Both the position numbers and the translations under genes were made by a program. Of a stretch of DNA of 64,000 bases, positions 1 to 64,000 are shown in pieces (position 1 is the first letter of the stretch; each line of letters starts with the position of its first letter). Origin of the DNA: Candidatus Binatia bacterium (GTDB taxonomy: Bacteria; Desulfobacterota; Binatia; UBA12015); the NCBI GenBank assembly GCA_029248525.1, contig JAQWJE010000049.1, forward strand, positions 310,001 through 374,000, read 5' to 3'. The notes beneath the pieces were generated by a model. That model had not been told where the DNA came from, made no database searches, and was given only the letters and a program-made list of their open reading frames with translations.

Positions 1-1341
1 GAGAATTCACAGGAGCGTTTTGCTCGCGTGGATGCCTTGTGTGCGGCCGCGGCCGCAGCGGATCTGGAGCCGGATCGTCGAAGCGATCGAATCGATCGGG
101 TCCTGCTGCATCCATGGATCGGGCTGGGTGTTTTCGGGCTCGTCATGGTGCTGCTCTTTCAAAGTATCTTTGCCTGGGCCGTGCCGGCCATGGATGTGAT
201 CGATGAGGGTTTTGGGTGGCTCGCCGGGGCTTCGCGGGAGGTGTTGCCGGCAGGACTCTTCGCCGATCTGATTGCTGACGGTGTGATCGCGGGCGTGGGT
301 GGGGTGGTGATCTTCCTTCCACAAATCGTGATCCTCTTTACCTTTCTGCATCTGCTTCAGGATGTCGGATATATGGCCCGTGCCGCCTTTGTCATCGATC
401 GGGTGATGGGGTGGGCCGGGCTGCAGGGCCGAAGCTTTGTGCCCTTGTTGTCCTGTTTTGCCTGCGCGATTCCGGGCATGATGGCGGCACGAACCATCGC
501 GTCGCCGCGCGAGCGACTGGCGACGATTCTCGTGGCACCGTTCATGACGTGCTCGGCGCGGTTACCGGTTTACGCCTTGCTCATCGCAGCCTTTGTGCCG
601 GCAACGTCGGTCGGGCCTTTGGGGCTGCAGGGCCTGGTGATGCTGGGGCTTTATCTTCTCGGCGCGCTGACGGCCTTTGGTACCGCCTGGCTCCTGACAT
701 CCACGCTGCTGCGTGGGCAAGTGTCCGTTTTTTACATGGAACTCCCCCCCTATCGATGGCCCACGTGGCGCTTGCTGGGTCGGCAGGTCTGGCAAAGCGC
801 CTCCGCATTTTTGAAGCGAGCCGGTACGATCATTCTCGCCTCTTCGATTGTTCTGTGGGTGCTGATGACCTTCCCGACGGCGCCTGAAAATCCTGCATTC
901 ACGCCCGACCAGCAGGCTCAGGCGAACCTCGAGGCCAGCGCGGCTTCCAGTTTGGGGCATTTTATCGAACCCGTCATCCAACCGCTCGGTTTCGATTGGA
1001 AAATCGGCGTGGGCCTTGTCGCCAGCCTGGCGGCTCGTGAGGTGATCGTTTCGACCTTGGCGCAACTCTACGCGGTTGCGGATACGGAAAGTGGTAGGCC
1101 ACTTCGCGAGGCTCTGAAGAATGATATCGATCCGCGCACAGGAGAGCGTGTCTTCGATCTGCCGACGGCGCTTTCGTTGCTCGTCTTTTTCGTCTTTGCG
1201 CTCCAATGCACATCAACGGTTGTTGTGATGGCTCGCGAGACCGGAGGGTGGGGTTGGCCAACACTTGCCTTTACCTACATGCTCGGGCTGGCTTGGTTGG
1301 GGAGCTTTGTCACGTATCAGGTGGCCACAAGGTTGCTGTAA
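1..1341 (+). CDS. feoB: Ferrous iron transporter FeoB, C-terminal membrane part (5' truncated by window edge)
   Basis: Inner-membrane Fe(II) uptake protein. The reading frame is open from the first base, so this is the 3' part of a longer gene; the N-terminal GTPase domain lies upstream of the window. About 446 codons are visible. They hold the two FeoB gate repeats: the first carries LLSCFACAIPGMMAART, with the Cys/Pro pattern of the metal path, followed by PFMTCSARLPVY; the second carries FALQCTSTVVVMARE near the C terminus. Around eight hydrophobic segments alternate with short loops, as expected for the family. The gene ends three bases before the radical SAM gene, so the two are probably co-transcribed. 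No FeoA or FeoC is seen downstream. Family assignment is firm; the state of the GTPase part cannot be judged. Confidence 0.93.
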   Translation, partial: ENSQERFARVDALCAAAAAADLEPDRRSDRIDRVLLHPWIGLGVFGLVMVLLFQSIFAWAVPAMDVIDEGFGWLAGASREVLPAGLFADLIADGVIAGVGGVVIFLPQIVILFTFLHLLQDVGYMARAAFVIDRVMGWAGLQGRSFVPLLSCFACAIPGMMAARTIASPRERLATILVAPFMTCSARLPVYALLIAAFVPATSVGPLGLQGLVMLGLYLLGALTAFGTAWLLTSTLLRGQVSVFYMELPPYRWPTWRLLGRQVWQSASAFLKRAGTIILASSIVLWVLMTFPTAPENPAFTPDQQAQANLEASAASSLGHFIEPVIQPLGFDWKIGVGLVASLAAREVIVSTLAQLYAVADTESGRPLREALKNDIDPRTGERVFDLPTALSLLVFFVFALQCTSTVVVMARETGGWGWPTLAFTYMLGLAWLGSFVTYQVATRLL

Positions 1342-1344
1342 ATC

Positions 1345-3045
1345 ATGATGGCGTCGGAACTGCATATTTTCCTTGTCCGACCCACAAAATATGATGATGA
1401 AGGATATCTTCTTCGCCACTGGCGAGGGGTGCTTCCTTCGAACACCCTCGCATGCCTGCGCGGACTGACAGAGCGAGTCGCGACCGATGGGGATTTGCCG
1501 GGCGTCTCGGTCCGGATCTCCTGTTGTGACGAATCGGTAGAGGCGATCCCCGAGAAGAAGATCTACGAGGAGCAGCAGAGGTCGGGCGTGAAGGTGCTCG
1601 TCGGTCTGGTCGGCGTGCAGACCAACCAGATGCCACGAGCAAGGGACCTTGCGCTTCGGCTGCGCGATCGAGGCGTGGATGTTCTGCTCGGGGGCTTTCA
1701 TGTTTCCGGGACACGTTGCGGAGCGGGTGCCCCCGCCGAGATCACGGAACTTCTGGCCGCGGGGGTCACCTTGGTGCGTGGCGAGGTTGAGGAAGCCTGG
1801 TCGAGAATTCTCCGAGATGCCCTGCGCGATGAATTGGAGCCGATCTACGATCTTCTCGGGACCCTGCCGGATTTGTCTCGCGCTGCCTTGCCGTCCCCGG
1901 ACCGGCGCCTGATGCAAAAATTCGTCCACTCCTCCTTTGTCACCATGGATTCGAGTCGGGGGTGTCCGTTTTCCTGTTCCTTCTGCACAATCATCCAGAT
2001 TCAGGGTCGAAAGATGCGGACGCGCTCGCCCTCGAGGATCGCGGAAATGGTTGAGGCGCGACACCACCCGGGGGGCATTGACCAATATTTCTTCACCGAT
2101 GATGATTTCGCGAGGAATCCTCATTGGCGCGAGATTCTGCTCGAGCTGATCCGCTTGCGGGAGGAAGAGGGGAAGCCGATCCGTTTCCTGATGCAAAGTG
2201 ATCTTCTCGCACACCGGCAGAAAGATTTTATCGAACTCGCTCGTCGAGCCGGCTGCTTTCAGGTGTTCCTCGGCATGGAGAGTCTGGATGCCGAGGCGCT
2301 CGCCGGGGCTGGCAAACGCCAAAACCGAATTGCCGATTATGCGGCAACCGTGCGGGCCTGGCAGGACGCCGGAATCTTCGTGCACGCAGGCTATATTGTC
2401 GGCTTCCCCCACGACACGATGGAGTCCGTTCGGGAAAGTGTTCGGCGTTTGCGCGACGAGATTGGTGTCGATGTCGCATCCTTCTTCCTGCTGACACCAC
2501 TTGCGGGTTCCTCCGATCATACAGCGGCGCTCGCTGCAGGCGTGGATATTGATGAGGACTTGAACCGACACGATACATTCCATGCGGTCACGGATCCCGG
2601 CGGGATGTCTCGCACGGATGCCGAGGCTGCCTACCATGCGGCTTGGCGTGAGTTCTATTCCTTCGAGCATCGTCGGCGCCGGCTCGCGGCATGGCCGGAA
2701 GATCAGCGAGCAACCCTCTTGCAGAACTATTTATGGTACAGCTGTGCCACGCGAGTCGAGCACTTCCATCCGATGATGACAGGCTTTGTGCGACTCAAGC
2801 CGCGGAGGGATCGGCGTCCCGGCCTTGCGATCGAGAGTCTCCCGAGGCATCTCGTCCGGCGAGTACCTGAAGTGACGCGTATGGCCGGAGGTTATTTCCG
2901 ACAGATCCGGGTCGCTCAGCGTTTGTGGAGGGCTGCGGGTGAAGGCCGCAAGAACCGCGGCTGGCGTGATTTCCTCCGACATCTTCTCGCAGGAGAGGCA
3001 CGGGAAGCAGGAAGCCTCGGGCCGGCAGGAAGCTCGCAGGCCTGA
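1345..3045 (+). CDS. B12-binding-type radical SAM protein
   Basis: 566 residues. Residues ~5-150 resemble a cobalamin-binding Rossmann domain (LLGGFHVSG at 114-122 matches the usual glycine-rich C-terminal edge). The radical SAM core follows, with the CxxxCxxC cluster motif at C207, C211 and C214 (SRGCPFSCSFC). A helical C-terminal region of about 140 residues completes the protein. The family uses a 4Fe-4S cluster and S-adenosylmethionine for methylations, ring contractions or other radical steps. The DxHxxG lower-ligand motif is not visible, so cobalamin, if bound, would be base-on or held differently. The gene starts three bases after feoB. The substrate is unknown. Class assignment is strong. 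Confidence 0.85.
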   Translation: MMASELHIFLVRPTKYDDEGYLLRHWRGVLPSNTLACLRGLTERVATDGDLPGVSVRISCCDESVEAIPEKKIYEEQQRSGVKVLVGLVGVQTNQMPRARDLALRLRDRGVDVLLGGFHVSGTRCGAGAPAEITELLAAGVTLVRGEVEEAWSRILRDALRDELEPIYDLLGTLPDLSRAALPSPDRRLMQKFVHSSFVTMDSSRGCPFSCSFCTIIQIQGRKMRTRSPSRIAEMVEARHHPGGIDQYFFTDDDFARNPHWREILLELIRLREEEGKPIRFLMQSDLLAHRQKDFIELARRAGCFQVFLGMESLDAEALAGAGKRQNRIADYAATVRAWQDAGIFVHAGYIVGFPHDTMESVRESVRRLRDEIGVDVASFFLLTPLAGSSDHTAALAAGVDIDEDLNRHDTFHAVTDPGGMSRTDAEAAYHAAWREFYSFEHRRRRLAAWPEDQRATLLQNYLWYSCATRVEHFHPMMTGFVRLKPRRDRRPGLAIESLPRHLVRRVPEVTRMAGGYFRQIRVAQRLWRAAGEGRKNRGWRDFLRHLLAGEAREAGSLGPAGSSQA

Positions 3046-3118
3046 GCCCGGCCGTCCGAGGGCGGGCTTTCTCGATTCGCTGGTTGTTGCAAGGGCCGTG
3101 GTCGGTCATGGTATCCCT

Positions 3119-3496
3119 GTGCGAAAGCTTCCCTATATTTGGACCTGTGCCATTTTGGGCCTGATCCTTGGTTGGTTGCCGATGCTCTTTCATGGACCGA
3201 TTCCCGAGAAGTTTGACCAGTTCTATATTTCGGGATCATGGGCAGTTTGGGCCTGGTATCTCTCGCGGATGTCGATCGGCCTGCTTCTGGGGGTGACGGT
3301 GCGCCCGCGAACCTTCTGGTTGCGTGGCCTCGTCGTAGGCGGCCTGGTGATGCTCCCTCTCGGGTTCGTATCTCTGGCGGTGCCAACCTGTGGGCCGGTT
3401 TGTATGGGGGCAAATATTCTGACCGGCGCTGTCGAGGGTTTGCTGATCGTCGTCGTGGCCTGGTGGATCACGGGGCGGGAGCGTATCGAGGACTGA
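3119..3496 (+). CDS. Small four-helix membrane protein, function unknown
   Basis: About 125 residues from the GTG at 3119, with four hydrophobic segments: the first begins at WTCAILGLILGWLPML, the others span the Trp-rich middle, a stretch rich in Gly/Leu/Val, and a C-terminal segment ending at ITGRERIED. The reading frame extends upstream into the end of the radical SAM gene, but those residues are Arg/Gln-rich and unlike a membrane protein, so the overlap is probably not translated. Neither this GTG nor another GTG at 3098 has a convincing Shine-Dalgarno. The gene ends seven bases before lnt, which suggests co-transcription. A Cys pair (TCGPVC) lies in the periplasmic or cytoplasmic loop between helices 3 and 4. 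I do not recognise the family. Confidence 0.55.
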   Translation: MRKLPYIWTCAILGLILGWLPMLFHGPIPEKFDQFYISGSWAVWAWYLSRMSIGLLLGVTVRPRTFWLRGLVVGGLVMLPLGFVSLAVPTCGPVCMGANILTGAVEGLLIVVVAWWITGRERIED

Positions 3497-3503
3497 TGCG
3501 CCG

Positions 3504-5072
3504 GTGAGTGACGAACTTTCCAGGGTGCCATCCTCCAGGTGGTGGAACGACTGGGTACTGGTTTCGCTGTCGATTGCGTTGCACGCGGTAGCTTTTCCTC
3601 CGTGGGACCAGCCGCTTGCTGCCTGGGTCGCGCTGGCACCGTTACTACTGGCCCTTCGTCAAAAAGCGCCGGCCCGGGCTTTCCTGCTTGGCTTTGTCTG
3701 GGGGACTGGTTCGATTTGGGCGCAGGGCTATTGGGTGCCTCTGGGGATTGCCTATTACTACGACCAGACCTTGCTCTTTGGCCTGTTGTTTTCGCTCGTC
3801 GCCTCGATTGTTTTCTATGCCACCTACGCGGCTGCTTTTGCTCTCGCCGCCGCGCGCTTGCCCATCGGCTGGTCAGCGTTTCCGCGGGCGTGCGGTTTGG
3901 GCATGATCTTCGTGACGGCAGAATGGGCGCGCGCCAGTCTTTTGACCGGCGACCCCTGGTTGCTCCTGGGCTATGCGCTGGTCCCGGGTCTTGGTTTCGC
4001 GCAGATCGCGGACTTGGGTGGCGTTTATATCCTGAGCTTTTTTCTGGTTCTTGCGAATGCAGCTCTGGTGGAATGTTGGGTTGGCTTCCCGCAGCGCTCG
4101 GGGGTGCGTTTGAAGGAAGCCCTGTCCACGCTCGCCCTCGCGGTTCTCATTCCCGGCGTATACGGCGTATGGCGCCTTTTGAACCCGGTCGTGGCTACCG
4201 AAACAATACCGGTCGCAATTGTTCAGACGAACCAGGACCTCGGATCGCATTGGCAGGAAGAGTTTTACGGACGAGGACTGCGCGACTATTTTTCTCTTTC
4301 GGAAAAAGCGGTCCGCGCAGGTGCCGAGTTTCTTTTCTGGCCGGAAGGCTCTGTCAATTTTTTCGTAGCCGATGACCCGAACTACCGGGCCGCGGTGGAA
4401 GCTCAGGTTGCCGCTTGGGATGTGGATCTGATTTTGGGCGGACCCTTTCGCGATCTGGATGATTCCGGGGTTCCGTCCTATCGGAACTCGGCGTTTTACC
4501 TTGAGCCCGAAAATGGTCTGGTCGATCGCTACGACAAGCATCGGCTACTTCCCTTCGGCGAATATTTTCCGCTGGAGATGATTCGCCTTTTGCGTCGCTT
4601 CGAAAGGGTACGTTCATTTACGCCCGGCGAGGGGCCCTCCTGGGTGGATACGGATCGAGGTCGAATGGCGATCTCGATTTGTTTCGAAGCTATATTCCCC
4701 GATGAAGTCCGCCGGCAGATGAACGCCGGGGCAAAATTATTGGTCAATCTCTCGAACGATGCATGGCTTGGGCCAGGCGCCGGTCCGTCGCAGCATCTCC
4801 TGATGGTCCGCTTGCGTGCCATCGAGAATCGGACCTGGGTGGTGCGCGCCACGCCGACCGGGATATCGGCCTTGATCAACCCCTATGGATCGGTCGCGCG
4901 TGAGCTCGAGCGCGGTGAGGCCGGATTTTTGAGTGGGGATGTCGGGCTGCTTTCGGTAGCGACACCCTACCAGCGATATGGGGATGTATTTGCGCTTGTG
5001 TGCGCGCTGGGCAGCGGGGCTTTTCTGCTGAACGCGCGCTTCCGGCGTTTCCAGCGCCGCGGGTCGGCTTGA
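3504..5072 (+). CDS. lnt: Apolipoprotein N-acyltransferase
   Basis: Inner-membrane enzyme that adds the third acyl chain to the N-terminal cysteine of lipoproteins. 522 residues, the usual length. The first ~220 residues hold six to eight hydrophobic segments, then comes a nitrilase-fold domain with the expected catalytic triad: E281 in FLFWPEGSVNFF, K345 in YDKHRLLPFGEYFP, and C393 in SICFEAIFPDE. The start is the GTG at 3504, seven bases after the small membrane protein. The enzyme fits with the lipobox-bearing proteins elsewhere in the window (CcmH, the 55518-56723 and 61751-62155 products). A short GC hairpin begins two bases after the stop. Confidence 0.96.
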   Translation: MSDELSRVPSSRWWNDWVLVSLSIALHAVAFPPWDQPLAAWVALAPLLLALRQKAPARAFLLGFVWGTGSIWAQGYWVPLGIAYYYDQTLLFGLLFSLVASIVFYATYAAAFALAAARLPIGWSAFPRACGLGMIFVTAEWARASLLTGDPWLLLGYALVPGLGFAQIADLGGVYILSFFLVLANAALVECWVGFPQRSGVRLKEALSTLALAVLIPGVYGVWRLLNPVVATETIPVAIVQTNQDLGSHWQEEFYGRGLRDYFSLSEKAVRAGAEFLFWPEGSVNFFVADDPNYRAAVEAQVAAWDVDLILGGPFRDLDDSGVPSYRNSAFYLEPENGLVDRYDKHRLLPFGEYFPLEMIRLLRRFERVRSFTPGEGPSWVDTDRGRMAISICFEAIFPDEVRRQMNAGAKLLVNLSNDAWLGPGAGPSQHLLMVRLRAIENRTWVVRATPTGISALINPYGSVARELERGEAGFLSGDVGLLSVATPYQRYGDVFALVCALGSGAFLLNARFRRFQRRGSA

Positions 5073-5073
5073 G

Positions 5074-5087
5074 CGCGAATAGTCGCG
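5074..5087 (+). terminator. GC hairpin just after lnt, no U-tract
   Basis: CGCGA (5074-5078), loop ATAG, TCGCG (5083-5087): a perfect 5-bp stem starting two bases after the lnt stop. No T-run follows, so it is not a classical intrinsic terminator. Similar hairpins follow other genes here (9397, 12144, 14718, 21858). Could be an mRNA 3'-end stabiliser. Confidence 0.35.
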
Positions 5088-5187
5088 GGAACTGCCGTGC
5101 AGCGTATACGCCTTCCGGGTGGTTCTGATGATCGATGCTTGCGAATTGCTTTGCAGGACGAGGACGAATCGGTGACGTTGGGTGGGC

Positions 5188-6915
5188 ATGAAGAAATTGA
5201 TTCGCCAAGTTCTTGTTGCCGCGTGCTTGCTCGTTCTGCCGCTCGTGCGCGGGGCTGTTGCCGAGGAGAAACTGAAGGTCTTTGTTGCTCGCAAGATCAT
5301 CACGATGGACCTGGCGTTGCCCGAGGCGACTGCGGTAGCCGTGCGAGGGGATACCATCGTATCGGTCGGCTCTCTGGAATCCTTGTCGCCGTGGCTGGCG
5401 AAATATCCCCATCAAATTGACAGGACCTTTGCGGATGCCGTCCTCATGCCGGGATTGATCGATCCCCACCTCCATCCGATGATGGCAGCGGTGATCCTGT
5501 CGATGAACTTCGCTACGCCGGATGGTTGGAATTTGCCGGACCGGACGGTTCGAGCGGTACGCGGAGCGGAGGCCTACCAGCAGCGATTACGGGAATTGGA
5601 AGCCGGAACACCACAGGACGAGATTCTTTTCGTATGGGGTTTCCAGCCTGAGTTTCATGGTGCGATCAACCGCGCGATCCTCGATGGCATTTCTCCCGAT
5701 CGACCGGCCCTTCTCTGGCACCGCTCCTTTTACGAAGTTTATATGAATACGGCCGCGCTTGAGTTGCTGGAAATTTCGGCAGAGGAGGTGAAGGACCTGC
5801 CGGCAGCCAACTGGGAGGAGGGTCATTTTTACGAAACCGGTCTGGCGGCCATTCAGAAGAAATTGATGCCGGTGGTCGCTTCGCCTGCGAGGGTGGCTTC
5901 GGGCTTGAGGCAACTCCGCGACATCCTGCATGCCGGCGGGATTACGACTGTCGGTGATATGGCCTCGGGCGGGCTTGATCTCAATCTCGAGTTTGCGCTG
6001 ATGCAGACGGTTTTCGAGAATGACGAGACCCCTTTTCGCGTCTTTCTGATTCCCAAAGCATACGGACTCGGTACCAAATTGGGTGACACGAAAGCCCTTG
6101 CCGAGATTCAGGCCTTGCCGAAGAAAAATACCCCGCGCCTGCAGTATATTCCCAACATCAAACTCTTTGCTGATGGCGCCTTCTTTTCGCAGCGAATGCA
6201 GTTGGGGCCCCCCGGCTATATCGACGGGCATGTCGGTGACTGGTTGATGACGCCCGCGGAGTTGGAAGACGCCGCTCGTGTGTATTGGAATGCGGGGTAT
6301 CAGATTCATGTGCATGCGAACGGGGACGCCGGTATCGATGCGACGCTGGATGTCCTAGCGGCTCTGTTGCAGGAAAATCCGCGAAGGAACCATCGTTTCA
6401 CGATTGAGCATTTTGGATATTCGACTCCCGCCCAGGTCGAGAGGATCGCGCGTCTTGGCGCGCAAATCTCCGCGAATCCCTATTATCTCTTCGCACTTGG
6501 CGATCTTTACGCCGAGGTCGGTCTGGGGACAGATCGTGCGGAGGTGATTTCCAGAATTGGTACTGCGGTGCGGCGTAGCATTCCGGTCGCTCTGCATTCT
6601 GATTTCCCCATGGCGCCCGCTCGTCCGTTGCAGTTGGCGTGGAACGCTGCTTCACGGCGAACCTCGAGCGGAAAGATTTTTTCTCCGGAAGAGCAATTGA
6701 CGCTGGACCAGGCGTTGCGTGCGGTGACCATCGATGCCGCTTATATTCTGGGCAAGGAAGATCAGATTGGCAGCATTGTGGCCGGCAAGAAGGCAGACTT
6801 TACAGCCGTGGGTGTGGACCCTTACGAAGTCGGTGTTCGCGGTCTGGACAAAATTACAATTCGGGGCACTGTGTTCGAAGGCGAAGCGCACCCGGCAGCA
6901 GGAGTAGGTGAGTGA
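5188..6915 (+). CDS. Exported amidohydrolase, YtcJ-like
   Basis: Metal-dependent hydrolase of the amidohydrolase superfamily (amidohydrolase 3 / YtcJ branch), about 575 residues. The ATG at 5188 is preferred over the in-frame GTG at 5182 because it opens directly onto a signal peptide (MKKLIRQVLVAACLLVLP, then a probable cut after AVA); the mature enzyme would be periplasmic. A small beta-sandwich segment precedes the barrel. Motifs: LMPGLIDPHLHP, the HxH metal site; LFADGAFFS; IHVHANGDAGID; IEHFGYSTPAQV, a later metal His; and a C-terminal IVAGKKADFTAVGVDP strand typical of the family. The substrate cannot be read from sequence; relatives act on cyclic amides or formamides. It overlaps the downstream glycosidase by one base (TGATG), indicating translational coupling. 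Confidence 0.85.
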   Translation: MKKLIRQVLVAACLLVLPLVRGAVAEEKLKVFVARKIITMDLALPEATAVAVRGDTIVSVGSLESLSPWLAKYPHQIDRTFADAVLMPGLIDPHLHPMMAAVILSMNFATPDGWNLPDRTVRAVRGAEAYQQRLRELEAGTPQDEILFVWGFQPEFHGAINRAILDGISPDRPALLWHRSFYEVYMNTAALELLEISAEEVKDLPAANWEEGHFYETGLAAIQKKLMPVVASPARVASGLRQLRDILHAGGITTVGDMASGGLDLNLEFALMQTVFENDETPFRVFLIPKAYGLGTKLGDTKALAEIQALPKKNTPRLQYIPNIKLFADGAFFSQRMQLGPPGYIDGHVGDWLMTPAELEDAARVYWNAGYQIHVHANGDAGIDATLDVLAALLQENPRRNHRFTIEHFGYSTPAQVERIARLGAQISANPYYLFALGDLYAEVGLGTDRAEVISRIGTAVRRSIPVALHSDFPMAPARPLQLAWNAASRRTSSGKIFSPEEQLTLDQALRAVTIDAAYILGKEDQIGSIVAGKKADFTAVGVDPYEVGVRGLDKITIRGTVFEGEAHPAAGVGE

Positions 6916-9353
6916 TGAGTGGTCCGGGCGACAAGTTGATGGAGCAATTAACGCGGGAAGAAAAAGTGAGCCTGGTCGCGGGCCACGATATGTGGACGAC
7001 GACCGCCATTCCGCGATTGGGGATTCCGCCCCTGAAGGTTACGGATGGCCCCAACGGGGCGCGAGGGGGGTCGTTTTCGGGAAAGGCCTCGGCCTGTTTC
7101 CCTTGCGGGAGTGCTCTCGCTGCCAGCTGGGATATCGACCTCGTGGAAGAGGTCGGCGAGGCTCTGGCGGACGAGGTCCGGACCAAGGGCGCCCGGATGC
7201 TGCTCGCGCCAACCGTCAACATTCATCGAACGGTTTTGGCCGGAAGAAACTTCGAATGCTTCTCCGAAGATCCACATCTGGCGGCCCGCATGGCTGTCGC
7301 CTACGTTCGCGGCGTCCAGAGTCGGCGGGTTTCGGTCTGCATCAAGCATTTCGTCTGCAACGATCAGGAATATGAACGGATGACGATTTCGTCGGAGTTG
7401 GGCGATCGCGCACTCCGCGAAATTTATTTACGCCCTTTTGAGGCCGCGGTGAAGGAGGCGGGTGCCCGTGGGGTGATGTCCGCCTATAACCGCATCCGCG
7501 GGACTTATGCCTGCGAGAACGAGCCACTTCTGCGTGATGTTCTTCGGAACGAATACGGATTCGCCGGGGTCGTTGTCTCTGACTGGTTTGGCACGCAATC
7601 GACCGCGGAAGCGCTGACTGCGGGCCTCGATCTCGAGATGCCGGGCCCGTCCCAGCGTCGAGGCGAGCATCTCGTCGCGGCACTCGAGGAAGGCGCAGTG
7701 GCGGAAGGTGCTCTGGATGCGGCCGTCCGCAATATTCTCGACCTTCTCGAGTGGACGGGTGCTCTCGAGGAGGGCGGACCTGAGGAGGAGGCCAGCAGCG
7801 ATGCTGCCCGGCATCGTGATCTTTTGCATCGGGCGTCCGTGAATTCGATCGTTCTTCTTCGGAACGAGGGAAATCGACTTCCTCTGGCTGCGGAAAAGTT
7901 GTCGCGGATCGCGGTCATCGGCCCGAACGCGGATGAGATTGAACCGCAGGGCGGCGGGAGTGCACAGGTCGCGTTGGGCGAGATTCAATCACCCTTGCGG
8001 GCGATTCGAGAGCGCTTCGAGTCCTCGGCGGAGATCGCCTTTGAACGTGGCTGCGACATCCATCGCACGATCCCGGCATTGCGCTGCGCTGCGGTGATTG
8101 AATACTTTGAAGGGCGTGAACTCGAGGGTGCGGCTCTGGCGACCGAGGAAATTCGACGGCTTCATTTCACCTGGCTGGGTGTGCCGGCCAAGGAAGTTTC
8201 GACCATCTTTTCGGCGCGGGTGCGCTGCACCTATACGGCTGAGGAAACAGGAGCCTATGCTTTCGGGCTCGTGAGTGCAGGGCGCAGCCGTTTGAGCGTT
8301 GATGGCAAGATTCTTGTCGATAACTGGACAAAGCAGGAGACCGGCAGCTCGTTTTTCGGAATCGGATCGACGGAGGTCTCCGAGGAACTCCATCTCGAAG
8401 CTGGACGTTCCTACGAGATCGTTGTCGAGTATAGTTCCTTGCCGATGGGTGGGTTGGGAGGTGTCACGATAGGGTGCCTCGCACCTCGACCGGAGAATAT
8501 GATGGAGCGGGCTGTAGCAGCCGCCACGAATGCTGACGCGGCGATCGTATTTCTGGGCTCCAATCCGGATTGGGAGTCCGAGGGTCGGGACCGCAAAAGT
8601 ATGCAGCTGCCCGGGGATCAGGAGGAGCTGATCCGGCGGGTGGCGGCCGCCAATCCGAATACGATTGCCGTGGTCAACGCCGGTTCGCCAACGGCAATGG
8701 AATGGGCGGAGCAGGTGCCTGGGGTGCTGCAGCTCTGGTATCCGGGCCAGGAAGGGGGGCGGGCGATTGTCGACGTTCTCTTCGGCGATGCCGAGCCCGG
8801 AGGTCGTCTTCCGACGACGTTCCCCCGGCGTATCGAGGATGATCCCGCGTTCCTGCACTATCCGGGGGAGCGGGGGCATGTTGCCTACGGGGAAGGTGTC
8901 TTTGTCGGGTACCGTGGTTACGAGAAGAAGAAAGTGGACCCGCGATTCTGCTTTGGTCACGGACTCTCCTATGCCGAGTTTTCTTTCGGACCCCTCGAGT
9001 TGTCGTCGGCGGAGATGTCCGAGGCGTCACCGCTTACGGTATCGGTCTCGTTGGAAAATATCGGGAATCGGACGGGTAGTGAAGTCGTGCAGGTTTATAT
9101 TGCCGACCCCGAGGCAAGCGTCGCCCGTCCGGAAAAAGAGCTCGTGGCGTTTCGCAAGGTTTTTCTCGAGCCCGGCCAGTCGAGCGAGCTATCGTTTACG
9201 ATTACGCCTCGGGATCTTTCCTTCTGGGATCCGCAGCAAGGAGGGTGGCTGGCTGAAGCCGGGTCGTTTGAAGTCCGGGTCGGGCGTTCCTCGGGCGATA
9301 TACGGGGGGTAGCGTCCTTTTCGCTCGCGCAAGATATCCGCGATGAATGCTGA
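6915..9353 (+). CDS. Glycoside hydrolase family 3 beta-glycosidase with PA14 insert
   Basis: About 812 residues. The GH3 barrel occupies residues ~10-270, with the catalytic nucleophile Asp in GVVVSDWFGT (about D223), the substrate-binding KHFVCNDQE, and VTDGPNGARGG near the start. The second GH3 domain is interrupted at roughly 390-540 by a PA14-like carbohydrate-binding insert (IFSARVRCTYTAEETGAY, then SVDGKILVDNWT and a SYEIVVEYSS strand). A fibronectin-III-like C-terminal domain follows (GSEVVQVYIADPEASVARPEK). This order is known in family-3 beta-glucosidases. No signal peptide is visible, so the enzyme is probably cytoplasmic, unlike the exported amidohydrolase it overlaps by one base. 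The sugar specificity is not decidable; beta-glucosidase is the default. Confidence 0.92.
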   Translation: MSGPGDKLMEQLTREEKVSLVAGHDMWTTTAIPRLGIPPLKVTDGPNGARGGSFSGKASACFPCGSALAASWDIDLVEEVGEALADEVRTKGARMLLAPTVNIHRTVLAGRNFECFSEDPHLAARMAVAYVRGVQSRRVSVCIKHFVCNDQEYERMTISSELGDRALREIYLRPFEAAVKEAGARGVMSAYNRIRGTYACENEPLLRDVLRNEYGFAGVVVSDWFGTQSTAEALTAGLDLEMPGPSQRRGEHLVAALEEGAVAEGALDAAVRNILDLLEWTGALEEGGPEEEASSDAARHRDLLHRASVNSIVLLRNEGNRLPLAAEKLSRIAVIGPNADEIEPQGGGSAQVALGEIQSPLRAIRERFESSAEIAFERGCDIHRTIPALRCAAVIEYFEGRELEGAALATEEIRRLHFTWLGVPAKEVSTIFSARVRCTYTAEETGAYAFGLVSAGRSRLSVDGKILVDNWTKQETGSSFFGIGSTEVSEELHLEAGRSYEIVVEYSSLPMGGLGGVTIGCLAPRPENMMERAVAAATNADAAIVFLGSNPDWESEGRDRKSMQLPGDQEELIRRVAAANPNTIAVVNAGSPTAMEWAEQVPGVLQLWYPGQEGGRAIVDVLFGDAEPGGRLPTTFPRRIEDDPAFLHYPGERGHVAYGEGVFVGYRGYEKKKVDPRFCFGHGLSYAEFSFGPLELSSAEMSEASPLTVSVSLENIGNRTGSEVVQVYIADPEASVARPEKELVAFRKVFLEPGQSSELSFTITPRDLSFWDPQQGGWLAEAGSFEVRVGRSSGDIRGVASFSLAQDIRDEC

Positions 9354-9396
9354 GTCTCGTCTTGCCGGTTTGCCGAGGTAGCGTTAGTGGAGAACG

Positions 9397-9416
9397 GAGG
9401 GGTTTTGGCGCCCCTC
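9397..9416 (+). other. 6-bp hairpin between the GH3 gene and the peroxiredoxin gene
   Basis: GAGGGG (9397-9402), 8-nt loop, CCCCTC (9411-9416). It sits 43 bases after the glycosidase stop and ends just before the purine-rich ribosome site GAAAGGA of the peroxiredoxin. No T-run follows. Either a weak terminator-like element or a 5'-UTR hairpin. Confidence 0.35.
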
Positions 9417-9429
9417 GAGAATTGAAAGG

Positions 9430-10074
9430 ATGATGACGATGGCAGTAAGGCTTGGCGATATCGCCCCTGATTTCACGGCAGAAACGACCGAGGGTACGAT
9501 TCAATTTCACGACTGGATTGGCGACGGTTGGGCAGTTTTGTTCTCCCACCCGAAGGATTTCACCCCGGTCTGCACAACCGAACTTGGCTATATGGCTCGC
9601 ATCAAGCCCGAGTTTGACAAGCGCGGCGTGAAAATCATCGGTTTGAGTGTCGACTCGGCAGATTCTCATACCGAGTGGTCCAAAGATATCGAAGAGACCC
9701 AGGGTACCGCGCCGAACTATCCCCTGATTGCCGATTCCGAGCGCAAAGTCGCGGACCTCTATGACATGATTCATCCCAACGCTCTGGATACGCTGACCGT
9801 GCGTTCGGTATTCGTGATCGGCCCCGACAAAAAAGTGAAGATGTCCTTGACCTACCCCGCGAGTACCGGCCGTAATTTCGATGAACTCCTGCGGGTGATT
9901 GATTCCCTGCAACTGACGGCCAAACACCAGGTCGCCACACCTGTGAATTGGAAGGACGGCGATCGCTGCATCATTGTTCCTGCTCTTTCCAATGATGAAG
10001 CACGCGAGAAGTTTCCGGATGGCTGGGAGGAGCAAAAGCCCTATCTCCGCCTCGTGAAACAACCGAAATCATAA
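9430..10074 (+). CDS. 1-Cys peroxiredoxin (Prx6 family)
   Basis: Thiol peroxidase reducing H2O2 and organic peroxides in the cytoplasm. 214 residues, the normal size. The peroxidatic cysteine is C48 in DFTPVCTTELG, with the upstream Thr/Pro and the later Arg (TVRSVFVIGPDKK) of the active site. The long C-terminal domain (NWKDGDRCIIVPALSND) is characteristic of the Prx6 branch rather than AhpC. It starts at ATG 9430 behind GAAAGGA; the following ATG at 9433 is an alternative. It lies 14 bases before the oligopeptidase gene, so the two may share a message. No oxidative-stress operator is recognisable upstream. Confidence 0.93.
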   Translation: MMTMAVRLGDIAPDFTAETTEGTIQFHDWIGDGWAVLFSHPKDFTPVCTTELGYMARIKPEFDKRGVKIIGLSVDSADSHTEWSKDIEETQGTAPNYPLIADSERKVADLYDMIHPNALDTLTVRSVFVIGPDKKVKMSLTYPASTGRNFDELLRVIDSLQLTAKHQVATPVNWKDGDRCIIVPALSNDEAREKFPDGWEEQKPYLRLVKQPKS

Positions 10075-10088
10075 GGTCCGGTTCCTCG

Positions 10089-12143
10089 ATGTCTCAGAAT
10101 CCACTTCTTTTCCCCGGTGGTTTGCCGCCTTTTGACAAGATCGACCCCACGCATATCCGCGCAGGCATGCGGGAACTCCTTGCTGAAATGGCGTCCGAGC
10201 TCGAGACGTTGGAGGGGGCGGCTGGTCCAACTTGGGATGCAGCGGTCGAGGCACCGTCTGCGTTGGGTGAACGACTGGGTCGAGCGTGGGGCGTTGTCGG
10301 TCATTTGATGGGCGTCCGAAATTCGGATGAACTGCGCGCGGCCTATGAAGAAGTGCAGCCGGAAATTGTCGCCTTCGGTCTGCGGATCGCGCAGAGCCCG
10401 GCTCTGTTCGAAGCGCTGGAGGGCCTCGCGAGCAGCGATTCGTTTTCGGCGATGGATCAAGCGCAGAAGCGGATCATCGAGTCGTCACTGCGGGATGCGC
10501 GCCTTTCGGGTGTCGCTCTGCGCGGCGCGGAGAAGGAACGTTTCAACGCGATTCAGTCGGAAATGGCGGAGTGCGCGACCAAATTTTCGAACCATGTTCT
10601 CGATGCAACCAAGGCCTTCGCACTGACGTTGACTGCGGCAGAAGATGTCGAGGGGTTGCCGGATGGCCTGAAACAGTTGGCGTCGCAAGCTGCGCAGGAA
10701 GCTGGCGCCGGGGAGAGCACTCCGGAGGCTGGACCGTGGCGGATGACACTCGACGCGCCGAGCATGGGCCCTTTCTTGCAATATTCACCTCGGCGTGAGT
10801 TGCGCGAGAAAATTTACCGAGCCTTCATCACGAGGGCGAGTTCCGGTGAAAATGATAACCAACCCTTGATCGCCCGCATTCTGGAACTGCGACGCGAAGA
10901 AGCCCAGCTGTTGGGTTTCGAGGATTTCGCCGCGATGAGTCTCTCGACCAAGATGGCGCCCGATGTGGCGACAGTCGAGAGCATGTTGGAGGATCTCCGA
11001 GGTTCGTCCTTTGACGCGGCCGCAAGCGACCTTGCCGATTTGCGTGAGTTGGCCGCGACACGAGGAGCCCCTGAAAAAGAAGGTCTCCAGCCTTGGGATC
11101 TTGGGTATTGGTCGGAGCGACTACGCGAAGAGCGTTACGATTACAGTGAGGAGGCGCTCCGCCCCTACTTCCCGTTCCCCCGGGTTTTGGAAGGGCTTTT
11201 TGCTCTCGCCGAGCGTCTCTTTGGCATTCGGATTACCGCTGCCGACGGGGAAGCTCCGGTCTGGAATCCCGAGGTTCGGTTTTTCCGTGTTCAGAATGAG
11301 GCAGGGGAAGAGGTCGCGGCTTTTTATCTCGATGCCTATAGTCGCCCGGCAGAAAAGCGCGGCGGGGCCTGGATGGATGAGTGCATTGGACGGGCACCGG
11401 GCAAGAAGCCGGTCGCCTATCTGGTCTGTAATCAGGCTCCCCCGGTCGGTGATCAACCATCTCTGATGAGTTTCCTCGAGATCACCACACTCTTTCATGA
11501 ATTCGGCCACGGATTGCAGCATATGCTCACACGCGTCGAGCGGCCGATGGTCTCGGGAATTCGAAATATTGAATGGGATGCCGTGGAGCTCCCAAGTCAA
11601 TTCATGGAGAACTGGTGTTACGAGCGTGAGGTGTTGTTGGGCCTCTCCGAGCATATCGAAACCGGGGAGCGTCTCCCCGTCGAAGTATTCGAGAAGATTC
11701 GTGCGGCACGGACATTCCGCGCTGGCTCGGATATGTTGCGACAGCTGTACTTTGGCCTGACGGATCTGGCCTTGCACCATAGTTTCGACCCACAGGGTGA
11801 ACGAAGCGCCTTTGATATCCAACGGGAAGTGGCATCGAAGACGACGGTCCTTCCACCCTTGCCGGAAGATCGTTTCCTTTGTTCCTTCGGACATATCTTC
11901 GCAGGCGGGTATGCGGCTGGCTATTACAGCTATAAATGGGCCGAGGTTCTCTCGGCAGATGCTTTTGCCGCATTCGAAGAAGTGGGGCTCGAGGACGAAG
12001 CGGCCGTGCGTGAGACGGGCCGACGTTTCCGGGATACGGTGCTGGGTCTCGGTGGGAGTCGTCCGCCGATGGAAGTTTTTTCCGAGTTTCGTGGGCGAGA
12101 GCCTTCGACCGAGGCCTTGCTGCGTCACGCCGGTCTGCGATAG
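10089..12143 (+). CDS. prlC: Oligopeptidase A (M3 family metallopeptidase)
   Basis: Cytoplasmic zinc peptidase degrading short peptides, including cleaved signal peptides. 684 residues, close to the E. coli OpdA/PrlC length. The N terminus (NPLLFPGGLPPFDKI) matches the OpdA pattern. The zinc site is HEFGH at residues 470-474, and the third ligand Glu lies downstream (AVELPSQFMENW region). The C-terminal helix bundle with LPPLPEDRFLCSFGHIF and GGYAAGYYSYKWAE is typical of M3A. No signal peptide. The gene is followed immediately by the structured leader of the sigma-factor gene, so any coupling with it is likely to be conditional. Confidence 0.95.
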   Translation: MSQNPLLFPGGLPPFDKIDPTHIRAGMRELLAEMASELETLEGAAGPTWDAAVEAPSALGERLGRAWGVVGHLMGVRNSDELRAAYEEVQPEIVAFGLRIAQSPALFEALEGLASSDSFSAMDQAQKRIIESSLRDARLSGVALRGAEKERFNAIQSEMAECATKFSNHVLDATKAFALTLTAAEDVEGLPDGLKQLASQAAQEAGAGESTPEAGPWRMTLDAPSMGPFLQYSPRRELREKIYRAFITRASSGENDNQPLIARILELRREEAQLLGFEDFAAMSLSTKMAPDVATVESMLEDLRGSSFDAAASDLADLRELAATRGAPEKEGLQPWDLGYWSERLREERYDYSEEALRPYFPFPRVLEGLFALAERLFGIRITAADGEAPVWNPEVRFFRVQNEAGEEVAAFYLDAYSRPAEKRGGAWMDECIGRAPGKKPVAYLVCNQAPPVGDQPSLMSFLEITTLFHEFGHGLQHMLTRVERPMVSGIRNIEWDAVELPSQFMENWCYEREVLLGLSEHIETGERLPVEVFEKIRAARTFRAGSDMLRQLYFGLTDLALHHSFDPQGERSAFDIQREVASKTTVLPPLPEDRFLCSFGHIFAGGYAAGYYSYKWAEVLSADAFAAFEEVGLEDEAAVRETGRRFRDTVLGLGGSRPPMEVFSEFRGREPSTEALLRHAGLR

Positions 12144-12203
12144 CGAGGCAGGGCCTCGATCAGCTGAGGCGTTCGGTCGGATTTGAGACAAGGAGGCCTC
12201 AGC
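12144..12203 (+). promoter_or_regulatory. Attenuator-like leader of the ECF41 sigma gene
   Basis: Four mutually complementary segments lie between the prlC stop and the sigma start: CGAGGC (12144-12149), GCCTCG (12153-12158), GCTGAGGC (12163-12170) and GCCTCAGC (12196-12203). Segment 1 pairs with 2 (6 bp, 3-nt loop), 2 can pair with 3, and 3 pairs with 4 (perfect 8 bp, 25-nt loop). Segment 4 overlaps the last base of the Shine-Dalgarno AGGAGG (12191-12196) and runs to one base before the GTG start at 12205. The 3:4 stem would hide the ribosome site and the 2:3 stem would free it. Base pairing is seen directly; the regulatory role is inference. Confidence 0.5.
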
Positions 12204-12204
12204 G

Positions 12205-13119
12205 GTGGATTTGGATCAGGTTTATAGAGAGAGTGCCCCCTTTCTCCGAGGGGTTGGCTATCGGGTGTGTGGCGACGTGTCGGTTGCCGAAGATCTTTTG
12301 CAGGAAACCTTCCTGCGAGCGCTGGAGCAGATGACCTCGGCGCCGCCCGAGCGCGACGACCTCCTCGGGATTTTCATCCGGCTTGCGGTGCCGGCTTTGC
12401 AGAGCCGACGGTCCCGCAGCTACGCTGGTCGTTGGCTACCGATGCCTGTCCAGACGGATCTCGGCGGCGTGGGAGTTCCCGATGCTGTCTCGGCAAATGC
12501 CACGCTCGGTTTCGACTCCCTTCTGGCGCTCGAAGAGCTTGAGGCTCAAGCCAGAGCTATTTTTGTTCTTGGCGAGATTGCCGGTCACTCGCTTCCCGCA
12601 ATCGCAGAAATTTTCGCGCTACCCCTCGAGGCCGTAGAGCTCTCGCTGGTAGATTCGCGGTTGGCTCTGGAGCGCGACGGTCGCTATCCCACCAACCTTG
12701 CGGGCTCATCGGGGATTCGAACTCTGGTCGAAGGCCTGGCCACGCTTTCGGGGTCGGGCGCATTCAGCTTTCCTCGCGACGTGGTTGCCCCCCGGCTGGC
12801 AGTGGCTTTCGACCACGGTGGGACCTGTAACGCGCCGGACAATCAATCATGCTCTCCGGGAGCTGCCGCAAACCTCCTGCAGGGCCTCCTGAACCACGGC
12901 AAGGCGAAGCCGGAAGTCCAAACGGCCGAGGTGAACTTCGAGCCGGCTCTGCTCGCAGAAATTGGCGAAAGCCCGGAAGGCGAGGCGGAGAGATTGGCGA
13001 TTCTCTTTGGCCGCGAGCCCAGTGGAATGCTTTCCCGGATCCATGTAGTTCTCGCGCCAGCCAAGCTCCGCGCCCTCTCCTTTGATGGTCTGCGCCCAAG
13101 CCTCGGTGAGCTTCTCTAG
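12205..13119 (+). CDS. ECF41-type RNA polymerase sigma factor with C-terminal SnoaL-like extension
   Basis: 304 residues from a GTG preceded by AGGAGG at eight bases. Region sigma-2 occupies ~1-80 (VAEDLLQETFLRALE), region sigma-4 ~105-160 (ALEELEAQARAIFVLGEIAG followed by a helix-turn-helix). Between them, RWLPMPVQ matches the conserved WLPEP linker motif of the ECF41 group. The remaining ~140 residues form a SnoaL/NTF2-like extension that in this group regulates the sigma factor in place of an anti-sigma; DHGGTCNAPDN corresponds to its conserved DGGG motif, but with changed residues. No anti-sigma gene adjoins. ECF41 factors usually sit by carboxymuconolactone decarboxylase, oxidoreductase or epimerase genes: an SDR converges on it here and a CMD-family gene lies at 21967. 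Confidence 0.85.
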   Translation: MDLDQVYRESAPFLRGVGYRVCGDVSVAEDLLQETFLRALEQMTSAPPERDDLLGIFIRLAVPALQSRRSRSYAGRWLPMPVQTDLGGVGVPDAVSANATLGFDSLLALEELEAQARAIFVLGEIAGHSLPAIAEIFALPLEAVELSLVDSRLALERDGRYPTNLAGSSGIRTLVEGLATLSGSGAFSFPRDVVAPRLAVAFDHGGTCNAPDNQSCSPGAAANLLQGLLNHGKAKPEVQTAEVNFEPALLAEIGESPEGEAERLAILFGREPSGMLSRIHVVLAPAKLRALSFDGLRPSLGELL

Positions 13120-13129
13120 CGCTTAGAGA
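13113..13129. terminator. Hairpin holding both stop codons of a convergent pair
   Basis: TCTCTA (13113-13118), 5-nt loop, TAGAGA (13124-13129). The plus-strand stop of the sigma gene (13117-13119) and the minus-strand stop of the SDR (13123-13125) both lie inside it. No U-tract in either direction. Candidate bidirectional end element; weak. Confidence 0.3.
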
Positions 13130-13878
13130 TTGCCCTTATGTTGGGCCAGATCGATGGAGAGCACCGCCCCGGTCATCCCCGAAGCGCGCGCAGAAGATGC
13201 GAAAATAATCGCGTCCGCGACTTCCTCGTCGGTGACCATCCGACCCGCAGGAATCGTGGAGAGCATGCTTTGGTAGAATTCGGGGTTGTTTTTTCGTGCA
13301 TCGTCCCAAATGCCGCCGGGAAATTCTACAGCACCGGGAGTCACGCAGTTGACGCGAATTTTGTGGGCCGCATGGGCAACCGAAATATTCTTGGCATGGC
13401 TCAGGAGGGCAGCCTTGAGTGCGGAATAAGCGGGTGGGCCGGGTGCCTCGAGTGCCGCGGTGGAAGAGACATGCACAATAGCTCCGCCTCCAGACTGCTC
13501 CATCCAGGGCAGGACATGTTCGGTGGCATGGACTGCGGCCATCAGGTCGATCGCAAAACTTTTTTCCCAGTCGTCGGCGCCGCCCCCGAAAGCAAAGGCC
13601 GAGGCGTTATTGATGAGAATATCAACGGCGCCGAGATTCTTTTTCGTCCGGTCCAGGAAACCTCGCAGCGCATCGAGGTCAGCCACATCACATCTTTCGC
13701 TGAAGACGCGCACGCCGAGAGACTCGGCCTCCTTGTGTGCGAGAGCGAGATTTTCGGCCCCGCGCGCACAGATCGCAATATTACAGCCCTCTCGAGCCAA
13801 ACCGAGTGCGGTAGCCTTCCCGATTCCACGACTCGCGGCGATCACCACCGCGACCTTGTTCCTGATTCCCAGATCCAT
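13123..13878 (-). CDS. Short-chain dehydrogenase/reductase
   Basis: 251 residues, classical SDR size. The nucleotide site near the N terminus reads VIAASRGIGKA, so the usual TG of TGxxxGIG is replaced by AA; NNAS follows at 90-93. The catalytic residues are S139, Y151 and K155 (PAYSALKAALL). It starts with ATG behind GGAGGA seven bases upstream. The C-terminal TGAVLSIDLAQ is typical of 3-oxoacyl reductase-like members. It would act in the cytoplasm on a hydroxy/keto substrate that cannot be specified. It converges on the ECF41 gene with a three-base gap, so it is not in the same transcript, but oxidoreductases are a common partner class for that sigma group. Confidence 0.88.
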   Translation of the reverse strand: MDLGIRNKVAVVIAASRGIGKATALGLAREGCNIAICARGAENLALAHKEAESLGVRVFSERCDVADLDALRGFLDRTKKNLGAVDILINNASAFAFGGGADDWEKSFAIDLMAAVHATEHVLPWMEQSGGGAIVHVSSTAALEAPGPPAYSALKAALLSHAKNISVAHAAHKIRVNCVTPGAVEFPGGIWDDARKNNPEFYQSMLSTIPAGRMVTDEEVADAIIFASSARASGMTGAVLSIDLAQHKGNL

Positions 13879-13980
13879 TCAGAGTCCTCCTTCCTACTGG
13901 CTACCGAAAGAGAAGCCGTTTCGAAAATAGGGCGTGGATCGATATGAATTCATCCGCTGCTCAGGCTAGTTTGCGGGGAC

Positions 13981-14706
13981 GTGAGACACGACCACAGACC
14001 CTTTCTTTTGCTCCGCGCCATCCTTGCCTTTGAGGGGTTCTGGGTGCGTCAATTTCTCAGTCCGCGGATGGACGGACTGGGAGAGGGTCATTTGATTCGA
14101 AAACCCTGGTACGTCCAGATTCGCGGTTTCGCTGTTTCGGCCGGGCCCTTTTTTCATATCGTGGCAGATCGAGCGCGACCTGTGGAAATCTGTGGCTGGG
14201 GAACAGCCGAGCAGCATGGCGAGGTGCAATTGGGCGCGCATTGCCTGATCCTTCCGGGTGTCAGGATCCAATCGGCCATCCGGATCGAGATTGGTGATGA
14301 CTGCATGGTGGCCGCTGGCGCGTATATCACGGATGCGGATTGGCATGGTCTCTATGACCGCACTCATGAAGGCGGCGCGCGCGCCCCGGTGACTTTGGGG
14401 AATAACGTCTGGATCGGAGAAGGCGCTTGCGTTCTCAAAGGCGTCACGATTGGCGAAAACTCCGTGGTGGGAGCACGAGCTGTTGTCGCCGAGGATGTGC
14501 CAGCGAATGTCGTCGTTGCGGGGAACCCGGCGAGGGTGGTCAAGGAGCTCGATCCCGAGGAGCCGAGAAAGACCATGGGTTCGCTTTTTCCGGATAGCCC
14601 GGCAGAAGTGAAAGCACGGCAAAAATACATTCAGCACCTGGCACTCAGCAAGAACGGCTGGTCGAGTTGGTTCCGCACGCTTCTCTTTCCGCGCCGAGGA
14701 GATTAG
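13981..14706 (+). CDS. Left-handed beta-helix (hexapeptide) acyltransferase
   Basis: About 241 residues from GTG 13981; the true start could be a little downstream because no strong ribosome site is seen. Residues ~80-190 contain the isoleucine/valine-rich hexapeptide repeats (LGAHCLILPGVRI, then IEIGDDCMVAAGAYI, VTLGNNVWIGEGACV, VTIGENSVVGARAVV), ending in the diagnostic VVAGNPARVVKEL loop. The likely catalytic His lies in DADWHGLYDRTHEGG. Such enzymes transfer acetyl or other acyl groups to sugars or antibiotics from acyl-CoA. The C-terminal ~50 residues are basic and amphipathic and could touch the membrane. A 9-bp hairpin follows 12 bases after the stop. The acceptor is unknown. Confidence 0.82.
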   Translation: MRHDHRPFLLLRAILAFEGFWVRQFLSPRMDGLGEGHLIRKPWYVQIRGFAVSAGPFFHIVADRARPVEICGWGTAEQHGEVQLGAHCLILPGVRIQSAIRIEIGDDCMVAAGAYITDADWHGLYDRTHEGGARAPVTLGNNVWIGEGACVLKGVTIGENSVVGARAVVAEDVPANVVVAGNPARVVKELDPEEPRKTMGSLFPDSPAEVKARQKYIQHLALSKNGWSSWFRTLLFPRRGD

Positions 14707-14717
14707 TTTCCTACCAA

Positions 14718-14740
14718 TCGCGAACGGGTTACCGTCGCGA
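14718..14740 (+). terminator. Strong hairpin between the acyltransferase and alcohol dehydrogenase genes
   Basis: TCGCG (14718-14722), a bulged A, ACGG (14724-14727), loop GTTA, CCGT (14732-14735), CGCGA (14736-14740): nine base pairs with one bulge. There is no immediate T-run; a run of six T lies 22 bases further on, next to the dehydrogenase start. Probably a transcript-end or processing element for the acyltransferase. Confidence 0.4.
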
Positions 14741-14769
14741 CACGCACTTAAACTAGCGAGGTTTTTTCC

Positions 14770-15843
14770 ATGAAGGCGGCAATTCTCAGAGAGCGACAAA
14801 AAGCACTGGAAGTTCATAACGACGTGGAGGTGTTGGATCTCGGTCCTGGCGATGTACATGTCCGGCTCGTGGCAAGCGGAGTTTGTCACTCGGATTTATC
14901 CGCACAGAACGGGACCCTTCCGGGGCCCTTGCCCTGCGTGCTCGGGCATGAGGGCGCGGGGATCGTGCTGGAGGTGGGTTCCGGGGTCCAGGGATTGAGT
15001 AGTGGCGATCATGTGATCGCCTCCTTTACCCCTGCCTGCGGCACATGCCGTCGTTGCTTGGGTGCACAGCCTTATCTGTGCGAGATGATGCATCGTATTT
15101 CGCAGGCGACACGCTTTCGCATCGGCACCGAAGAGATCGCCGGCTTCTGCGGTTTGGGGACTTTTGCGGAGGAGATGGTCGTGCCGGCAGCTTCGTTGGT
15201 CGCGATCCCCGCGGATATTCCACTGCACGTCGCGGCTCTGATCGGCTGCGGGGTGACCACGGGGGTAGGCGCATCGATGTGGACGGCCGAGATTCGTCCG
15301 GGCTCGTCGGTATTGGTGATCGGCGCCGGCGGCGTCGGCATTGCTGCGATTCAAGGCGCAAGAATCGCGGGGGCAGCTGAAATCCTGGCCGTGGATATGG
15401 TCGAGGCGAAGTTGGAACAAGCGAAAACCTTCGGGGCGACGCATGCTGTAACTCCGGACCAACTCGATGATGCCAAGGCGACGCTGACCGGGGGTGACGG
15501 ATTTGATTACGCGCTGGAATGCATCGGTCGCTCGGACACGGTCCGTCAGGCCTACGATGCGACTCGGCGCGGTGGGACTACGGTCGTCGTCGGTATGGGC
15601 AGTTTCAAGGACAGCCTTTCCTTGAACGGTTTTGAATTGGCCTATCAGGCCAAGACGCTCAAGGGCTCGATGTACGGCAGCGCGGATGTGCGTACGGACT
15701 TCGCCAAACTCCTTCGCCTGTGGCGCCAGGGGAAGCTGGATCTCGAGGGTATGATCAGTCGTCGAATTGCTCTCGATGACGTGAATGACGCTTTTCGGGC
15801 AATGGAAGCAGGCGAGGTGATTCGCTCCGTGATCGATTATTGA
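14770..15843 (+). CDS. Zinc-dependent alcohol dehydrogenase (MDR, class III-like)
   Basis: 357 residues. Catalytic zinc ligands are C39 and H60/E61 (GVCHSD, LGHEGAG); the four structural zinc cysteines are C90, C93, C96 and C104 (ACGTCRRC...LC). The NAD-binding fold carries VIGAGGVGIAAI. The C terminus (RIALDDVNDAFRAMEAGEVIRSVI) is the usual MDR ending. It oxidises primary alcohols or S-hydroxymethyl thiols; actinobacterial and deltaproteobacterial relatives are called Zn-dependent alcohol dehydrogenase or mycothiol/formaldehyde dehydrogenase. Start ATG 14770 is preceded by GCGAGG at eight bases. The stop is 35 bases before the SDR start, so the two form a likely operon. Confidence 0.92.
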   Translation: MKAAILRERQKALEVHNDVEVLDLGPGDVHVRLVASGVCHSDLSAQNGTLPGPLPCVLGHEGAGIVLEVGSGVQGLSSGDHVIASFTPACGTCRRCLGAQPYLCEMMHRISQATRFRIGTEEIAGFCGLGTFAEEMVVPAASLVAIPADIPLHVAALIGCGVTTGVGASMWTAEIRPGSSVLVIGAGGVGIAAIQGARIAGAAEILAVDMVEAKLEQAKTFGATHAVTPDQLDDAKATLTGGDGFDYALECIGRSDTVRQAYDATRRGGTTVVVGMGSFKDSLSLNGFELAYQAKTLKGSMYGSADVRTDFAKLLRLWRQGKLDLEGMISRRIALDDVNDAFRAMEAGEVIRSVIDY

Positions 15844-15878
15844 GTGTCCGTTTCCAAAGCGGCTCAGGGGAAAACGCT

Positions 15879-16667
15879 ATGGGTAGGCTGGAAGGCAGGT
15901 CGGCAGTGGTTACGGGTGCCGGGGACGGGATTGGTCGGGGCATTGCTCGGCGTTTCGCTCGCGAGGGGGCCCATCTGCTCCTTGCCGAGAAGGACGAAGC
16001 TCGCGGCCTGCGCACAGCCGAGGAGATTCGCGAGGAAATCGGAACCGAGGTCGAGTTTCTGCTGACCGACGTTGCGGATAAAAGCGCAGTTGAAGCGGCT
16101 GTCGATAATTGCGCGAGTCGCTGGGGCCGCGTGGACATCGTTGTGAATAATGCATGGGGTGGGGGCACGACGAGCCGGCTCGAGGAGAAAACCGACGAGC
16201 TTCTCCGACATGGTTTTTCGGTCGGCGTCATGGCTTCTTTTTGGTCGATGCAGGCTGCCTTTCCGCATATGAAAAGCCAGGGCTACGGGAGGTTTATCAA
16301 TTTATGCTCCCTGAATGGTGTCAACGCTCATATGTTCACGGTCGAGTATAATATTGCCAAGGAAGGATTGCGGGCCCTCACGCGCACAGCCGCCCGAGAG
16401 TGGGCGTGCCATGGGATCGTGGCCAATATTATTTGCCCCGCGGCAGCAACGGCCGCCTACAAGGCCTTTGCCGAATGGAGTCCCGAAAATGCCGCCGATC
16501 TTCTGCGGCAAAATCCGATGGGCTATATGGGCGACCCCGAAGAGGATATCGCTCCGGTCGCGGTATTTTTAGCGAGCGAAGACGCGCGCTATATGACGGG
16601 GAATACTCTCTTTGTCGACGGAGGCGGTCATATTAACGGAGTGTCCTGGGCACCCGAACTACCCTGA
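15879..16667 (+). CDS. Short-chain dehydrogenase/reductase
   Basis: 262 residues from ATG 15879, chosen because the residues just upstream do not match an SDR and because CAGGGGAAA lies at ribosome-site distance. Motifs: VTGAGDGIGRG (cofactor), NNAWGGG (the NNAG position), an active-site Ser in the NLCSLN strand and the YNIAK catalytic pair. The region after YNIAK (GLRALTRTAAREW) and the C-terminal GNTLFVDGGGHI are family-typical. It acts on a hydroxy or keto compound, cofactor NAD(P)H. It follows the zinc alcohol dehydrogenase and may oxidise or reduce a related substrate. Its last nine bases overlap the end of the convergent rhomboid gene. Confidence 0.9.
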   Translation: MGRLEGRSAVVTGAGDGIGRGIARRFAREGAHLLLAEKDEARGLRTAEEIREEIGTEVEFLLTDVADKSAVEAAVDNCASRWGRVDIVVNNAWGGGTTSRLEEKTDELLRHGFSVGVMASFWSMQAAFPHMKSQGYGRFINLCSLNGVNAHMFTVEYNIAKEGLRALTRTAAREWACHGIVANIICPAAATAAYKAFAEWSPENAADLLRQNPMGYMGDPEEDIAPVAVFLASEDARYMTGNTLFVDGGGHINGVSWAPELP

Positions 16668-17480
16668 GGTTACCGCAACCGGCTCCTTGCTGCGGGGTGC
16701 GAGAAGCCATCCGAGAGCCCAGCCAGCGGCGAGTCCGCCCGCATGCGCGAGGTGATCGCTTCGTGGACCGGCGCCGATCAGCAGGGCGTAGGCGCCAATA
16801 ACACCGGCGACCATTTGCCATGCCCGATATCGACTTTGGTGGCGATTCGCGATGGCATGTCCGGCGCAAGCGCCGAGGATACCGGCAACGCCGCCGGAAG
16901 CCCCGGCTTTAAGAGCTCCGCTGGGCGACAGAACATGGCTGACGATATTGCCGCCGACTCCGCTGAGAAGAAAAATCGTCAGGAAGCGAAATCCGCCGAA
17001 AGCTCTGGTCACCAGAGGGCCGATCAACGTAAGGGTCAAAAGGTTCGCTGCGAGGTGAACGAAATCGAAATGAACGAAGACCGCTGTAGCAAAGCGCCAC
17101 ACCTCGCCTTGGTCAATCTTCTCCCAGGTGAGAGCACCGTTGCGCAGAAAGTCGGCTCGTTGCGGGCGCGGACTTTGTTGGTAGAGACGAAAGAAATTCA
17201 AGCCTTCAAGAAGAAACAGGTAGACCAGAACTTGAATCTTGAAAGGCTCGGGCTCTGTCCGGACAGGTTTTCGGGTGGGTACGGGCGTCTGCAGTCGCTC
17301 TTCGTCATACTCTTCGGCGAGCAAGCGCTCGACACGAGCGACATCTCGATCGTCGACCAACAGCTCAGCCTGGCCGCCGGCGATCGATTGAACCTCGGCA
17401 TCGATACCCATCGAGCCAAGAAGCGCAATCACTTCATTGGTGCGTGTTGCATGCAGGGTCGTGAGGGCGAGCCGGGGCAT
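16659..17480 (-). CDS. Rhomboid intramembrane serine protease with N-terminal DUF2007-like domain
   Basis: 273 residues from ATG at 17478-17480. The reading frame extends 99 codons upstream, but that part is Arg/Pro-rich and overlaps the CcmI-like gene, so it is rejected. Residues 1-60 form a small alpha/beta domain (HATRTNEVIALLGSMGIDAEV...LLVDDRDVARVERLL) like DUF2007 'signal transducing' domains. Six transmembrane helices follow. The protease residues are S195 in GASGG and H246 in DHLAHAGG; the HLAAN motif (142-146) is also present. Cleaves membrane proteins within the bilayer. It lies 61 bases after the cytochrome c maturation genes and may belong to that transcript. Confidence 0.9.
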   Translation of the reverse strand: MPRLALTTLHATRTNEVIALLGSMGIDAEVQSIAGGQAELLVDDRDVARVERLLAEEYDEERLQTPVPTRKPVRTEPEPFKIQVLVYLFLLEGLNFFRLYQQSPRPQRADFLRNGALTWEKIDQGEVWRFATAVFVHFDFVHLAANLLTLTLIGPLVTRAFGGFRFLTIFLLSGVGGNIVSHVLSPSGALKAGASGGVAGILGACAGHAIANRHQSRYRAWQMVAGVIGAYALLIGAGPRSDHLAHAGGLAAGWALGWLLAPRSKEPVAVTSG

Positions 17481-17541
17481 GGGGCAAGACTGGCCGCCCC
17501 CGCGGCAGGATGCAAGTGGGGACAATCGTTCGGGGAGCGGT

Positions 17542-17952
17542 TCAGATGGAGATCGCGGGCAACTGCAGGCCACATTGTCCGCAAAAAGCATCCGTCTCGT
17601 TGCGACGGGCCCCGCAAGCGGGACAGAAACCGAAGTCGGCATCCTCCCCGGTTTCCGAAGGCCCCTCGAGAACGTCCAACTTCCGAATCGCTTCCATGGC
17701 TTCGGTTTCGAGTTCGTTGCGGATGGTCTCGTAGTCCATTTCGGAAAGCTTCCCGGTCGCATGATCCATCTCGGCATCGCGCAAGCTGCTCAGGGCATTA
17801 TCCCTTTGCTTTGCGAGACTGAGAAACGCTTCTTCGTCCGGGGTCTCTCCGGGGATCGCACCGGTGTCCGCGGCGGAACCAAAAAGAAGCGGCCAGCTGA
17901 TGAAGGTCGCGGCAACGAGGACGATTGCTCCTCCGATAATTGTGATCAGCAT
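17542..17952 (-). CDS. CcmI-like membrane protein with C-terminal zinc ribbon
   Basis: 136 residues: one N-terminal transmembrane helix (MLITIIGGAIVLVAATF), a charged helical stretch (KQRDNALSSLRDAEMDHATG, then SEMDYETIRNELE) that resembles the first cytoplasmic segment of CcmI, and a C-terminal zinc ribbon with two CxxC pairs (CPACG, CGQCG). CcmI normally carries a long periplasmic TPR domain for binding apocytochromes; that domain is absent here. It starts 12 bases after ccmH, in the ccm operon. Function in holding CcmH/CcmF or an apocytochrome is inferred only from context. Confidence 0.65.
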   Translation of the reverse strand: MLITIIGGAIVLVAATFISWPLLFGSAADTGAIPGETPDEEAFLSLAKQRDNALSSLRDAEMDHATGKLSEMDYETIRNELETEAMEAIRKLDVLEGPSETGEDADFGFCPACGARRNETDAFCGQCGLQLPAISI

Positions 17953-17964
17953 AGGAGTCCTCGA

Positions 17965-18477
17965 TTAACTTCGATCGTCGAATTTTTTGAGTTCGTCTTC
18001 CAGACGTGCCCGAAGTTCAGGGTCGGTTTTCACCGACGTGCCACCTGCGCCCGCGGGGCCTCGATCGTTGCGGCGCCACCGCCAAAGAATATAGGCAACG
18101 CCCAAGGTACCGAAGCCAAGCATGATGAAAGGCACCGTCCAGGCCGCGAGATTGAAGCCACGCGAGGTGGGCGACGAGAGGATGATCTCGCCATATTTGG
18201 TTTCGAAATGGGACAGAATTTGGGGCAGGTCCCGACCCTCCGCGATTTGGCTCGCGATCTCGAGTTTGAGAGGTTCTCCCGAACTGCAGCTCAGGTGGTT
18301 GCACGAATGGACGGTGAGTCCGCAACCACATTGGCATGTCAGGGAACTCTCGACCTGACCCTGCGTCGGTAGCCGGTTGTCCGAGGCGATGGGATTCAGA
18401 GCTTCGCAGCCGCCCAAAAGAAAGATCAGGGCGAGACTCGCACAAAATCTCAGGGCCAGACGGACGGTCGATCTCAT
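17965..18477 (-). CDS. ccmH: CcmH/CycL-type cytochrome c maturation protein with expanded Cys motif
   Basis: 170 residues. Classical CcmH is a membrane-tethered thiol-disulfide protein that reduces apocytochrome CxxCH sites; its motif is LRCxxC. Here C48, C50, C52, C59 and C64 replace it (CQCGCG, then SCNHLSC), so more thiols than usual. The following helices (IASQIAEGRDLPQILSHFETKYGE) match the CcmH three-helix fold. A transmembrane helix at ~112-132 and a charged C-terminal tail follow. The N-terminal LLGGC is a possible lipobox, making a lipoprotein. It overlaps ccmF by four bases (ATGA). Confidence 0.85.
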   Translation of the reverse strand: MRSTVRLALRFCASLALIFLLGGCEALNPIASDNRLPTQGQVESSLTCQCGCGLTVHSCNHLSCSSGEPLKLEIASQIAEGRDLPQILSHFETKYGEIILSSPTSRGFNLAAWTVPFIMLGFGTLGVAYILWRWRRNDRGPAGAGGTSVKTDPELRARLEDELKKFDDRS

Positions 18478-20480
18478 GCGGTTCGCCCGCCAGTCGGTGC
18501 TCCATCAGCCTTGGCGCGTTCTGCGGCGAGGGCGGTTCGTTCAGCGTAAGAAGGCCACATGCAAATGCCGGTACCGAGCGTCAGAACCCAGCCCCCAATC
18601 CACATCCAGGCGATCAAGGGATTCACGAAAACCTGGAATATTCCGAGTCCACTCTTTGGATCGTAGCTTGCGAGGACCACATAAAGATCCTCGGCGAGCG
18701 TGGATCGTATGGATACTTCGGTGGTTGGCTGCTCCGGTTTTTTGTAGAATCTCTTTTCCGGGTAGACCATGCCCAGCGCTTCGCCGGAGTCGCTATAGAC
18801 AGCAACCCGCGCGCGCAAGACTTCGACATGTTCGTCCGAGTGGTCTTCCACGCCCTCGTAGCGCAGGACATAGCCGGCAATCGGAAGCTCTTGCCCGACT
18901 TCCAGCGGCTCCTGTTTTTCCACCCGGAAAATTGATGAAGCGACGATGCCGACAAAGATCATCACGATACCGACGTGTACGATATAGCCGCCATAGCGCC
19001 GCCGATTTTTTCCGATCAGGCGAGACAGCGCGGTCCAGGGGCGTTCGCCCATGATCCGCTGTCGGACCCGCATCCCCCTCCAGAATTCCACCCAGACGGC
19101 CGCCAACGCGAATGCAGCGATCGAGAAGGCCACCGTCGAGTAGAAGTTGCCCCCATCCAGAAAGATCGAGAGCGCACCGATCAGAAGACCGAAGCCGCCT
19201 GACCAGGCGAAGCTTCTTTTCAGGCTGGACCATGTGGCGCGACGCCACGCGATAACGGGTCCGATCCCCATCAGGAAGACCAGCGCGAGTGCCAGAGGTG
19301 CATTGACTCGATTGAAGAACGGGGGCCCGACGGTGATTTTCACACCGCGCACCCACTCGGTGATGACCGGGAACATCGTTCCCCAAAATACGGTGAAGGC
19401 GATGCTGACGAAAATGAGGTTATTGAGCAGAAAGGCAGCTTCCCGCGAGAAGACGCTTTCCAGCTCGTTGCGGCTCTTGAGCAAGGGCAGGCGCCAAATC
19501 AGAAGACCTACGGAGATCACGACCATCGCGAGGAGGAAATAGAGGAAGAAGGGGCCCAGGCCGGATTGCGTGAAGGAGTGCACGGAGGAGATGACGCCCG
19601 ATCGGGTCAGGAAAGTGCCGAAGATCGTGAGAGAGAAGGTCAGAATGACCAGCGACATATTCCAGACCTTCAACATGCCCTTTTTTTCCTGAATCACGAC
19701 CGAGTGCAGGAATGCGGTTGAGGTCAGCCACGGCATGAACGCAGCGTTCTCGACCGGATCCCACGCCCAATAGCCTCCCCAGCCGAGCACGACATACGCC
19801 CAGGCAGCGCCGAAAAGATTACCCAGGGAGAGAAAGAACCACGAGAATAGCGACCAGCGTCGAGTGGTGCGGATCCAGGTTTCGCCAAGTTGGCCTGTGA
19901 CCAGCGCGCCGATGGCGAAGGCGAAGGGGATCGTTGTGGAGACAAAGCCAAGGTAGAGCGAGGGAGGATGAATCGTCATCCAGTAATTTTGGAGGAGTGG
20001 GTTGAGGTCCGATCCCTCTTGCGGCACGAAGGCCAGCCTCTCGAATGGATCGGTCACAAACACCAATAATGAGAGAAAGAAGGCTCCGGTCGTCAGGACC
20101 GTGGCCGTCACCCACGGCATCAATGCCTGATTTTGGTGCCGGTTCTGCAAGAGAACAATTCCATTGAACAGGCAGAGAATGAAGGTCCAGAAGAGCAGAG
20201 AACCTTTCATGCCCCCCCAGAGCGCCGAGAAGGTGTACCAGAGAGGCAGAGTCGAGGAACTGTAGCTGGCGACATACTCGACGTTGAAGTCGCGGGCGAA
20301 GAGTAGTTGCAGGAGGCAACCCGTGGCGATCGAGGTGAGGGCGGTAAAGGCCCATGCGGCGTTGCGCCCGCTACGTGTCCAATTCTCGTTGTGCTTCAGG
20401 CCCCCTGCAATACTGGCGATGACACCCCAGATGGCCACAATGAAGCCCAGCACGACCGCCAAGCGTCCGATTTCTGTCAT
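18474..20480 (-). CDS. ccmF: Cytochrome c heme lyase subunit CcmF
   Basis: 668 residues, polytopic inner-membrane protein (about fifteen hydrophobic segments). It carries the tryptophan-rich WWD region of the heme-handling superfamily (WGGYWAWDPVENAAFMPWL) and the periplasmic His loops on either side. Together with CcmH it ligates heme, received from CcmE, to apocytochromes. The start ATG at 20478-20480 lies nine bases after the ccmE stop; the stop overlaps ccmH. No ccmA, B, C, D or G is in the window. Confidence 0.96.
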   Translation of the reverse strand: MTEIGRLAVVLGFIVAIWGVIASIAGGLKHNENWTRSGRNAAWAFTALTSIATGCLLQLLFARDFNVEYVASYSSSTLPLWYTFSALWGGMKGSLLFWTFILCLFNGIVLLQNRHQNQALMPWVTATVLTTGAFFLSLLVFVTDPFERLAFVPQEGSDLNPLLQNYWMTIHPPSLYLGFVSTTIPFAFAIGALVTGQLGETWIRTTRRWSLFSWFFLSLGNLFGAAWAYVVLGWGGYWAWDPVENAAFMPWLTSTAFLHSVVIQEKKGMLKVWNMSLVILTFSLTIFGTFLTRSGVISSVHSFTQSGLGPFFLYFLLAMVVISVGLLIWRLPLLKSRNELESVFSREAAFLLNNLIFVSIAFTVFWGTMFPVITEWVRGVKITVGPPFFNRVNAPLALALVFLMGIGPVIAWRRATWSSLKRSFAWSGGFGLLIGALSIFLDGGNFYSTVAFSIAAFALAAVWVEFWRGMRVRQRIMGERPWTALSRLIGKNRRRYGGYIVHVGIVMIFVGIVASSIFRVEKQEPLEVGQELPIAGYVLRYEGVEDHSDEHVEVLRARVAVYSDSGEALGMVYPEKRFYKKPEQPTTEVSIRSTLAEDLYVVLASYDPKSGLGIFQVFVNPLIAWMWIGGWVLTLGTGICMWPSYAERTALAAERAKADGAPTGGRTA

Positions 20481-20489
20481 GCCTCTATC

Positions 20490-20984
20490 CTAGAGCGTTG
20501 TGCTCGAGGGCGCCACTGCGCCGGCCGGAACTTCGTCAGGTTGGAGTTCGGCTTCGTATTTGGACGGGCAAGTGGTCAGCAATGTGTCAGCTTCCAGAAC
20601 TCCGCCTGCCACGGTCCCTTCGACGATCACATCGCGCCCCTCGGCAAACATATCGGGTAAAATGCCGTTGTATCGTACTTCAAGAATGCGAACGGTACCC
20701 GGTGCCAAGTCCACTACGGGACGGTCCTCGTGCATGCCTTCGCGGGGCGGGATGGGTTCCATCTGGAAAGCGAGATTCAGCGACATCGGATCCCAATCGA
20801 CACTATCGCCGGCAACCCGGCCCGCGAGGCGCAACGATTTTCCGTCGTGCTCGCCTGCGGCAGCGGCATATTCCTCCATGGTGAGAAAATATGCCGAGGT
20901 TTCCTGCACGGCTGAGTAGATCAAGGTCGCTACAGCGGCGACGATGAGAAAGGATCCGAGAAGGAATTTGGATTTTCGATGCAT
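20490..20984 (-). CDS. ccmE: Heme chaperone CcmE, cysteine (CxxxY) type
   Basis: 164 residues: an N-terminal signal anchor (KSKFLLGSFLIVAAVATLI), a beta-barrel domain of OB fold (GRVAGDSVDWD, FAEGRDVIVEGTVAGGVLEA) and a flexible C-terminal tail. In most bacteria the heme is held covalently by the His of HxxxY. Here the corresponding motif is C139-P-S-K-Y143, i.e. CxxxY, as in the variant System I of archaea and Desulfovibrio-type bacteria. ccmE heads the operon. A 59-base gap separates it from the divergent uppP and holds the promoters. Confidence 0.92.
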   Translation of the reverse strand: MHRKSKFLLGSFLIVAAVATLIYSAVQETSAYFLTMEEYAAAAGEHDGKSLRLAGRVAGDSVDWDPMSLNLAFQMEPIPPREGMHEDRPVVDLAPGTVRILEVRYNGILPDMFAEGRDVIVEGTVAGGVLEADTLLTTCPSKYEAELQPDEVPAGAVAPSSTTL

Positions 20985-21033
20985 GAGAGTCCTTGGCTTT
21001 CAGGTTACTGGATGTAAAAACGCCCCGCAATGT

Positions 21034-21038
21034 GGAGG
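21034..21038 (+). promoter_or_regulatory. Ribosome binding site that fixes the uppP start
   Basis: GGAGG five bases upstream of ATG 21044. The reading frame is open further up (to 20993), but that extension lacks a ribosome site and overlaps the divergent ccmE leader, so the 21044 start is preferred. Confidence 0.75.
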
Positions 21039-21043
21039 TCGAT

Positions 21044-21853
21044 ATGAGTGAGACTCTGACAACAATCTGGAAGGCGACGGTACTCGGAATTGTCGAAGGT
21101 TTGACGGAGTTTCTTCCCGTTTCTTCGACTGGGCACCTGATTCTGGTTTCACACTATCTGGAATTCGGTTCGGCGGAATTCGAGATAATTATTCAGTTGG
21201 GGGCCATGCTGGCTCTGACCTGGGTCTACAGGGAGCGCCTGCTGGGCATCGCGAAAGACCTTCCGGAACGGCCTGAAACCCGCGCCTTTGTTGGCAAAGT
21301 GGCGTTGGCGTTTATGCCGGCGGCGGTGATCGGGCTACTTTTTCACGATTGGATCGAGGCCTGGCTTTTCCGGCCGGGCTTCGTGTCGTCCATGCTGGTG
21401 ATCGGCGGATTGCTGATCCTCTGGATTGACGCACCGGGTCGTCGGGCTTCGACGGCCGATCTCGAGGAGGTTAGCTGGAATCAGGCGCTGGCCATCGGAT
21501 TCGGCCAATGTCTTGCTCTCATGCCCGGCGTCTCCCGGTCGGGTTCGACCATTATTACTGGCCTGGTCGCCGGCCTGGAGCGTCGAGTGGCAACAGATTT
21601 CTCGTTCTTGCTCGCGCTGCCGACCATGTATGGCGCCTGTCTCTATACGATTTTCAAGGCGCGGGATCGACTCACCGATGAGCTCGGCCTGGGGATGGTC
21701 GTCGGCCTTGTAGCGGCGTACGTAAGCTCGCTGGTCGTCATTCATGTTTTCCTTCGCTTTGTGCAGACCAACTCGCTTCGACCATTTGGCTGGTACCGTA
21801 TTGTCGTAGGCGGAGTACTGGTCATCGTCTTCTGGTCGGGGTGGGGGAATTAA
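21044..21853 (+). CDS. uppP: Undecaprenyl-diphosphatase
   Basis: Integral membrane enzyme that recycles undecaprenyl pyrophosphate to the monophosphate carrier used for peptidoglycan and surface glycans. 269 residues, normal length (BacA family). Motifs: EGLTEFLPVSSTGHLIL near the N terminus and PGVSRSGSTI around the middle, the two conserved catalytic repeats. About eight hydrophobic segments. The start is fixed by a GGAGG site. It stands alone, divergent to ccmE, and is followed by a short GC hairpin. It would serve the glycan cluster at 45-54 kb as well as cell-wall synthesis. Confidence 0.97.
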   Translation: MSETLTTIWKATVLGIVEGLTEFLPVSSTGHLILVSHYLEFGSAEFEIIIQLGAMLALTWVYRERLLGIAKDLPERPETRAFVGKVALAFMPAAVIGLLFHDWIEAWLFRPGFVSSMLVIGGLLILWIDAPGRRASTADLEEVSWNQALAIGFGQCLALMPGVSRSGSTIITGLVAGLERRVATDFSFLLALPTMYGACLYTIFKARDRLTDELGLGMVVGLVAAYVSSLVVIHVFLRFVQTNSLRPFGWYRIVVGGVLVIVFWSGWGN

Positions 21854-21857
21854 GTAT

Positions 21858-21871
21858 CGAGGGGCGCCTCG
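21858..21871 (+). terminator. GC hairpin just after uppP, no U-tract
   Basis: CGAGG (21858-21862), GGCG loop, CCTCG (21867-21871), four bases after the stop. A second small hairpin, GCCTC (21924-21928)/GAGGC (21935-21939), stands in the leader of the next gene. No T-run after either. Confidence 0.35.
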
Positions 21872-21966
21872 CCCGCCTTCGGATTGTCAAACCTGTCCAG
21901 CGACGATAGATCGCGAGAGGAATGCCTCGACAATGAGGCTGCTTTCAAAAGACAAGGAACAGAATT

Positions 21967-22344
21967 ATGAGCGAGACCAAACGAGAGAAAGGCCTCCGGT
22001 TGATGGAGGATGTCTGCGGAATTGCCATCGATCCGGGCAATACGAGTCGGTTTTTGGAGCTGACGGTCGATAATCTTTTTGCCGACGTCTGGGGCAATGA
22101 ATCTCTGGCGATTCGAGATCGCCGACTGGTGGTTCTCGGGATCCTCGCGGCCATGGGCGATGGCAGCAACCTCGGCGTTCATATGACGCAGGCTTTGAGT
22201 CGCGGAGACCTCTCGCCGGAAGAATTGGAAGAGATTCCTGTTCAGGTCGCTCATTATGCGGGGTGGCCCCGCGCGACCACGGCGCTTGGCGCCGCCGCGC
22301 AGGCGATTGCGACTCACCGCGAAAAGTCGGACGAAGCCGAGTAG
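21967..22344 (+). CDS. Carboxymuconolactone decarboxylase (CMD) family protein
   Basis: 125 residues, all-helical CMD/AhpD fold. The stretch RDRRLVVLGILAAMGDGSNLGVH and the C-terminal YAGWPRATTALGAAAQAI match the family core. The AhpD-type CxxC is absent, so it is a decarboxylase-like or uncharacterised member rather than a peroxidase partner. ATG 21967 has AAGGAAC upstream. It is monocistronic, with its end 47 bases from the convergent FATP-type ligase. CMD genes are frequent targets of ECF41 sigma factors, and such a factor is encoded at 12205; no ECF41-type promoter was convincingly seen in the 113-base leader. Confidence 0.83.
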   Translation: MSETKREKGLRLMEDVCGIAIDPGNTSRFLELTVDNLFADVWGNESLAIRDRRLVVLGILAAMGDGSNLGVHMTQALSRGDLSPEELEEIPVQVAHYAGWPRATTALGAAAQAIATHREKSDEAE

Positions 22345-22391
22345 GGTTTCCTCGGTCGGTCCATCCCTCACAGGATCAGGGGCGCGCAGGC

Positions 22392-24164
22392 TCAGCGTAG
22401 TTTGCGCGTCCCCTCCTGGAGGGAAGAAAACACATCCTGATCCACCGTCAGGTATTGAGATCCATCGAGAAAGAAAAGCGGGTCCTTGATCAGCGAGGGG
22501 TCAAATCCCTCTTTCCGATAGTCGACTTTCTGATGTTTGAAAGTGCCGGTGATCCGCATATCCTGCTGCAGACGCAGGAAGTAGGGCCGTTGGTAGCCGG
22601 GCAACTTCTCGATGACGAAACTTGTGAAATCCTCGAGGGAGAAGTCTTCCCGGCAATTCAGGCTGGCCATGCCTGCCCGACCATCAGCGCCCGGGACCAG
22701 AACGCCGTAGACATTGCTTTCGAGGACGCCGGGCGCATCATTGAGGATCTCCGCGACTTCGTTGGTGGATACGTTTTCTCCCTTCCAGCGGAAGGTATCC
22801 CCCACCCGATCGGCAAATGAGATCCACCAGTTTTCATGCAGGGTGATCAAATCTCCGGAATTAAAGGAGCGGTCCCCCTTGGCGAAGGCATCGTGCAGGA
22901 TTTTCTTTTCAGTGGCTGCCTTGTCGGCATAACCGTCGAACGGCGTGGTCGTCGAGATCTGCGCGACCAGCAGGCCGGTTTCGCCGACGGCGACTTTTTC
23001 GCAGAACCCATCAGAGTTGCGCAGGACGTCGCCTGTCGCGAGATCGCACCGCAGAATGGATTGCCCCGGGCCGAGGCGACCGACCATCCCTGGCCGATTT
23101 TCGAGGTTGACGGTCGGTGCATTGCCTTCGGTGGCGCCATAGAATTCTCTGATCTCGCTGATCTGAAAGCGCTTGGCAAAAGTTGTCCAGATATCCGGGC
23201 GAAGGCCGTTTCCCGTAATCACGCGGATCTTGTGGTTGGTGTCTTCAGGAGATGCGGGTTGGTTGAGCAAATAGCGAAGCAGCTCTCCGATATAGACAAA
23301 GGCAGTCGCTTCGAATTGGCGAATATCTGACCAGAAATTCGAAGCAGAAAACTTCGTGCGCAACGCCAGCGTCGCGCCGGTCAGGAGGGAACTGCCCAAG
23401 CCGGCGAACATTCCTGTGGAGTGATAAAGGGGCAGCGGAACGTAGTTGACATCCCCGGGGTGCAGCTCCAGAAGACCGCGCCCGAACAGGCAGGATGCGG
23501 AAAACCAGCGAGAGTTCTTGATGATGGCCGCCTTCGGCAGTCCGGTCGTCCCGGAGGTATAAATATAGCACATCGGTGCATCGCCGCGTGGGAGTGCCGG
23601 GGGCTGCGGTCGATCGCCAGGGAAATTGGCAAGAAGTAGATTCGCCGAGGGAAAGGTTTCGGTAGGCACGCTTTCGGCTTGCTCGAAGATCATCTCCGAT
23701 GGGATATTTTCCAATGTTTCGCGGACTTCGTGTAGTTTTTCCGCATGCTCGGAACCGACAATGCAGGCGCAAGCATTCGAGATCTGGATTGCGTGGGTAA
23801 GTCCCTTGCCGCTGATATTGGTGTTGATCAGAGCAGCGACCGCATGAATTCGGCCCAGACCAAGGAGCGCAAATATATATTCGGGGCGGTTGTCCATCAG
23901 CAACGCGACGGAATCTCCTGGCCCGATGCCACGGCTTTCAAAGAAGTTGGCCCAGCGGTCGGTCTCGGCGTTCGCCTGTCTCCATGTGTATCGCCGCTCC
24001 TTGAAGACCACCGCCAAATGATCGGCGTGATCGCGAGCCCGCTGCTCCATCAATCGAGCCGCACTCCATTTGCCCGAGGGGAGAAAGCCCGGCGCGTAGG
24101 GTGCCAGGCGGAGATAAAAGCATAATTGTTTCCATGCGGTGATCAGCTTTTCGCGAAAGTCCAT
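22392..24164 (-). CDS. Long/very-long-chain acyl-CoA synthetase (FATP/FadD6 type)
   Basis: 590 residues from the ATG at 24162-24164, which has GAGG upstream; a 15-codon upstream extension is possible but less likely. ANL-superfamily enzyme that activates fatty acids with ATP and CoA. The P-loop is intact (CYIYTSGTTGLPKAAII), as are REFYGATEGN and the C-terminal SGDLITLHENWWISFADR, and the A10 region ITGTFKHQKVDY with its lysine. The order and size match fatty acid transport proteins that couple uptake to activation. Two N-terminal hydrophobic stretches may associate it with the membrane. It is divergent to the inositol-phosphatase gene. Chain-length preference cannot be read. Confidence 0.93.
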   Translation of the reverse strand: MDFREKLITAWKQLCFYLRLAPYAPGFLPSGKWSAARLMEQRARDHADHLAVVFKERRYTWRQANAETDRWANFFESRGIGPGDSVALLMDNRPEYIFALLGLGRIHAVAALINTNISGKGLTHAIQISNACACIVGSEHAEKLHEVRETLENIPSEMIFEQAESVPTETFPSANLLLANFPGDRPQPPALPRGDAPMCYIYTSGTTGLPKAAIIKNSRWFSASCLFGRGLLELHPGDVNYVPLPLYHSTGMFAGLGSSLLTGATLALRTKFSASNFWSDIRQFEATAFVYIGELLRYLLNQPASPEDTNHKIRVITGNGLRPDIWTTFAKRFQISEIREFYGATEGNAPTVNLENRPGMVGRLGPGQSILRCDLATGDVLRNSDGFCEKVAVGETGLLVAQISTTTPFDGYADKAATEKKILHDAFAKGDRSFNSGDLITLHENWWISFADRVGDTFRWKGENVSTNEVAEILNDAPGVLESNVYGVLVPGADGRAGMASLNCREDFSLEDFTSFVIEKLPGYQRPYFLRLQQDMRITGTFKHQKVDYRKEGFDPSLIKDPLFFLDGSQYLTVDQDVFSSLQEGTRKLR

Positions 24165-24259
24165 GTTTGCCTCGTTGTTAATGTCTGGGGACAGATGTTC
24201 TTTTGGCACTGTAGGGGTGCCTGCGCCAGTTCGGTTGATGCGGGCTGCTTTCGCCGGAG

Positions 24260-25126
24260 ATGCGCGCTAGAACATCGAGGATGTTGCGGGAAACTTCGGA
24301 GGAATTACTGCGTGTGGGCGGGCGCGTGGCGCGGGAGGCGGGCGCCTTGATCCGCGAACGTATGCCGCAATCGCGACAGATCGAAACCAAGGCGAATGCG
24401 GTCGATCTCGTGACCGACACCGATCAGGCGGCTGATCAGCTGATCCGCGGCCGTCTCAAGGAAGCTTTTCCCGACCATGGTTGGCTCACCGAGGAGAGCG
24501 GCGCTGCGCCCAAGTCGAGCGCCTCGGAGATTTGTTGGGTTGTGGACCCTCTCGACGGGACGGTGAACTTCGCGCATGGTGTTCCGCAATTTGCAGTCTC
24601 GCTTGCCGCTGTGAAGGGATTTTCTCCCGGCGAGGATTTCTCGCATGCGGAAGGCGAGACACTGGCGGGCGTTGTCTACGACCCGATGCGCGATGAATTA
24701 TTTACCGCAGCACACGATGGAGTCGCATGCCTTAACGGTGAGCCAATCGCCGTCGCCAACTGTCGGTCTTTGGAGGAGGCGCTGGTTGCGACGGGTTTTC
24801 CCTATGATCGTCGGGAACGCGCCGATGAATATTTGCAGGACTGGCATCATATACTTCCGCGCTGTCGCGATTTGCGGCGCGCAGGTGCAGCCGCTCTGGA
24901 TTTGGTTTGGGTGGCCATGGGTCGCGTGGATGCCTACTGGGAGCGCGGGCTGCAGCCATGGGATATTGCGGCAGGGGCCCTGATCGCGCGTCGGGCGGGT
25001 GCGCTATCGACAGATTTCTCCGGGAAGGATCTGTTTCTGGATGCGCGCGAGGTGATCGCGGCTGCACCCGTTGTGCATGATGAATTGCGGAGCTTCCTCG
25101 CACCGCAGAAAGGATCGGTCAGATGA
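24260..25126 (+). CDS. Inositol monophosphatase family protein
   Basis: 288 residues if begun at ATG 24260; the ATG at 24281 is equally plausible since neither has a well-placed ribosome site. Mg-dependent phosphatase fold: TEESGAAP (first metal Glu), WVVDPLDGTVNFAHG (the DPxDGT metal/phosphate motif) and WDIAAGALIARRAG (second signature). Family members act on inositol phosphates, fructose-1,6-bisphosphate or 3'-phosphoadenosine phosphate; the sequence does not decide. It overlaps the enoyl-CoA hydratase gene by four bases (ATGA), so the two are translationally coupled, though their link is unclear. Confidence 0.9.
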   Translation: MRARTSRMLRETSEELLRVGGRVAREAGALIRERMPQSRQIETKANAVDLVTDTDQAADQLIRGRLKEAFPDHGWLTEESGAAPKSSASEICWVVDPLDGTVNFAHGVPQFAVSLAAVKGFSPGEDFSHAEGETLAGVVYDPMRDELFTAAHDGVACLNGEPIAVANCRSLEEALVATGFPYDRRERADEYLQDWHHILPRCRDLRRAGAAALDLVWVAMGRVDAYWERGLQPWDIAAGALIARRAGALSTDFSGKDLFLDAREVIAAAPVVHDELRSFLAPQKGSVR

Positions 25127-25830
25127 TTCGATTGGAGCGTCACGAAGAAGTTTTTGTGTTGCAAATGGATAACGGTGAAAATCGGTTCAATTGCGAGAGC
25201 GTCAGGGCCATGAGCAGCTTTCTCGATGAAGTCGAGGCAGTCAAAGGGCCGGCTGCGCTGGTGACCACCGGCAGTGGAAAGTTCTACTCCAACGGTTTTG
25301 ATCTAGTCGAAATGATGGCAGACGACGGAGCTAATCTGGATCCTCTGCTGGGGGGAGCCTTGCGGGTCCTCGCCCGAATCCTGACCTTCCCGGCACCTAC
25401 GGTAGCGGCAATCAACGGGCATGCTTTTGGTGCCGGGGCCCAATTCGGTGTTGCGCATGACTTTCAGGTCATGCGGTCGGACAGGGGCTATTGGTGCATG
25501 CCGGAGGTGGATATGCCGGCCCCATTGCATCCCGGGATGGTCGCTTTGCTGCAGGCCCGAATTCCGACGCGTACGGTCGCAGAGTTGATCACTACGGGTC
25601 GACGCTATGGCGGTCCGGAAGCGCTTGAGGCAGGGATCGTGGACGAGGTGGCGAATGAAACTCAGGTCCTTGAGCGAGCGATTCAAATTGCCGCACCCCT
25701 GGCGGCAAAGGCGGACCCGGTGATGTGCACCCTCAAGACCAGCCTCTACGGGCCTGCTCTTTCGGCGCTGGCATTGCCGCCATCGGCCACACCGGGGGTG
25801 GACCCCTCCCGGCCAATTCAGCCGCGATGA
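25123..25830 (+). CDS. Enoyl-CoA hydratase/isomerase family protein
   Basis: 235 residues, a little short for the crotonase fold (usually ~257), mainly at the C terminus. ALVTTGSGKFYSNGFDL and NGHAFGAGAQFGVAHDFQVM form the CoA-binding and oxyanion-hole segments. A Glu in YWCMPEVDMPAPL corresponds to the catalytic residue of delta3,delta2-enoyl-CoA isomerases, which this protein resembles more than bifunctional hydratases. Probably acts in fatty acid degradation with the nearby acyl-CoA synthetase. Its end is 25 bases from convergent murF. Confidence 0.88.
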   Translation: MIRLERHEEVFVLQMDNGENRFNCESVRAMSSFLDEVEAVKGPAALVTTGSGKFYSNGFDLVEMMADDGANLDPLLGGALRVLARILTFPAPTVAAINGHAFGAGAQFGVAHDFQVMRSDRGYWCMPEVDMPAPLHPGMVALLQARIPTRTVAELITTGRRYGGPEALEAGIVDEVANETQVLERAIQIAAPLAAKADPVMCTLKTSLYGPALSALALPPSATPGVDPSRPIQPR

Positions 25831-25855
25831 TGCCAAGGGGCAAGCCGCGCCGAAT

Positions 25856-27244
25856 CTAGATATTCAATAAAGCTTCGAGGCCGATGCCTCGGGATGCTTT
25901 CAGCAGCATCGTTGTAGAAGTCGCTTTGCCGAGGAGCGGGAGAAGCAGTCTTCGCGCCTCTTCGGTATCGCTGGCTTCCATGACCGAAAGTCCTCGGTCC
26001 CGAATTTCTGCCGCGATGGTTCTCGATAGGGGCCCCACGGTGATGATCCGGGTGTCGGCTGCGAGATCTGCGGTGAGTTTTGCGGCTTGTTCGCCGACTT
26101 CACGATGGGCCGCCTCGGTCTCATCGCCCAACTCCAGCATATCTCCGAGGACCAGGATCAGTTCCTTGCGTCCTCGGTGGAGTGCCAGAGCGGTTTCGAG
26201 CGCCGCGATGCAGGCAGCCGGGTTGGAGTTGTAGCAATCATCGAGAATCAAGAGAGGGCGGGTCGGATGTTCAGAGGCGACCAGTCGATGATCTGCGGGA
26301 ATGACGCGAGCGAGACCCGTGTCGATCGTTGCGTCGGACACGCCAAGCTCACGGGCGACGATCGCGGAGAAGGCGGCGGCCCATGCAGCTGGCGCGCCGA
26401 GAAGCGGAGTGTGCAGGTTTCGCTCGCCGCTGTGGTGACTCAACGTAAAGCGAGTTCCGTCGATCGACATTTCGATGGAGCCGAGGTGCCAATCGTCCTC
26501 AGATCGCGTTCCCAGCGATTCGATGCGCAGGTGTTGACGCTTGCGGGCAGCCTCCACGAGTTTGGGTTCGGCAGAACCCACAACGGCCAAAGCGCCCCGG
26601 GGAAGAGAATCCAGGATTGTGGTTTCCTCCTCGACGACGCCATCGATTGTCTTCAGAAATTCAAGATGCTCACCGAAAGCAGCCGTGATGATGGCGATAT
26701 CGGGTGCGGCCATTGCCGAGATTCTCGCAAGCTCCCCTGGCATGCTCGTGCCCAGCTCGAGGACCATGAGCTGGCTCCCTTCGGGCGTATGGAGAATCGC
26801 CAGAGGCGACCCCACCTGACTATTGGCATTGCCCGGGGTCGCGTGGGTTGGGGCGTGGGCTCCGAGAACGGCGAGCAAAGTTTCTTTTGTGGTTGTCTTT
26901 CCATTGCTCCCGGCCACCCCGATGACCGGAAGTCCGAGCATCTTGCGCCAGGCCGCGGCGAGCGCCTGGAGGCTCCGGGTCGAGTCCTCGACCAGAATCA
27001 GACATGCGTCTCCCGAGGGCACTTCCGAGGGCCGATGCATCACCAAGGCTCCCGCTGCCCCGTTCCGCAGAGCGGAGTCAAGAAAGTCATGCCCGTCGTG
27101 GTGCTGTCCGGGCAATGCCACAAAAAGCGAACCTTCCGGTACATCTCTCGAGTCGAGCACCGCCCGGGTGAATATCCTCTCCGGATTTCCGCAGAGAAGC
27201 TCACCGCGGCAGAGCTCCGCGATCAATTTGGCTGAAAGCCTCAC
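25856..27244 (-). CDS. murF: UDP-N-acetylmuramoyl-tripeptide--D-alanyl-D-alanine ligase
   Basis: Cytoplasmic peptidoglycan ligase adding D-Ala-D-Ala to the UDP-MurNAc tripeptide. 462 residues from the GTG at 27242-27244, the length expected of MurF; the frame is open 33 codons further to a TTG at 27343, but those residues do not match the family. The order is: N-terminal UDP-binding domain (CRGELLCGNPERIFTRAVLD), ATPase centre with GSNGKTTTKE around residue 115, and the C-terminal domain with LDDCYNSNPAACIAAL and ILVLGDMLELGDE. It stands apart from any mur/fts cluster. The 173-base gap to the divergent histidine kinase holds two inverted repeats. Confidence 0.95.
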   Translation of the reverse strand: MRLSAKLIAELCRGELLCGNPERIFTRAVLDSRDVPEGSLFVALPGQHHDGHDFLDSALRNGAAGALVMHRPSEVPSGDACLILVEDSTRSLQALAAAWRKMLGLPVIGVAGSNGKTTTKETLLAVLGAHAPTHATPGNANSQVGSPLAILHTPEGSQLMVLELGTSMPGELARISAMAAPDIAIITAAFGEHLEFLKTIDGVVEEETTILDSLPRGALAVVGSAEPKLVEAARKRQHLRIESLGTRSEDDWHLGSIEMSIDGTRFTLSHHSGERNLHTPLLGAPAAWAAAFSAIVARELGVSDATIDTGLARVIPADHRLVASEHPTRPLLILDDCYNSNPAACIAALETALALHRGRKELILVLGDMLELGDETEAAHREVGEQAAKLTADLAADTRIITVGPLSRTIAAEIRDRGLSVMEASDTEEARRLLLPLLGKATSTTMLLKASRGIGLEALLNI

Positions 27245-27278
27245 AGGGAGCGGAGCTACCGGATGTTTTGCTGGAGTA

Positions 27279-27370
27279 CAATTCCCCTCCCCCAAACCGG
27301 AATTGGGCAGGGCGCGGGAGGCGGGGGTCTCGGGGTAGACCAATCAACCCGGGTGAAGCAGGACCGGGTT
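27279..27370. promoter_or_regulatory. Two perfect 7-bp inverted repeats between murF and the histidine kinase gene
   Basis: CAATTCC (27279-27285), 13-base spacer, GGAATTG (27299-27305); and AACCCGG (27346-27352), 11-base spacer, CCGGGTT (27364-27370), the latter followed by a short T-run. They lie in the divergent promoter region. Operator or hairpin function is inference. Confidence 0.4.
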
Positions 27371-27417
27371 TTCGGCGACTTGCCAGCCAAGCCGATTTAA
27401 TGGCAGAGGTCAGGTGA

Positions 27418-28563
27418 ATGCCCGTTGATGGAATTACGCGTCGCGACGAACCGGCCACCCTGCCGGCAAGTCAAAGCCGTTTGCTTTTGGGTGCCGCGCT
27501 GGCCTTGGGGCTGCAGTTGGGTCTATTTCAGGTGTTTATCTTCCGGAGCATTTGGCCCCTGATCATCTCTCTTCTGGGCAGCCTCGCTTTTGCTCTGACT
27601 GCGATGCTTCTTTGGCAGGTCATCTTTCCTCGCTTGCGCTGGCTGGATTCGCGCCGTCGACTCTTCTATCAGGTTCTGATCGCGGTGCCGGCGATTGCAG
27701 CCACCTCATTTCTCGTCACGAACGCTCGTGGATTTCTGCAAGGGCAAGCTACAATCTTTGATCCCTATATGGGCGATGATATCGCCGTGACGATTGCCGC
27801 CTCGCAACTACGTGCCGCGCCGACGGTTTTCTTTCTACTGCCAATTATTCCCATCGTGCTGCTGGTCGTGGTGGGCTTCAATCAGAGCTGGTGGCAGATT
27901 TTTCTTTATCGACGCCGGGAGAGCGAAGCGCGGGCGCTTGCCTCCGCAGCCCAGCTCAATGCACTGCGAACGCAGATCAATCCACATTTTCTTTTCAATA
28001 GTTTGAATTCCATCGCCCAACTAATTTCGGTCGATCCGGCTCGTGCGGAAGTTTGCGTCGAGAGGCTTGCGGAAATCTTCCGATACCTTTTGCAGAGCGA
28101 AAATCGGTCGTTCGTGACTCTGTCCGAGGAGTTGGCCATCGCAGATGCATATCTGGATATCGAGAGGGCTCGTTTTGGCTCGAGGCTGCGCGTCGAATTC
28201 CGTATCGAGGAAAGCGCTCGCTCGGGAAGGGTGCCGACCCTCATTCTGCAACCATTGATCGAGAATGCCGTCCGGCATGGCATCTCCAAAAAGCCTGGAG
28301 GCGGCATGGTTTCGGTGCACGCGACTCTCGCTGAGGATATGATTCACCTGGTAGTCTCCGACACGGGTGTCGGACTGGATCGGAGCCCGGATGAATGTCT
28401 TCTGGCGGGTGTCGGCCTGAGCAATGTGCATAAAAGGATTACGGTCCTGTTTGGCGAAGAATACGCACCGACAATGGAAAGCCGCGACGGGGGGGGAACG
28501 CGCGTTGAGATGCGTATTCCTCAGGATTCGGGACATTTCACAGAACAGAGGTCGGAGACGTGA
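27418..28563 (+). CDS. LytS-type sensor histidine kinase
   Basis: 381 residues. About four N-terminal transmembrane helices (residues ~22-43, 45-70, 83-101, 136-155) form the sensor; a short coiled linker leads to the His_kinase domain with the phospho-acceptor H190 in INPHFLFNSLN, characteristic of the LytS/YehU class. The HATPase domain carries LIENAVRHGISK and the glycine-rich VSDTGVGLD. No recognisable ligand domain. ATG 27418 follows AGGTCAGGTGA. It overlaps the response regulator by four bases and is certainly co-expressed with it. LytS systems answer to membrane potential, pyruvate or envelope signals; which applies here is unknown. Confidence 0.92.
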   Translation: MPVDGITRRDEPATLPASQSRLLLGAALALGLQLGLFQVFIFRSIWPLIISLLGSLAFALTAMLLWQVIFPRLRWLDSRRRLFYQVLIAVPAIAATSFLVTNARGFLQGQATIFDPYMGDDIAVTIAASQLRAAPTVFFLLPIIPIVLLVVVGFNQSWWQIFLYRRRESEARALASAAQLNALRTQINPHFLFNSLNSIAQLISVDPARAEVCVERLAEIFRYLLQSENRSFVTLSEELAIADAYLDIERARFGSRLRVEFRIEESARSGRVPTLILQPLIENAVRHGISKKPGGGMVSVHATLAEDMIHLVVSDTGVGLDRSPDECLLAGVGLSNVHKRITVLFGEEYAPTMESRDGGGTRVEMRIPQDSGHFTEQRSET

Positions 28564-29306
28564 AGGTGACAGCGATTCGGACAGCGGTTGTCGATGACGA
28601 GGATCTTGCCCGGGAGCGACTCAAGGGCTTCCTCGGAAATATCAAGGATGTCGAGATTGTGGGCGAGGCTTCTGACGGTAAGGAAGCGCTGGCGCTTATC
28701 GAGAAGGAGCAACCGGATCTGATTTTTCTCGATGTCGAAATGCCGGGACAAGATGGCTTCAGCGTTTACAAATCTCTCGAGGATCCACCGCACGTAATTT
28801 TTGCGACGGCCTATGACTCATATGCGATCAAGGCATTTGAAGTCGATGCGGTCGACTATCTGCTGAAACCATTCTCACAGAAGAGGGTGGAGGAGGCTGT
28901 CTGCCGGATCCGGGAACGTCTGCAAACGGATGTGAACCTCGGTGGAAGCACTGCTTCGGAGCGTCCGAGTTATGCTGTCCAGATTCCGGTCCATACGGCA
29001 AAAAAGATCGTCATCTTGCCGGTGGAAGATATACTCTGGTTCGCGGTCGAATCGAGGTTGGTCTACGCCTACGTCAACGGTCGATCGTATATGACCAATT
29101 TTACGCTTCGCGATCTGGAAGAAAGACTGGATCCGGAGGTTTTCTTTCGAGCGCATAAATCGCGCCTGGTAAATCTCCGACAGGTCAAGGAAGTCACCCG
29201 CTGGTTCGGTGGCCGCTTCCGTCTCTTGATGGCCGATGACGAAGGAAGTGAAGTCGAACTCTCCCGAGTACAGGCACGCACGCTGCGTGCCCGACTCGGT
29301 TGGTAG
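28560..29306 (+). CDS. LytTR-family response regulator
   Basis: 248 residues from the GTG at 28560, inside the kinase stop (GTGA). The receiver domain (~4-120) has the acidic pocket DDED near residue 12, the phosphorylated D58 in LIFLDVEMPG, and the conserved Lys in VDYLLKPFSQ. The C-terminal LytTR DNA-binding domain (~145-248) shows the usual RAHKSRLVNLRQVKEVTRW pattern. LytTR proteins bind short direct repeats; none was recognised upstream of this operon. The convergent neighbour nhaA begins six bases beyond the stop, on the other strand, so a shared role in ion homeostasis is possible but unproven. Confidence 0.94.
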   Translation: MKVTAIRTAVVDDEDLARERLKGFLGNIKDVEIVGEASDGKEALALIEKEQPDLIFLDVEMPGQDGFSVYKSLEDPPHVIFATAYDSYAIKAFEVDAVDYLLKPFSQKRVEEAVCRIRERLQTDVNLGGSTASERPSYAVQIPVHTAKKIVILPVEDILWFAVESRLVYAYVNGRSYMTNFTLRDLEERLDPEVFFRAHKSRLVNLRQVKEVTRWFGGRFRLLMADDEGSEVELSRVQARTLRARLGW

Positions 29307-29312
29307 TTCGGG

Positions 29313-30659
29313 TTAGGCGGAGGGGAGCGATCGTCGCAAGGCGATAATTCCCAGGATCGCGGCGAGGACAGATCCCACAAAAATCCCGATTTTGGAACCA
29401 GCAATCAGGATTGGATCCGCGAACGCGAGATTCGTCACGAAAAGCGACATCGTAAAGCCGATGCCGGCAAGAAGGCCGACCCCAATAAGACTGCCCCAAT
29501 TGACCCCGGTCGGCATGGCGGCAATCTTGCACTTGACGGCAAAGTAGCTGAACAGGCCGATGCCCAGAGGCTTGCCGAGGAGCAGGCCGCTGGCAACGGC
29601 GACGCCGACCATTTGGCTTGTCGGGTTAGTGAACACCGCCATATCGAAGGCCACCCCTGCGTTGGCGAGGGCGAATACCGGCATGATGAAGAAAGCGACC
29701 CATTTCTCGAGCAGGTTGGTCAGGTAGTCCAGCGGAGACTGCGAGCCCACATAAAGTCCCTGAATCTTTTCGAAAACATGAGCCTTTTTGTGACCGCCAT
29801 AGTCGGCTTGTTGGTCCGGCCGCAGAGTATCTGTGAGGCTTTCGAAATGAGCGGCGGCCTTGTCCATCAGAGTTTCGTGCTCGCCGGTGTCTGCACTGGC
29901 CGGCGTAAGAAGGCCGAGCAGAACGCCCGCAATGGTCGCGTGAACACCGGACTCGTGCATGAAGAACCACGCAATGGCGCCGGCAATCCAGTAGGCCATG
30001 AACGATCGCACGCCGATCAGGTTCAGCGCGAGAACGCCACCAAGCGTCACGAAGCAGAGGACCAGCGACTGCATGTCGATATGCGCCGTATAGAAGACTG
30101 CGATCACGAGGACGGCTCCGAGATCATCCGCAATGGCAAGCGCGAGCAGGAAGATCTTCAGGGGAGCGGGGACGCGTGACCCGAGAGCCGTGAGAGCCGC
30201 TACTGCGAATGCAATATCGGTCGCCATCGGGACGCCCCAGCCGGAAGCGGCGGGCCCCCCCTGATGGAATCCGATATAGATCAGGGCAGGAACGACCATT
30301 CCTCCGATCGCACCGAAAAGAGGCAGCATGGCTCGCTGCAGGGATGATAATTCCCCGAGCACGACTTCCCGCTTGATCTCCATTCCGACGACAAAGAAGA
30401 AGATGGCCATCAGACCGTCGTTCACCCAATGAGCGAGAGATAGTTCGAGAAGATGATGACCGACGCCGATACTGATCGGCGTATGCCAGAAGTGATCATA
30501 GCTGGCTGCCCAGGGGGAGTTCGCCCAGACCAGCGCGACCACCGTCATCAGAAGGAGAAGGATGGCACCCCCGGTTTCCAACTCGATCAGGCGTTGGAAG
30601 GGATCACTGATAATTTGTACCGGACGGTTGCGGCGCTGCTTGGAGTTTTGATTCGCCAT
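29313..30659 (-). CDS. nhaA: Na+/H+ antiporter NhaA
   Basis: 448 residues, the longer NhaA form. Inner-membrane antiporter exchanging Na+ or Li+ for two protons. Key features: the Asp pair in ALAIADDLGAVLVIAVFYT, corresponding to the ion-binding residues, and the helix with MEIKREVVLGELSSL. About twelve hydrophobic segments; the C terminus adds a membrane part with GVNWGSLIGVGLLAGIGFTM. It starts at ATG 30657-30659, seven bases after the zinc-ribbon TPR gene, with which it is probably co-transcribed. Confidence 0.96.
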   Translation of the reverse strand: MANQNSKQRRNRPVQIISDPFQRLIELETGGAILLLLMTVVALVWANSPWAASYDHFWHTPISIGVGHHLLELSLAHWVNDGLMAIFFFVVGMEIKREVVLGELSSLQRAMLPLFGAIGGMVVPALIYIGFHQGGPAASGWGVPMATDIAFAVAALTALGSRVPAPLKIFLLALAIADDLGAVLVIAVFYTAHIDMQSLVLCFVTLGGVLALNLIGVRSFMAYWIAGAIAWFFMHESGVHATIAGVLLGLLTPASADTGEHETLMDKAAAHFESLTDTLRPDQQADYGGHKKAHVFEKIQGLYVGSQSPLDYLTNLLEKWVAFFIMPVFALANAGVAFDMAVFTNPTSQMVGVAVASGLLLGKPLGIGLFSYFAVKCKIAAMPTGVNWGSLIGVGLLAGIGFTMSLFVTNLAFADPILIAGSKIGIFVGSVLAAILGIIALRRSLPSA

Positions 30660-30666
30660 GGGAACC

Positions 30667-31881
30667 TCAGTTGTCGATGCGGGCCATTACCTGACCCGAA
30701 GCCCGGTCCACGATTTCAACGCGGACGTTTTTCTCGATGGAAAACTTCTTCTCTGCTTCGCGGATCCCGGCTTCCATTTTACCCAGAAAGGAAATTCTCA
30801 TCACTTCGGGCATCTGGTCCATCGGGAAGCCGGCCATTTCCACGCGCAGAAGATCATCCGTTGGCCATTGGAGGCCGACGACTTTGGGTCCGGCGACCTT
30901 GGCATTGCGGAAAAGCCCGGCGACGGTGTTGCGGAATGTATCGTTCGCGGGCGCCGCCACCGCTCGCGGCGGGTGTGGGGAGTTTGGCTGGGTGGGAGAG
31001 GCCTTCAGCTTTTCGGCAGCAATGGCCGCTGCTTCTTCGAGACTCCCCCCACTTTCATTGGCTGCATCGATCAAGGTGCTCAGGCGTTCCTGCACGACGG
31101 GATCGCTGGCGAACTGGCGGGCTTTGGAGAGCTCGGCGAGAGCCTCGTCGCGCCGATCCAGCTTGTCGTAGACGATGCCGCGGTTGAAATAAGCCTGATA
31201 GAACTCCGGGTTGTTCTCGATGGCGAGGTCCCATTCAGCCAAGGCAGCATCGGAATCGCCCAACTCGTAGCGCATGGTGCCGAGGTCGGTTCGTACGGCG
31301 GCGTTTTCCGGCTCGATGAGCAGAAATTTTTCGTAATAGTCGACGGATGTATCACGGGCGCCCTGGTCATAGGCGAGATTCCCCAGACCACGCAGCCCGG
31401 TCAGGTTCTTCTCGTTACGATCGAGCAGGTGCTGATAGGCAGCGCCTGCTTTGGCCACGTAGGTGGGGTCGAGCCGGGAGGCTCGGTAATAAACCCCGGC
31501 TAATCTCTCCCAGGCTTCTGTATCGTCAGGAGTTTTCTCGGCTTCTGCGGCTTGTTTGCCAATGAATTCGCGAATATCCGGCGGCAGCTCGAATGTCTGG
31601 GGCGCGGGAGCCTGCACGGGGACGACCGCGCCGCTCTCGGTGCGGCGTTCGCCCGGTTTGAGGGCGCGCTCTTCCGCCCGGGATCTTTCCCAACCCCAGA
31701 AGCCTCCGCCGGCCACAAGCAGAAGAGCCAGCACGACAAAGCCGCCAACGCGGAAAGCCCCCGATGCGGGAGCAGCCACTGCGTCGGGCGTCGGGGCGTC
31801 CAGGGAGGCGCCACAGCTGGCACAGAAGCGATTATCAGATACGGCTTCGGCACCGCATTCGGGACAGAATTTGAACGACAT
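30667..31881 (-). CDS. Zinc-ribbon, membrane-anchored TPR protein
   Basis: 404 residues from the ATG at 31879-31881, chosen because it opens directly onto the zinc ribbon (MSFKFCPECG ... FCASCGASL); the GGAG one base upstream is unusually close, so a start twelve codons earlier is possible. A transmembrane helix (FRVGGFVVLALLLVAGGGFWG) at ~50-70 is followed by a long Pro/charged linker and tandem tetratricopeptide repeats (~120-280). The C-terminal ~130 residues are unassigned and end in a basic domain (NVRVEIVDRASGQVMARID). Such proteins act as scaffolds for assembly or sensing. It precedes nhaA by seven bases. Confidence 0.8.
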   Translation of the reverse strand: MSFKFCPECGAEAVSDNRFCASCGASLDAPTPDAVAAPASGAFRVGGFVVLALLLVAGGGFWGWERSRAEERALKPGERRTESGAVVPVQAPAPQTFELPPDIREFIGKQAAEAEKTPDDTEAWERLAGVYYRASRLDPTYVAKAGAAYQHLLDRNEKNLTGLRGLGNLAYDQGARDTSVDYYEKFLLIEPENAAVRTDLGTMRYELGDSDAALAEWDLAIENNPEFYQAYFNRGIVYDKLDRRDEALAELSKARQFASDPVVQERLSTLIDAANESGGSLEEAAAIAAEKLKASPTQPNSPHPPRAVAAPANDTFRNTVAGLFRNAKVAGPKVVGLQWPTDDLLRVEMAGFPMDQMPEVMRISFLGKMEAGIREAEKKFSIEKNVRVEIVDRASGQVMARIDN

Positions 31882-31987
31882 GCTCCTTTTCTTAACGACC
31901 TGTTGCGTCAACGTCACGAGACCGAGTTAGAAAACAGTTCGTCATCGATGGTTGACAACCGGCCGGAACCGGAGATCGATAGGAGTC

Positions 31988-32515
31988 GTGTTGTCTTCGG
32001 TCCCTGATCTGCTGAGTTTTTCCAGAATATTGCTGGGGTTTATCCTGGTATTTTCTGTGGGGGAGCATCCATTTGCCCCAATGCTGATTGTGATGGTCGC
32101 GATGGCGACCGACTTTGTCGACGGGAAGATCGCCCGGGCACTGGGCGTAGCGTCGCGACGGGGGCTCTATCTTGATGTTGCCTCGGACGGTTTTTTTCTG
32201 CTCGCCGGTCTAGGAATGGCGTCCTGGCACGGTTGGACGAGTCCCTTGCTGCCGATCGCCATCAGCATCGCGCTGATGGACCTGATGCTGCAATGGCGCC
32301 GTCAGCAGCCGGGCAAGGCACCCGTTCGCGGTTTTGCCGACCGCGCCGGCCATCTCGCCGGCACGCTTAATTTTTTCGCACTTCTGTTCGCGACAGCTGT
32401 CCCTGCGGGGTGGCTGTCCCCGACTTGGAGTCAGGGAATCGCGGTCAGCGTGGCACTGCTGAACCTCAGTCCCGTTCTGCTTCGCCGTCTGCTTCCTGTT
32501 TCGCCACAGCCATAA
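31988..32515 (+). CDS. CDP-alcohol phosphatidyltransferase family protein
   Basis: About 175 residues. The complete family signature DG(x2)AR(x8)G(x3)D(x3)D is present (from DGKIAR to YLDVASD), with all catalytic Asp residues. Four to six transmembrane helices surround it. It joins a phosphatidyl group from CDP-diacylglycerol to an alcohol such as glycerol-phosphate, serine or inositol; which one is not decidable. The start is uncertain: AGGAG at 31981-31985 suits either GTG 31988 (very close) or TTG 31991 (five bases). The last 50 bases overlap the convergent flippase-like gene. Confidence 0.82.
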   Translation: MLSSVPDLLSFSRILLGFILVFSVGEHPFAPMLIVMVAMATDFVDGKIARALGVASRRGLYLDVASDGFFLLAGLGMASWHGWTSPLLPIAISIALMDLMLQWRRQQPGKAPVRGFADRAGHLAGTLNFFALLFATAVPAGWLSPTWSQGIAVSVALLNLSPVLLRRLLPVSPQP

Positions 32516-33428
32516 GCTCTTCACGTTTCTCGGCCAGTTCCCAGATCTCCCTTCCCTTGAAGGGAAGAAAACAGACGCCCAGAAATGCATTCATCACAAG
32601 AAACATCAGATGAGCACAGAGGCTGTAGGCAAGCAGGTTGGCTTCGGGCGCATAGCTTCCGAGGAGAAAAACCCACGCGGCCTGCGCGGTGCCGAGTTTG
32701 GCAACGGTCAGGGGCACGGCGGATGCCAGATAAATCAGGGGGAGGTTCGCGAGCATCGCGAAAAAGGGAATGTCCATGCCGAAAAACCCGACGGCGGCCC
32801 AGTTGAGAACAGCCGCCAGCAGGAGTGCGGTGGCCTTGAAGCTGAGGATGGCGAGGTAGTCGACGATCCGAGCCTTGTCGAAAGTCGAGAGGAGACCGGG
32901 CGCCGGTCGCTGGACGCCGAGCAGCTTGAGCCCTCGAAAGTAAAAGACAATGCCGGCGAGGACAGCATAAAGCACGAAGTAGGACTCGCTCAGTCCGGGC
33001 ACCGCGGTTCCCGCGATGCCGGCGCCGATCGAAGAGACCAGAATCAGATCGCTGATTTCGAGAAATGCGAGAAAGACCATCGTGCTTGCGATCCCGAGAA
33101 AGGGGATGTTTTCCTTGCGCCAAAGCCAGAGCGCCAGTCCGCCCTGTGCCACGTTGTGATTGACCAGGGACAGAACGTAGGTGACGGCGCGGACGGGGAT
33201 CATCTCGGTGTATTTGACCGGGGCATGGAACCGCCGCACGGCTATCGTCACGGCTGCGGTATCGAGGAGGAGGTAGAGACACGAGTAGGGGAAAAGGACG
33301 GCGAGATAGAGTCCCCACTGTGCCTGCTGCAGGGTCGCGATCACCTGGTCGACAGGAATGCGAGAGAACAAAAAGACGAAGAGGAGAATCGTCAGGGCCC
33401 AAGGAATAATGATTTTGAGAACTTTCAT
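32466..33428 (-). CDS. Lysylphosphatidylglycerol-synthase-TM / UPF0104-like membrane protein
   Basis: 320 residues from the ATG at 33426-33428; upstream codons lack a ribosome site and membrane character. Eight or so hydrophobic segments, with the conserved NHNVAQGGLALWLW stretch and PLTVAKLGTAQAAWVFLLGSY, as in the flippase-like transmembrane half of MprF and glycosyltransferase-associated UPF0104 proteins. Members move or modify lipids across the inner membrane. A charged C-terminal tail (EKREELMAVAKQEADGEAE) is soluble. It overlaps the convergent CDP-alcohol phosphatidyltransferase by 50 bases, encoding both C termini in one DNA stretch. Confidence 0.75.
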   Translation of the reverse strand: MKVLKIIIPWALTILLFVFLFSRIPVDQVIATLQQAQWGLYLAVLFPYSCLYLLLDTAAVTIAVRRFHAPVKYTEMIPVRAVTYVLSLVNHNVAQGGLALWLWRKENIPFLGIASTMVFLAFLEISDLILVSSIGAGIAGTAVPGLSESYFVLYAVLAGIVFYFRGLKLLGVQRPAPGLLSTFDKARIVDYLAILSFKATALLLAAVLNWAAVGFFGMDIPFFAMLANLPLIYLASAVPLTVAKLGTAQAAWVFLLGSYAPEANLLAYSLCAHLMFLVMNAFLGVCFLPFKGREIWELAEKREELMAVAKQEADGEAERD

Positions 33429-33748
33429 TCGGCGATTTTCTCCATCGTAATGTCCTAACAGGGCCCAGAAGTCCGGCAAGGAAGCCCGCCACCATGAACC
33501 CCGCCGGGGATCCCGCCCCCGCCGATTGTGGCCGGCACCACTGGCAAGAGGAACCTTTCGCGTTCAGGGGCCCCTGTGCTCCCGGCAGGTTTATCGCAAG
33601 AATCCTCAAAAGGATCGATAAATCAGGTATATCGAGCCAATTTCAGGGCGGGGCTCGGGTGAAGTTTCCGATTCCGCGAGCGTCCAAGGAGTAAATCCGC
33701 TTGTGTCAGGATGGAACATGGATAGCTTTACGGGAATAAGGAACCGCT
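33429..33748. promoter_or_regulatory. 320-base intergenic region with a palindrome, a 12-bp stem-loop and a direct repeat
   Basis: No gene seen. It holds: a perfect 12-bp palindrome CAGGGGCCCCTG (33565-33576); a stem-loop of TTTATCG (33590-33596)/CGATAAA (33616-33622) with inner ATCCT (33602-33606)/AGGAT (33611-33615) and a 5-base bulge; and an 11-base direct repeat CAGGTTTATCG (33586-33596) and CAGGTATATCG (33624-33634) with one mismatch, sharing the stem-loop sequence. AAGGA (33738-33742) is the desaturase ribosome site. The elements suit binding sites for a regulator of the divergent membrane-lipid genes; no promoter box is convincing. Confidence 0.5.
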
Positions 33749-34498
33749 ATGCCGCAATTTTTGCAGTTTACGACCAATGATCTGATTTTGGCTGCCGTCT
33801 GGATTTTTCTGGGAGCGCAGCTCTCGACCCTGGCGACGACCGTCTACCTCCATCGGGCACTGACCCATAAGGCGGTCAAGCTGCACCCCGCCGTGGTCTG
33901 GGCCAATCGTCTCGTCGTTTGGCTGACGACCGGAATTGCGCCTCGGGATTGGGCGGGGATTCACCGCAAACATCACCGCTTCTCGGACCTGCCCGGAGAC
34001 CCGCATTCCCCTTATGTGCACGGTTTCTGGAACATCCAACTCCGGAACGTCCAGTACTACCGCGCCGAAGCGCGAGACACCGAGACGATTGCGAAATACA
34101 CAAAAGACATCGTGGATGATCGCTGGGAGCGAATCTTTTCGCGAACGACGGCAGGTCTGGTTCTGTATGCAGCCCTCATGATGTGGGTCCTGACCCCGCT
34201 CGTCGGATTCGTGGCAGCCGTTCTGCAATTTACACTCTACATCTGGCTGAACGCATCCATCAATGGAGCGGCGCATTGGATCGGGTACCAGAACTTCGCC
34301 AACAGCGCGCGAAACCTCTGGCTTCTGTCGCTCTTTACGGCCGGCGAAGCCCTGCATAATAACCATCATGAGTACCCCGGGAGCCCCCGATTTTCGCAGA
34401 AGAAATGGGAGATCGATTTCGGCTGGTGGTTTATCGCCGCGTTGACGAAAGTCGGCTTGGCCGAGCCGGTGCAATCAGCCGCATTTGCCCGAAACTGA
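33749..34498 (+). CDS. Acyl-CoA (delta-9-type) fatty acid desaturase
   Basis: 249 residues, a short form of the membrane di-iron desaturases. The three His boxes are present: HRALTHK, HRKHHR and HNNHHEYPGS. Four hydrophobic segments place it in the inner membrane. It introduces a cis double bond, usually at C9, into acyl chains with O2 and electrons from a ferredoxin or cytochrome; the ferredoxin fusion gene lies convergently downstream. Start ATG 33749 has AAGGA six bases upstream. A clear intrinsic terminator follows 12 bases after the stop. Confidence 0.94.
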   Translation: MPQFLQFTTNDLILAAVWIFLGAQLSTLATTVYLHRALTHKAVKLHPAVVWANRLVVWLTTGIAPRDWAGIHRKHHRFSDLPGDPHSPYVHGFWNIQLRNVQYYRAEARDTETIAKYTKDIVDDRWERIFSRTTAGLVLYAALMMWVLTPLVGFVAAVLQFTLYIWLNASINGAAHWIGYQNFANSARNLWLLSLFTAGEALHNNHHEYPGSPRFSQKKWEIDFGWWFIAALTKVGLAEPVQSAAFARN

Positions 34499-34510
34499 TT
34501 TAGTTGAATC

Positions 34511-34546
34511 AAAAAAAAGCCCCGCAGCGCAGCTGCAGGGCTTTTG
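34511..34546. terminator. Bidirectional intrinsic terminator
   Basis: AAAAGCCC, one mismatch, GCAGC (34524-34528), loop GCA, GCTGC (34532-34536), mismatch, GGGCTTTT. The A-run (34511-34518) and T-run (34542-34545) flank the stem, so it works for the desaturase (plus) and the ferredoxin gene (minus). It is the only classical U-tract terminator I found. Confidence 0.85.
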
Positions 34547-34564
34547 ATCCATTCCGGTGCAGGT

Positions 34565-35392
34565 TCAGCCAAACATGCCGCGGTTCCGCTGCGGAGCTCC
34601 TGCGAGCTCCCGGCTGTCGGTTTCCTTGCTGACATCTTCTTCCAACTTGCTGAAGCTCTTGCGCAGGCTGTCCTCGAAGCTGTCGAGTTCCTTCTGACGA
34701 CGTGCCTTCAACGCCTCGAAGCTGGCCCCGAACGATTCGTAGAAGGCGTCCATCCGTCGCCGAACCGCTTGGTACATGTCGGTTCGGGGAACGTAGGAGC
34801 CATTGCAATGCGGGCAGTGCAGGACGGTTCCGGGCGTGAGGAACTGGAAGGGAACGGTAAAGCGACCGCCGCAACGGAAGCAGGACAAGGGCACTGGCCA
34901 GTCGTCGGGGCTGGGAATGCCGGCGGCGATGGCATCCTCGGCGGAGATCGCCGGAGGGGGCGGGCCACCCGCGGCTCCCGGGGCGGCGGGCACTGCTCCT
35001 GCGGGCGCGGCATCTCCTGCAGCGGGGCCAGCCTCCGGAGCAGCGGCTGCAGCGGCCTCTTCCTTGAATCGGGAGGGGAAGTCCTCGGGGAAATCCTCGG
35101 TCGGGTGGATTTCCTTGGCGCGTTGGAAGAGGAGCTCCTCGGCCTCAGGGATGTCCGGATTCGGGATACAGCAGTCGACGGGGCAGACGGCGGCGCAGGC
35201 CTCGCTATCGAAAAAACCTACGCATTCCGTGCATTTTTCCGGAACGATGTAAAAGAAATCGTCACTGATGGCAGCTGTCTTCGAGCCATCCAATGCGTCG
35301 AATTCAATGCCACCCTGGTAGATGGCCGTATTGGGACACTCCGGTTCGCAGGCGCCGCAGTTAATGCACTCATCCGTGATCATCGTTGCCAT
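34565..35392 (-). CDS. YfhL-like ferredoxin fused to a zinc ribbon and helical tail
   Basis: 275 residues from the ATG at 35390-35392, chosen because it opens onto the ferredoxin fold; the frame is open 39 codons further upstream. Residues 1-80 carry two 4Fe-4S motifs: C9, C12, C15, C19 and C54, C57, C66, C70 with extra C74/C75 (TECVGFFDSEACAAVC). A flexible Ala/Pro-rich linker (~112-150) leads to a zinc-ribbon-like domain with C171/C174 and C193/C196, then a charged amphipathic helical tail (~205-260). YfhL alone is ~86 residues and donates electrons to unknown partners. The fusion suggests docking to another protein or nucleic acid. Confidence 0.82.
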   Translation of the reverse strand: MATMITDECINCGACEPECPNTAIYQGGIEFDALDGSKTAAISDDFFYIVPEKCTECVGFFDSEACAAVCPVDCCIPNPDIPEAEELLFQRAKEIHPTEDFPEDFPSRFKEEAAAAAAPEAGPAAGDAAPAGAVPAAPGAAGGPPPPAISAEDAIAAGIPSPDDWPVPLSCFRCGGRFTVPFQFLTPGTVLHCPHCNGSYVPRTDMYQAVRRRMDAFYESFGASFEALKARRQKELDSFEDSLRKSFSKLEEDVSKETDSRELAGAPQRNRGMFG

Positions 35393-35525
35393 TGAGGGGA
35401 CTTTAGCCACGAGTTTCCGAGCTCTCAAGGCAATCGCATCGGCTATCTTTTTCGGACGGTTCGAGCGGGCGCTTTCCCGCAAGCTTCGGTAGACTTCGAG
35501 CGTGCCCAACGCCCGACGATCGACG

Positions 35526-38444
35526 ATGCCCGGATTTGCGAATCGGTTTCTTTCTGCAATCAGAAATGGGGTCGAAATTGCACGGTTCGGCGGTTTGGGT
35601 GAGCGTCAATCCCATCCCTATGAGGTGATCGCTCGCGGCCCCCATCACCGTTTGCGGCGCTATTTCCCGGATGAGCCCAAAGCGTCTGCGGTTCCGGTCA
35701 TTCTGGTGCCGCCCCTGATGCTGACTGCTGAAGTTTGGGATGTCGCTCCCGGCGCCAGTGCTGTGGAGAAATTGAGCCTCGATGGAGCGGATCCGTGGGT
35801 GGTCGATTTTGGCTCACCGGAGAAGGAGAAAGGCGGCCTCAAGCGCACGCTGAGCGACCACGTGCTCGCGATCGCCGCCAGCGTCGAGGCCGTGGTCGAG
35901 ACGACCGGGCGGGATGTTCACCTGATGGGCTACTCGCAGGGAGGCATGTTTGCGTATCAGGCGGCCGCTTACTGCCAATCCGACAAGATTTCTTCGCTGG
36001 TGACCTTCGGGGCTCCGGTGGACCTGCACAGTGCCCTGCTCGATCGGGTGCCGATGGAATTTGTTCTGGAGCTGGTAGAGCAGGCGGGGCGAGTCGAATC
36101 CTCGCTTCTTCCCGCGGGAATTCCGCGCTGGGCAACTCGACTCGGTTTTCAGCTGCTGGACCCGATCAAGACCCTCCAGCAGCGTTTCGATTTTCTCTCC
36201 AAGCTGGCCGATCGCGAGGCGCTTCTGGAGCGTGACGGCATGCGTCGCTTCATGGAAGATGAGGGCTGGACGGCTTTTCCCGGCCCGGCGCTGCGAGATG
36301 CGCTGCGCGAATTGGTAGCCCATAACCGCCTTCTGCGCGGCGGGGTTGTGATCGGTGATCGGACGGTGACGCTCGCCGATATCAGTTGCCCGATTCTGGC
36401 TTTCTCCGGGGCCTCGGATACGATTGCGCCGCCACCGAGCGTCCGTGCGATTCGCTCGGCAGCACCGCGAGCTTCGTCGTACGAGATCCGTTTGCAGACC
36501 GGCCATTTCGGGTTGGTGGCTGGTTCGCGGGCGCAGCGCGATACCTGGCCTGCGGTGGCCACCTGGTTGGGCGCAAGAGAAGGCCGCAATCCGCTACCGA
36601 CCAATGCCTACCAGCTTGCCGAGACAGACGGACATGCCAAACCGCCGGAAGGTTTTCTCGTGGATTTACAGCGCGGGACGGAAACGGCCTGGCATTTGGG
36701 CGTGGACCTCGTCGGTGGTGCGGCCGAAGTGGCGGGAGGCCGCCTCGGCGGCGTCGGCCGCATGTTCGCTGCCGTGCTCCCGCAGGTCGCGCGAATTTCT
36801 CGGCTGGAATCCATTCGCTCCGACACCCGGATCAGCCCGTCGCTGGCAATGGCGGACAAGGCACGCGAGGCTCCCGCCGACACATTTTTCCTCTTCGGCG
36901 GTCGGGCCTACAGCTACCGGGACGCCAATACCCGCGTCGATAATGTGGTGCTCGGATTGCTCAAATGCGGTGTCCGTCAGGGCCAATATGTCGGTGTTCT
37001 GATGGAGACCCGCCCAAGTGCGCTGGCGGCCACCGTGGCCCTTTCCCGAATCGGCGCGGTGCCAGTGCTGCTGCGGCCGGATATGCCGCTGGCGGTCCAA
37101 CTGCAGGTGGCTCCGGTGGATCATCTGCTGGCAGACCCCGAGCGTGGATCGGAAGCCTACAAGATTTTTGGTAGGGAAGTTTTGGTCCTTGGTGGCGGCG
37201 GTGGGCCGCGATCTCTCGGGGCAGGGGTTCTGGATATGGAAGCGATTGATCCGGCCGAGGTGGTCCCACCGGACTGGTACGTTCCCGATCCCGGTCTGGC
37301 GGGGGAATTGGCGATGATTCTGATCACCGGTTCGGCCAGGCATCCGGGGATCAGTCGAGTCACCAACCGTCGATGGAGTACCTCGGCATACGGCGCCGCT
37401 TCGGCAACAGCCTTGTCCAAGGACGATACGGTCTATTGCTGCTCGCCGACACACCACGCGACCGGCATTCTGGTGGGCGTCGGCGCGGCGCTGGTCAGTG
37501 GTGCTCGCCTGGCCGTGACTCGCGACTTCTCGGTGGATTCGTTCTGGGAGGATGTTCGCCGCTACGGGGTGGATGTTGTCTTCTACTCGGGTGGCCTCTG
37601 TCGCGCCCTGGTCAACGCACCCACTGACGCCCGAGAGCAGGATCATCCGATTCGGATTTTTGCGGGCAGCGGCATGCCACGCGGCGTTTGGACGCGCCTG
37701 GTAGAGCGTTTACGGCCGGTGCTGGCGATCGAATTTTTTGCCTCGAGTGAAGGCAATGCGGTTCTGGTCAACTTGACTGGCGAGAAGATTGGATCTGTAG
37801 GTCGTCCCTTGCCCGGCGGTGCGGAAATCGCGGTGGCGGCCTGGGACCTGGAGCGCGATCGCATGGTGGAGTTGGGGAGTGGGTTTGCCGAGCCTTGTGG
37901 TCGGGGGCGAATGGGTCTGCTTCTCTCGCGCGTGGCGCCGGAGCGCGGTGAAGTGGAAGGCCGTCCTCTTCGCGGAGTTTTTCATGCCGGTGATGCATGG
38001 CTCGATACCGGGGATCTTGTTCGTTGCGACCCCGAGGGTGATTTCTGGTTGCTCGACCATCGCAAGGATCTGATTCATACGAGCACGGGGGTCGTTGCGA
38101 CGATACCCATCGAAGACACACTGGCGACGGAACTGGATTTTGTGGACCTTGCTGCCGTCTATGGCGTGCAGAGAGACGGCGATGCCCATCAGACCGTGGT
38201 GGCAGCGATTACCTTGCGTCGGGGGAGTACCTTCGACCTTCATGCCTTTGGTGAGCTTGTCGAGACCAGGCTATCGAAAGTCGAGCGTCCGCGATTCGTT
38301 CGCGTTCTCGATGAACTCCCCATGACTTCCGGACATCGACTGCAGAAAAGCGTGCTGCGTGCCGCCGGCCTCGATTCCACCCACGAAACGGATTTCGAGG
38401 TTCCATCGACGATCGCGGAATCGCGTTCGGGAGAAATGATTTGA
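35526..38444 (+). CDS. Alpha/beta-hydrolase fused to a degenerate acyl-CoA-synthetase (ANL) domain
   Basis: 972 residues from ATG 35526 (an in-frame GTG at 35502 would add eight). Residues ~1-370 form an alpha/beta-hydrolase resembling the PhaC-type fold, with the nucleophile serine (~137) in LMGYSQGGMFAYQ. The rest is an ANL domain: ITGSARHPGISRVTN at the P-loop position lacks the canonical TSGTTGxPK, while SSEGNAVLVNL, LDTGDLVRCDPEGD and LLDHRKDLIHTSTG are kept. The C-terminal A10 motif reads SGHRLQKSVLR, so Arg seems to replace the catalytic Lys. Fusions of this kind occur in mycobacteria and relatives. Adenylation activity is doubtful. Divergent to the ferredoxin gene; its stop overlaps the next start by one base. 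Confidence 0.8.
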   Translation: MPGFANRFLSAIRNGVEIARFGGLGERQSHPYEVIARGPHHRLRRYFPDEPKASAVPVILVPPLMLTAEVWDVAPGASAVEKLSLDGADPWVVDFGSPEKEKGGLKRTLSDHVLAIAASVEAVVETTGRDVHLMGYSQGGMFAYQAAAYCQSDKISSLVTFGAPVDLHSALLDRVPMEFVLELVEQAGRVESSLLPAGIPRWATRLGFQLLDPIKTLQQRFDFLSKLADREALLERDGMRRFMEDEGWTAFPGPALRDALRELVAHNRLLRGGVVIGDRTVTLADISCPILAFSGASDTIAPPPSVRAIRSAAPRASSYEIRLQTGHFGLVAGSRAQRDTWPAVATWLGAREGRNPLPTNAYQLAETDGHAKPPEGFLVDLQRGTETAWHLGVDLVGGAAEVAGGRLGGVGRMFAAVLPQVARISRLESIRSDTRISPSLAMADKAREAPADTFFLFGGRAYSYRDANTRVDNVVLGLLKCGVRQGQYVGVLMETRPSALAATVALSRIGAVPVLLRPDMPLAVQLQVAPVDHLLADPERGSEAYKIFGREVLVLGGGGGPRSLGAGVLDMEAIDPAEVVPPDWYVPDPGLAGELAMILITGSARHPGISRVTNRRWSTSAYGAASATALSKDDTVYCCSPTHHATGILVGVGAALVSGARLAVTRDFSVDSFWEDVRRYGVDVVFYSGGLCRALVNAPTDAREQDHPIRIFAGSGMPRGVWTRLVERLRPVLAIEFFASSEGNAVLVNLTGEKIGSVGRPLPGGAEIAVAAWDLERDRMVELGSGFAEPCGRGRMGLLLSRVAPERGEVEGRPLRGVFHAGDAWLDTGDLVRCDPEGDFWLLDHRKDLIHTSTGVVATIPIEDTLATELDFVDLAAVYGVQRDGDAHQTVVAAITLRRGSTFDLHAFGELVETRLSKVERPRFVRVLDELPMTSGHRLQKSVLRAAGLDSTHETDFEVPSTIAESRSGEMI

Positions 38445-39169
38445 TGCGCAAGCCCATCGCAATTATTTTGGCTGCGGGTGTTGGTCGGCGATTTGGCGAG
38501 GCTTCGACGGGACAGCCCAAGGCGCTTCTCGAAGTTGAGGGAGAGACTCTTCTTGCCCGATTGATTCGGCAGTTGCGTCTCGCGGGAGTGGACGAGATCG
38601 TTGTGGTGGCAGGATTCGGGATCGACGCGATTCGTGAGGCGGTGGGTTCAGGTGTCGAAGTTCTCTGGAACCCGGACTTTGAGCGCGGCGCTATTCTCTC
38701 GCTCTATACCGCTCGCGATTTTTTCGACCGAGATCTACTCGTGATGGATGCTGATGTTTTCGGCCCGGATGTGATGTTGTCGCGACTGGTCAACTCTCCG
38801 CAGGAGAGTTGTTTTCTCCTCGATGCGCGCGCCGAGGCGAGTGGGGAAGAGCAGATGCTTCACGTCCGCGGTGATCGGGTTTGGGATATCGCGCGCCAAC
38901 CGCGGGGGTCCTACGACCTCCTCGGGGAATCCGTCGGATTTTTGAAAGTCAGCGTCGAGGCAGCGCCGCTGTTGCTGGAACTCCTGTCGGCCCGTGTCGC
39001 TCGAGGCGAGATCGATCTCGAGCACGAGGAAGTCTATCCGGACTTTCTCGAGCGCACGCATGTAGGGTTCGAACGGGTGGATGATCTGGACTGGACCGAA
39101 GTCGATTTCCCCGAGGATCTGGAACGGGCGCGCGCGATCGGACGACAGGCTCGAGGAGATTCAGCCTAG
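38444..39169 (+). CDS. NTP transferase domain protein (sugar/alcohol nucleotidyltransferase)
   Basis: 241 residues. GT-A fold: IILAAGVGRRFG (nucleotide-binding signature), GQPKALLEVEGETLL with the conserved Lys, and a metal-binding DADVFGP. It resembles phosphocholine or sugar-phosphate cytidylyltransferases. ATG 38444 overlaps the stop of the fusion gene by one base, so they are translationally coupled, hinting at an activated phospho-alcohol or sugar used with the acyl product. The stop shares a CTAG with the stop of the convergent carboxyltransferase gene. Confidence 0.85.
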   Translation: MRKPIAIILAAGVGRRFGEASTGQPKALLEVEGETLLARLIRQLRLAGVDEIVVVAGFGIDAIREAVGSGVEVLWNPDFERGAILSLYTARDFFDRDLLVMDADVFGPDVMLSRLVNSPQESCFLLDARAEASGEEQMLHVRGDRVWDIARQPRGSYDLLGESVGFLKVSVEAAPLLLELLSARVARGEIDLEHEEVYPDFLERTHVGFERVDDLDWTEVDFPEDLERARAIGRQARGDSA

Positions 39170-40713
39170 GCGGATCTACCGCCGACGCGGTGGCGCAAAA
39201 GCGGTCGATGGCGTTCCAGCCAGCGACAGAGCACCGGTCGGGTCTGGCGCGGGTCGATCAGGTCATGGACGCCGAAAGACTCGGCCCCCGGGAAAGCACT
39301 TCTTCCTTTGGCAAGCTTTTCTTCCAGGGCCGTTCGGTAGGCCTCGGGATCAGGCGCCGCCGCAATTTCGCGGCGAAAGGCGACGGCCACGCCTCCTTCG
39401 AGAGGCAAGGCGCCCCTCTCGGCCGAAGGCCAGGCGTAGACGGTCGCGCCAGGGCCGAAGTGCGCCGCGGCCGCCACCCCATAGGCCTTGCGGATGATCA
39501 CGCTGACCCACGGGACAGTTGTTTCGACGGTAGCGCGAATGGCTTCGAGTCCGTGGCGAATTGTCGCCTGCGATTCGGCTTCCGATCCAATCATGAAGCC
39601 GGGTTCGTCGACGAGGCTGACCACCGGCAGGTGGAAGGTATTGCATAGCTCGAGAAAGCGCCTCATTTTCTGCGCCGCGGCTGCCGTCATCGAGCCACCG
39701 ACAAAATGCGGGTCGTTGGCAAGAATGGCCACTGGTGTCGCGTCCAGTCGGGCCAGCCCCGTGATCAGGGAGGAACCGAAGTCGCGACTCATTTCGAAAA
39801 AGGAATCTCGATCAACGATACTCTGGATGACCTTGCGCATGGCATAGACGCGACGACGGTTGCGCGGCACCAGGGCGAGAAGTTTTTCGTCGGTCCGTTG
39901 GGGGTCATCGGTTATGGGGCCTTGTGGCGGCAACTCGTGCCGGTTGGGCGGCAAGTAGGACAGAAATGCCTGTACGATGCCGATTGCATCGGCTTCGTCA
40001 GTCGCGATGCGGTCGACAACTCCGCTGCGACGATGGACCTCGGCGCCTCCCAGTTCCTCTTTGGTTTTGATCTCTCCAAGCGCTCTTTCGACGAGAGCCG
40101 GGCCCGCCACAAGAACTTGTGCGGTTTTTTCGGTGATCACCGAAAGATGTGAACCTGCGAGCCGGGCCGCAGGCAGCCCGGCAACCGCGCCGACACCTGC
40201 GGAGACAACAGGCACTTCGCGCAGGACCTGTGCCATGGAAACAAATCGGTGCCGGGCGTAGACAGGGTCGCCGCGCGCAGCCCCCCCCTTTTTGCCCGAA
40301 GTGCCGGCGACACTACCACCGCCTCCCTCGAGGAAACGAACCAGAGGCAAGCGAAGCTCGAGCGCCAGATCTTCCGAATAGACGCTTTTTCGGAGTCCGG
40401 CGGGAGTTGGAGATCCTCCGCGTTGGGTGAAATCCTCCCCGCCGATCACGCAGAGTCGCCCGTCCACCCGCCCCGTCCCGAGGACGAAGTTGCCGGGGGC
40501 AAACGAGACCAGATGCCCCTCCTCGTCGACATCGGCGTGGCCGGCGATGGGGCCGATTTCGTCGAAGCTTTCCGGATCCGTGATCCCGGCAATCCGCTCC
40601 CGGATCGTCAGGCGACCGCGTTCATGCTGTCGGGCAACGGCCTCCGTACCACCGAGTTCCTTTGCCAGACGCCGTTGTTCTTCGATCCGATCGACTTCCT
40701 TCTGCCAGCTCAC
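39166..40713 (-). CDS. Acyl-CoA carboxylase carboxyltransferase (propionyl/acetyl-CoA carboxylase beta type)
   Basis: 515 residues from the GTG at 40711-40713, selected because the family begins there (SWQKEVDRIEEQRRLA) and the preceding 69 codons read as low-complexity. Two crotonase-fold halves, with GGGGSVAGTSGKKGG and VSAGVGAVAGLPAARLA in the first and YGVAAAAHFGPGATVYAWP in the second. It transfers CO2 from carboxybiotin to an acyl-CoA. A biotin carboxylase/carrier subunit is not in the window, so it must be supplied elsewhere. Which acyl-CoA is used is undecided. Confidence 0.9.
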   Translation of the reverse strand: MSWQKEVDRIEEQRRLAKELGGTEAVARQHERGRLTIRERIAGITDPESFDEIGPIAGHADVDEEGHLVSFAPGNFVLGTGRVDGRLCVIGGEDFTQRGGSPTPAGLRKSVYSEDLALELRLPLVRFLEGGGGSVAGTSGKKGGAARGDPVYARHRFVSMAQVLREVPVVSAGVGAVAGLPAARLAGSHLSVITEKTAQVLVAGPALVERALGEIKTKEELGGAEVHRRSGVVDRIATDEADAIGIVQAFLSYLPPNRHELPPQGPITDDPQRTDEKLLALVPRNRRRVYAMRKVIQSIVDRDSFFEMSRDFGSSLITGLARLDATPVAILANDPHFVGGSMTAAAAQKMRRFLELCNTFHLPVVSLVDEPGFMIGSEAESQATIRHGLEAIRATVETTVPWVSVIIRKAYGVAAAAHFGPGATVYAWPSAERGALPLEGGVAVAFRREIAAAPDPEAYRTALEEKLAKGRSAFPGAESFGVHDLIDPRQTRPVLCRWLERHRPLLRHRVGGRSA

Positions 40714-40779
40714 AAAATGGTTGTAGCCGCCCGCTGCACTCCCGGGAAGTGGTCCGGGGGTCGGAGCGCCGAAAATTAG

Positions 40780-40800
40780 GCCTGCGAGCTTCTGGCAGGC
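40780..40800. promoter_or_regulatory. Inverted repeat in the purL leader
   Basis: GCCTGC (40780-40785), 9-base spacer, GCAGGC (40795-40800), in the 115-base divergent gap between the carboxyltransferase gene and purL. It resembles an operator or leader hairpin. No PurR-type box is recognisable. Confidence 0.35.
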
Positions 40801-40828
40801 TGCTGTCGGTTTGATAATACAAGTGCAG

Positions 40829-43800
40829 ATGCTCACCCTCCGAGGTTCGTCGGCTTTTTCGCCGGCCCGACTGGCAAGCCGCAATGCGGCCCTCGCTGAT
40901 AGTTTGCCCGGGGTCCGCATTCGAGAAGCTGCCTTTGTGCATTTCGTCGATGTTGAGGGCGAGCTCTCGGCCCGCGACGAGGAAGTCCTGACCGCTCTGC
41001 TGCGCTATGGCCCTCGCTCCGACGGAGCGGGCAGCAGTGCTCATGCTTCGGGCGAGCCGACCGCAGATGCGAGCGAGTTGCTGCTCGTAGTGCCGCGCCC
41101 GGGCACAATCTCGCCCTGGTCCTCGAAGGCCACCGATATCGCTCATATTTGCGGGTTGGCGCAGGTCCGCCGACTGGAGCGCGGGGTGGCCTATTTTATC
41201 GAATCCACGGAGCCCGTTTCCGTTGCGGCTGTTGCTGTTCACCTTCATGACCGCATGACGGAGGCCGTCTTTGACCGTCTCGATGCCGCGACTGCACTTT
41301 TCGAACAGGGCGCGCCGGCGCCTGTCGGAACGGTCGATCTGATCGGGGAGGGCCGGGAGGCTCTGGTTCGGGCGAATGGCTCTCTGGGGCTCGCGCTGGC
41401 GGATGACGAGATTGATTATCTGGTCGACAGCTTTGCCGGCCTTGCGCGCAATCCGACGGATGTCGAACTGATGATGTTTGCGCAGGCCAATTCGGAACAT
41501 TGCCGGCATAAAATCTTCAATGCGGATTGGGTGATTGACGGTGAGGCGCAAGAGGAATCACTCTTTGCGATGATTCGGAATACCACCAAACAATCGCCCG
41601 AGGGAATTTTGTCGGCCTATTCCGATAATGCGGCGGTGATGGTGGGCGCCACGGGGGGGCGCTTCTTTGCCGACCCGAGCGATCACGTCTATCGCGCGCA
41701 CGAGGAACCGGTCTCGATTTTGATGAAGGTCGAGACGCATAATCATCCGACCGCGATCGCACCCTTTTCGGGCGCCGCTACTGGTTCGGGTGGAGAGATT
41801 CGTGACGAAGGTGCAACCGGTCTGGGCGCCCGACCGAAGGCCGGACTGACCGGATTCTCGGTCTCTCATCTTCGGATCCCGGGGGCCGAACAGCCATGGG
41901 AGAAGGATTTCGGCCGCCCCCACCGGATGGCGTCTCCTTTGGAAATCATGCTGGAAGGTCCGATCGGAGGCGCTGCTTTCAATAATGAGTTCGGTCGCCC
42001 GAATGTGGCCGGTTATTTTCGTACTTTTTGCGAGGAGGCACCGGGCCCTGCGGGACGCGAGGTCAGGGGCTATCACAAGCCGATCATGTTGGCGGGCGGT
42101 CTCGGGAATGTTCGTCCGGGCCACGAAACCAAGGAGAGCTTTCCGGCCGGGTCGCGGATTGTGGTGCTTGGTGGCCCCGCAATGCTGATCGGCCTGGGTG
42201 GGGGCGCCGCCTCGTCGATGGCTCAGGGCACGAGTGCGGCAGACCTCGATTTTGCATCCGTGCAGCGCGGCAATCCCGAGATGGAACGGCGCTGCCAGGA
42301 AGTGATCGATCGCTGCACCGCATACGGTGCCGAGAACCCGATCCTCTTCATTCACGATGTCGGTGCTGGCGGGCTTTCCAATGCGCTCCCGGAGTTGGTT
42401 CATGACGGGGGTCGTGGAGGCGTTTTCGAGCTTCGCGAAGTGCCCAATGCGGAGCCCGGTCTCTCGCCTCTGGAGATCTGGTGTAATGAGGCTCAGGAGA
42501 GATACGTGCTGGCGATCGCCGAAGATCGTTTCGCGGAGTTCGCGAAAATCTGCGAGCGAGAGAGAGCGCCATTTGCCGCAGTAGGGCACGCCACCGTGGC
42601 GGAACATCTGCAACTGACCGATCGACATTTCGGCGATACGCCCATCGACCTTCCGCTCTCGGTCTTGTTGGGGAAACCGCCGCGCATGCGCCGGGAAGCT
42701 CATAGACTGCCTTTCCGGCCGGACGATTTCGAGACAGAGGAACGCGACCTCGAGGAGACATTGTTGCGGGTGCTCCGGCATCCTGCGGTTGGCGACAAGA
42801 CTTTCCTGATCAGTATCGGTGATCGCACGGTCGGTGGACTGATTGTGCGCGATCAAATGGTCGGCCGCTGGCAGGTGCCCGTCGGGGATGCCGCCGTGAC
42901 TGCCACCAGTTTCGATACCTTCACCGGGGAAGCGATGGCCTGTGGGGAGAGAACCCCTGTCGCGCTTCTGGACCCGGCAGCCTCCGTTCGGCTGGCGATC
43001 GGTGAGGTGGTGACCAATCTGGCCAGTTGCGCAATGCTTTCGCTCGGTGAGATTCGACTCTCCTGCAACTGGATGGCACCGGCAGGGCATCCGGGTGAGG
43101 ACGCCGGTCTCCATGATGCGGTTCGGGCCGTCGGGCTTGAGCTCTGCCCCGCATTGGGAATCGCAGTCCCGGTGGGCAAAGATTCGATGTCGATGCGGAC
43201 GGTCTGGGAGGAAGAGGGTGAGCCGCGCAGCGTCACCGCACCGTTATCGCTGATCGCGACCGGATTCGTGCGGGTTCTCGATGTCCGGCGCAGCTTGACC
43301 CCTGAGCTGAATTCCGGACTCGAAGACTCGGTTTTGCTGCTGATTGATTTGGGCGGTGGCCGCAACCGGCTTGGTGGTTCGATCGCCGCGCAGGTCTACG
43401 AGACGTTGGGTGCGGATCCGGCGGATCTGGATGACCCCGAGAATTTGCTGCGGTTTTTCCGCTTGATTCAAGAGCTTGCCGGCGAAGAAATTCTCGAGGC
43501 GTACCATGACCGCTCGGACGGCGGACTTGCGGCCACTCTGCTGGAGATGTCGTTTGCGGGCGGCGTTGGTCTCGAGATTGATCTTGCCGGCCTTGGCTTG
43601 GACTCGTTTGCAGCGCTGTTCAACGAAGAGCTTGGCGCTGTGGTGCAGGTCCGCCGGAGCGACCTGGCGCGGGTGCGGGCAGTGGCTGCTCGCGAAGGAA
43701 TTGACGAACTTGTCCACGAGTTGGGTGGCCTCCGGTCGGATGATCAGGTCGTGATCCGTAAGGATGCCGAGGCGTTGGTGGCGATGTCGAGATTCGAGCT

Positions 43801-44755
43801 TCGTGATGCATGGTCCGAAACCACCCACCGTATGCAGGCCCTTCGCGATGACAAGACTTGCGCCGAGGAAGAACATGCCGCGCGTCTGGATGCGGCTGAC
43901 CCCGGTCTTTCCGCCGAGTTGTCTTTCTCCATGCGGGACGACGTAGCCGCGCCGTGGATTGCTTCGGGCTCCCGGCCGAGGCTGGCCGTTCTGCGAGAAC
44001 AGGGAGTCAACGGCCAGATCGAAATGGCGGCGGCCTTTGATCGCGCGGGCTTTGAGGCCGTCGACGTTCATATGAGTGATCTTCTGTCAGGGGATGTCTC
44101 GCTCGCAGAGATGCACGGCCTGGTTGCTTGTGGCGGATTTTCCTACGGTGACGTTCTCGGTGCAGGGGAAGGCTGGGCAAAATCGATTCTTTTTCAGCCG
44201 CGAGTTCGCGAGATGGTCGCAGAGTTCTTTGCGCGCCCTGATACTTTTTCGCTGGGTGTTTGTAATGGTTGTCAGATGCTCTCGAATTTACATTCGATTA
44301 TCCCCGGAGCAGAGCATTGGCCGCGCTTTGTGCGCAACCGGTCGGAGCAATTCGAGGCGCGTCTTTCGCTGGTCAAAATTCTGCCCAGCCCCTCCATCCT
44401 GCTCTCCGGAATGGAGGGCTCGCGGATACCGATCGCTGTCGCGCATGGTGAGGGCCGTGCGGAGTTCGACTCAGCCAACGCGTGCGAGAGGTTTGTGGAG
44501 TCAGGCCTTGTGGGGATGCAGTATGTCGATGGTGCAGGCCAACTGACAGCCCGGTATCCTGCCAATCCGAACGGTTCGCCTGCCGGTATTGCTGGTCTGA
44601 CGAGTGGCGACGGTCGCGTCACGATCATGATGCCGCACCCCGAGCGAGTGTTCCGGAAGGTCCAACACTCGTGGATGCCTCCAGAGTGGCGCGATGGTCA
44701 TGACGAGGCTCCCTGGATGCGTTTATTTCGCAATGCTCGGACCTGGCTGGCTTGA
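40829..44755 (+). CDS. purL: Phosphoribosylformylglycinamidine synthase (single-chain)
   Basis: 1308 residues, the long fused form (PurS-like N terminus, synthetase core, glutaminase). It converts FGAR to FGAM with ATP and glutamine in purine synthesis. The N terminus ([16 protein letters not shown]) aligns with E. coli PurL, which supports ATG 40829 over the nearby GTG 40823 and TTG 40811. Core: [35 protein letters not shown]. The glutaminase domain ends with [15 protein letters not shown] (nucleophile Cys) and MPHPERVFR. No other early pur gene adjoins it; purB lies 10 kb downstream beyond the glycan cluster. Confidence 0.97.
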
Positions 44756-44773
44756 GAAGGGAGAGGGATCGAG

Positions 44774-45223
44774 ATGGACAACCAGAATGAGGAACGGCCG
44801 GGGGGACGGCTTCCGTTGTCGGAGAGACCTCTATGGCTGAATGCGTTGCTAGCCTTTTGCGTTTACGTAACGTTTATCTATTCGCCCTGGGACTATTTCT
44901 CGAAGCCGGTAGCCGAGGCCGAGGATGTCTGGCTGGGCTATATGTTTCGTGGCGAGGCCGCGCGCCTCACCGAGCCGATCCACTTTCTCCTCTACCTCGC
45001 TCTGACTTGGGGCCTCTGGCAGATGCGCCCATGGATGCGGTTTTGGGGTACGGCTTATATGGTCCAACTGACGATTGCCTTCGCGGTTTGGGGGATTTTG
45101 GACGAGCGCGGGCATTGGCTGATGGCCCCGGCGAGTCTGGTGATCTGGGGCTTGCTGACCTGGGCCTATTGGCGTGCAGCTGTGATCTTCTTGCCGGCCG
45201 AAGATCGTCTCCCTTCTGGCTAA
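44774..45223 (+). CDS. Small four-helix membrane protein, function unknown
   Basis: 149 residues with a soluble N-terminal 20 residues (basic/acidic) and four hydrophobic segments rich in Trp and Tyr (WLNALLAFCVYVTFIYSP, then LLYLALTWGLWQMRPW, MVQLTIAFAVWGILD and LVIWGLLTWAYWRAAVIFL). ATG 44774 has GGGAGAGGGA upstream. It lies 18 bases after purL and four before the GT4 gene, so it is in the same plus-strand run. It does not match a family I recognise. The conserved-looking SPWDYF motif in the first loop may be functional. Confidence 0.7.
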   Translation: MDNQNEERPGGRLPLSERPLWLNALLAFCVYVTFIYSPWDYFSKPVAEAEDVWLGYMFRGEAARLTEPIHFLLYLALTWGLWQMRPWMRFWGTAYMVQLTIAFAVWGILDERGHWLMAPASLVIWGLLTWAYWRAAVIFLPAEDRLPSG

Positions 45224-45227
45224 CGCG

Positions 45228-46358
45228 ATGCGAATCGCCCTGGTGCATCATTGGTTGTTGACCTGGCGAGGGGGGGAGCGAGTACTTGCGGAAATCGCTC
45301 GCCTGTATCCGGACGCCCCGATCTACACACTCTTTGGCTCTGCCGAGCATTTGCCCGGTGGCCTCGCCGATCATACCAGTCACTCCAGCCTGTTAGCCCG
45401 GGGAGCGCGTTTTCGAGAGGCGCTGCTGCCGCTCTATCCAGTCGGAGTTCGTACCCTTGATTTGCGAGGATTCGATCTGGTGATTTCAAGCGATGCGTCC
45501 GTGATCAAGGGCGTGCGCGTCGACCCGGGTGCGGTCCACCTATGTTATTGTCACGCGCCACCGCGTTATGCATGGGATTTTCCCAAGCAGTATGTCGACG
45601 CTCAAATACCTGCCCTGCTCCGGCCACTTGCCCATGCAGGACTCCGTTGGATTCGCTGGTACGACTCTCGCGCTGCAAGGCGGGTCAACGAGTTCGCGAC
45701 CAATTCGCGGGCTGTCGAATCGAGAATCCAGCGACATTACGGTCGGGCGGCGACGGTGATCCCACCACCGGCGGAGCTCGAATTTTTTACGCCCGCGCCG
45801 GAGGTGCCGCGCGAGAATTTTTATCTTTTCGTGGGCCAATTGGTGCCCTACAAACGTGCGGATCTTGCGATTGAGGTTTGTCAGCAGACCGGCCGAAAGT
45901 TGGTCGTGGTGGGCGAGGGGCCTCTGCTCAAGGAATTGCGCAGGCGCGCGGGCGACGGTGTCGAAGTGGTCGGGGCGCAGTCCGCGGAGGATTTACGAGA
46001 TCTCTATCGGCGTTGTCGGGCGTTGGTCTTTCCCGGAGAGGAAGACTTCGGCATTGTTCCCCTGGAAGCGATGGCCTGCGGCGCACCGGTTGTGGCTTTG
46101 GGCAAAGGAGGGGCTCTGGAGACGGTGGTGGGAGCATCGTCCGGAAGCTCCGCGCCGGCTCCGACCGGCATCTTCTTTCCCGAGCCATCGGTGGCGTCGC
46201 TCGCGAGGGCGCTGGATGATCTCGAGCGCGGCGAACCCTTTCGGGAAGAAGATTGTGTCGCGCGGGCGGCGGGTTTCTCCCCGGAATTTTTTCGCCGATC
46301 TTTTCAAAGCTGGGTTCAATCCTGCGTCTCTTCTGCGAAATTAACTCCAGATCCGTAG
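45228..46358 (+). CDS. Glycosyltransferase, GT4 family
   Basis: 376 residues, GT-B fold with the N-terminal MRIALVHHWLLTWRGGERVLAEIA (sugar-acceptor side begins) and the C-terminal nucleotide-sugar domain holding EEDFGIVPLEAMACG, the E-x7-E motif of GT4 retaining enzymes. YLFVGQLVPYKRADLAIEV is the usual start of that domain. Probably adds mannose or a related sugar at the cytoplasmic face of the membrane in glycan assembly. It is the first glycan gene, four bases after the membrane protein. A 147-base gap, the largest in the cluster, separates it from the ATP-grasp gene. Confidence 0.92.
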   Translation: MRIALVHHWLLTWRGGERVLAEIARLYPDAPIYTLFGSAEHLPGGLADHTSHSSLLARGARFREALLPLYPVGVRTLDLRGFDLVISSDASVIKGVRVDPGAVHLCYCHAPPRYAWDFPKQYVDAQIPALLRPLAHAGLRWIRWYDSRAARRVNEFATNSRAVESRIQRHYGRAATVIPPPAELEFFTPAPEVPRENFYLFVGQLVPYKRADLAIEVCQQTGRKLVVVGEGPLLKELRRRAGDGVEVVGAQSAEDLRDLYRRCRALVFPGEEDFGIVPLEAMACGAPVVALGKGGALETVVGASSGSSAPAPTGIFFPEPSVASLARALDDLERGEPFREEDCVARAAGFSPEFFRRSFQSWVQSCVSSAKLTPDP

Positions 46359-46505
46359 GAAATTCCTAAACTTTTCTTGGAACGGCGTCGTTAGACTTAG
46401 GGGTCCGACAGGTTCGGGTGGCTGCGTATGCCGTTGCGATTTTAAGGTTATGCGGGGGTCCGGGTTCTGATAATCGCGAAGTGTTCCCGTTCACAGGAGG
46501 TTGTT
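46356..46505 (+). promoter_or_regulatory. Intergenic region before the ATP-grasp gene, with palindrome and strong ribosome site
   Basis: TAGGAA-A-TTCCTA (46356-46368) is a near-perfect palindrome that includes the GT4 stop. It is followed by T-rich sequence. AGGAGG (46496-46501) lies four bases before the TTG at 46506 and decides that start. A promoter for the downstream genes is likely, but no convincing -35/-10 pair was seen. Confidence 0.4.
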
Positions 46506-47573
46506 TTGAAAGATATTCGTATTCTCGTTCCCTCGATTGGTCACCCGACCCGTCCCTCACTCGCCGAAGCGATGCGCGGTCCCGGTGATCGCCATGTGAC
46601 GATTGTAGGGGCAGATATGGACGCAGGCGGGATTGCGCCGCATGTTCCCGACGAGTTTGTGCAGGTCCCCGGTCGTAACGACCCCGGCTATATCGATCGT
46701 GTGCTCGAGATCTGTCGCGACTACGAAATCGATGTCTATTACGCGCTCGGCGAAGAAGAGGCGATTGGTTCTGCCGAGCGCCTTGATGAATTTCGCAGCG
46801 CTGGCGTGGGTGTGATCACCCCGGGCAACCCCGAGATGCTTCGTCTTTCCTCGAACAAATCGCGGTACCATGAATTTTTTGCCGAGCAGGGAATTCCAGC
46901 TGCCGGGTTCCGTACGATCGCCACGTTTGGTGAACTCGAAGAGGGCCTGAAGGAAATGGGCTTCCCCGAGATCGACGTGTTTTTGAAGCCGACCCAGTCC
47001 AAGGGCGGCCGCGGCGCGAGATTGGTCACAGCCAGTGACGACCCGAGTGTGGGACAGGATGTTCGTGCAGCCGGCCAGCCGGTGATGTCTCTGGAGACCT
47101 GCCTCGAGGAATTTCGTCGCCAGGACGGTCCCGACTTCCCCGAACTGATCGCCATGGAGTACCTGCCCGGCACCTACTACAGTTGCGATGTCCTCTCGCA
47201 GGAAGGTGAAGTCCTTTATGCCGTCCCCAAAATCCGCGTCCGCGGAACGGCATCGAATACGACTGTGGGCCAGGTGGATATGAACCCGGCCGTTCTGGAT
47301 ATGGCGCGACAGGCCTGCAAGGCCTTCGGCTACAACTTCATGCAGAACTACGAGATGAAGTTGGACAAAAATGGTGAACCCCGCATCTATGATATCAATC
47401 CGCGCGGGGGAACCTCGCTGATCTTGTGCAAGGCTGCAGGCGCAAATATCGCCTGGTTCTCCGTATTGATGGCATTGGGTGAGGATATCCCGAAGGCCGA
47501 GATCAAGGACGGCGTGCGGATGCTGCGGCATTTTCGAGAGTACTTCGACGACGGCACGCCACCCCAGCGTTGA
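46506..47573 (+). CDS. ATP-grasp carboxylate-amine ligase-like protein (CarB-like)
   Basis: 355 residues from a TTG fixed by AGGAGG four bases upstream. A pre-ATP-grasp Rossmann part (IRILVPSIGHPTRPSLAEAM, DVYYALGEEEAIGSAE), the ATP-grasp core with FLKPTQSKGGRGARLVTA and ELIAMEYLPGTYYSCDVL, and the Mg-binding end DINPRGGTSLI. The family joins a carboxylate to an amine via acyl phosphate. Such CarB-like enzymes occur in polysaccharide clusters beside HAD phosphatases and aminotransferases, where they may attach an amino acid or similar group. Substrate unknown. It is followed by the HAD gene at nine bases. Confidence 0.85.
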   Translation: MKDIRILVPSIGHPTRPSLAEAMRGPGDRHVTIVGADMDAGGIAPHVPDEFVQVPGRNDPGYIDRVLEICRDYEIDVYYALGEEEAIGSAERLDEFRSAGVGVITPGNPEMLRLSSNKSRYHEFFAEQGIPAAGFRTIATFGELEEGLKEMGFPEIDVFLKPTQSKGGRGARLVTASDDPSVGQDVRAAGQPVMSLETCLEEFRRQDGPDFPELIAMEYLPGTYYSCDVLSQEGEVLYAVPKIRVRGTASNTTVGQVDMNPAVLDMARQACKAFGYNFMQNYEMKLDKNGEPRIYDINPRGGTSLILCKAAGANIAWFSVLMALGEDIPKAEIKDGVRMLRHFREYFDDGTPPQR

Positions 47574-47582
47574 GGGCGGGTC

Positions 47583-48302
47583 ATGGGAAATCTCGCCAGC
47601 AGACTCGAGGGCATGCAACTGCTCGCTTTCGATCTCGACAATACGCTCTACGATGAAGGATTGTACTTTGCGGCGGCCCTCGACCGGATAGCACCTCGAG
47701 TCGCGGGTTTGTCCGATGGGGACCCGGAACAGATTCGTCGACGCTTCGATGAAATTCTCATCTCGGAGGGCAAGCACTACCACCACCTCTTCGATGATAT
47801 ACTTACCGAAAACGGACTTTCCGTTGCGGAGCATTTGAAGGATCTATTGACCGAATTCTCGGCCGTGAAGGGAGGGATTGATCTTTTCCCCGGAGTCGCA
47901 GAATTTCTCGCGGCACTGCGCGATCGATACAAGCTTGGCCTGATTACATCGGGGCGGGAGGCGGTTCAGGCGAACAAGCTGCGACTCCTCGGCTTGGCGG
48001 ATTCTTTCGACCATATCATTTTCTCGTCGACGCTGACCGAGAACAAGCCCGGGCAGATGCCATTTCGACTGCTTTGCGAAGCAGCGGATGTGCTACCGAG
48101 CGAGGCTGTCTATCTCGGCGATAACCCTCTTTTTGATTTCAAGGGCTCGTCCGAAATCGGGATGACGACGATCCGTGTCGCGAATCCCGAGTTCGACGAT
48201 CATGTCTGCGATCCGGGCTGGGATGCTCATTTTCGGCTTTCCAGAGTGACGGAGTTGAGCGGATTCCTGCCCAAGGCGGAAAAGGCGGTTGCCCGATCGT
48301 GA
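47583..48302 (+). CDS. HAD-family phosphatase (subclass IA)
   Basis: 239 residues. Motif I is FDLDNTLYDEG with the nucleophile D17 and D19; motif II lies at the ITSGR loop, the motif III lysine in TENKPGQMPF, and motif IV in YLGDNPLFDFKGS. The helical cap lies between ~25 and ~100. It hydrolyses a small phosphorylated metabolite. Nine bases after the ATP-grasp gene, it is likely its partner, perhaps dephosphorylating the ligase product or its substrate. A 67-base gap precedes the GT gene. Confidence 0.9.
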   Translation: MGNLASRLEGMQLLAFDLDNTLYDEGLYFAAALDRIAPRVAGLSDGDPEQIRRRFDEILISEGKHYHHLFDDILTENGLSVAEHLKDLLTEFSAVKGGIDLFPGVAEFLAALRDRYKLGLITSGREAVQANKLRLLGLADSFDHIIFSSTLTENKPGQMPFRLLCEAADVLPSEAVYLGDNPLFDFKGSSEIGMTTIRVANPEFDDHVCDPGWDAHFRLSRVTELSGFLPKAEKAVARS

Positions 48303-48369
48303 TCGCATCCCGTAAGCTTCGTTCTCCCGGTTTCCGTCTGCGACCCGCAGAAAGTTCGCTCCCTTCCGC

Positions 48370-49794
48370 ATGAAGAAGGCATTCCTCATCAGCTACCGTT
48401 TCCCACCCCAAGGGGGGGGCGGTGTTCAACGAACCCTCAAATATACGCGATATTTGCGTGATTTCGGTTGGGAACCCGTGGTGCATACGGCTCGGAACCC
48501 GTTTTGGGATGTCTGGGACGAGAGCTTGTTGGCCGAGATTCCCCCGAATGTCGAGGTCTGCAAGACGAGTACTTTTGAGATCGAGAAAGTAGAGAATGCG
48601 ATCCGCGAAGGGATTCGCGCGATTCGCGGGGGTAAATCTGCAGCGACGGTTTCCGAGGAGAAAGAGAGCCCGGCGCATAGCGACTCGGTTACGCAGGTGC
48701 GAAAAGCAGGTGCGCGGGGTCGCTTGGGGCAACTCAACGAATTTCTCCACAAGCGCTTGATGATCCCCGACCAGCAAATCTTCTGGGTTTTGCCCGCGCT
48801 ATGGGCTGGCATTCGTCAGGTGCGCCGGACGCAGGCGACGCTCATCCATACATCGTCGCCCCCCAATTCCCTGCATCTCTATGGCGGCCTGCTGGCGCGC
48901 ACGACGGGATTGCCGTGGGTGGCCGATTTTCGTGACCCCTGGACGGATGGCCCCCGGCGTCGTCGAAATTACGTCAATAATCGACTTCGTGAGAAAATCG
49001 AAAAGGCTATGGAGCGATGGGTGGTTCGGAACGCCGATCACGTTGTCGTAACGGCGCCTCCGCTGCGCGATCGATTCCTGAAAAAGTATCCCTTTCTCGA
49101 CGAGAGGGATATTTCCGTCATCACCAACGGCTATGATGTTCACGATTTTCAGGCGGCTTCTGATTTGCCCCGGCAAATGCTTCCCCGGGATGGTTTCCAT
49201 CTGACCGGCACCGGCAATATCGAGAATATGTTCCCCGCAGAACACCTCTTTGGCGCGATTGCTTCCGCCTGTGCGAAGCATGAGGGATTGCGCCGTGATC
49301 TTTCGGTACATCTGGTCGGAGCGAAGCGTGGTCCTTACGATCAACTTCTCGCTGATCTCGGTCTTGAGGATCGCGTTCGTTACGAAGGCTGGGTTCCGCA
49401 TGTCGAATCCATACGCTACCTGCAGGAAAGCTCGGCACTCCTGATGTGCATGATTCCACAGGCAGGAGGCGGCAACGAGAAACTTTCCGGCAAAGGTTTT
49501 GAATACCTTTTCACGCGCAAGCCATTTCTATGTCTGGCCAAGCCGGGCCTCACCGCCGATCTCTTCTCGCAAACGGACCTCGCGCATATTGTCGACCCGC
49601 ACGATGCGGCCGGGATCGAGAGGGAGTTGATCGTGCTCTATGAAGCCCGCGCGGAGGACCCGGTAGCCAATGAGGACCTGGTGCGTAAATTCGATCGAAA
49701 AAACCTGACAGGTGAACTCGCCACGATCTTTGACGGATTGATAGCCGCAGACGACGGGACGCGAGGCGCTGGAACTCGGGAGGTGGCGGCATGA
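48370..49794 (+). CDS. Glycosyltransferase, GT4-like
   Basis: 474 residues. The N terminus (FLISYRFPPQGGGGVQRTLKY) is the usual opening of GT4-like enzymes with a long first domain. WVADFRDPWTDGPRRR, a stretch with VTAPPLRDRFLKKYPFL, and a C-terminal domain with GNEKLSGKGFEYLFTRKPFL follow, with the catalytic Glu in the latter. It adds a sugar to a lipid-linked precursor. It overlaps the epimerase gene by four bases (ATGA). A somewhat long insert around residues 90-130 is rich in charged and Ala residues. Confidence 0.88.
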   Translation: MKKAFLISYRFPPQGGGGVQRTLKYTRYLRDFGWEPVVHTARNPFWDVWDESLLAEIPPNVEVCKTSTFEIEKVENAIREGIRAIRGGKSAATVSEEKESPAHSDSVTQVRKAGARGRLGQLNEFLHKRLMIPDQQIFWVLPALWAGIRQVRRTQATLIHTSSPPNSLHLYGGLLARTTGLPWVADFRDPWTDGPRRRRNYVNNRLREKIEKAMERWVVRNADHVVVTAPPLRDRFLKKYPFLDERDISVITNGYDVHDFQAASDLPRQMLPRDGFHLTGTGNIENMFPAEHLFGAIASACAKHEGLRRDLSVHLVGAKRGPYDQLLADLGLEDRVRYEGWVPHVESIRYLQESSALLMCMIPQAGGGNEKLSGKGFEYLFTRKPFLCLAKPGLTADLFSQTDLAHIVDPHDAAGIERELIVLYEARAEDPVANEDLVRKFDRKNLTGELATIFDGLIAADDGTRGAGTREVAA

Positions 49795-50720
49795 GTGGAC
49801 GAGTATTGGTGACAGGAGCTGGCGGTTATATCGGATCGGCGATCGTCGCTCATCTTGCCTCGACAGGCCTTGGCGTGCGCGCCTTTGGTCATGAGACACG
49901 ATTTGCCGAGTTGGCGAATATCGCCAATGGTGATGTCGACTTTCGTGCAGGTGATCTGCTGGACGCTGATGCTCTGGCAGAAGCGCTCGCAGGGGTTTCG
50001 GCGGTGGTTCATACGGCATCATTTGCCGGTGAGCGGGCTTGTCGAGCAGACATCCCGGGCGCGATTCGGACAATCGTGCGCGGGACACGACTGTTGGTCG
50101 ATCAGATGCAGGATGCCGGCATCGATAATCTGGTCCACCTCTCGACCTACGCTGTCTACTCGACCTTTGCGACCCGGGAAATGCCCTTGAGCGAAACCTC
50201 GGAGTTGCTTCCTGATGATCTCTACGGAAGTCTGAAGGCTGAGGCCGAATGGGAGGCTGCGCGGGCAAACGCGGCGATCTTGCGGCTGACAAATGTTTTT
50301 GGACCCGGGTCCGGGTTGGTCGTCAAGACCGATGTGATGGGGCATTTTCGCAACGCTGTTGAGGCGCAGACGCCGATCAAGACTCAGGGCGGTGGTGGCC
50401 AGGCGATCGAATTCGTTCATGTTGATGATGTATGCAGGGTGGTGGCCGGCTTGGTGGCGACACCGCGGACCGAGTCTCTGGTTCTGAACGTCGGCGCGGG
50501 CAAGGCGACGCCAATTCGAGAGCTGGCGTTATTGTTCCAGGAAAATGCAAAAGAAATTCTGGGGCGGACCATCGATATTGTGGACACCCCGGCGGTCGGG
50601 GATAAAACGTGGCCCGATCGATTTACGACGATCGAGCGGGCACAAAGCCTTTTTCCGTGGTTCCCCGAGAAGTCACTCGCGGATGGTGTACGGGAAATTG
50701 TTGTCAAAATAGAAGGATGA
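49791..50720 (+). CDS. NAD-dependent epimerase/dehydratase (nucleotide-sugar SDR)
   Basis: 309 residues. VTGAGGYIGSAIVAHL is the extended-SDR NAD site; the catalytic YxxxK appears as YGSLK and the Ser in LVHLSTYAVYS. The middle and C-terminal parts (FVHVDDVCRVVAGLV, LNVGAGKATPIRELA) match the epimerase family. It converts a nucleotide-linked sugar, perhaps the one used by the DegT enzyme. It overlaps the upstream GT by four bases and lies 12 bases from the DegT gene. Confidence 0.9.
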   Translation: MSGRVLVTGAGGYIGSAIVAHLASTGLGVRAFGHETRFAELANIANGDVDFRAGDLLDADALAEALAGVSAVVHTASFAGERACRADIPGAIRTIVRGTRLLVDQMQDAGIDNLVHLSTYAVYSTFATREMPLSETSELLPDDLYGSLKAEAEWEAARANAAILRLTNVFGPGSGLVVKTDVMGHFRNAVEAQTPIKTQGGGGQAIEFVHVDDVCRVVAGLVATPRTESLVLNVGAGKATPIRELALLFQENAKEILGRTIDIVDTPAVGDKTWPDRFTTIERAQSLFPWFPEKSLADGVREIVVKIEG

Positions 50721-50732
50721 ACGGGAGTTCTC

Positions 50733-51854
50733 ATGGAAATGATTCAGGTCGCCAAACCCTATTTCACCGACGATGATATTGACTTCATCACGGAAAATAC
50801 GCGCGACGTTCTGAAAAGCGGGATGTTGATGCAGGGGAAATGGGTCCGCGAGTTCGAAGAAACATTCGCCGCCTATTGTGGGGTTCGCTATGCGCGTGCA
50901 GTCAACTCCGGCACCTCGGCTCTGATTTCGGCCCTCAACTTCTTCGAAATTGAGGGGAAGGAAGTTCTGGTGCCGACCAATACGTTTCTCGCATCGGCCA
51001 ACGCGGTGATCTTCGCCGGCGGAACCCCCGTCTTCTGCGATATCGTCCCTGAAACCCTGCTGATTGATTTTGATGAGATCGTACGCCGCACCAACGAGAA
51101 AACGGCAGGTCTGGTTCTGGTGCATCAAGCCGGGCTGATTCCGCCGGACCTGGCGCGGATCCGAGACTATTGCCGGGACAACAACCTCTTTCTCCTCGAG
51201 GATAGCGCGCATGCGGCCGGCTCCAGCAGTGCAGAGGGTCGCGCCGGAGGACTCGGCGACGCGTCGGCATTCTCGATGCTGGCAACCAAGATCATTACGG
51301 CGGGTGGCGAAGGCGGTATGGTGACGACGAACTCGGAGGCGTTGGCACATCGTGCGACCAGCCTGCGGTTCCATGGCGAGGATCATAAGCGGGGAATCCA
51401 GGATCGGGTGGGATATTCCTGGCGAATGACTGAAATTCAGGCGATCGCTGGATTGACGCAGGTCCGCCGACTGGACGAGATTGTTTCGCTGCGGATGAGT
51501 GTAGCCGCCCGTTATGATGAAGGTTTCCGTGATCTGGAGAGCGCAAACGCATTGCCGCTGCCGGAGGGTTGTCGCAATGCCTACTACAAATACCCGCTGA
51601 TTCTCGGCGACCATCTCAGCCGCCCGGACGTCAAGGAACGTTTGGAGAAAGAGTTCGCGGTGAAGTCGGGGACGTCCTACTGGCCGACCTGTCATCTGCA
51701 GCCTGCTTATCGAGAAAAATATGGTTATGCCGAAGGTGATTTCCCGAAGGCGGAGCATACCCTGAATCAAACGATTGCCTTGCCTATGCATTGCCATCTT
51801 ACGGAGGAAGAAGTGGACCGCGTGATCGCTGCTGTAAGAGCGATTGCTGGTTGA
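50733..51854 (+). CDS. DegT/DnrJ/EryC1/StrS-family sugar aminotransferase
   Basis: 373 residues. PLP-dependent transaminase for keto-sugars on nucleotides. The Schiff-base Lys is K186 in FSMLATKIITAGGEGGM; D157 (EDSAHAAGSSS) supports the pyridine ring; PTNTFLASANAV and FRDL segments fit. It makes an amino sugar for the glycan. The first ATG has GGGAG upstream. The stop overlaps the next gene's start by one base (TGATG). Confidence 0.93.
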   Translation: MEMIQVAKPYFTDDDIDFITENTRDVLKSGMLMQGKWVREFEETFAAYCGVRYARAVNSGTSALISALNFFEIEGKEVLVPTNTFLASANAVIFAGGTPVFCDIVPETLLIDFDEIVRRTNEKTAGLVLVHQAGLIPPDLARIRDYCRDNNLFLLEDSAHAAGSSSAEGRAGGLGDASAFSMLATKIITAGGEGGMVTTNSEALAHRATSLRFHGEDHKRGIQDRVGYSWRMTEIQAIAGLTQVRRLDEIVSLRMSVAARYDEGFRDLESANALPLPEGCRNAYYKYPLILGDHLSRPDVKERLEKEFAVKSGTSYWPTCHLQPAYREKYGYAEGDFPKAEHTLNQTIALPMHCHLTEEEVDRVIAAVRAIAG

Positions 51855-54019
51855 TGGAGTTCGAAATGAAGAAAAATTCAATCGGAAAAGATCTTTTGGA
51901 ATCGGCGAGTCTCGGCGCGCTCAGCTGGGCTGTCGGGATGGTGGCTTTCAGTTGTGCCGAGATCCTCACGAACGCTTTTCTGGATCTCTATCAACCGTGG
52001 TCTGTTTGGCGCGTGGTGCTGCTGACCTACGCCGTTTTCGGAGCCTTGCTCGGCCTCGGTGCGGGGTTGGGGATTTGGGTGCTGCGTGTCTTGAGCGGTT
52101 GGCGCGAGACTTCAGCCGTGCCGCTGTTGATGGGGGCCTTCCTTGGCGTCTTCTTGCTGATGGTGATTGGTGTCCCCCTGAATGATCGCTACCTGCCCGG
52201 TTTCTTTGCCCCCATCAGCCTCGCTACAAATGCGGGCGCTATCGCTGTCTGCACGGGGCTGGCACTGGCAGCATTTGCTCATCTTCGGACGCGCTCAGGC
52301 GGGCTGCTCTGGCTCTCTTTTATCAACTTGGGCCTGGCCTTCGGCTTTGTTTTGGCGCTTTATCGGTATCTCGACATGTACGTTCTCCAAACGGAGCCTG
52401 TGCTGGAGTCGGTGCTCAGCTTCGGGAGCGTAGCCATTGTCGGTCTCCTGCTCTGGCGTTGCGGTGTGCGCATTCTCGAGATCTTCACGGGCGAGAAGGT
52501 TCTGGCGAAGGCAGCTGTCAGCGGCCTGATTGCGATTGCCCTGATTTGGAGTGTTGGTCTTTATCTCGAGCGTGAAATTCGCCCCCATGGGAAAGCGGCA
52601 GCGGCGACCGACGGCAAGCCGAATTTGCTCTGGATCGTCATGGATACGACGCGCGCTGATCATCTGGGTTCCTATGGATACGAGAAAGGAACCAGTCCCA
52701 ATCTTGATGAGATGGCCAAGCAAAGTGTTGTGTTCGAAAAAGCGATCTCCCAGGCGTCATGGACGATGCCGAGCCATTTTCAGATGGTGACCTCTCGGTT
52801 CGATAGCGGCAAGGAGAATGCCCTGCCGGATGACTACGAAACGGTCGCCGAGATTCTGCGTGACGAAGGATACGACACAGCCTCGGTCCTGGGGAACTAT
52901 TCTCTGGGCCGCCGTTCCGGCTTCGACCAGGGCTTCGCGGACGTCATGGACGGTCCGGTCAATATCTTCTACCTGAAGTTCTTCGATAAATTACCCGTTG
53001 TGAAATGGATGGTACGCTCCGGTTTGATCGCTCCGGACACCGCGGTTCGTTGGTACCACCGCCATACTTTTCTCGAGGGCGTGGGTGCCCGCGGGGCCGA
53101 CTTGACGGATCGCTCGATCGATTGGATCAATGGTCGTGATGGAGATCGTCCGTTTTTCCTCTTCCTGAACTATATGGACGTCCACGACGCTTTTGACCCC
53201 CCCGAGCCCTACCGCAGCCAATTCGCACCGGGTGTCGATCCGATGTTGGGCTTCGTCCGGTTCGACGCAGAGGAGGGCGAAGCGATCGACAGCAATACGT
53301 TTGTTCGTGACGTTCTGCCTACGATGGAGCCGGGAGACTGGGGCGAACTGGTGGATCTCTACGACGGCGAGATCGCTTATCTCGATGAACATATCGGGCG
53401 ACTGCTTGCCGACCTCGAGGCGCAGGGAGAACTCGATAATACGATCGTCGTGGTCACATCCGATCACGGCGAACTCTTTGGCGAGCACGACCTTGCCTAT
53501 CATTTCAAGGCCCTGACCGAGGAGGAAACGCACGTCCCCTTGATCATCCGCTATCCTTCGGGGATGCCTGCGGGGGCCCGCGTGCCGGGTGCGGTAGAGT
53601 TGAACGATATCTTGCCGACGGTACTCGAACTCGCCGAGATCGAGTCGGATGCGCCCATGGATGGCAGCAGCCTGGTGGCCGCTGCCCGCACAGGCAACGC
53701 AGATACAGGTCCGGTCTTCACCTACCTCTTGCGGGATCCGAGGGCCAAATTCCCTCACACGCTGGCAGGACACCTTTTAGGTGTGCGCAAAGATGGTCAG
53801 AAATATGTTTGGTCGTCGGGCGGCGAGCATGAATTCTATGTTCTCGAGAACGACCCGAAGGCCCATGACAATCTTTATATCAGCCGGGGCGGGGCTCCTA
53901 TGGAGCTTGAAGAGGAACTGGCTCGTTGGCGCGACTCGGTTGGTTTGAACGAGATCTCCAAAGAGAAGCTCGACCCGATTACCCGCGATCGCCTTCGCGC
54001 TCTTGGCTATATCGACTGA
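51854..54019 (+). CDS. Membrane-anchored sulfatase-fold enzyme with Thr at the nucleophile position
   Basis: 721 residues. About seven N-terminal hydrophobic segments (~1-240) anchor a large alkaline-phosphatase-superfamily domain, which faces the periplasm. It begins at LLWIVMDTTRADHLGSYGY (metal Asp 264). The nucleophile segment reads ASWTMPSHFQMVTS, so the C/S-x-P-x-R of formylglycine sulfatases is absent and T304 sits at the nucleophile position, as in phosphoethanolamine or lipoteichoic-acid-type transferases. Further metal ligands lie in VVTSDHGELFGEHD. It could hydrolyse sulfate or transfer a phospho-group onto the glycan. Start ATG 51854 overlaps the DegT stop; a second ATG at 51866 is possible. 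Confidence 0.85.
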   Translation: MEFEMKKNSIGKDLLESASLGALSWAVGMVAFSCAEILTNAFLDLYQPWSVWRVVLLTYAVFGALLGLGAGLGIWVLRVLSGWRETSAVPLLMGAFLGVFLLMVIGVPLNDRYLPGFFAPISLATNAGAIAVCTGLALAAFAHLRTRSGGLLWLSFINLGLAFGFVLALYRYLDMYVLQTEPVLESVLSFGSVAIVGLLLWRCGVRILEIFTGEKVLAKAAVSGLIAIALIWSVGLYLEREIRPHGKAAAATDGKPNLLWIVMDTTRADHLGSYGYEKGTSPNLDEMAKQSVVFEKAISQASWTMPSHFQMVTSRFDSGKENALPDDYETVAEILRDEGYDTASVLGNYSLGRRSGFDQGFADVMDGPVNIFYLKFFDKLPVVKWMVRSGLIAPDTAVRWYHRHTFLEGVGARGADLTDRSIDWINGRDGDRPFFLFLNYMDVHDAFDPPEPYRSQFAPGVDPMLGFVRFDAEEGEAIDSNTFVRDVLPTMEPGDWGELVDLYDGEIAYLDEHIGRLLADLEAQGELDNTIVVVTSDHGELFGEHDLAYHFKALTEEETHVPLIIRYPSGMPAGARVPGAVELNDILPTVLELAEIESDAPMDGSSLVAAARTGNADTGPVFTYLLRDPRAKFPHTLAGHLLGVRKDGQKYVWSSGGEHEFYVLENDPKAHDNLYISRGGAPMELEEELARWRDSVGLNEISKEKLDPITRDRLRALGYID

Positions 54020-54101
54020 CAGAGAAAGGCGCACCGGCGGTACTCCCGTTAAACGGGGTGCGGCCGGGGCGCTCTGTCAGGGCTTCTCGGCGGAATCCGA
54101 G
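54016..54101 (+). promoter_or_regulatory. Structured region between the glycan cluster and purB
   Basis: A nested structure: outer stem CTGACAGAG (54016-54024)/CTCTGTCAG (54072-54080), perfect 9 bp, beginning inside the sulfatase stop; middle stem CGCACC (54030-54035)/GGTGCG (54057-54062), 6 bp; inner CCG/CGG. A second hairpin follows, CTCGG (54086-54090)/CCGAG (54097-54101). No U-tract. It fills most of the 134-base purB leader. Terminator-like, riboswitch-like or RNA-processing role is inference. Confidence 0.5.
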
Positions 54102-54144
54102 GTTTCTGGAGCGAGCAATTGAAGGTTGGCGGCAGGCCTCGTAA

Positions 54145-56704
<2,560 letters not shown>

Positions 56705-56723
<19 letters not shown>

Positions 56724-58747
56724 GACCAGTTTACTGTACCGAGAAAGGTGCGGCCGGGTAGGGGAAAACCGGAAACATCTTCGGTTTGGTTGTCGCTCAA
56801 ATTACGCACCTCGAAGGTCGCTGTGAGCGGAGTCCATGGCAGAGTCCATGCGATCCCCAAGGAGTGGAGGAGGCGAGAAGCGACAAGGTCCTCGGGGCGA
56901 TTGGCTCGCTTCAAATAGTTGCTGCCGATGAAGTTGAGCTCATAGAAAGGTTCCCAGTCTCGCCACCGGTAGCTGCTCCGAAAATATAGATCATCCCGGG
57001 GACGCCCCGGTAATTGATTGCCATCGATCCCCGTCGCGCCGCTGCGGTCGCGTGCATCCTGATAGGTGTAGTTCAGAGTGAGGCGGAGCTTCTCGAACAG
57101 GGTCGCTCGCATGGCAATTTCCGCGCCCAGTGTTTTGGCGCGTCCGACATTCTGCGGTACGGATCGATCCTGCGCCGTTCGGACCAAAACAATCAGGTCG
57201 TCGATATCGCTGAAGAATACCGCAGACTCGAAAGCAAGTTGGTCGAGAAAAGCCAGATCATAGAGGGACCATGCGAGACCGAAGTCTGTCTGCAACCCCT
57301 CTTCAGGTCGTAGCGACGGGTTGCCCGTGATGGAGCCGCGCTGACCGAAAAGCTCGATAAAGCTGGGGACTCGCCCGTAGTGACCGATATTGGCGCGGGC
57401 ATCGAGACCGGGCAGAATTTGGAAGGCAACCCCGAGTTGGGGGGTGAAGAGGTTGAAAGTATCCGCGTCCGAGGGCTGGCTATAAGGGCCGAAGCCGGGC
57501 ACGCTTCCGGCAAAGAAATTGCGGATAAATTCGTATCGCAATTGTACATCGAGAAGCAGGCGGTCCGAAAAGAATCCGAGAGTATCTCCAATCGCCAGGT
57601 TCATATGCAGGCGGCTTTGCCGATCATCACTGGCGTCGGGCTGAAGCTTGTTGTCGGGAGAAAAAGTTTCTCCGCTCAAGTCCACGCGGGCACCCAAATC
57701 ATGGATATCCACGCGTCGTGTCGCGAAGAACTGGAGCCCCGAGGAAAGCGTTTGATTGTCCGTCTCAAGACGACTGCCGGCAACCTCGCCGAATGGATCC
57801 GAGAGCCCTTCTTTTTCGTAGACGAAATATCCGGTGGTGCGTAGATCGAATCCGCTTCCTGCGAGATCGGGTGCATCCAGACGGAGATAGTTCAGGCTTC
57901 GGAGGTCTTTGAGACGAACGGAGTCCGATTGGTGCGAGCCAATACCCGGCACGCCCTGCTCGTTGAAAAAGAACTCGCTGAGAAGGCTCAACTGGCCGAT
58001 GGAGAGGCCATCGTAGGTCGCTTTGAGAAGAAGATCGCCAGAGTTGAAATCATTGTTTTTTCGGCGCGTCGTCTCGTCATCAAATGGGTTCAGGGGCGTC
58101 CCGTTATTATCGGGGAAAGGGAAATCACCCTCGGATCCAAGATAGGATCCGGTGATGAGTGCTCCCCAATCGCCGAAGCTCCCTGAGGCTGTCGCATTCG
58201 CTTTTCGGGTGCCGAAAGAACCTCCTCCGACCAGAGTCGAGAACGTCGATTTCTTGCCCGGTTCCCGGGTGAGCAAGTTTACGGTTCCACCAAGGGAGGC
58301 TGCACTGAAGGCCAGTGGTGTCGTACCGCGAAATACCTCGATCGCTTCGAGTGGGTCCAGCGGTAGATCGGCGAGGTTTACGGTTTCGCTACGGGCCCGG
58401 GTGAGGGGGATGCCATCCATGTAGATTCGCACCTGGCTTGGGGAGGATCCGCGAATGGAAACGGTCGAGAAGTCCCCCAGGCCGCCGTAGCGACGAACCT
58501 GAACGCCGACGGCATCTTCAAGGACGTCGGCGAGCGTTTTCATTTCCTCGACTTCAGTGGTGATTTCGATGATCGAGGCAAAGGCCGTGAGGTCAGGCAA
58601 TCGGATCATGCGAGGTCCCGTGACCTCGATCGTTTCTATGTTTTCCTCGATCGATTCGCGTCGGCTGGCGCTATCCTGCGGGTCCACAGCGCCTGCGAGG
58701 GCGGGGAGGGCCAACAAAAGGATAGTGGATGCAAGGAAACCTCTCAC
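56705..58747 (-). CDS. TonB-dependent outer-membrane receptor
   Basis: 680 residues from GTG 58745-58747. A signal peptide (FLASTILLLALPALAGAVD) precedes the plug domain: LADVLEDAVGVQVRRYGG, STVSIRGSSPSQVRIYMDG and AAGTT-like GGTVNLLTREPG. The remaining ~480 residues are a beta-barrel with alternating aromatic strands (LDARANIGHYGRVPSFIELF, the conserved central strand). It takes up a siderophore, cobalamin or other ligand with energy from TonB. No cobalamin riboswitch or Fur box is recognisable in the 81-base leader. The lipoprotein gene overlaps its end. Confidence 0.93.
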
Positions 58748-58788
58748 GGACTGCCCGATCTACCAAGGGACTCCCGCAGTCGCAAAAT

Positions 58789-58815
58789 CGAGAATGATCT
58801 TGCGGTGATTTCTCG
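58789..58815. promoter_or_regulatory. Inverted repeat upstream of uvrA
   Basis: CGAGAA (58789-58794), 15-base spacer, TTCTCG (58810-58815), just before uvrA and on the divergent side of the TonB receptor. It does not match E. coli-type or Gram-positive LexA boxes. A second inverted repeat, GACTGC (58749-58754)/GCAGTC (58776-58781), lies next to it. Operator function is inference. Confidence 0.35.
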
Positions 58816-58828
58816 CTAAACCACATCC

Positions 58829-61711
58829 ATGGCTGACGAGATTGTGATCCGAGGGGCGCGCGAGCATAATCTCGCCGGCGTCGATTTGACGATACCGCGC
58901 AACCAACTCGTGGTCGTCACAGGGCTTTCGGGCTCGGGGAAGTCCTCGCTCGCTTTCGATACGATTTACGCGGAGGGGCAGCGCCGTTACGTCGAATCAT
59001 TATCGGCCTATGCTCGGCAGTTTCTCGAGCAGATGCAGAAACCGGATGTCGACTCGATCGACGGCCTTTCGCCGGCGATTTCGATCGAGCAAAAGACAAC
59101 TTCTCGTAACCCGCGTTCGACGGTGGGCACGGTCACCGAGATCTATGATTATTTGCGCCTGCTTTTTGCGAGGGTGGGCGTGCCGCATTGCTATGAATGC
59201 GAGAAACCGATCGCGTCGCAGACCGTCCAGCAAATCGTCGATCGTGTCCTCGACTGGGAGCCCGGAAGTCGGATTCATATTCTCGCGCCATTGGTACGTG
59301 ATCGAAAAGGAGAATATCGAAAAGAACTTGCGGATCTTCAAAAGGCAGGATTTGCGCGAGTGCGTGTTGATGGTGAGATGCGCGAACTGGCCGAAGAAAT
59401 TGTTCTCAAGAAGACGCACAAGCATACAATCGATGTGGTCGTGGACCGGCTTGTCGTCAAGAAGGGAATTGCGCAGCGCCTCGCCGATTCTCTGGAAACC
59501 GCATTGGGCTACGGTGGTGATGTTGTCACAGTCGAGCAGCAGGTTGAGAAAAACGGCCCGGTAGAAGAACACGTTTTTTCGCAGAAGCTCGCTTGTCCCG
59601 ATTGCGGCATCTCCTATCCGGAGATCGAGCCGAGGACGTTCTCGTTCAACAGCCCGCACGGGGCTTGCCCCGATTGTTCGGGGTTGGGTGTGGAGTGGGT
59701 TTTCGACGAGGATCGTGTGGTTCCTGACGAGACGCTTTCGCTGAACAAGGGCGCTATCGCTCCGTGGGCTCGCAAGGCGGAGACCTACAAATCTCTACTG
59801 ACGGCTTTGGCCAAGCATTTGAAGATTTCCCTCGATACGCCGTGGGAAGATCTGCCGGCAGCGGCTCGTGAGAAGATCCTTCGTGGCACGGGCAAGACGC
59901 CGATCGATGTCACCTATGCTCGTCGCCGCACGAGCCGTCCGTTCGAAGGGGTTCTCCGGAATCTGGAGCGGCTTTATCTGCAGACCGAATCCAACTTGCG
60001 CCGTGAAGAGCTGGGCACCTATCGCAGCGAGCGGCCCTGTCAGGGCTGTAGCGGGGCGCGGCTGAAGCGTCATGCTCTGTTTATTCGATTGGGGGAAAAG
60101 TCGATTGCGGATTTGACCTCGCTCTCGATTGACGAAGCGCGAGTTTTTTTCCGGGATATCAAACTCGACAAACAGCAAATGCAGATCGCGCGGCTGATTC
60201 TCAAGGAGATTCAGGAGCGTCTCGGCTTCCTGTGTGATGTGGGCCTGACCTATCTCAGCCTGGATCGTGGTGCGGGGACATTATCGGGTGGTGAAGGGCA
60301 ACGAATCCGACTGGCAACCCAGATTGGTTCTTCTCTCGTCGGCGTTCTCTATGTTCTGGACGAGCCCTCAATCGGCCTTCACCAAAGAGATAACGCGCGC
60401 CTGCTCACAACCCTGCAGCGGCTGCGCGACTTGGGGAATTCGGTTCTCGTAGTCGAGCACGATCGGGACACCATGGAAGCTGCCGACCATCTGATCGATA
60501 TGGGGCCCGGAGCCGGCCGTCTCGGCGGTCTGGTGGTCGCGCAAGGCTCGCCGCCGGAAGTGGCGGCGATTCCTGAAAGTCTCACGGGACAATATCTGCG
60601 AGGCGATCGCGAGGTGCCGGTACCGATCGTTCGCCGTCCCGGGACCGGTCTCTTTCTGAAGATTTGCGGTGCTCGGCAGAATAACCTGCATAATCTCGAT
60701 GTGGAGATTCCTCTCGGGACGTTGACCTGTGTGACCGGTGTATCGGGTTCGGGAAAATCGTCACTGGTGATCGATACACTCTGGGCCTCTCTGTCGCGAC
60801 GCCTCTACAAGAGCAAGGAGACAGTGGGCGAGCATGATTCGGTCGAGGGCTGGCAGTGGTTGGACAAGGTCGTGGATATCGACCAGGCGCCGATCGGTCG
60901 TACCCCGAGGTCCAACCCTGCGACCTATACCGGGCTCTTCGGGCCGATTCGAGACCTCTTTGCCCAGCTTCCAGAGGCTCGGATGCGGGGCTATGAGCCG
61001 GGGCGCTTCTCGTTCAATGTGAAAGGCGGCCGATGCGAGGCCTGCGCTGGCGATGGTCTGATCAAGATCGAGATGCACTTTCTCCCCGACGTCTACGTGA
61101 CCTGCGAAGTTTGTCAGGGACGGCGGTATAATCGCGAGACGTTGGAGGTTCTCTACAAGGGAAAGTCGATCGCCGACGTTCTCGAGATGACCGTGGCGGA
61201 GGCCCTCGATTTTCTGCAGGCTGTGCCGGCGTGCCGCAAGAAGCTCGAAACCCTTCGGGATGTCGGTTTGGATTATATCCATCTGGGCCAGTCGGCGACG
61301 ACGCTCTCGGGCGGAGAGGCGCAACGGATCAAGCTATCCAAGGAGCTCTCGCGCCGTGCGACAGGAAAGACGCTTTATATTCTCGACGAGCCGACCACCG
61401 GGATGCATTTTGAAGATATTCGTCGCTTGCTCGAGGTCTTGCATCGTCTCGTCGGTGACGGAAATACCGTGGTGGTTATCGAGCACAATCTGGATGTCAT
61501 CAAGACAGCCGACCATCTGGTCGATCTCGGCCCGGAAGGCGGCAACGGGGGGGGGCAGATCGTGGCCGTCGGAACACCGGAGGAGGTGGCCGCGTGTGCT
61601 GCTTCGTTCACCGGACAACATCTCGCGCCCCTTTTGCCCGCGGTCGCGAAGAAAAAAGCCCCTCGCAAGGCAAAGAAGAAGCGTGCTCCCAAAAAACCGG
61701 CTTCTGCCTGA
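58829..61711 (+). CDS. uvrA: Excinuclease ABC subunit A
   Basis: 960 residues. ATPase and DNA-damage recognition subunit of nucleotide excision repair. Two ABC modules: Walker A motifs GLSGSGKSS (32-40) and GVSGSGKSS; signatures [16 protein letters not shown] and [15 protein letters not shown]; Walker B segments [13 protein letters not shown] and [13 protein letters not shown]. Two zinc modules: CPDCGIS...CPDCSGLG and CEACAGDG...[10 protein letters not shown]. The C terminus is a lysine-rich tail ([18 protein letters not shown]) not seen in E. coli, possibly a DNA-contact extension. No LexA box was recognised upstream. Confidence 0.97.
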
Positions 61712-61750
61712 AGGGTTTTATCGACTCGTCGGCAATGGTAGCGTCATCCC

Positions 61751-62155
61751 ATGAGGCGCTCCCTGACACCAGTCTATGCGGTACTGACGACGATTTTGGT
61801 GTCGGCATTTCTGGTCGCCTGCAGCGCCGAGAAGAGTCGCCGAAGCTCGGATCCTTTCGATGATCCTTTTTTCAGTAGCGGGTTTGCGGGCGAGAGCGGG
61901 TTGGACAGCTTTCTTGCGGAGCCGGCGCCGAATGTTGGATGGCTTTCCGAGGGTGGCGAGCAGTCGCCCGAGGAGCGCATGATTCGAATGCATGGGGATC
62001 CGATCTGGGGTTCCGAGGAACAACCAGAATCGGATTTCGTTTCGACCAAGGAACGTCCCTTCATGGAGAAGGCTCAGGAAGCCACCATGGCTACGATGAG
62101 CGTTCTGGTCGGCGTGGGTATGGCTGCCTTGCCGTTTTTGCTCGCCGCGCTCTGA
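61751..62155 (+). CDS. Small lipoprotein with C-terminal transmembrane segment
   Basis: 134 residues. Signal peptide with lipobox LVAC; the mature part has an Asp/Phe-rich linker (DPFDDPFFSSGFAGESG) and acidic/polar stretches, and ends in a hydrophobic helix (TMSVLVGVGMAALPFLLAAL). A lipoprotein with a further C-terminal helix is unusual and could bridge membranes. It lies 39 bases after uvrA and may share its transcript. I do not recognise the family. Confidence 0.7.
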   Translation: MRRSLTPVYAVLTTILVSAFLVACSAEKSRRSSDPFDDPFFSSGFAGESGLDSFLAEPAPNVGWLSEGGEQSPEERMIRMHGDPIWGSEEQPESDFVSTKERPFMEKAQEATMATMSVLVGVGMAALPFLLAAL

Positions 62156-62207
62156 TTGGTCGCCGGATCTCTTTACTGCAACTCCTTGCGCAAAAAGATC
62201 GTCGCGC

Positions 62208-63653
62208 TCAGGACTCGGTGGGGCGGATGATCCCGCCGCGCAGTCTCTCCAGATACGCATCTTTTTGGCGATTCACGACGCCTGCGAGCAGCAGCATTCC
62301 GACGAGGTTCGGGAAGGCCAATGCGAGCAGCATCAAGTCGGAAAAATCGAGGACATTGGCGACGCTGACCACCGGACCGATCGCTGCAAAAAAAACGTAG
62401 ACCACCCGGTAGGGCAAAATACCTGCTTTTCCGAACAGGAACTCGCTCGCCCGTTCCCCATAATAGCTCCAGGCAATCATGGTCGAATAGGCGAAGACAA
62501 AGACGGCGAGGACCAGAAGATATTCGGCAGCCTGGCTCAGGGTTCCGAAAGCTCGCGCTGTCAGGACCGCGCCCTCCGTCCAGTTCATTGCCTGACCAGG
62601 TTCGGCGACACCGGTCAGCAAAATCGTGAGTGCGGTCAGGGTACAGATGAAAATCGTATCGATAAAAGGACCGATCATCGCGACGACGCCCTCTCGCACG
62701 GGCTCATCGGTGCGAGCTGCCGCATGTGCGATCGAGGCTGAGCCCATGCCGGCTTCGTTGGAGAAGGCCGCACGCCGGACCCCTTGAATAAAGACGCCAA
62801 GAAATCCTCCGTAGGCTGCTGCCGGGGTGAAGGCCTGGGTTACGATGTCCCCGAGCAAGCCGGGTACGGCTGACAGGTTCAGCAGGATGATCAAGACACA
62901 GACGCCCGCGTAGGAAAGGCACATGGCAGGAACAAGTCGCGAGGTGACGTCCCCAATTCGGCGGATCCCTCCAATAATGACCGCACCGACAAGAACGGCG
63001 TAGAAGGCCCCTGCGAACCAGGGCGCCATGGGCGAGTTCGACAGGCTGGGGATAACTTCGCCGGCGATCGCGAAGCTCATTTTCCCCTGAAATAAATTCC
63101 CGCCGCCGAAGGAAGCGAGAATACAGAGGACGGCGTAAAGAGCGCCGAGAAAGGTACCGACCCATCCCAGCTTGGGGAAGTTCTCCCGGATGCCGACTCG
63201 CAGGTAGACCATGGGTCCACCCAGAACATGGCCGCGATCGTCGACGTTGCGGTAGATCTGGGCGAGTGTGCTCGAGGAGAATTTCAAGCTCATGCCGAAG
63301 AAAGCAACGACCCACATCCACAGGATGGCGCCAGGGCCACCGGCGGCAATCGCGACAGCAACCCCGGCGATATTGCCCAAGCCAACGGTCGCCGAAAGTG
63401 CGGAGGTCAGCGCACTGAAATGACTGATCTCGCCCGGATCATCCGGGTCATCATAGCGGCCTCGAATACAGTCGATACTATGTTTGAAGAGCCTTACGTG
63501 GATGAATCCGTAGCGCACGGTGAAAAAGACCCCTCCGGCGATCAGAACCAGAAGAATCAGGGGAATGCCCAGAATGAAATCGGCAAACAGGACCGGAGAG
63601 ACGATCTGGTTGAAGATGCCGAATACGCTGTCGAGACGATCTTGGAAGCCCAT
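62208..63653 (-). CDS. Alanine/glycine:cation symporter (AGCS family)
   Basis: 481 residues, eleven or so hydrophobic segments. The family signature SATVGLGNIAGVAVAI with the following GGPGAILWMWVVAFFGM is intact, as are segments such as FSNEAGMGSASIAHAAART and the C-terminal YCYGE-like SYYGERASEFLFG. It imports alanine or glycine with Na+ (or H+). The start is ATG 63651-63653. The convergent neighbour is the small lipoprotein gene, 52 bases away; the divergent side carries an inverted repeat and the aldolase-type gene. Confidence 0.94.
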   Translation of the reverse strand: MGFQDRLDSVFGIFNQIVSPVLFADFILGIPLILLVLIAGGVFFTVRYGFIHVRLFKHSIDCIRGRYDDPDDPGEISHFSALTSALSATVGLGNIAGVAVAIAAGGPGAILWMWVVAFFGMSLKFSSSTLAQIYRNVDDRGHVLGGPMVYLRVGIRENFPKLGWVGTFLGALYAVLCILASFGGGNLFQGKMSFAIAGEVIPSLSNSPMAPWFAGAFYAVLVGAVIIGGIRRIGDVTSRLVPAMCLSYAGVCVLIILLNLSAVPGLLGDIVTQAFTPAAAYGGFLGVFIQGVRRAAFSNEAGMGSASIAHAAARTDEPVREGVVAMIGPFIDTIFICTLTALTILLTGVAEPGQAMNWTEGAVLTARAFGTLSQAAEYLLVLAVFVFAYSTMIAWSYYGERASEFLFGKAGILPYRVVYVFFAAIGPVVSVANVLDFSDLMLLALAFPNLVGMLLLAGVVNRQKDAYLERLRGGIIRPTES

Positions 63654-63685
63654 GGCGAAGGCCTAGCCGGTTTTCGAATCTGCTT

Positions 63686-63705
63686 CCAGAAGAGCGCGAT
63701 TCTGG
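63686..63705. promoter_or_regulatory. Inverted repeat between the symporter and the aldolase-type gene
   Basis: CCAGAA (63686-63691), 8-base spacer, TTCTGG (63700-63705), perfect 6 bp, in the 65-base divergent gap. It fits a dimeric-regulator operator; no family assignment. Confidence 0.35.
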
Positions 63706-63718
63706 TACATATTTAAGA

Positions 63719-64000
63719 ATGCTCGATAATAGCGAAGCGATCGGTGTTCCCGAACAGCCAGTTGAGGCCCCTGCCGAGGAGCGGCAACTGCAGGAAAAGC
63801 AGCGTCTGGCAGCCTCTTTCCGAATCTTTGCCCGGCGTGGTTTCGACGAGGGGGCCGCGGGACATATTACGGTTCGTGACCCGGTGGCCCCGGAAACTTT
63901 CTGGGTGAACCCCTTTGGACTCCACTTCTCGAAAATTCGAGTTTCGGATTTGATTCGTGTCGATCACGCGGGCGAAATTGTCGAAGGGCAGGGTTTCCTC
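63719..64000 (+). CDS. Class II aldolase/adducin-family protein, N-terminal part (cut by window end)
   Basis: 94 codons from ATG 63719 run to the window edge without a stop. The sequence RLAASFRIFARRGFDEGAAG, then HITVRDP, FWVNPFGLHFSKIRVSDLI and VDHAGEIVEG is the typical start of class II aldolase/adducin proteins (fuculose- or ribulose-phosphate aldolase fold), including the first zinc-ligand region. The metal-binding His residues further on lie beyond the window. It probably cleaves or epimerises a sugar phosphate; many such genes encode uncharacterised enzymes. It is divergent to the AGCS symporter. Confidence 0.85.
   Translation, partial: MLDNSEAIGVPEQPVEAPAEERQLQEKQRLAASFRIFARRGFDEGAAGHITVRDPVAPETFWVNPFGLHFSKIRVSDLIRVDHAGEIVEGQGFL

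What the first reader, a model, noticed from the sequence alone, without database searches (positions are those of the whole stretch)
35526..38444. Hydrolase/ANL fusion with altered P-loop and altered A10 lysine
The ANL half keeps the fold motifs but ITGSARHPGISRVTN lacks the usual P-loop and SGHRLQK appears to have Arg in place of the catalytic Lys, so it may be a pseudo-enzyme that binds acyl chains, or uses a different chemistry, while the GYSQGG hydrolase does the work.
Basis: partly seen in the sequence, partly recalled or inferred. Interest (0 to 1): 0.62.

Follow-up and report, generated by a model that had tools for sequence, protein, structure and literature searches.

The report
Lipase fused to dead acyl-CoA synthetase
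This gene joins a fat-splitting type of enzyme to what looks like an acyl-CoA synthetase that has lost its ATP-handling parts, and the same loss runs through a whole group of relatives, apparently including a mycobacterial fat-store protein still described as a two-activity enzyme.

Summary
It is a full-length member of NCBIfam NF005898 ("acyl-CoA synthetase"), the architecture of the published mycobacterial lipid-inclusion protein Rv1683/BCG1721.

New here is the family pattern. Of 120 distinct fusions aligned, 110 lack the P-loop and all 110 have Arg at the A10 position; 7 keep P-loop and Lys; 3 are partial. In an ANL-half tree the 53 sampled degenerate rows form one group with full support. 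Their lid subdomain's only invariant residue is that Arg. Hydrolase triads are intact in 119 of 119 scored. Four near relatives carry an intact FATP-type synthetase gene just upstream.

Best reading: one ancestral loss of adenylation turned a lipase/acyl-CoA-synthetase fusion into a lipase with a pseudo-synthetase domain. Rv1683's "synthase" label is then doubtful, though one paper credits BCG1721 with that activity. Nothing was assayed; the ANL half's present role is inferred.

The parts
35526..38444 (+). Whole gene: PhaC-like serine hydrolase fused to degenerate ANL domain (alternative GTG start 35502; residue numbers below count from 35502)
   Evidence: NF005898 997.8 bits over residues 13-963 of 980
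35616..36581 (+). Hydrolase domain, PHA-synthase fold (about residues 39-360)
   Evidence: TIGR01836 134.7 bits (below its cut-off); closest solved folds PhaC, VIA Z 27-31; AF2 pLDDT 76.6
35928..35945 (+). GYSQGG nucleophile elbow, Ser145; solved PHA synthase 9knj has Cys in this motif
   Evidence: 119 of 119 Ser; HMMER alignment GYsqGG / GYciGG
36417..36419 (+). Asp306, putative triad acid
   Evidence: 119 of 119
36504..36506 (+). His335, putative triad histidine (GHFGL)
   Evidence: 119 of 119
36657..36812 (+). Linker with long predicted helix (residues 386-437), partly low confidence; possible lipid-surface helix
   Evidence: amphipathicity inconclusive
36819..38057 (+). ANL N-terminal subdomain (about residues 440-852); well conserved
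37311..37367 (+). Former P-loop (A3) segment AMILITGSARHPGISRVTN
38055..38069 (+). A8 hinge DHRKD: Asp kept, Arg changed to His, Gly to Lys
38058..38381 (+). ANL C-terminal lid subdomain (853-960), eroded apart from Arg946
38337..38339 (+). Arg946 at the position of the catalytic A10 Lys; only invariant residue of the lid in the clade
   Evidence: 110 of 110 Arg versus Lys in 7 of 7 intact fusions and 2 of 2 stand-alone synthetases
22392..24209 (-). Intact FATP-type long-chain acyl-CoA synthetase about 11 kb away (P-loop YTSGTTGLPK, A10 TGTFK); possible separate supplier of synthetase activity
   Evidence: NF006134 661.7 bits, cut-off 625; motifs

Best explanation
A PHA-synthase-fold serine hydrolase (lipase/esterase) carries a C-terminal pseudo-acyl-CoA-synthetase. 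Shown from sequence: the hydrolase triad is intact; the ANL half keeps its fold and N-terminal subdomain, but in the clade to which the window belongs it has lost the ATP-phosphate loop and the A10 lysine and has let its lid subdomain drift, except for one fixed arginine; relatives outside the clade keep the full set of adenylation motifs. Inferred: the ancestor was a bifunctional enzyme that released fatty acids from stored lipid and activated them to acyl-CoA in one polypeptide; adenylation was lost once and left to separate synthetases; the retained ANL domain now binds the released fatty acid, acyl-CoA or a partner and positions or regulates the hydrolase, with Arg946 as an anion-binding or lid-locking residue. 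The likely substrate is triacylglycerol or another acyl ester of lipid inclusions, by analogy with BCG1721.
For: Triad 119 of 119 scored. P-loop and A10 Lys lost or kept together: 110 without both, 7 with both. The 53 degenerate rows in the tree are one side of a branch, support 100/100, in 100% of 200 bootstrap trees, P-loop and A10 columns left out. Columns invariant in 7 intact fusions and 2 stand-alone synthetases: 0 of 15 ATP-site columns versus 23 of 65 others are kept at 90% in 45 clusters, Fisher p 0.004; other thresholds from 70 to 95% give p 0.007-0.03. At equal hydrolase divergence (0.551 vs 0.558), seven random degenerate clusters share on average 5.6 invariant lid columns (300 draws, maximum 14) versus 29 in the seven intact; hydrolase 95.7 vs 103, ANL N-subdomain 90.7 vs 117. 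dN/dS in 14 of 23 available close pairs: ANL 0.05-0.16, hydrolase 0.02-0.10, so the ANL half is maintained. Intact FATP-type gene just upstream in L012, L013, L018, L105 and one 11 kb away in the window. Published: BCG1721 is tied to lipid inclusions and the S150A version lost the lipolysis effect (PMC10699116 passage). WS/DGAT genes: 30 of 40 fusion genomes versus 70 of 195 others in a Myxococcota sample; 10 of 10 versus 80 of 236 in an Actinomycetota sample; 3 copies in the window's genome.
Against: No biochemistry. [quoted passage not shown] the primary paper was not held. In the window A5 Glu and A7 TGD remain, and the window alone does not differ significantly between ATP-site and other columns (7 of 15 vs 42 of 65, p 0.24); 17 of 45 clusters keep A5 Glu, A7 Asp and A8 Arg together. 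WS/DGAT counts are not corrected for shared ancestry; 10 of 40 Myxococcota fusion genomes lack it, 2 of 6 intact-type ones among them. Within the window's clade an adjacent intact FATP-type gene was found in only four loci, and none abuts the window gene. Linker amphipathicity did not clearly beat shuffles.
Confidence: 0.65

Rival explanations
1. The Ser domain is chiefly an acyltransferase or thioesterase (PHA-synthase-like, using acyl-CoA) and the ANL half holds acyl-CoA for it, so the protein makes or remodels storage esters rather than only splitting them.
For: The best solved folds are PHA synthases, one with CoA bound (6k3c), ahead of acid lipases (VIA Z 27-31 vs 24-25); BCG1721 overexpression raised TAG in non-replicating cells (PMC10699116 passage).
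Against: Nucleophile is Ser (119 of 119) where 9knj has Cys; the published S150A effect is on lipolysis; no PhaC_N hit in the window's genome (a class III PhaC might not show).
Confidence: 0.2
2. The ANL half has lost only adenylation and still makes acyl-CoA from acyl-AMP delivered by a partner, as reported for PtmA2.
For: Separate intact synthetases lie next door in L012, L013, L018, L105; a fatty-acyl-AMP-ligase-like gene lies next door in L019 and L021 (L021 by motif only). The PtmA1/PtmA2 split is described in a PMC6594144 passage.
Against: The A8 stretch is eroded as well (DRVGDTFRWKGENV in L002, DHRKDLIHTSTGVV in the window; lid invariants 5.6 vs 29), and it lines the CoA channel in the thioester-forming state (general knowledge of the fold).
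Confidence: 0.1
3. The ANL half still adenylates, with Arg946 doing the lysine's work and another phosphate loop.
For: Arg is invariant; A5 Glu and A7 Asp mostly kept, 39 and 34 of 45 clusters; both activities stated for BCG1721 in PMC6572852 (passage); a review table gives only a 4-fold loss for the P-loop Lys alone (PMC8388817 passage).
Against: Loop residues vary freely and no G[ST][ST]G remains in 110; the same table lists 14- to 2000-fold losses for single Thr/Gly changes in this loop and no activity for the Pro change.
Confidence: 0.06
4. OleB-OleC-type beta-lactone fusion of olefin biosynthesis.
For: Same order of a hydrolase and an ANL domain (recalled, no call).
Against: OleB uses an Asp nucleophile (recalled); here Ser in 119 of 119; the family match is NF005898. 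Ole genes were not searched for.
Confidence: 0.01

Closest known systems
NCBIfam NF005898 / PRK07868 'acyl-CoA synthetase'; M. tuberculosis Rv1683 = M. [quoted passage not shown]
   Same: Same two-domain architecture end to end, over the curated cut-off; the seven Mycobacteriaceae loci checked all have Arg at A10 and no P-loop.
   Different: The name promises an activity whose motifs the window protein and its clade lack. Rv1683 itself was not fetched; its place in the family rests on published descriptions, on the setting argG-argH...Trm112...tyrS in Mycobacterium locus L060 (Rv gene order recalled) and on recall of the model.
FATP/FadD6-type long-chain acyl-CoA synthetases (NF006134, PF00501; solved FATP2 9vzp)
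   Same: The ANL half is nearest to these (NF006134 281 bits; 9vzp best PDB hit).
   Different: P-loop, A10 Lys and A8 Arg absent; far below the cut-off of 625, while the intact fusions L122 and L123 reach 585 and 590.
PHA synthases (PhaC; 9knj, 5t6o, 6k3c)
   Same: Hydrolase fold and order of motifs.
   Different: Ser nucleophile instead of Cys; PHA genes were not tested beyond absence of a PhaC_N hit in the window's genome.
PtmA2 of platensimycin biosynthesis (non-adenylating acyl-CoA ligase)
   Same: ANL protein that leaves adenylation to a separate enzyme (PMC6594144 passage; details recalled).
   Different: Not fused to a hydrolase (recalled); keeps thioester formation, whose elements look eroded here.

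Membership tests
NF005898 (PRK07868 fusion family) | Full-length match over the curated cut-off of 925 bits | tested here: met
   997.8 bits, residues 13-963 to model 12-963
NF005898 (PRK07868 fusion family) | Hydrolase triad Ser/Asp/His | tested here: met
   119 of 119 scored, window included
Functional long-chain acyl-CoA synthetase (NF006134 / FATP) | P-loop TSGTTGxPK | tested here: not met
Functional long-chain acyl-CoA synthetase (NF006134 / FATP) | A10 catalytic Lys | tested here: not met
   Arg946; Lys in 7 of 7 intact fusions and 2 of 2 stand-alone synthetases
Functional long-chain acyl-CoA synthetase (NF006134 / FATP) | A5 Glu and A7 (S/T)GD | tested here: met
   FFASSEGN and DTGD in the window; lost in part of the clade
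Functional long-chain acyl-CoA synthetase (NF006134 / FATP) | A8 Arg | tested here: not met
   His853 in the window
Functional long-chain acyl-CoA synthetase (NF006134 / FATP) | ATP-dependent acyl-CoA formation | not testable with these tools
   needs assay
PHA synthase (PhaC) | PhaC-type alpha/beta fold | tested here: met
   TIGR01836 134.7 bits (below its cut-off 365.3); VIA Z 27-31
PHA synthase (PhaC) | Cys nucleophile in GxCxG | tested here: not met
   Ser145
Lipid-inclusion TAG lipase (BCG1721-like) | Ser-dependent TAG lipolysis at lipid inclusions | not testable with these tools
   published for BCG1721 (passage)
PtmA2-like thioesterification-only ANL | CoA-side (A8/lid) elements kept | tested here: inconclusive
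   strong erosion, but no functional test
OleBC fusion | Asp nucleophile in the hydrolase | tested here: not met
   Ser in 119 of 119; the Asp of OleB is recalled

The most novel reading that the evidence does not exclude
The dead synthetase half has become a sensor: its old acyl pocket and the fixed Arg946 bind the fatty acid or acyl-CoA released or stored by the cell, and the lid then switches the fused PhaC-like serine enzyme between splitting and forming storage esters. That would be an ANL pseudoenzyme used as a built-in regulator of bacterial fat stores, and would explain why BCG1721 overexpression raises TAG in one state and speeds its breakdown in another.
Probability: 0.2. Interest if true: 0.78.

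Novelty: new variant of a known kind. Interest (0 to 1): 0.56.

Why it matters
A curated family is named 'acyl-CoA synthetase', yet all its above-cut-off fusions found in the three phylum samples here lack the P-loop and the A10 lysine. Its published member is one of only two intracellular lipases tied to mycobacterial inclusion breakdown (PMC6572852 and PMC11279797 passages). If the synthase half is dead, the picture of Rv1683 as a two-activity enzyme needs revision, and the question becomes what the pseudo-domain senses or binds. The seven intact fusions are a natural control that makes this directly testable with proteins from non-pathogens.

Tried and rejected
A search of 247 genomes drawn from the window's own phylum gave a match in 2, the window's genome included (E 1e-60 or better), so the family is patchy there. 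Conserved operon partners: none seen for the window gene; its downstream nucleotidyltransferase recurs only in the near-identical contig L011 among the 81 loci compared, and neighbours differ between lineages. Nine neighbours of two intact fusions (L154, L155) gave no shared or lipid-gene pattern; L156-L158 were fetched but their neighbours were not scanned. Gene calling by longest ORF was confounded by antisense ORFs and was replaced by a codon-usage score. Amphipathic linker helix: the best hydrophobic moment was reached by 2-21 of 300 shuffles in 8 of 10 proteins (21 for the window) but by 136 and 102 in two, so inconclusive. A Lys relocated to position 949 was rejected: 27 of 45 clusters only. 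Matching the published S150 to Mycobacterium loci by start codon gave Ser 147-153 for several candidate starts, which fits but proves nothing. The whole-model fold searches listed ANL hits and were silent on the hydrolase, which was folded alone. PADLOC gave nothing.

Rows and limits: one search kept the best 80 of 390 candidates, chosen by short peptides of the window, so it leans to near relatives; the phylum samples do not. 13 of 132 rows were dropped as duplicates. Set aside before counts: L140 (contig end, no readable A10; P-loop TSGRSGQPR; it had been counted as Arg), L144 and L146 (partial). L152, a contig-end fragment of a further fusion with a canonical P-loop, was never aligned. L003 was left out of the careful tree for its long branch. 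The motif columns of the Fisher test were chosen by me; A5 Glu misses the 90% line narrowly (39 of 45). dN/dS was printed for the 14 most alike of 23 pairs.

Print check: in the listings, and in the passages I opened, I saw no statement that this family's ANL half lacks its motifs. I did not read the listed papers through, the library holds open-licence papers only, and the primary BCG1721 and PtmA2 papers were not held. A broad negative is not claimed.
Full report
What is there. The window holds one long ORF, 35502-38444 on the + strand, 980 codons from a GTG or 972 from the ATG at 35526. The GTG start would overlap the divergent ferredoxin-like ORF (34565-35509, -), so the ATG is the likelier start (inference). 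The next gene, a nucleotidyltransferase, probably begins at an ATG that shares one base with the stop codon (38444). Residue numbers below count from the GTG. Pfam gives an alpha/beta hydrolase, then an AMP-binding (ANL) domain with its C-terminal lid. NCBIfam gives a full-length match to NF005898, PRK07868 'acyl-CoA synthetase', 997.8 bits against a cut-off of 925. So the architecture is a catalogued one. It is the only match near that score in its 4.27-Mb, 98.9% complete genome; the next of 14 matches has 140.8 bits.

The motif claims. I aligned the window protein with the best 80 of 390 candidate relatives from genome contigs and with members found in three phylum samples and one order. After 13 of 132 rows were dropped as duplicates and L149 was added, there were 120 distinct fusions. 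The putative triad Ser145, Asp306, His335 is present in 119 of 119 scored (L149 was not in that count). The A10 column holds Arg in 110 and Lys in 7; three partial rows were set aside. The 110 have no canonical P-loop and no G[ST][ST]G; the 7 have TSGT(T/S)G(L/F)PK. Thus P-loop and lysine are lost or kept together without exception among the rows that can be typed for both. Clustered at 70% identity, the 110 make 45 clusters, all Arg. The window keeps A5 Glu750 and A7 TGD but has His853 for the A8 Arg. Among the 45 clusters A5 Glu stands in 39, A7 Asp in 34, A8 Arg in 21, and 17 keep all three. Loss of P-loop and lysine is therefore complete across the clade, loss of the rest uneven.

One loss, not many. 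A tree of the ANL half (62 rows, 490 columns, P-loop and A10 columns removed) puts the 53 degenerate rows on one side of one branch with 100/100 support and in 100% of 200 bootstrap trees. The intact fusions lie on the other side with two stand-alone FATP-type synthetases, L148 and the window's own L002 (a quick version is). Only two outgroup proteins were used, so the root is less sure than the split. They score 728-852 bits against NF005898, below its cut-off. Conversely, the fusions over the cut-off are all degenerate (motifs).

What selection says. The ANL half is not simply rotting. In 14 of 23 available close pairs its dN/dS is 0.05-0.16, each time above that of the hydrolase (0.02-0.10), but far below 1. 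Constraint is relaxed where catalysis would need it. Of 80 ANL columns invariant in the 7 intact fusions and 2 stand-alone synthetases, 0 of 15 ATP-site columns but 23 of 65 others stay at 90% or more in the 45 clusters (Fisher p 0.004; thresholds of 70, 80, 85 and 95% give p 0.02, 0.007, 0.03 and 0.02). The window by itself, 7 of 15 against 42 of 65, shows no significant difference (p 0.24). With seven random clusters drawn 300 times at matched hydrolase divergence, the lid subdomain keeps 5.6 invariant columns on average (maximum 14) against 29 in the intact seven; the hydrolase keeps 95.7 against 103 and the ANL N-subdomain 90.7 against 117. Across the 45 clusters and all 110 sequences, the single invariant residue of the lid is Arg946. 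A residue fixed in a drifting subdomain, at the very place of the old catalytic lysine, points to a new role rather than to plain decay. This is inference.

The hydrolase. Sequence profiles and fold comparison agree that it is a PHA-synthase-type alpha/beta hydrolase: TIGR01836 at 134.7 bits, below that model's own cut-off; the 5 PDB sequences matched by the 32-row profile at E 1e-5 are all PHA synthases. The isolated domain model (pLDDT 76.6) matches PhaC structures at VIA Z 27-31, rmsd 3.1-4.0 over 300-335 residues, ahead of acid lipases at about Z 24-25. The nucleophile is Ser where the full-length PHA synthase 9knj has Cys. No PhaC_N hit exists in the window's genome.

The ANL model. The whole-protein model (pLDDT 80.6, pTM 0.78) shows a complete ANL fold; the 50 entries listed have VIA Z 34-37, ANL enzymes nearly all from adenylating families. 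A shared fold shows no activity, and I had no coordinates to measure the site.

Where the synthetase activity may have gone. In L012, L013, L018 and L105, relatives in the window's own clade, an intact FATP-type synthetase gene lies just upstream on the same strand, ending 129 bases or less before the aligned start of the fusion in L012, L013 and L018. The L012 and L013 proteins score 648 and 764 bits against NF006134, cut-off 625; all four carry YTSGTTG(L/M)PK and TGTFK; the L105 copy is cut by the end of the fetched stretch. In two Actinomadura loci (L019, L021) the upstream neighbour is fatty-acyl-AMP-ligase-like (L019 by family scan; L021 by motif and length). The window gene has no such neighbour, but an intact FATP-type synthetase lies at 22392-24209 (-) in the same window (661.7 bits). 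These pairs suggest outsourcing of the activation step. They do not prove interaction.

Biological setting. Published work on the mycobacterial member, of which I saw passages only: PMC10699116 reports that BCG1721, identical to Rv1683, is associated with lipid inclusions, that overexpression raised long-chain TAG in the non-replicating state and increased lipolysis on reactivation, and that the S150A version impaired the latter. The same passage says the synthase domain is 'thought' to be active and puts it N-terminally, the reverse of the order here; PMC11980559 places the lipase N-terminally and the synthase C-terminally, as here. PMC6572852 says it exhibits both activities and names MSMEG_3767 and MAB_2348 as orthologues. 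PMC11279797 counts MSMEG_3767 as the one such lipase present in M. smegmatis. PMC5571309 reports that two of four benzoxaborole-resistant isolates carry changes in Rv1683. I did not fetch Rv1683. Mycobacterium locus L060 has the fusion in an argG-argH-...-Trm112-...-tyrS setting, which fits the Rv1683 neighbourhood as I recall it, and seven Mycobacteriaceae loci all have Arg at A10. In the Myxococcota sample the TAG/wax synthase family PF03007 occurs in 30 of 40 genomes with a fusion and 70 of 195 without (Fisher p 7e-6; the two genomes with only a lone hydrolase or lone ANL match counted as without). In the Actinomycetota sample it is 10 of 10 against 80 of 236 (p 3e-5). The window's genome has three copies. 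These tests ignore shared ancestry.

How it probably works. Shown from sequence: intact hydrolase triad, missing adenylation motifs, one clade, kept fold, fixed Arg. Inferred: the hydrolase acts on acyl esters of lipid inclusions; the ANL half no longer makes acyl-AMP; its conserved N-subdomain still holds an acyl chain, acyl-CoA or a partner and tunes the hydrolase. A review table (PMC8388817 passage) lists 14- to 2000-fold losses for single Thr or Gly changes in the P-loop, no activity for the Pro change, only 4-fold for the P-loop Lys, and 100- to 500-fold for A8 and A7 residues, so several changes together make residual adenylation unlikely. PtmA2, described in PMC6594144 (passage), shows that adenylation can be split off from an ANL enzyme; here the CoA-side elements look eroded too, so I rank a thioesterification-only enzyme lower.

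Verdict. In the listings and the passages opened I saw no paper stating this, within an open-licence library that lacks the primary paper.

Noticed in passing
window 34565-35509 (-): Ferredoxin-like protein: YfhL-type N-terminus (85.8 bits, cut-off 86), a long Pro/Ala-rich linker and a C-terminal pair of CxxC motifs (CFRCGG...CPHCNG) like a zinc ribbon.
   Followed up: partly
window 38444-39169 (+): MobA-like nucleotidyltransferase whose probable ATG shares one base with the fusion's stop codon; no NCBIfam cut-off reached; next to the fusion only in the near-identical contig L011 among 81 loci.
   Followed up: partly
NCBIfam NF005898: An equivalog model named 'acyl-CoA synthetase' whose above-cut-off members lack P-loop and A10 Lys, while the seven fusions that keep both fall below its cut-off.
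   Followed up: yes
L012:6434-7918, L013:6017-7927, L018:6088-7872, L105 upstream: Intact FATP-type synthetase gene just upstream of the degenerate fusion on the same strand.
   Followed up: yes
L019:6248-7945 and 11042-12415; L021:6294-7949: In Actinomadura the gene upstream of the fusion is fatty-acyl-AMP-ligase-like; in L019 the gene downstream is a cytochrome P450.
   Followed up: partly
L147:6220-7335 (genome G347): Stand-alone copy of the hydrolase half without an ANL domain (372 aa, 333 bits to NF005898).
   Followed up: no
L140 (genome G438, contig end): Possible intermediate: P-loop reads TSGRSGQPR and A7 is DTRDL; its C-terminus runs into the contig end and could not be typed.
   Followed up: no
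L154:4283-5266 (genome G405): Encapsulin-type shell protein gene (Linocin_M18, 284.9 bits) about 2 kb upstream of an intact fusion.
   Followed up: no
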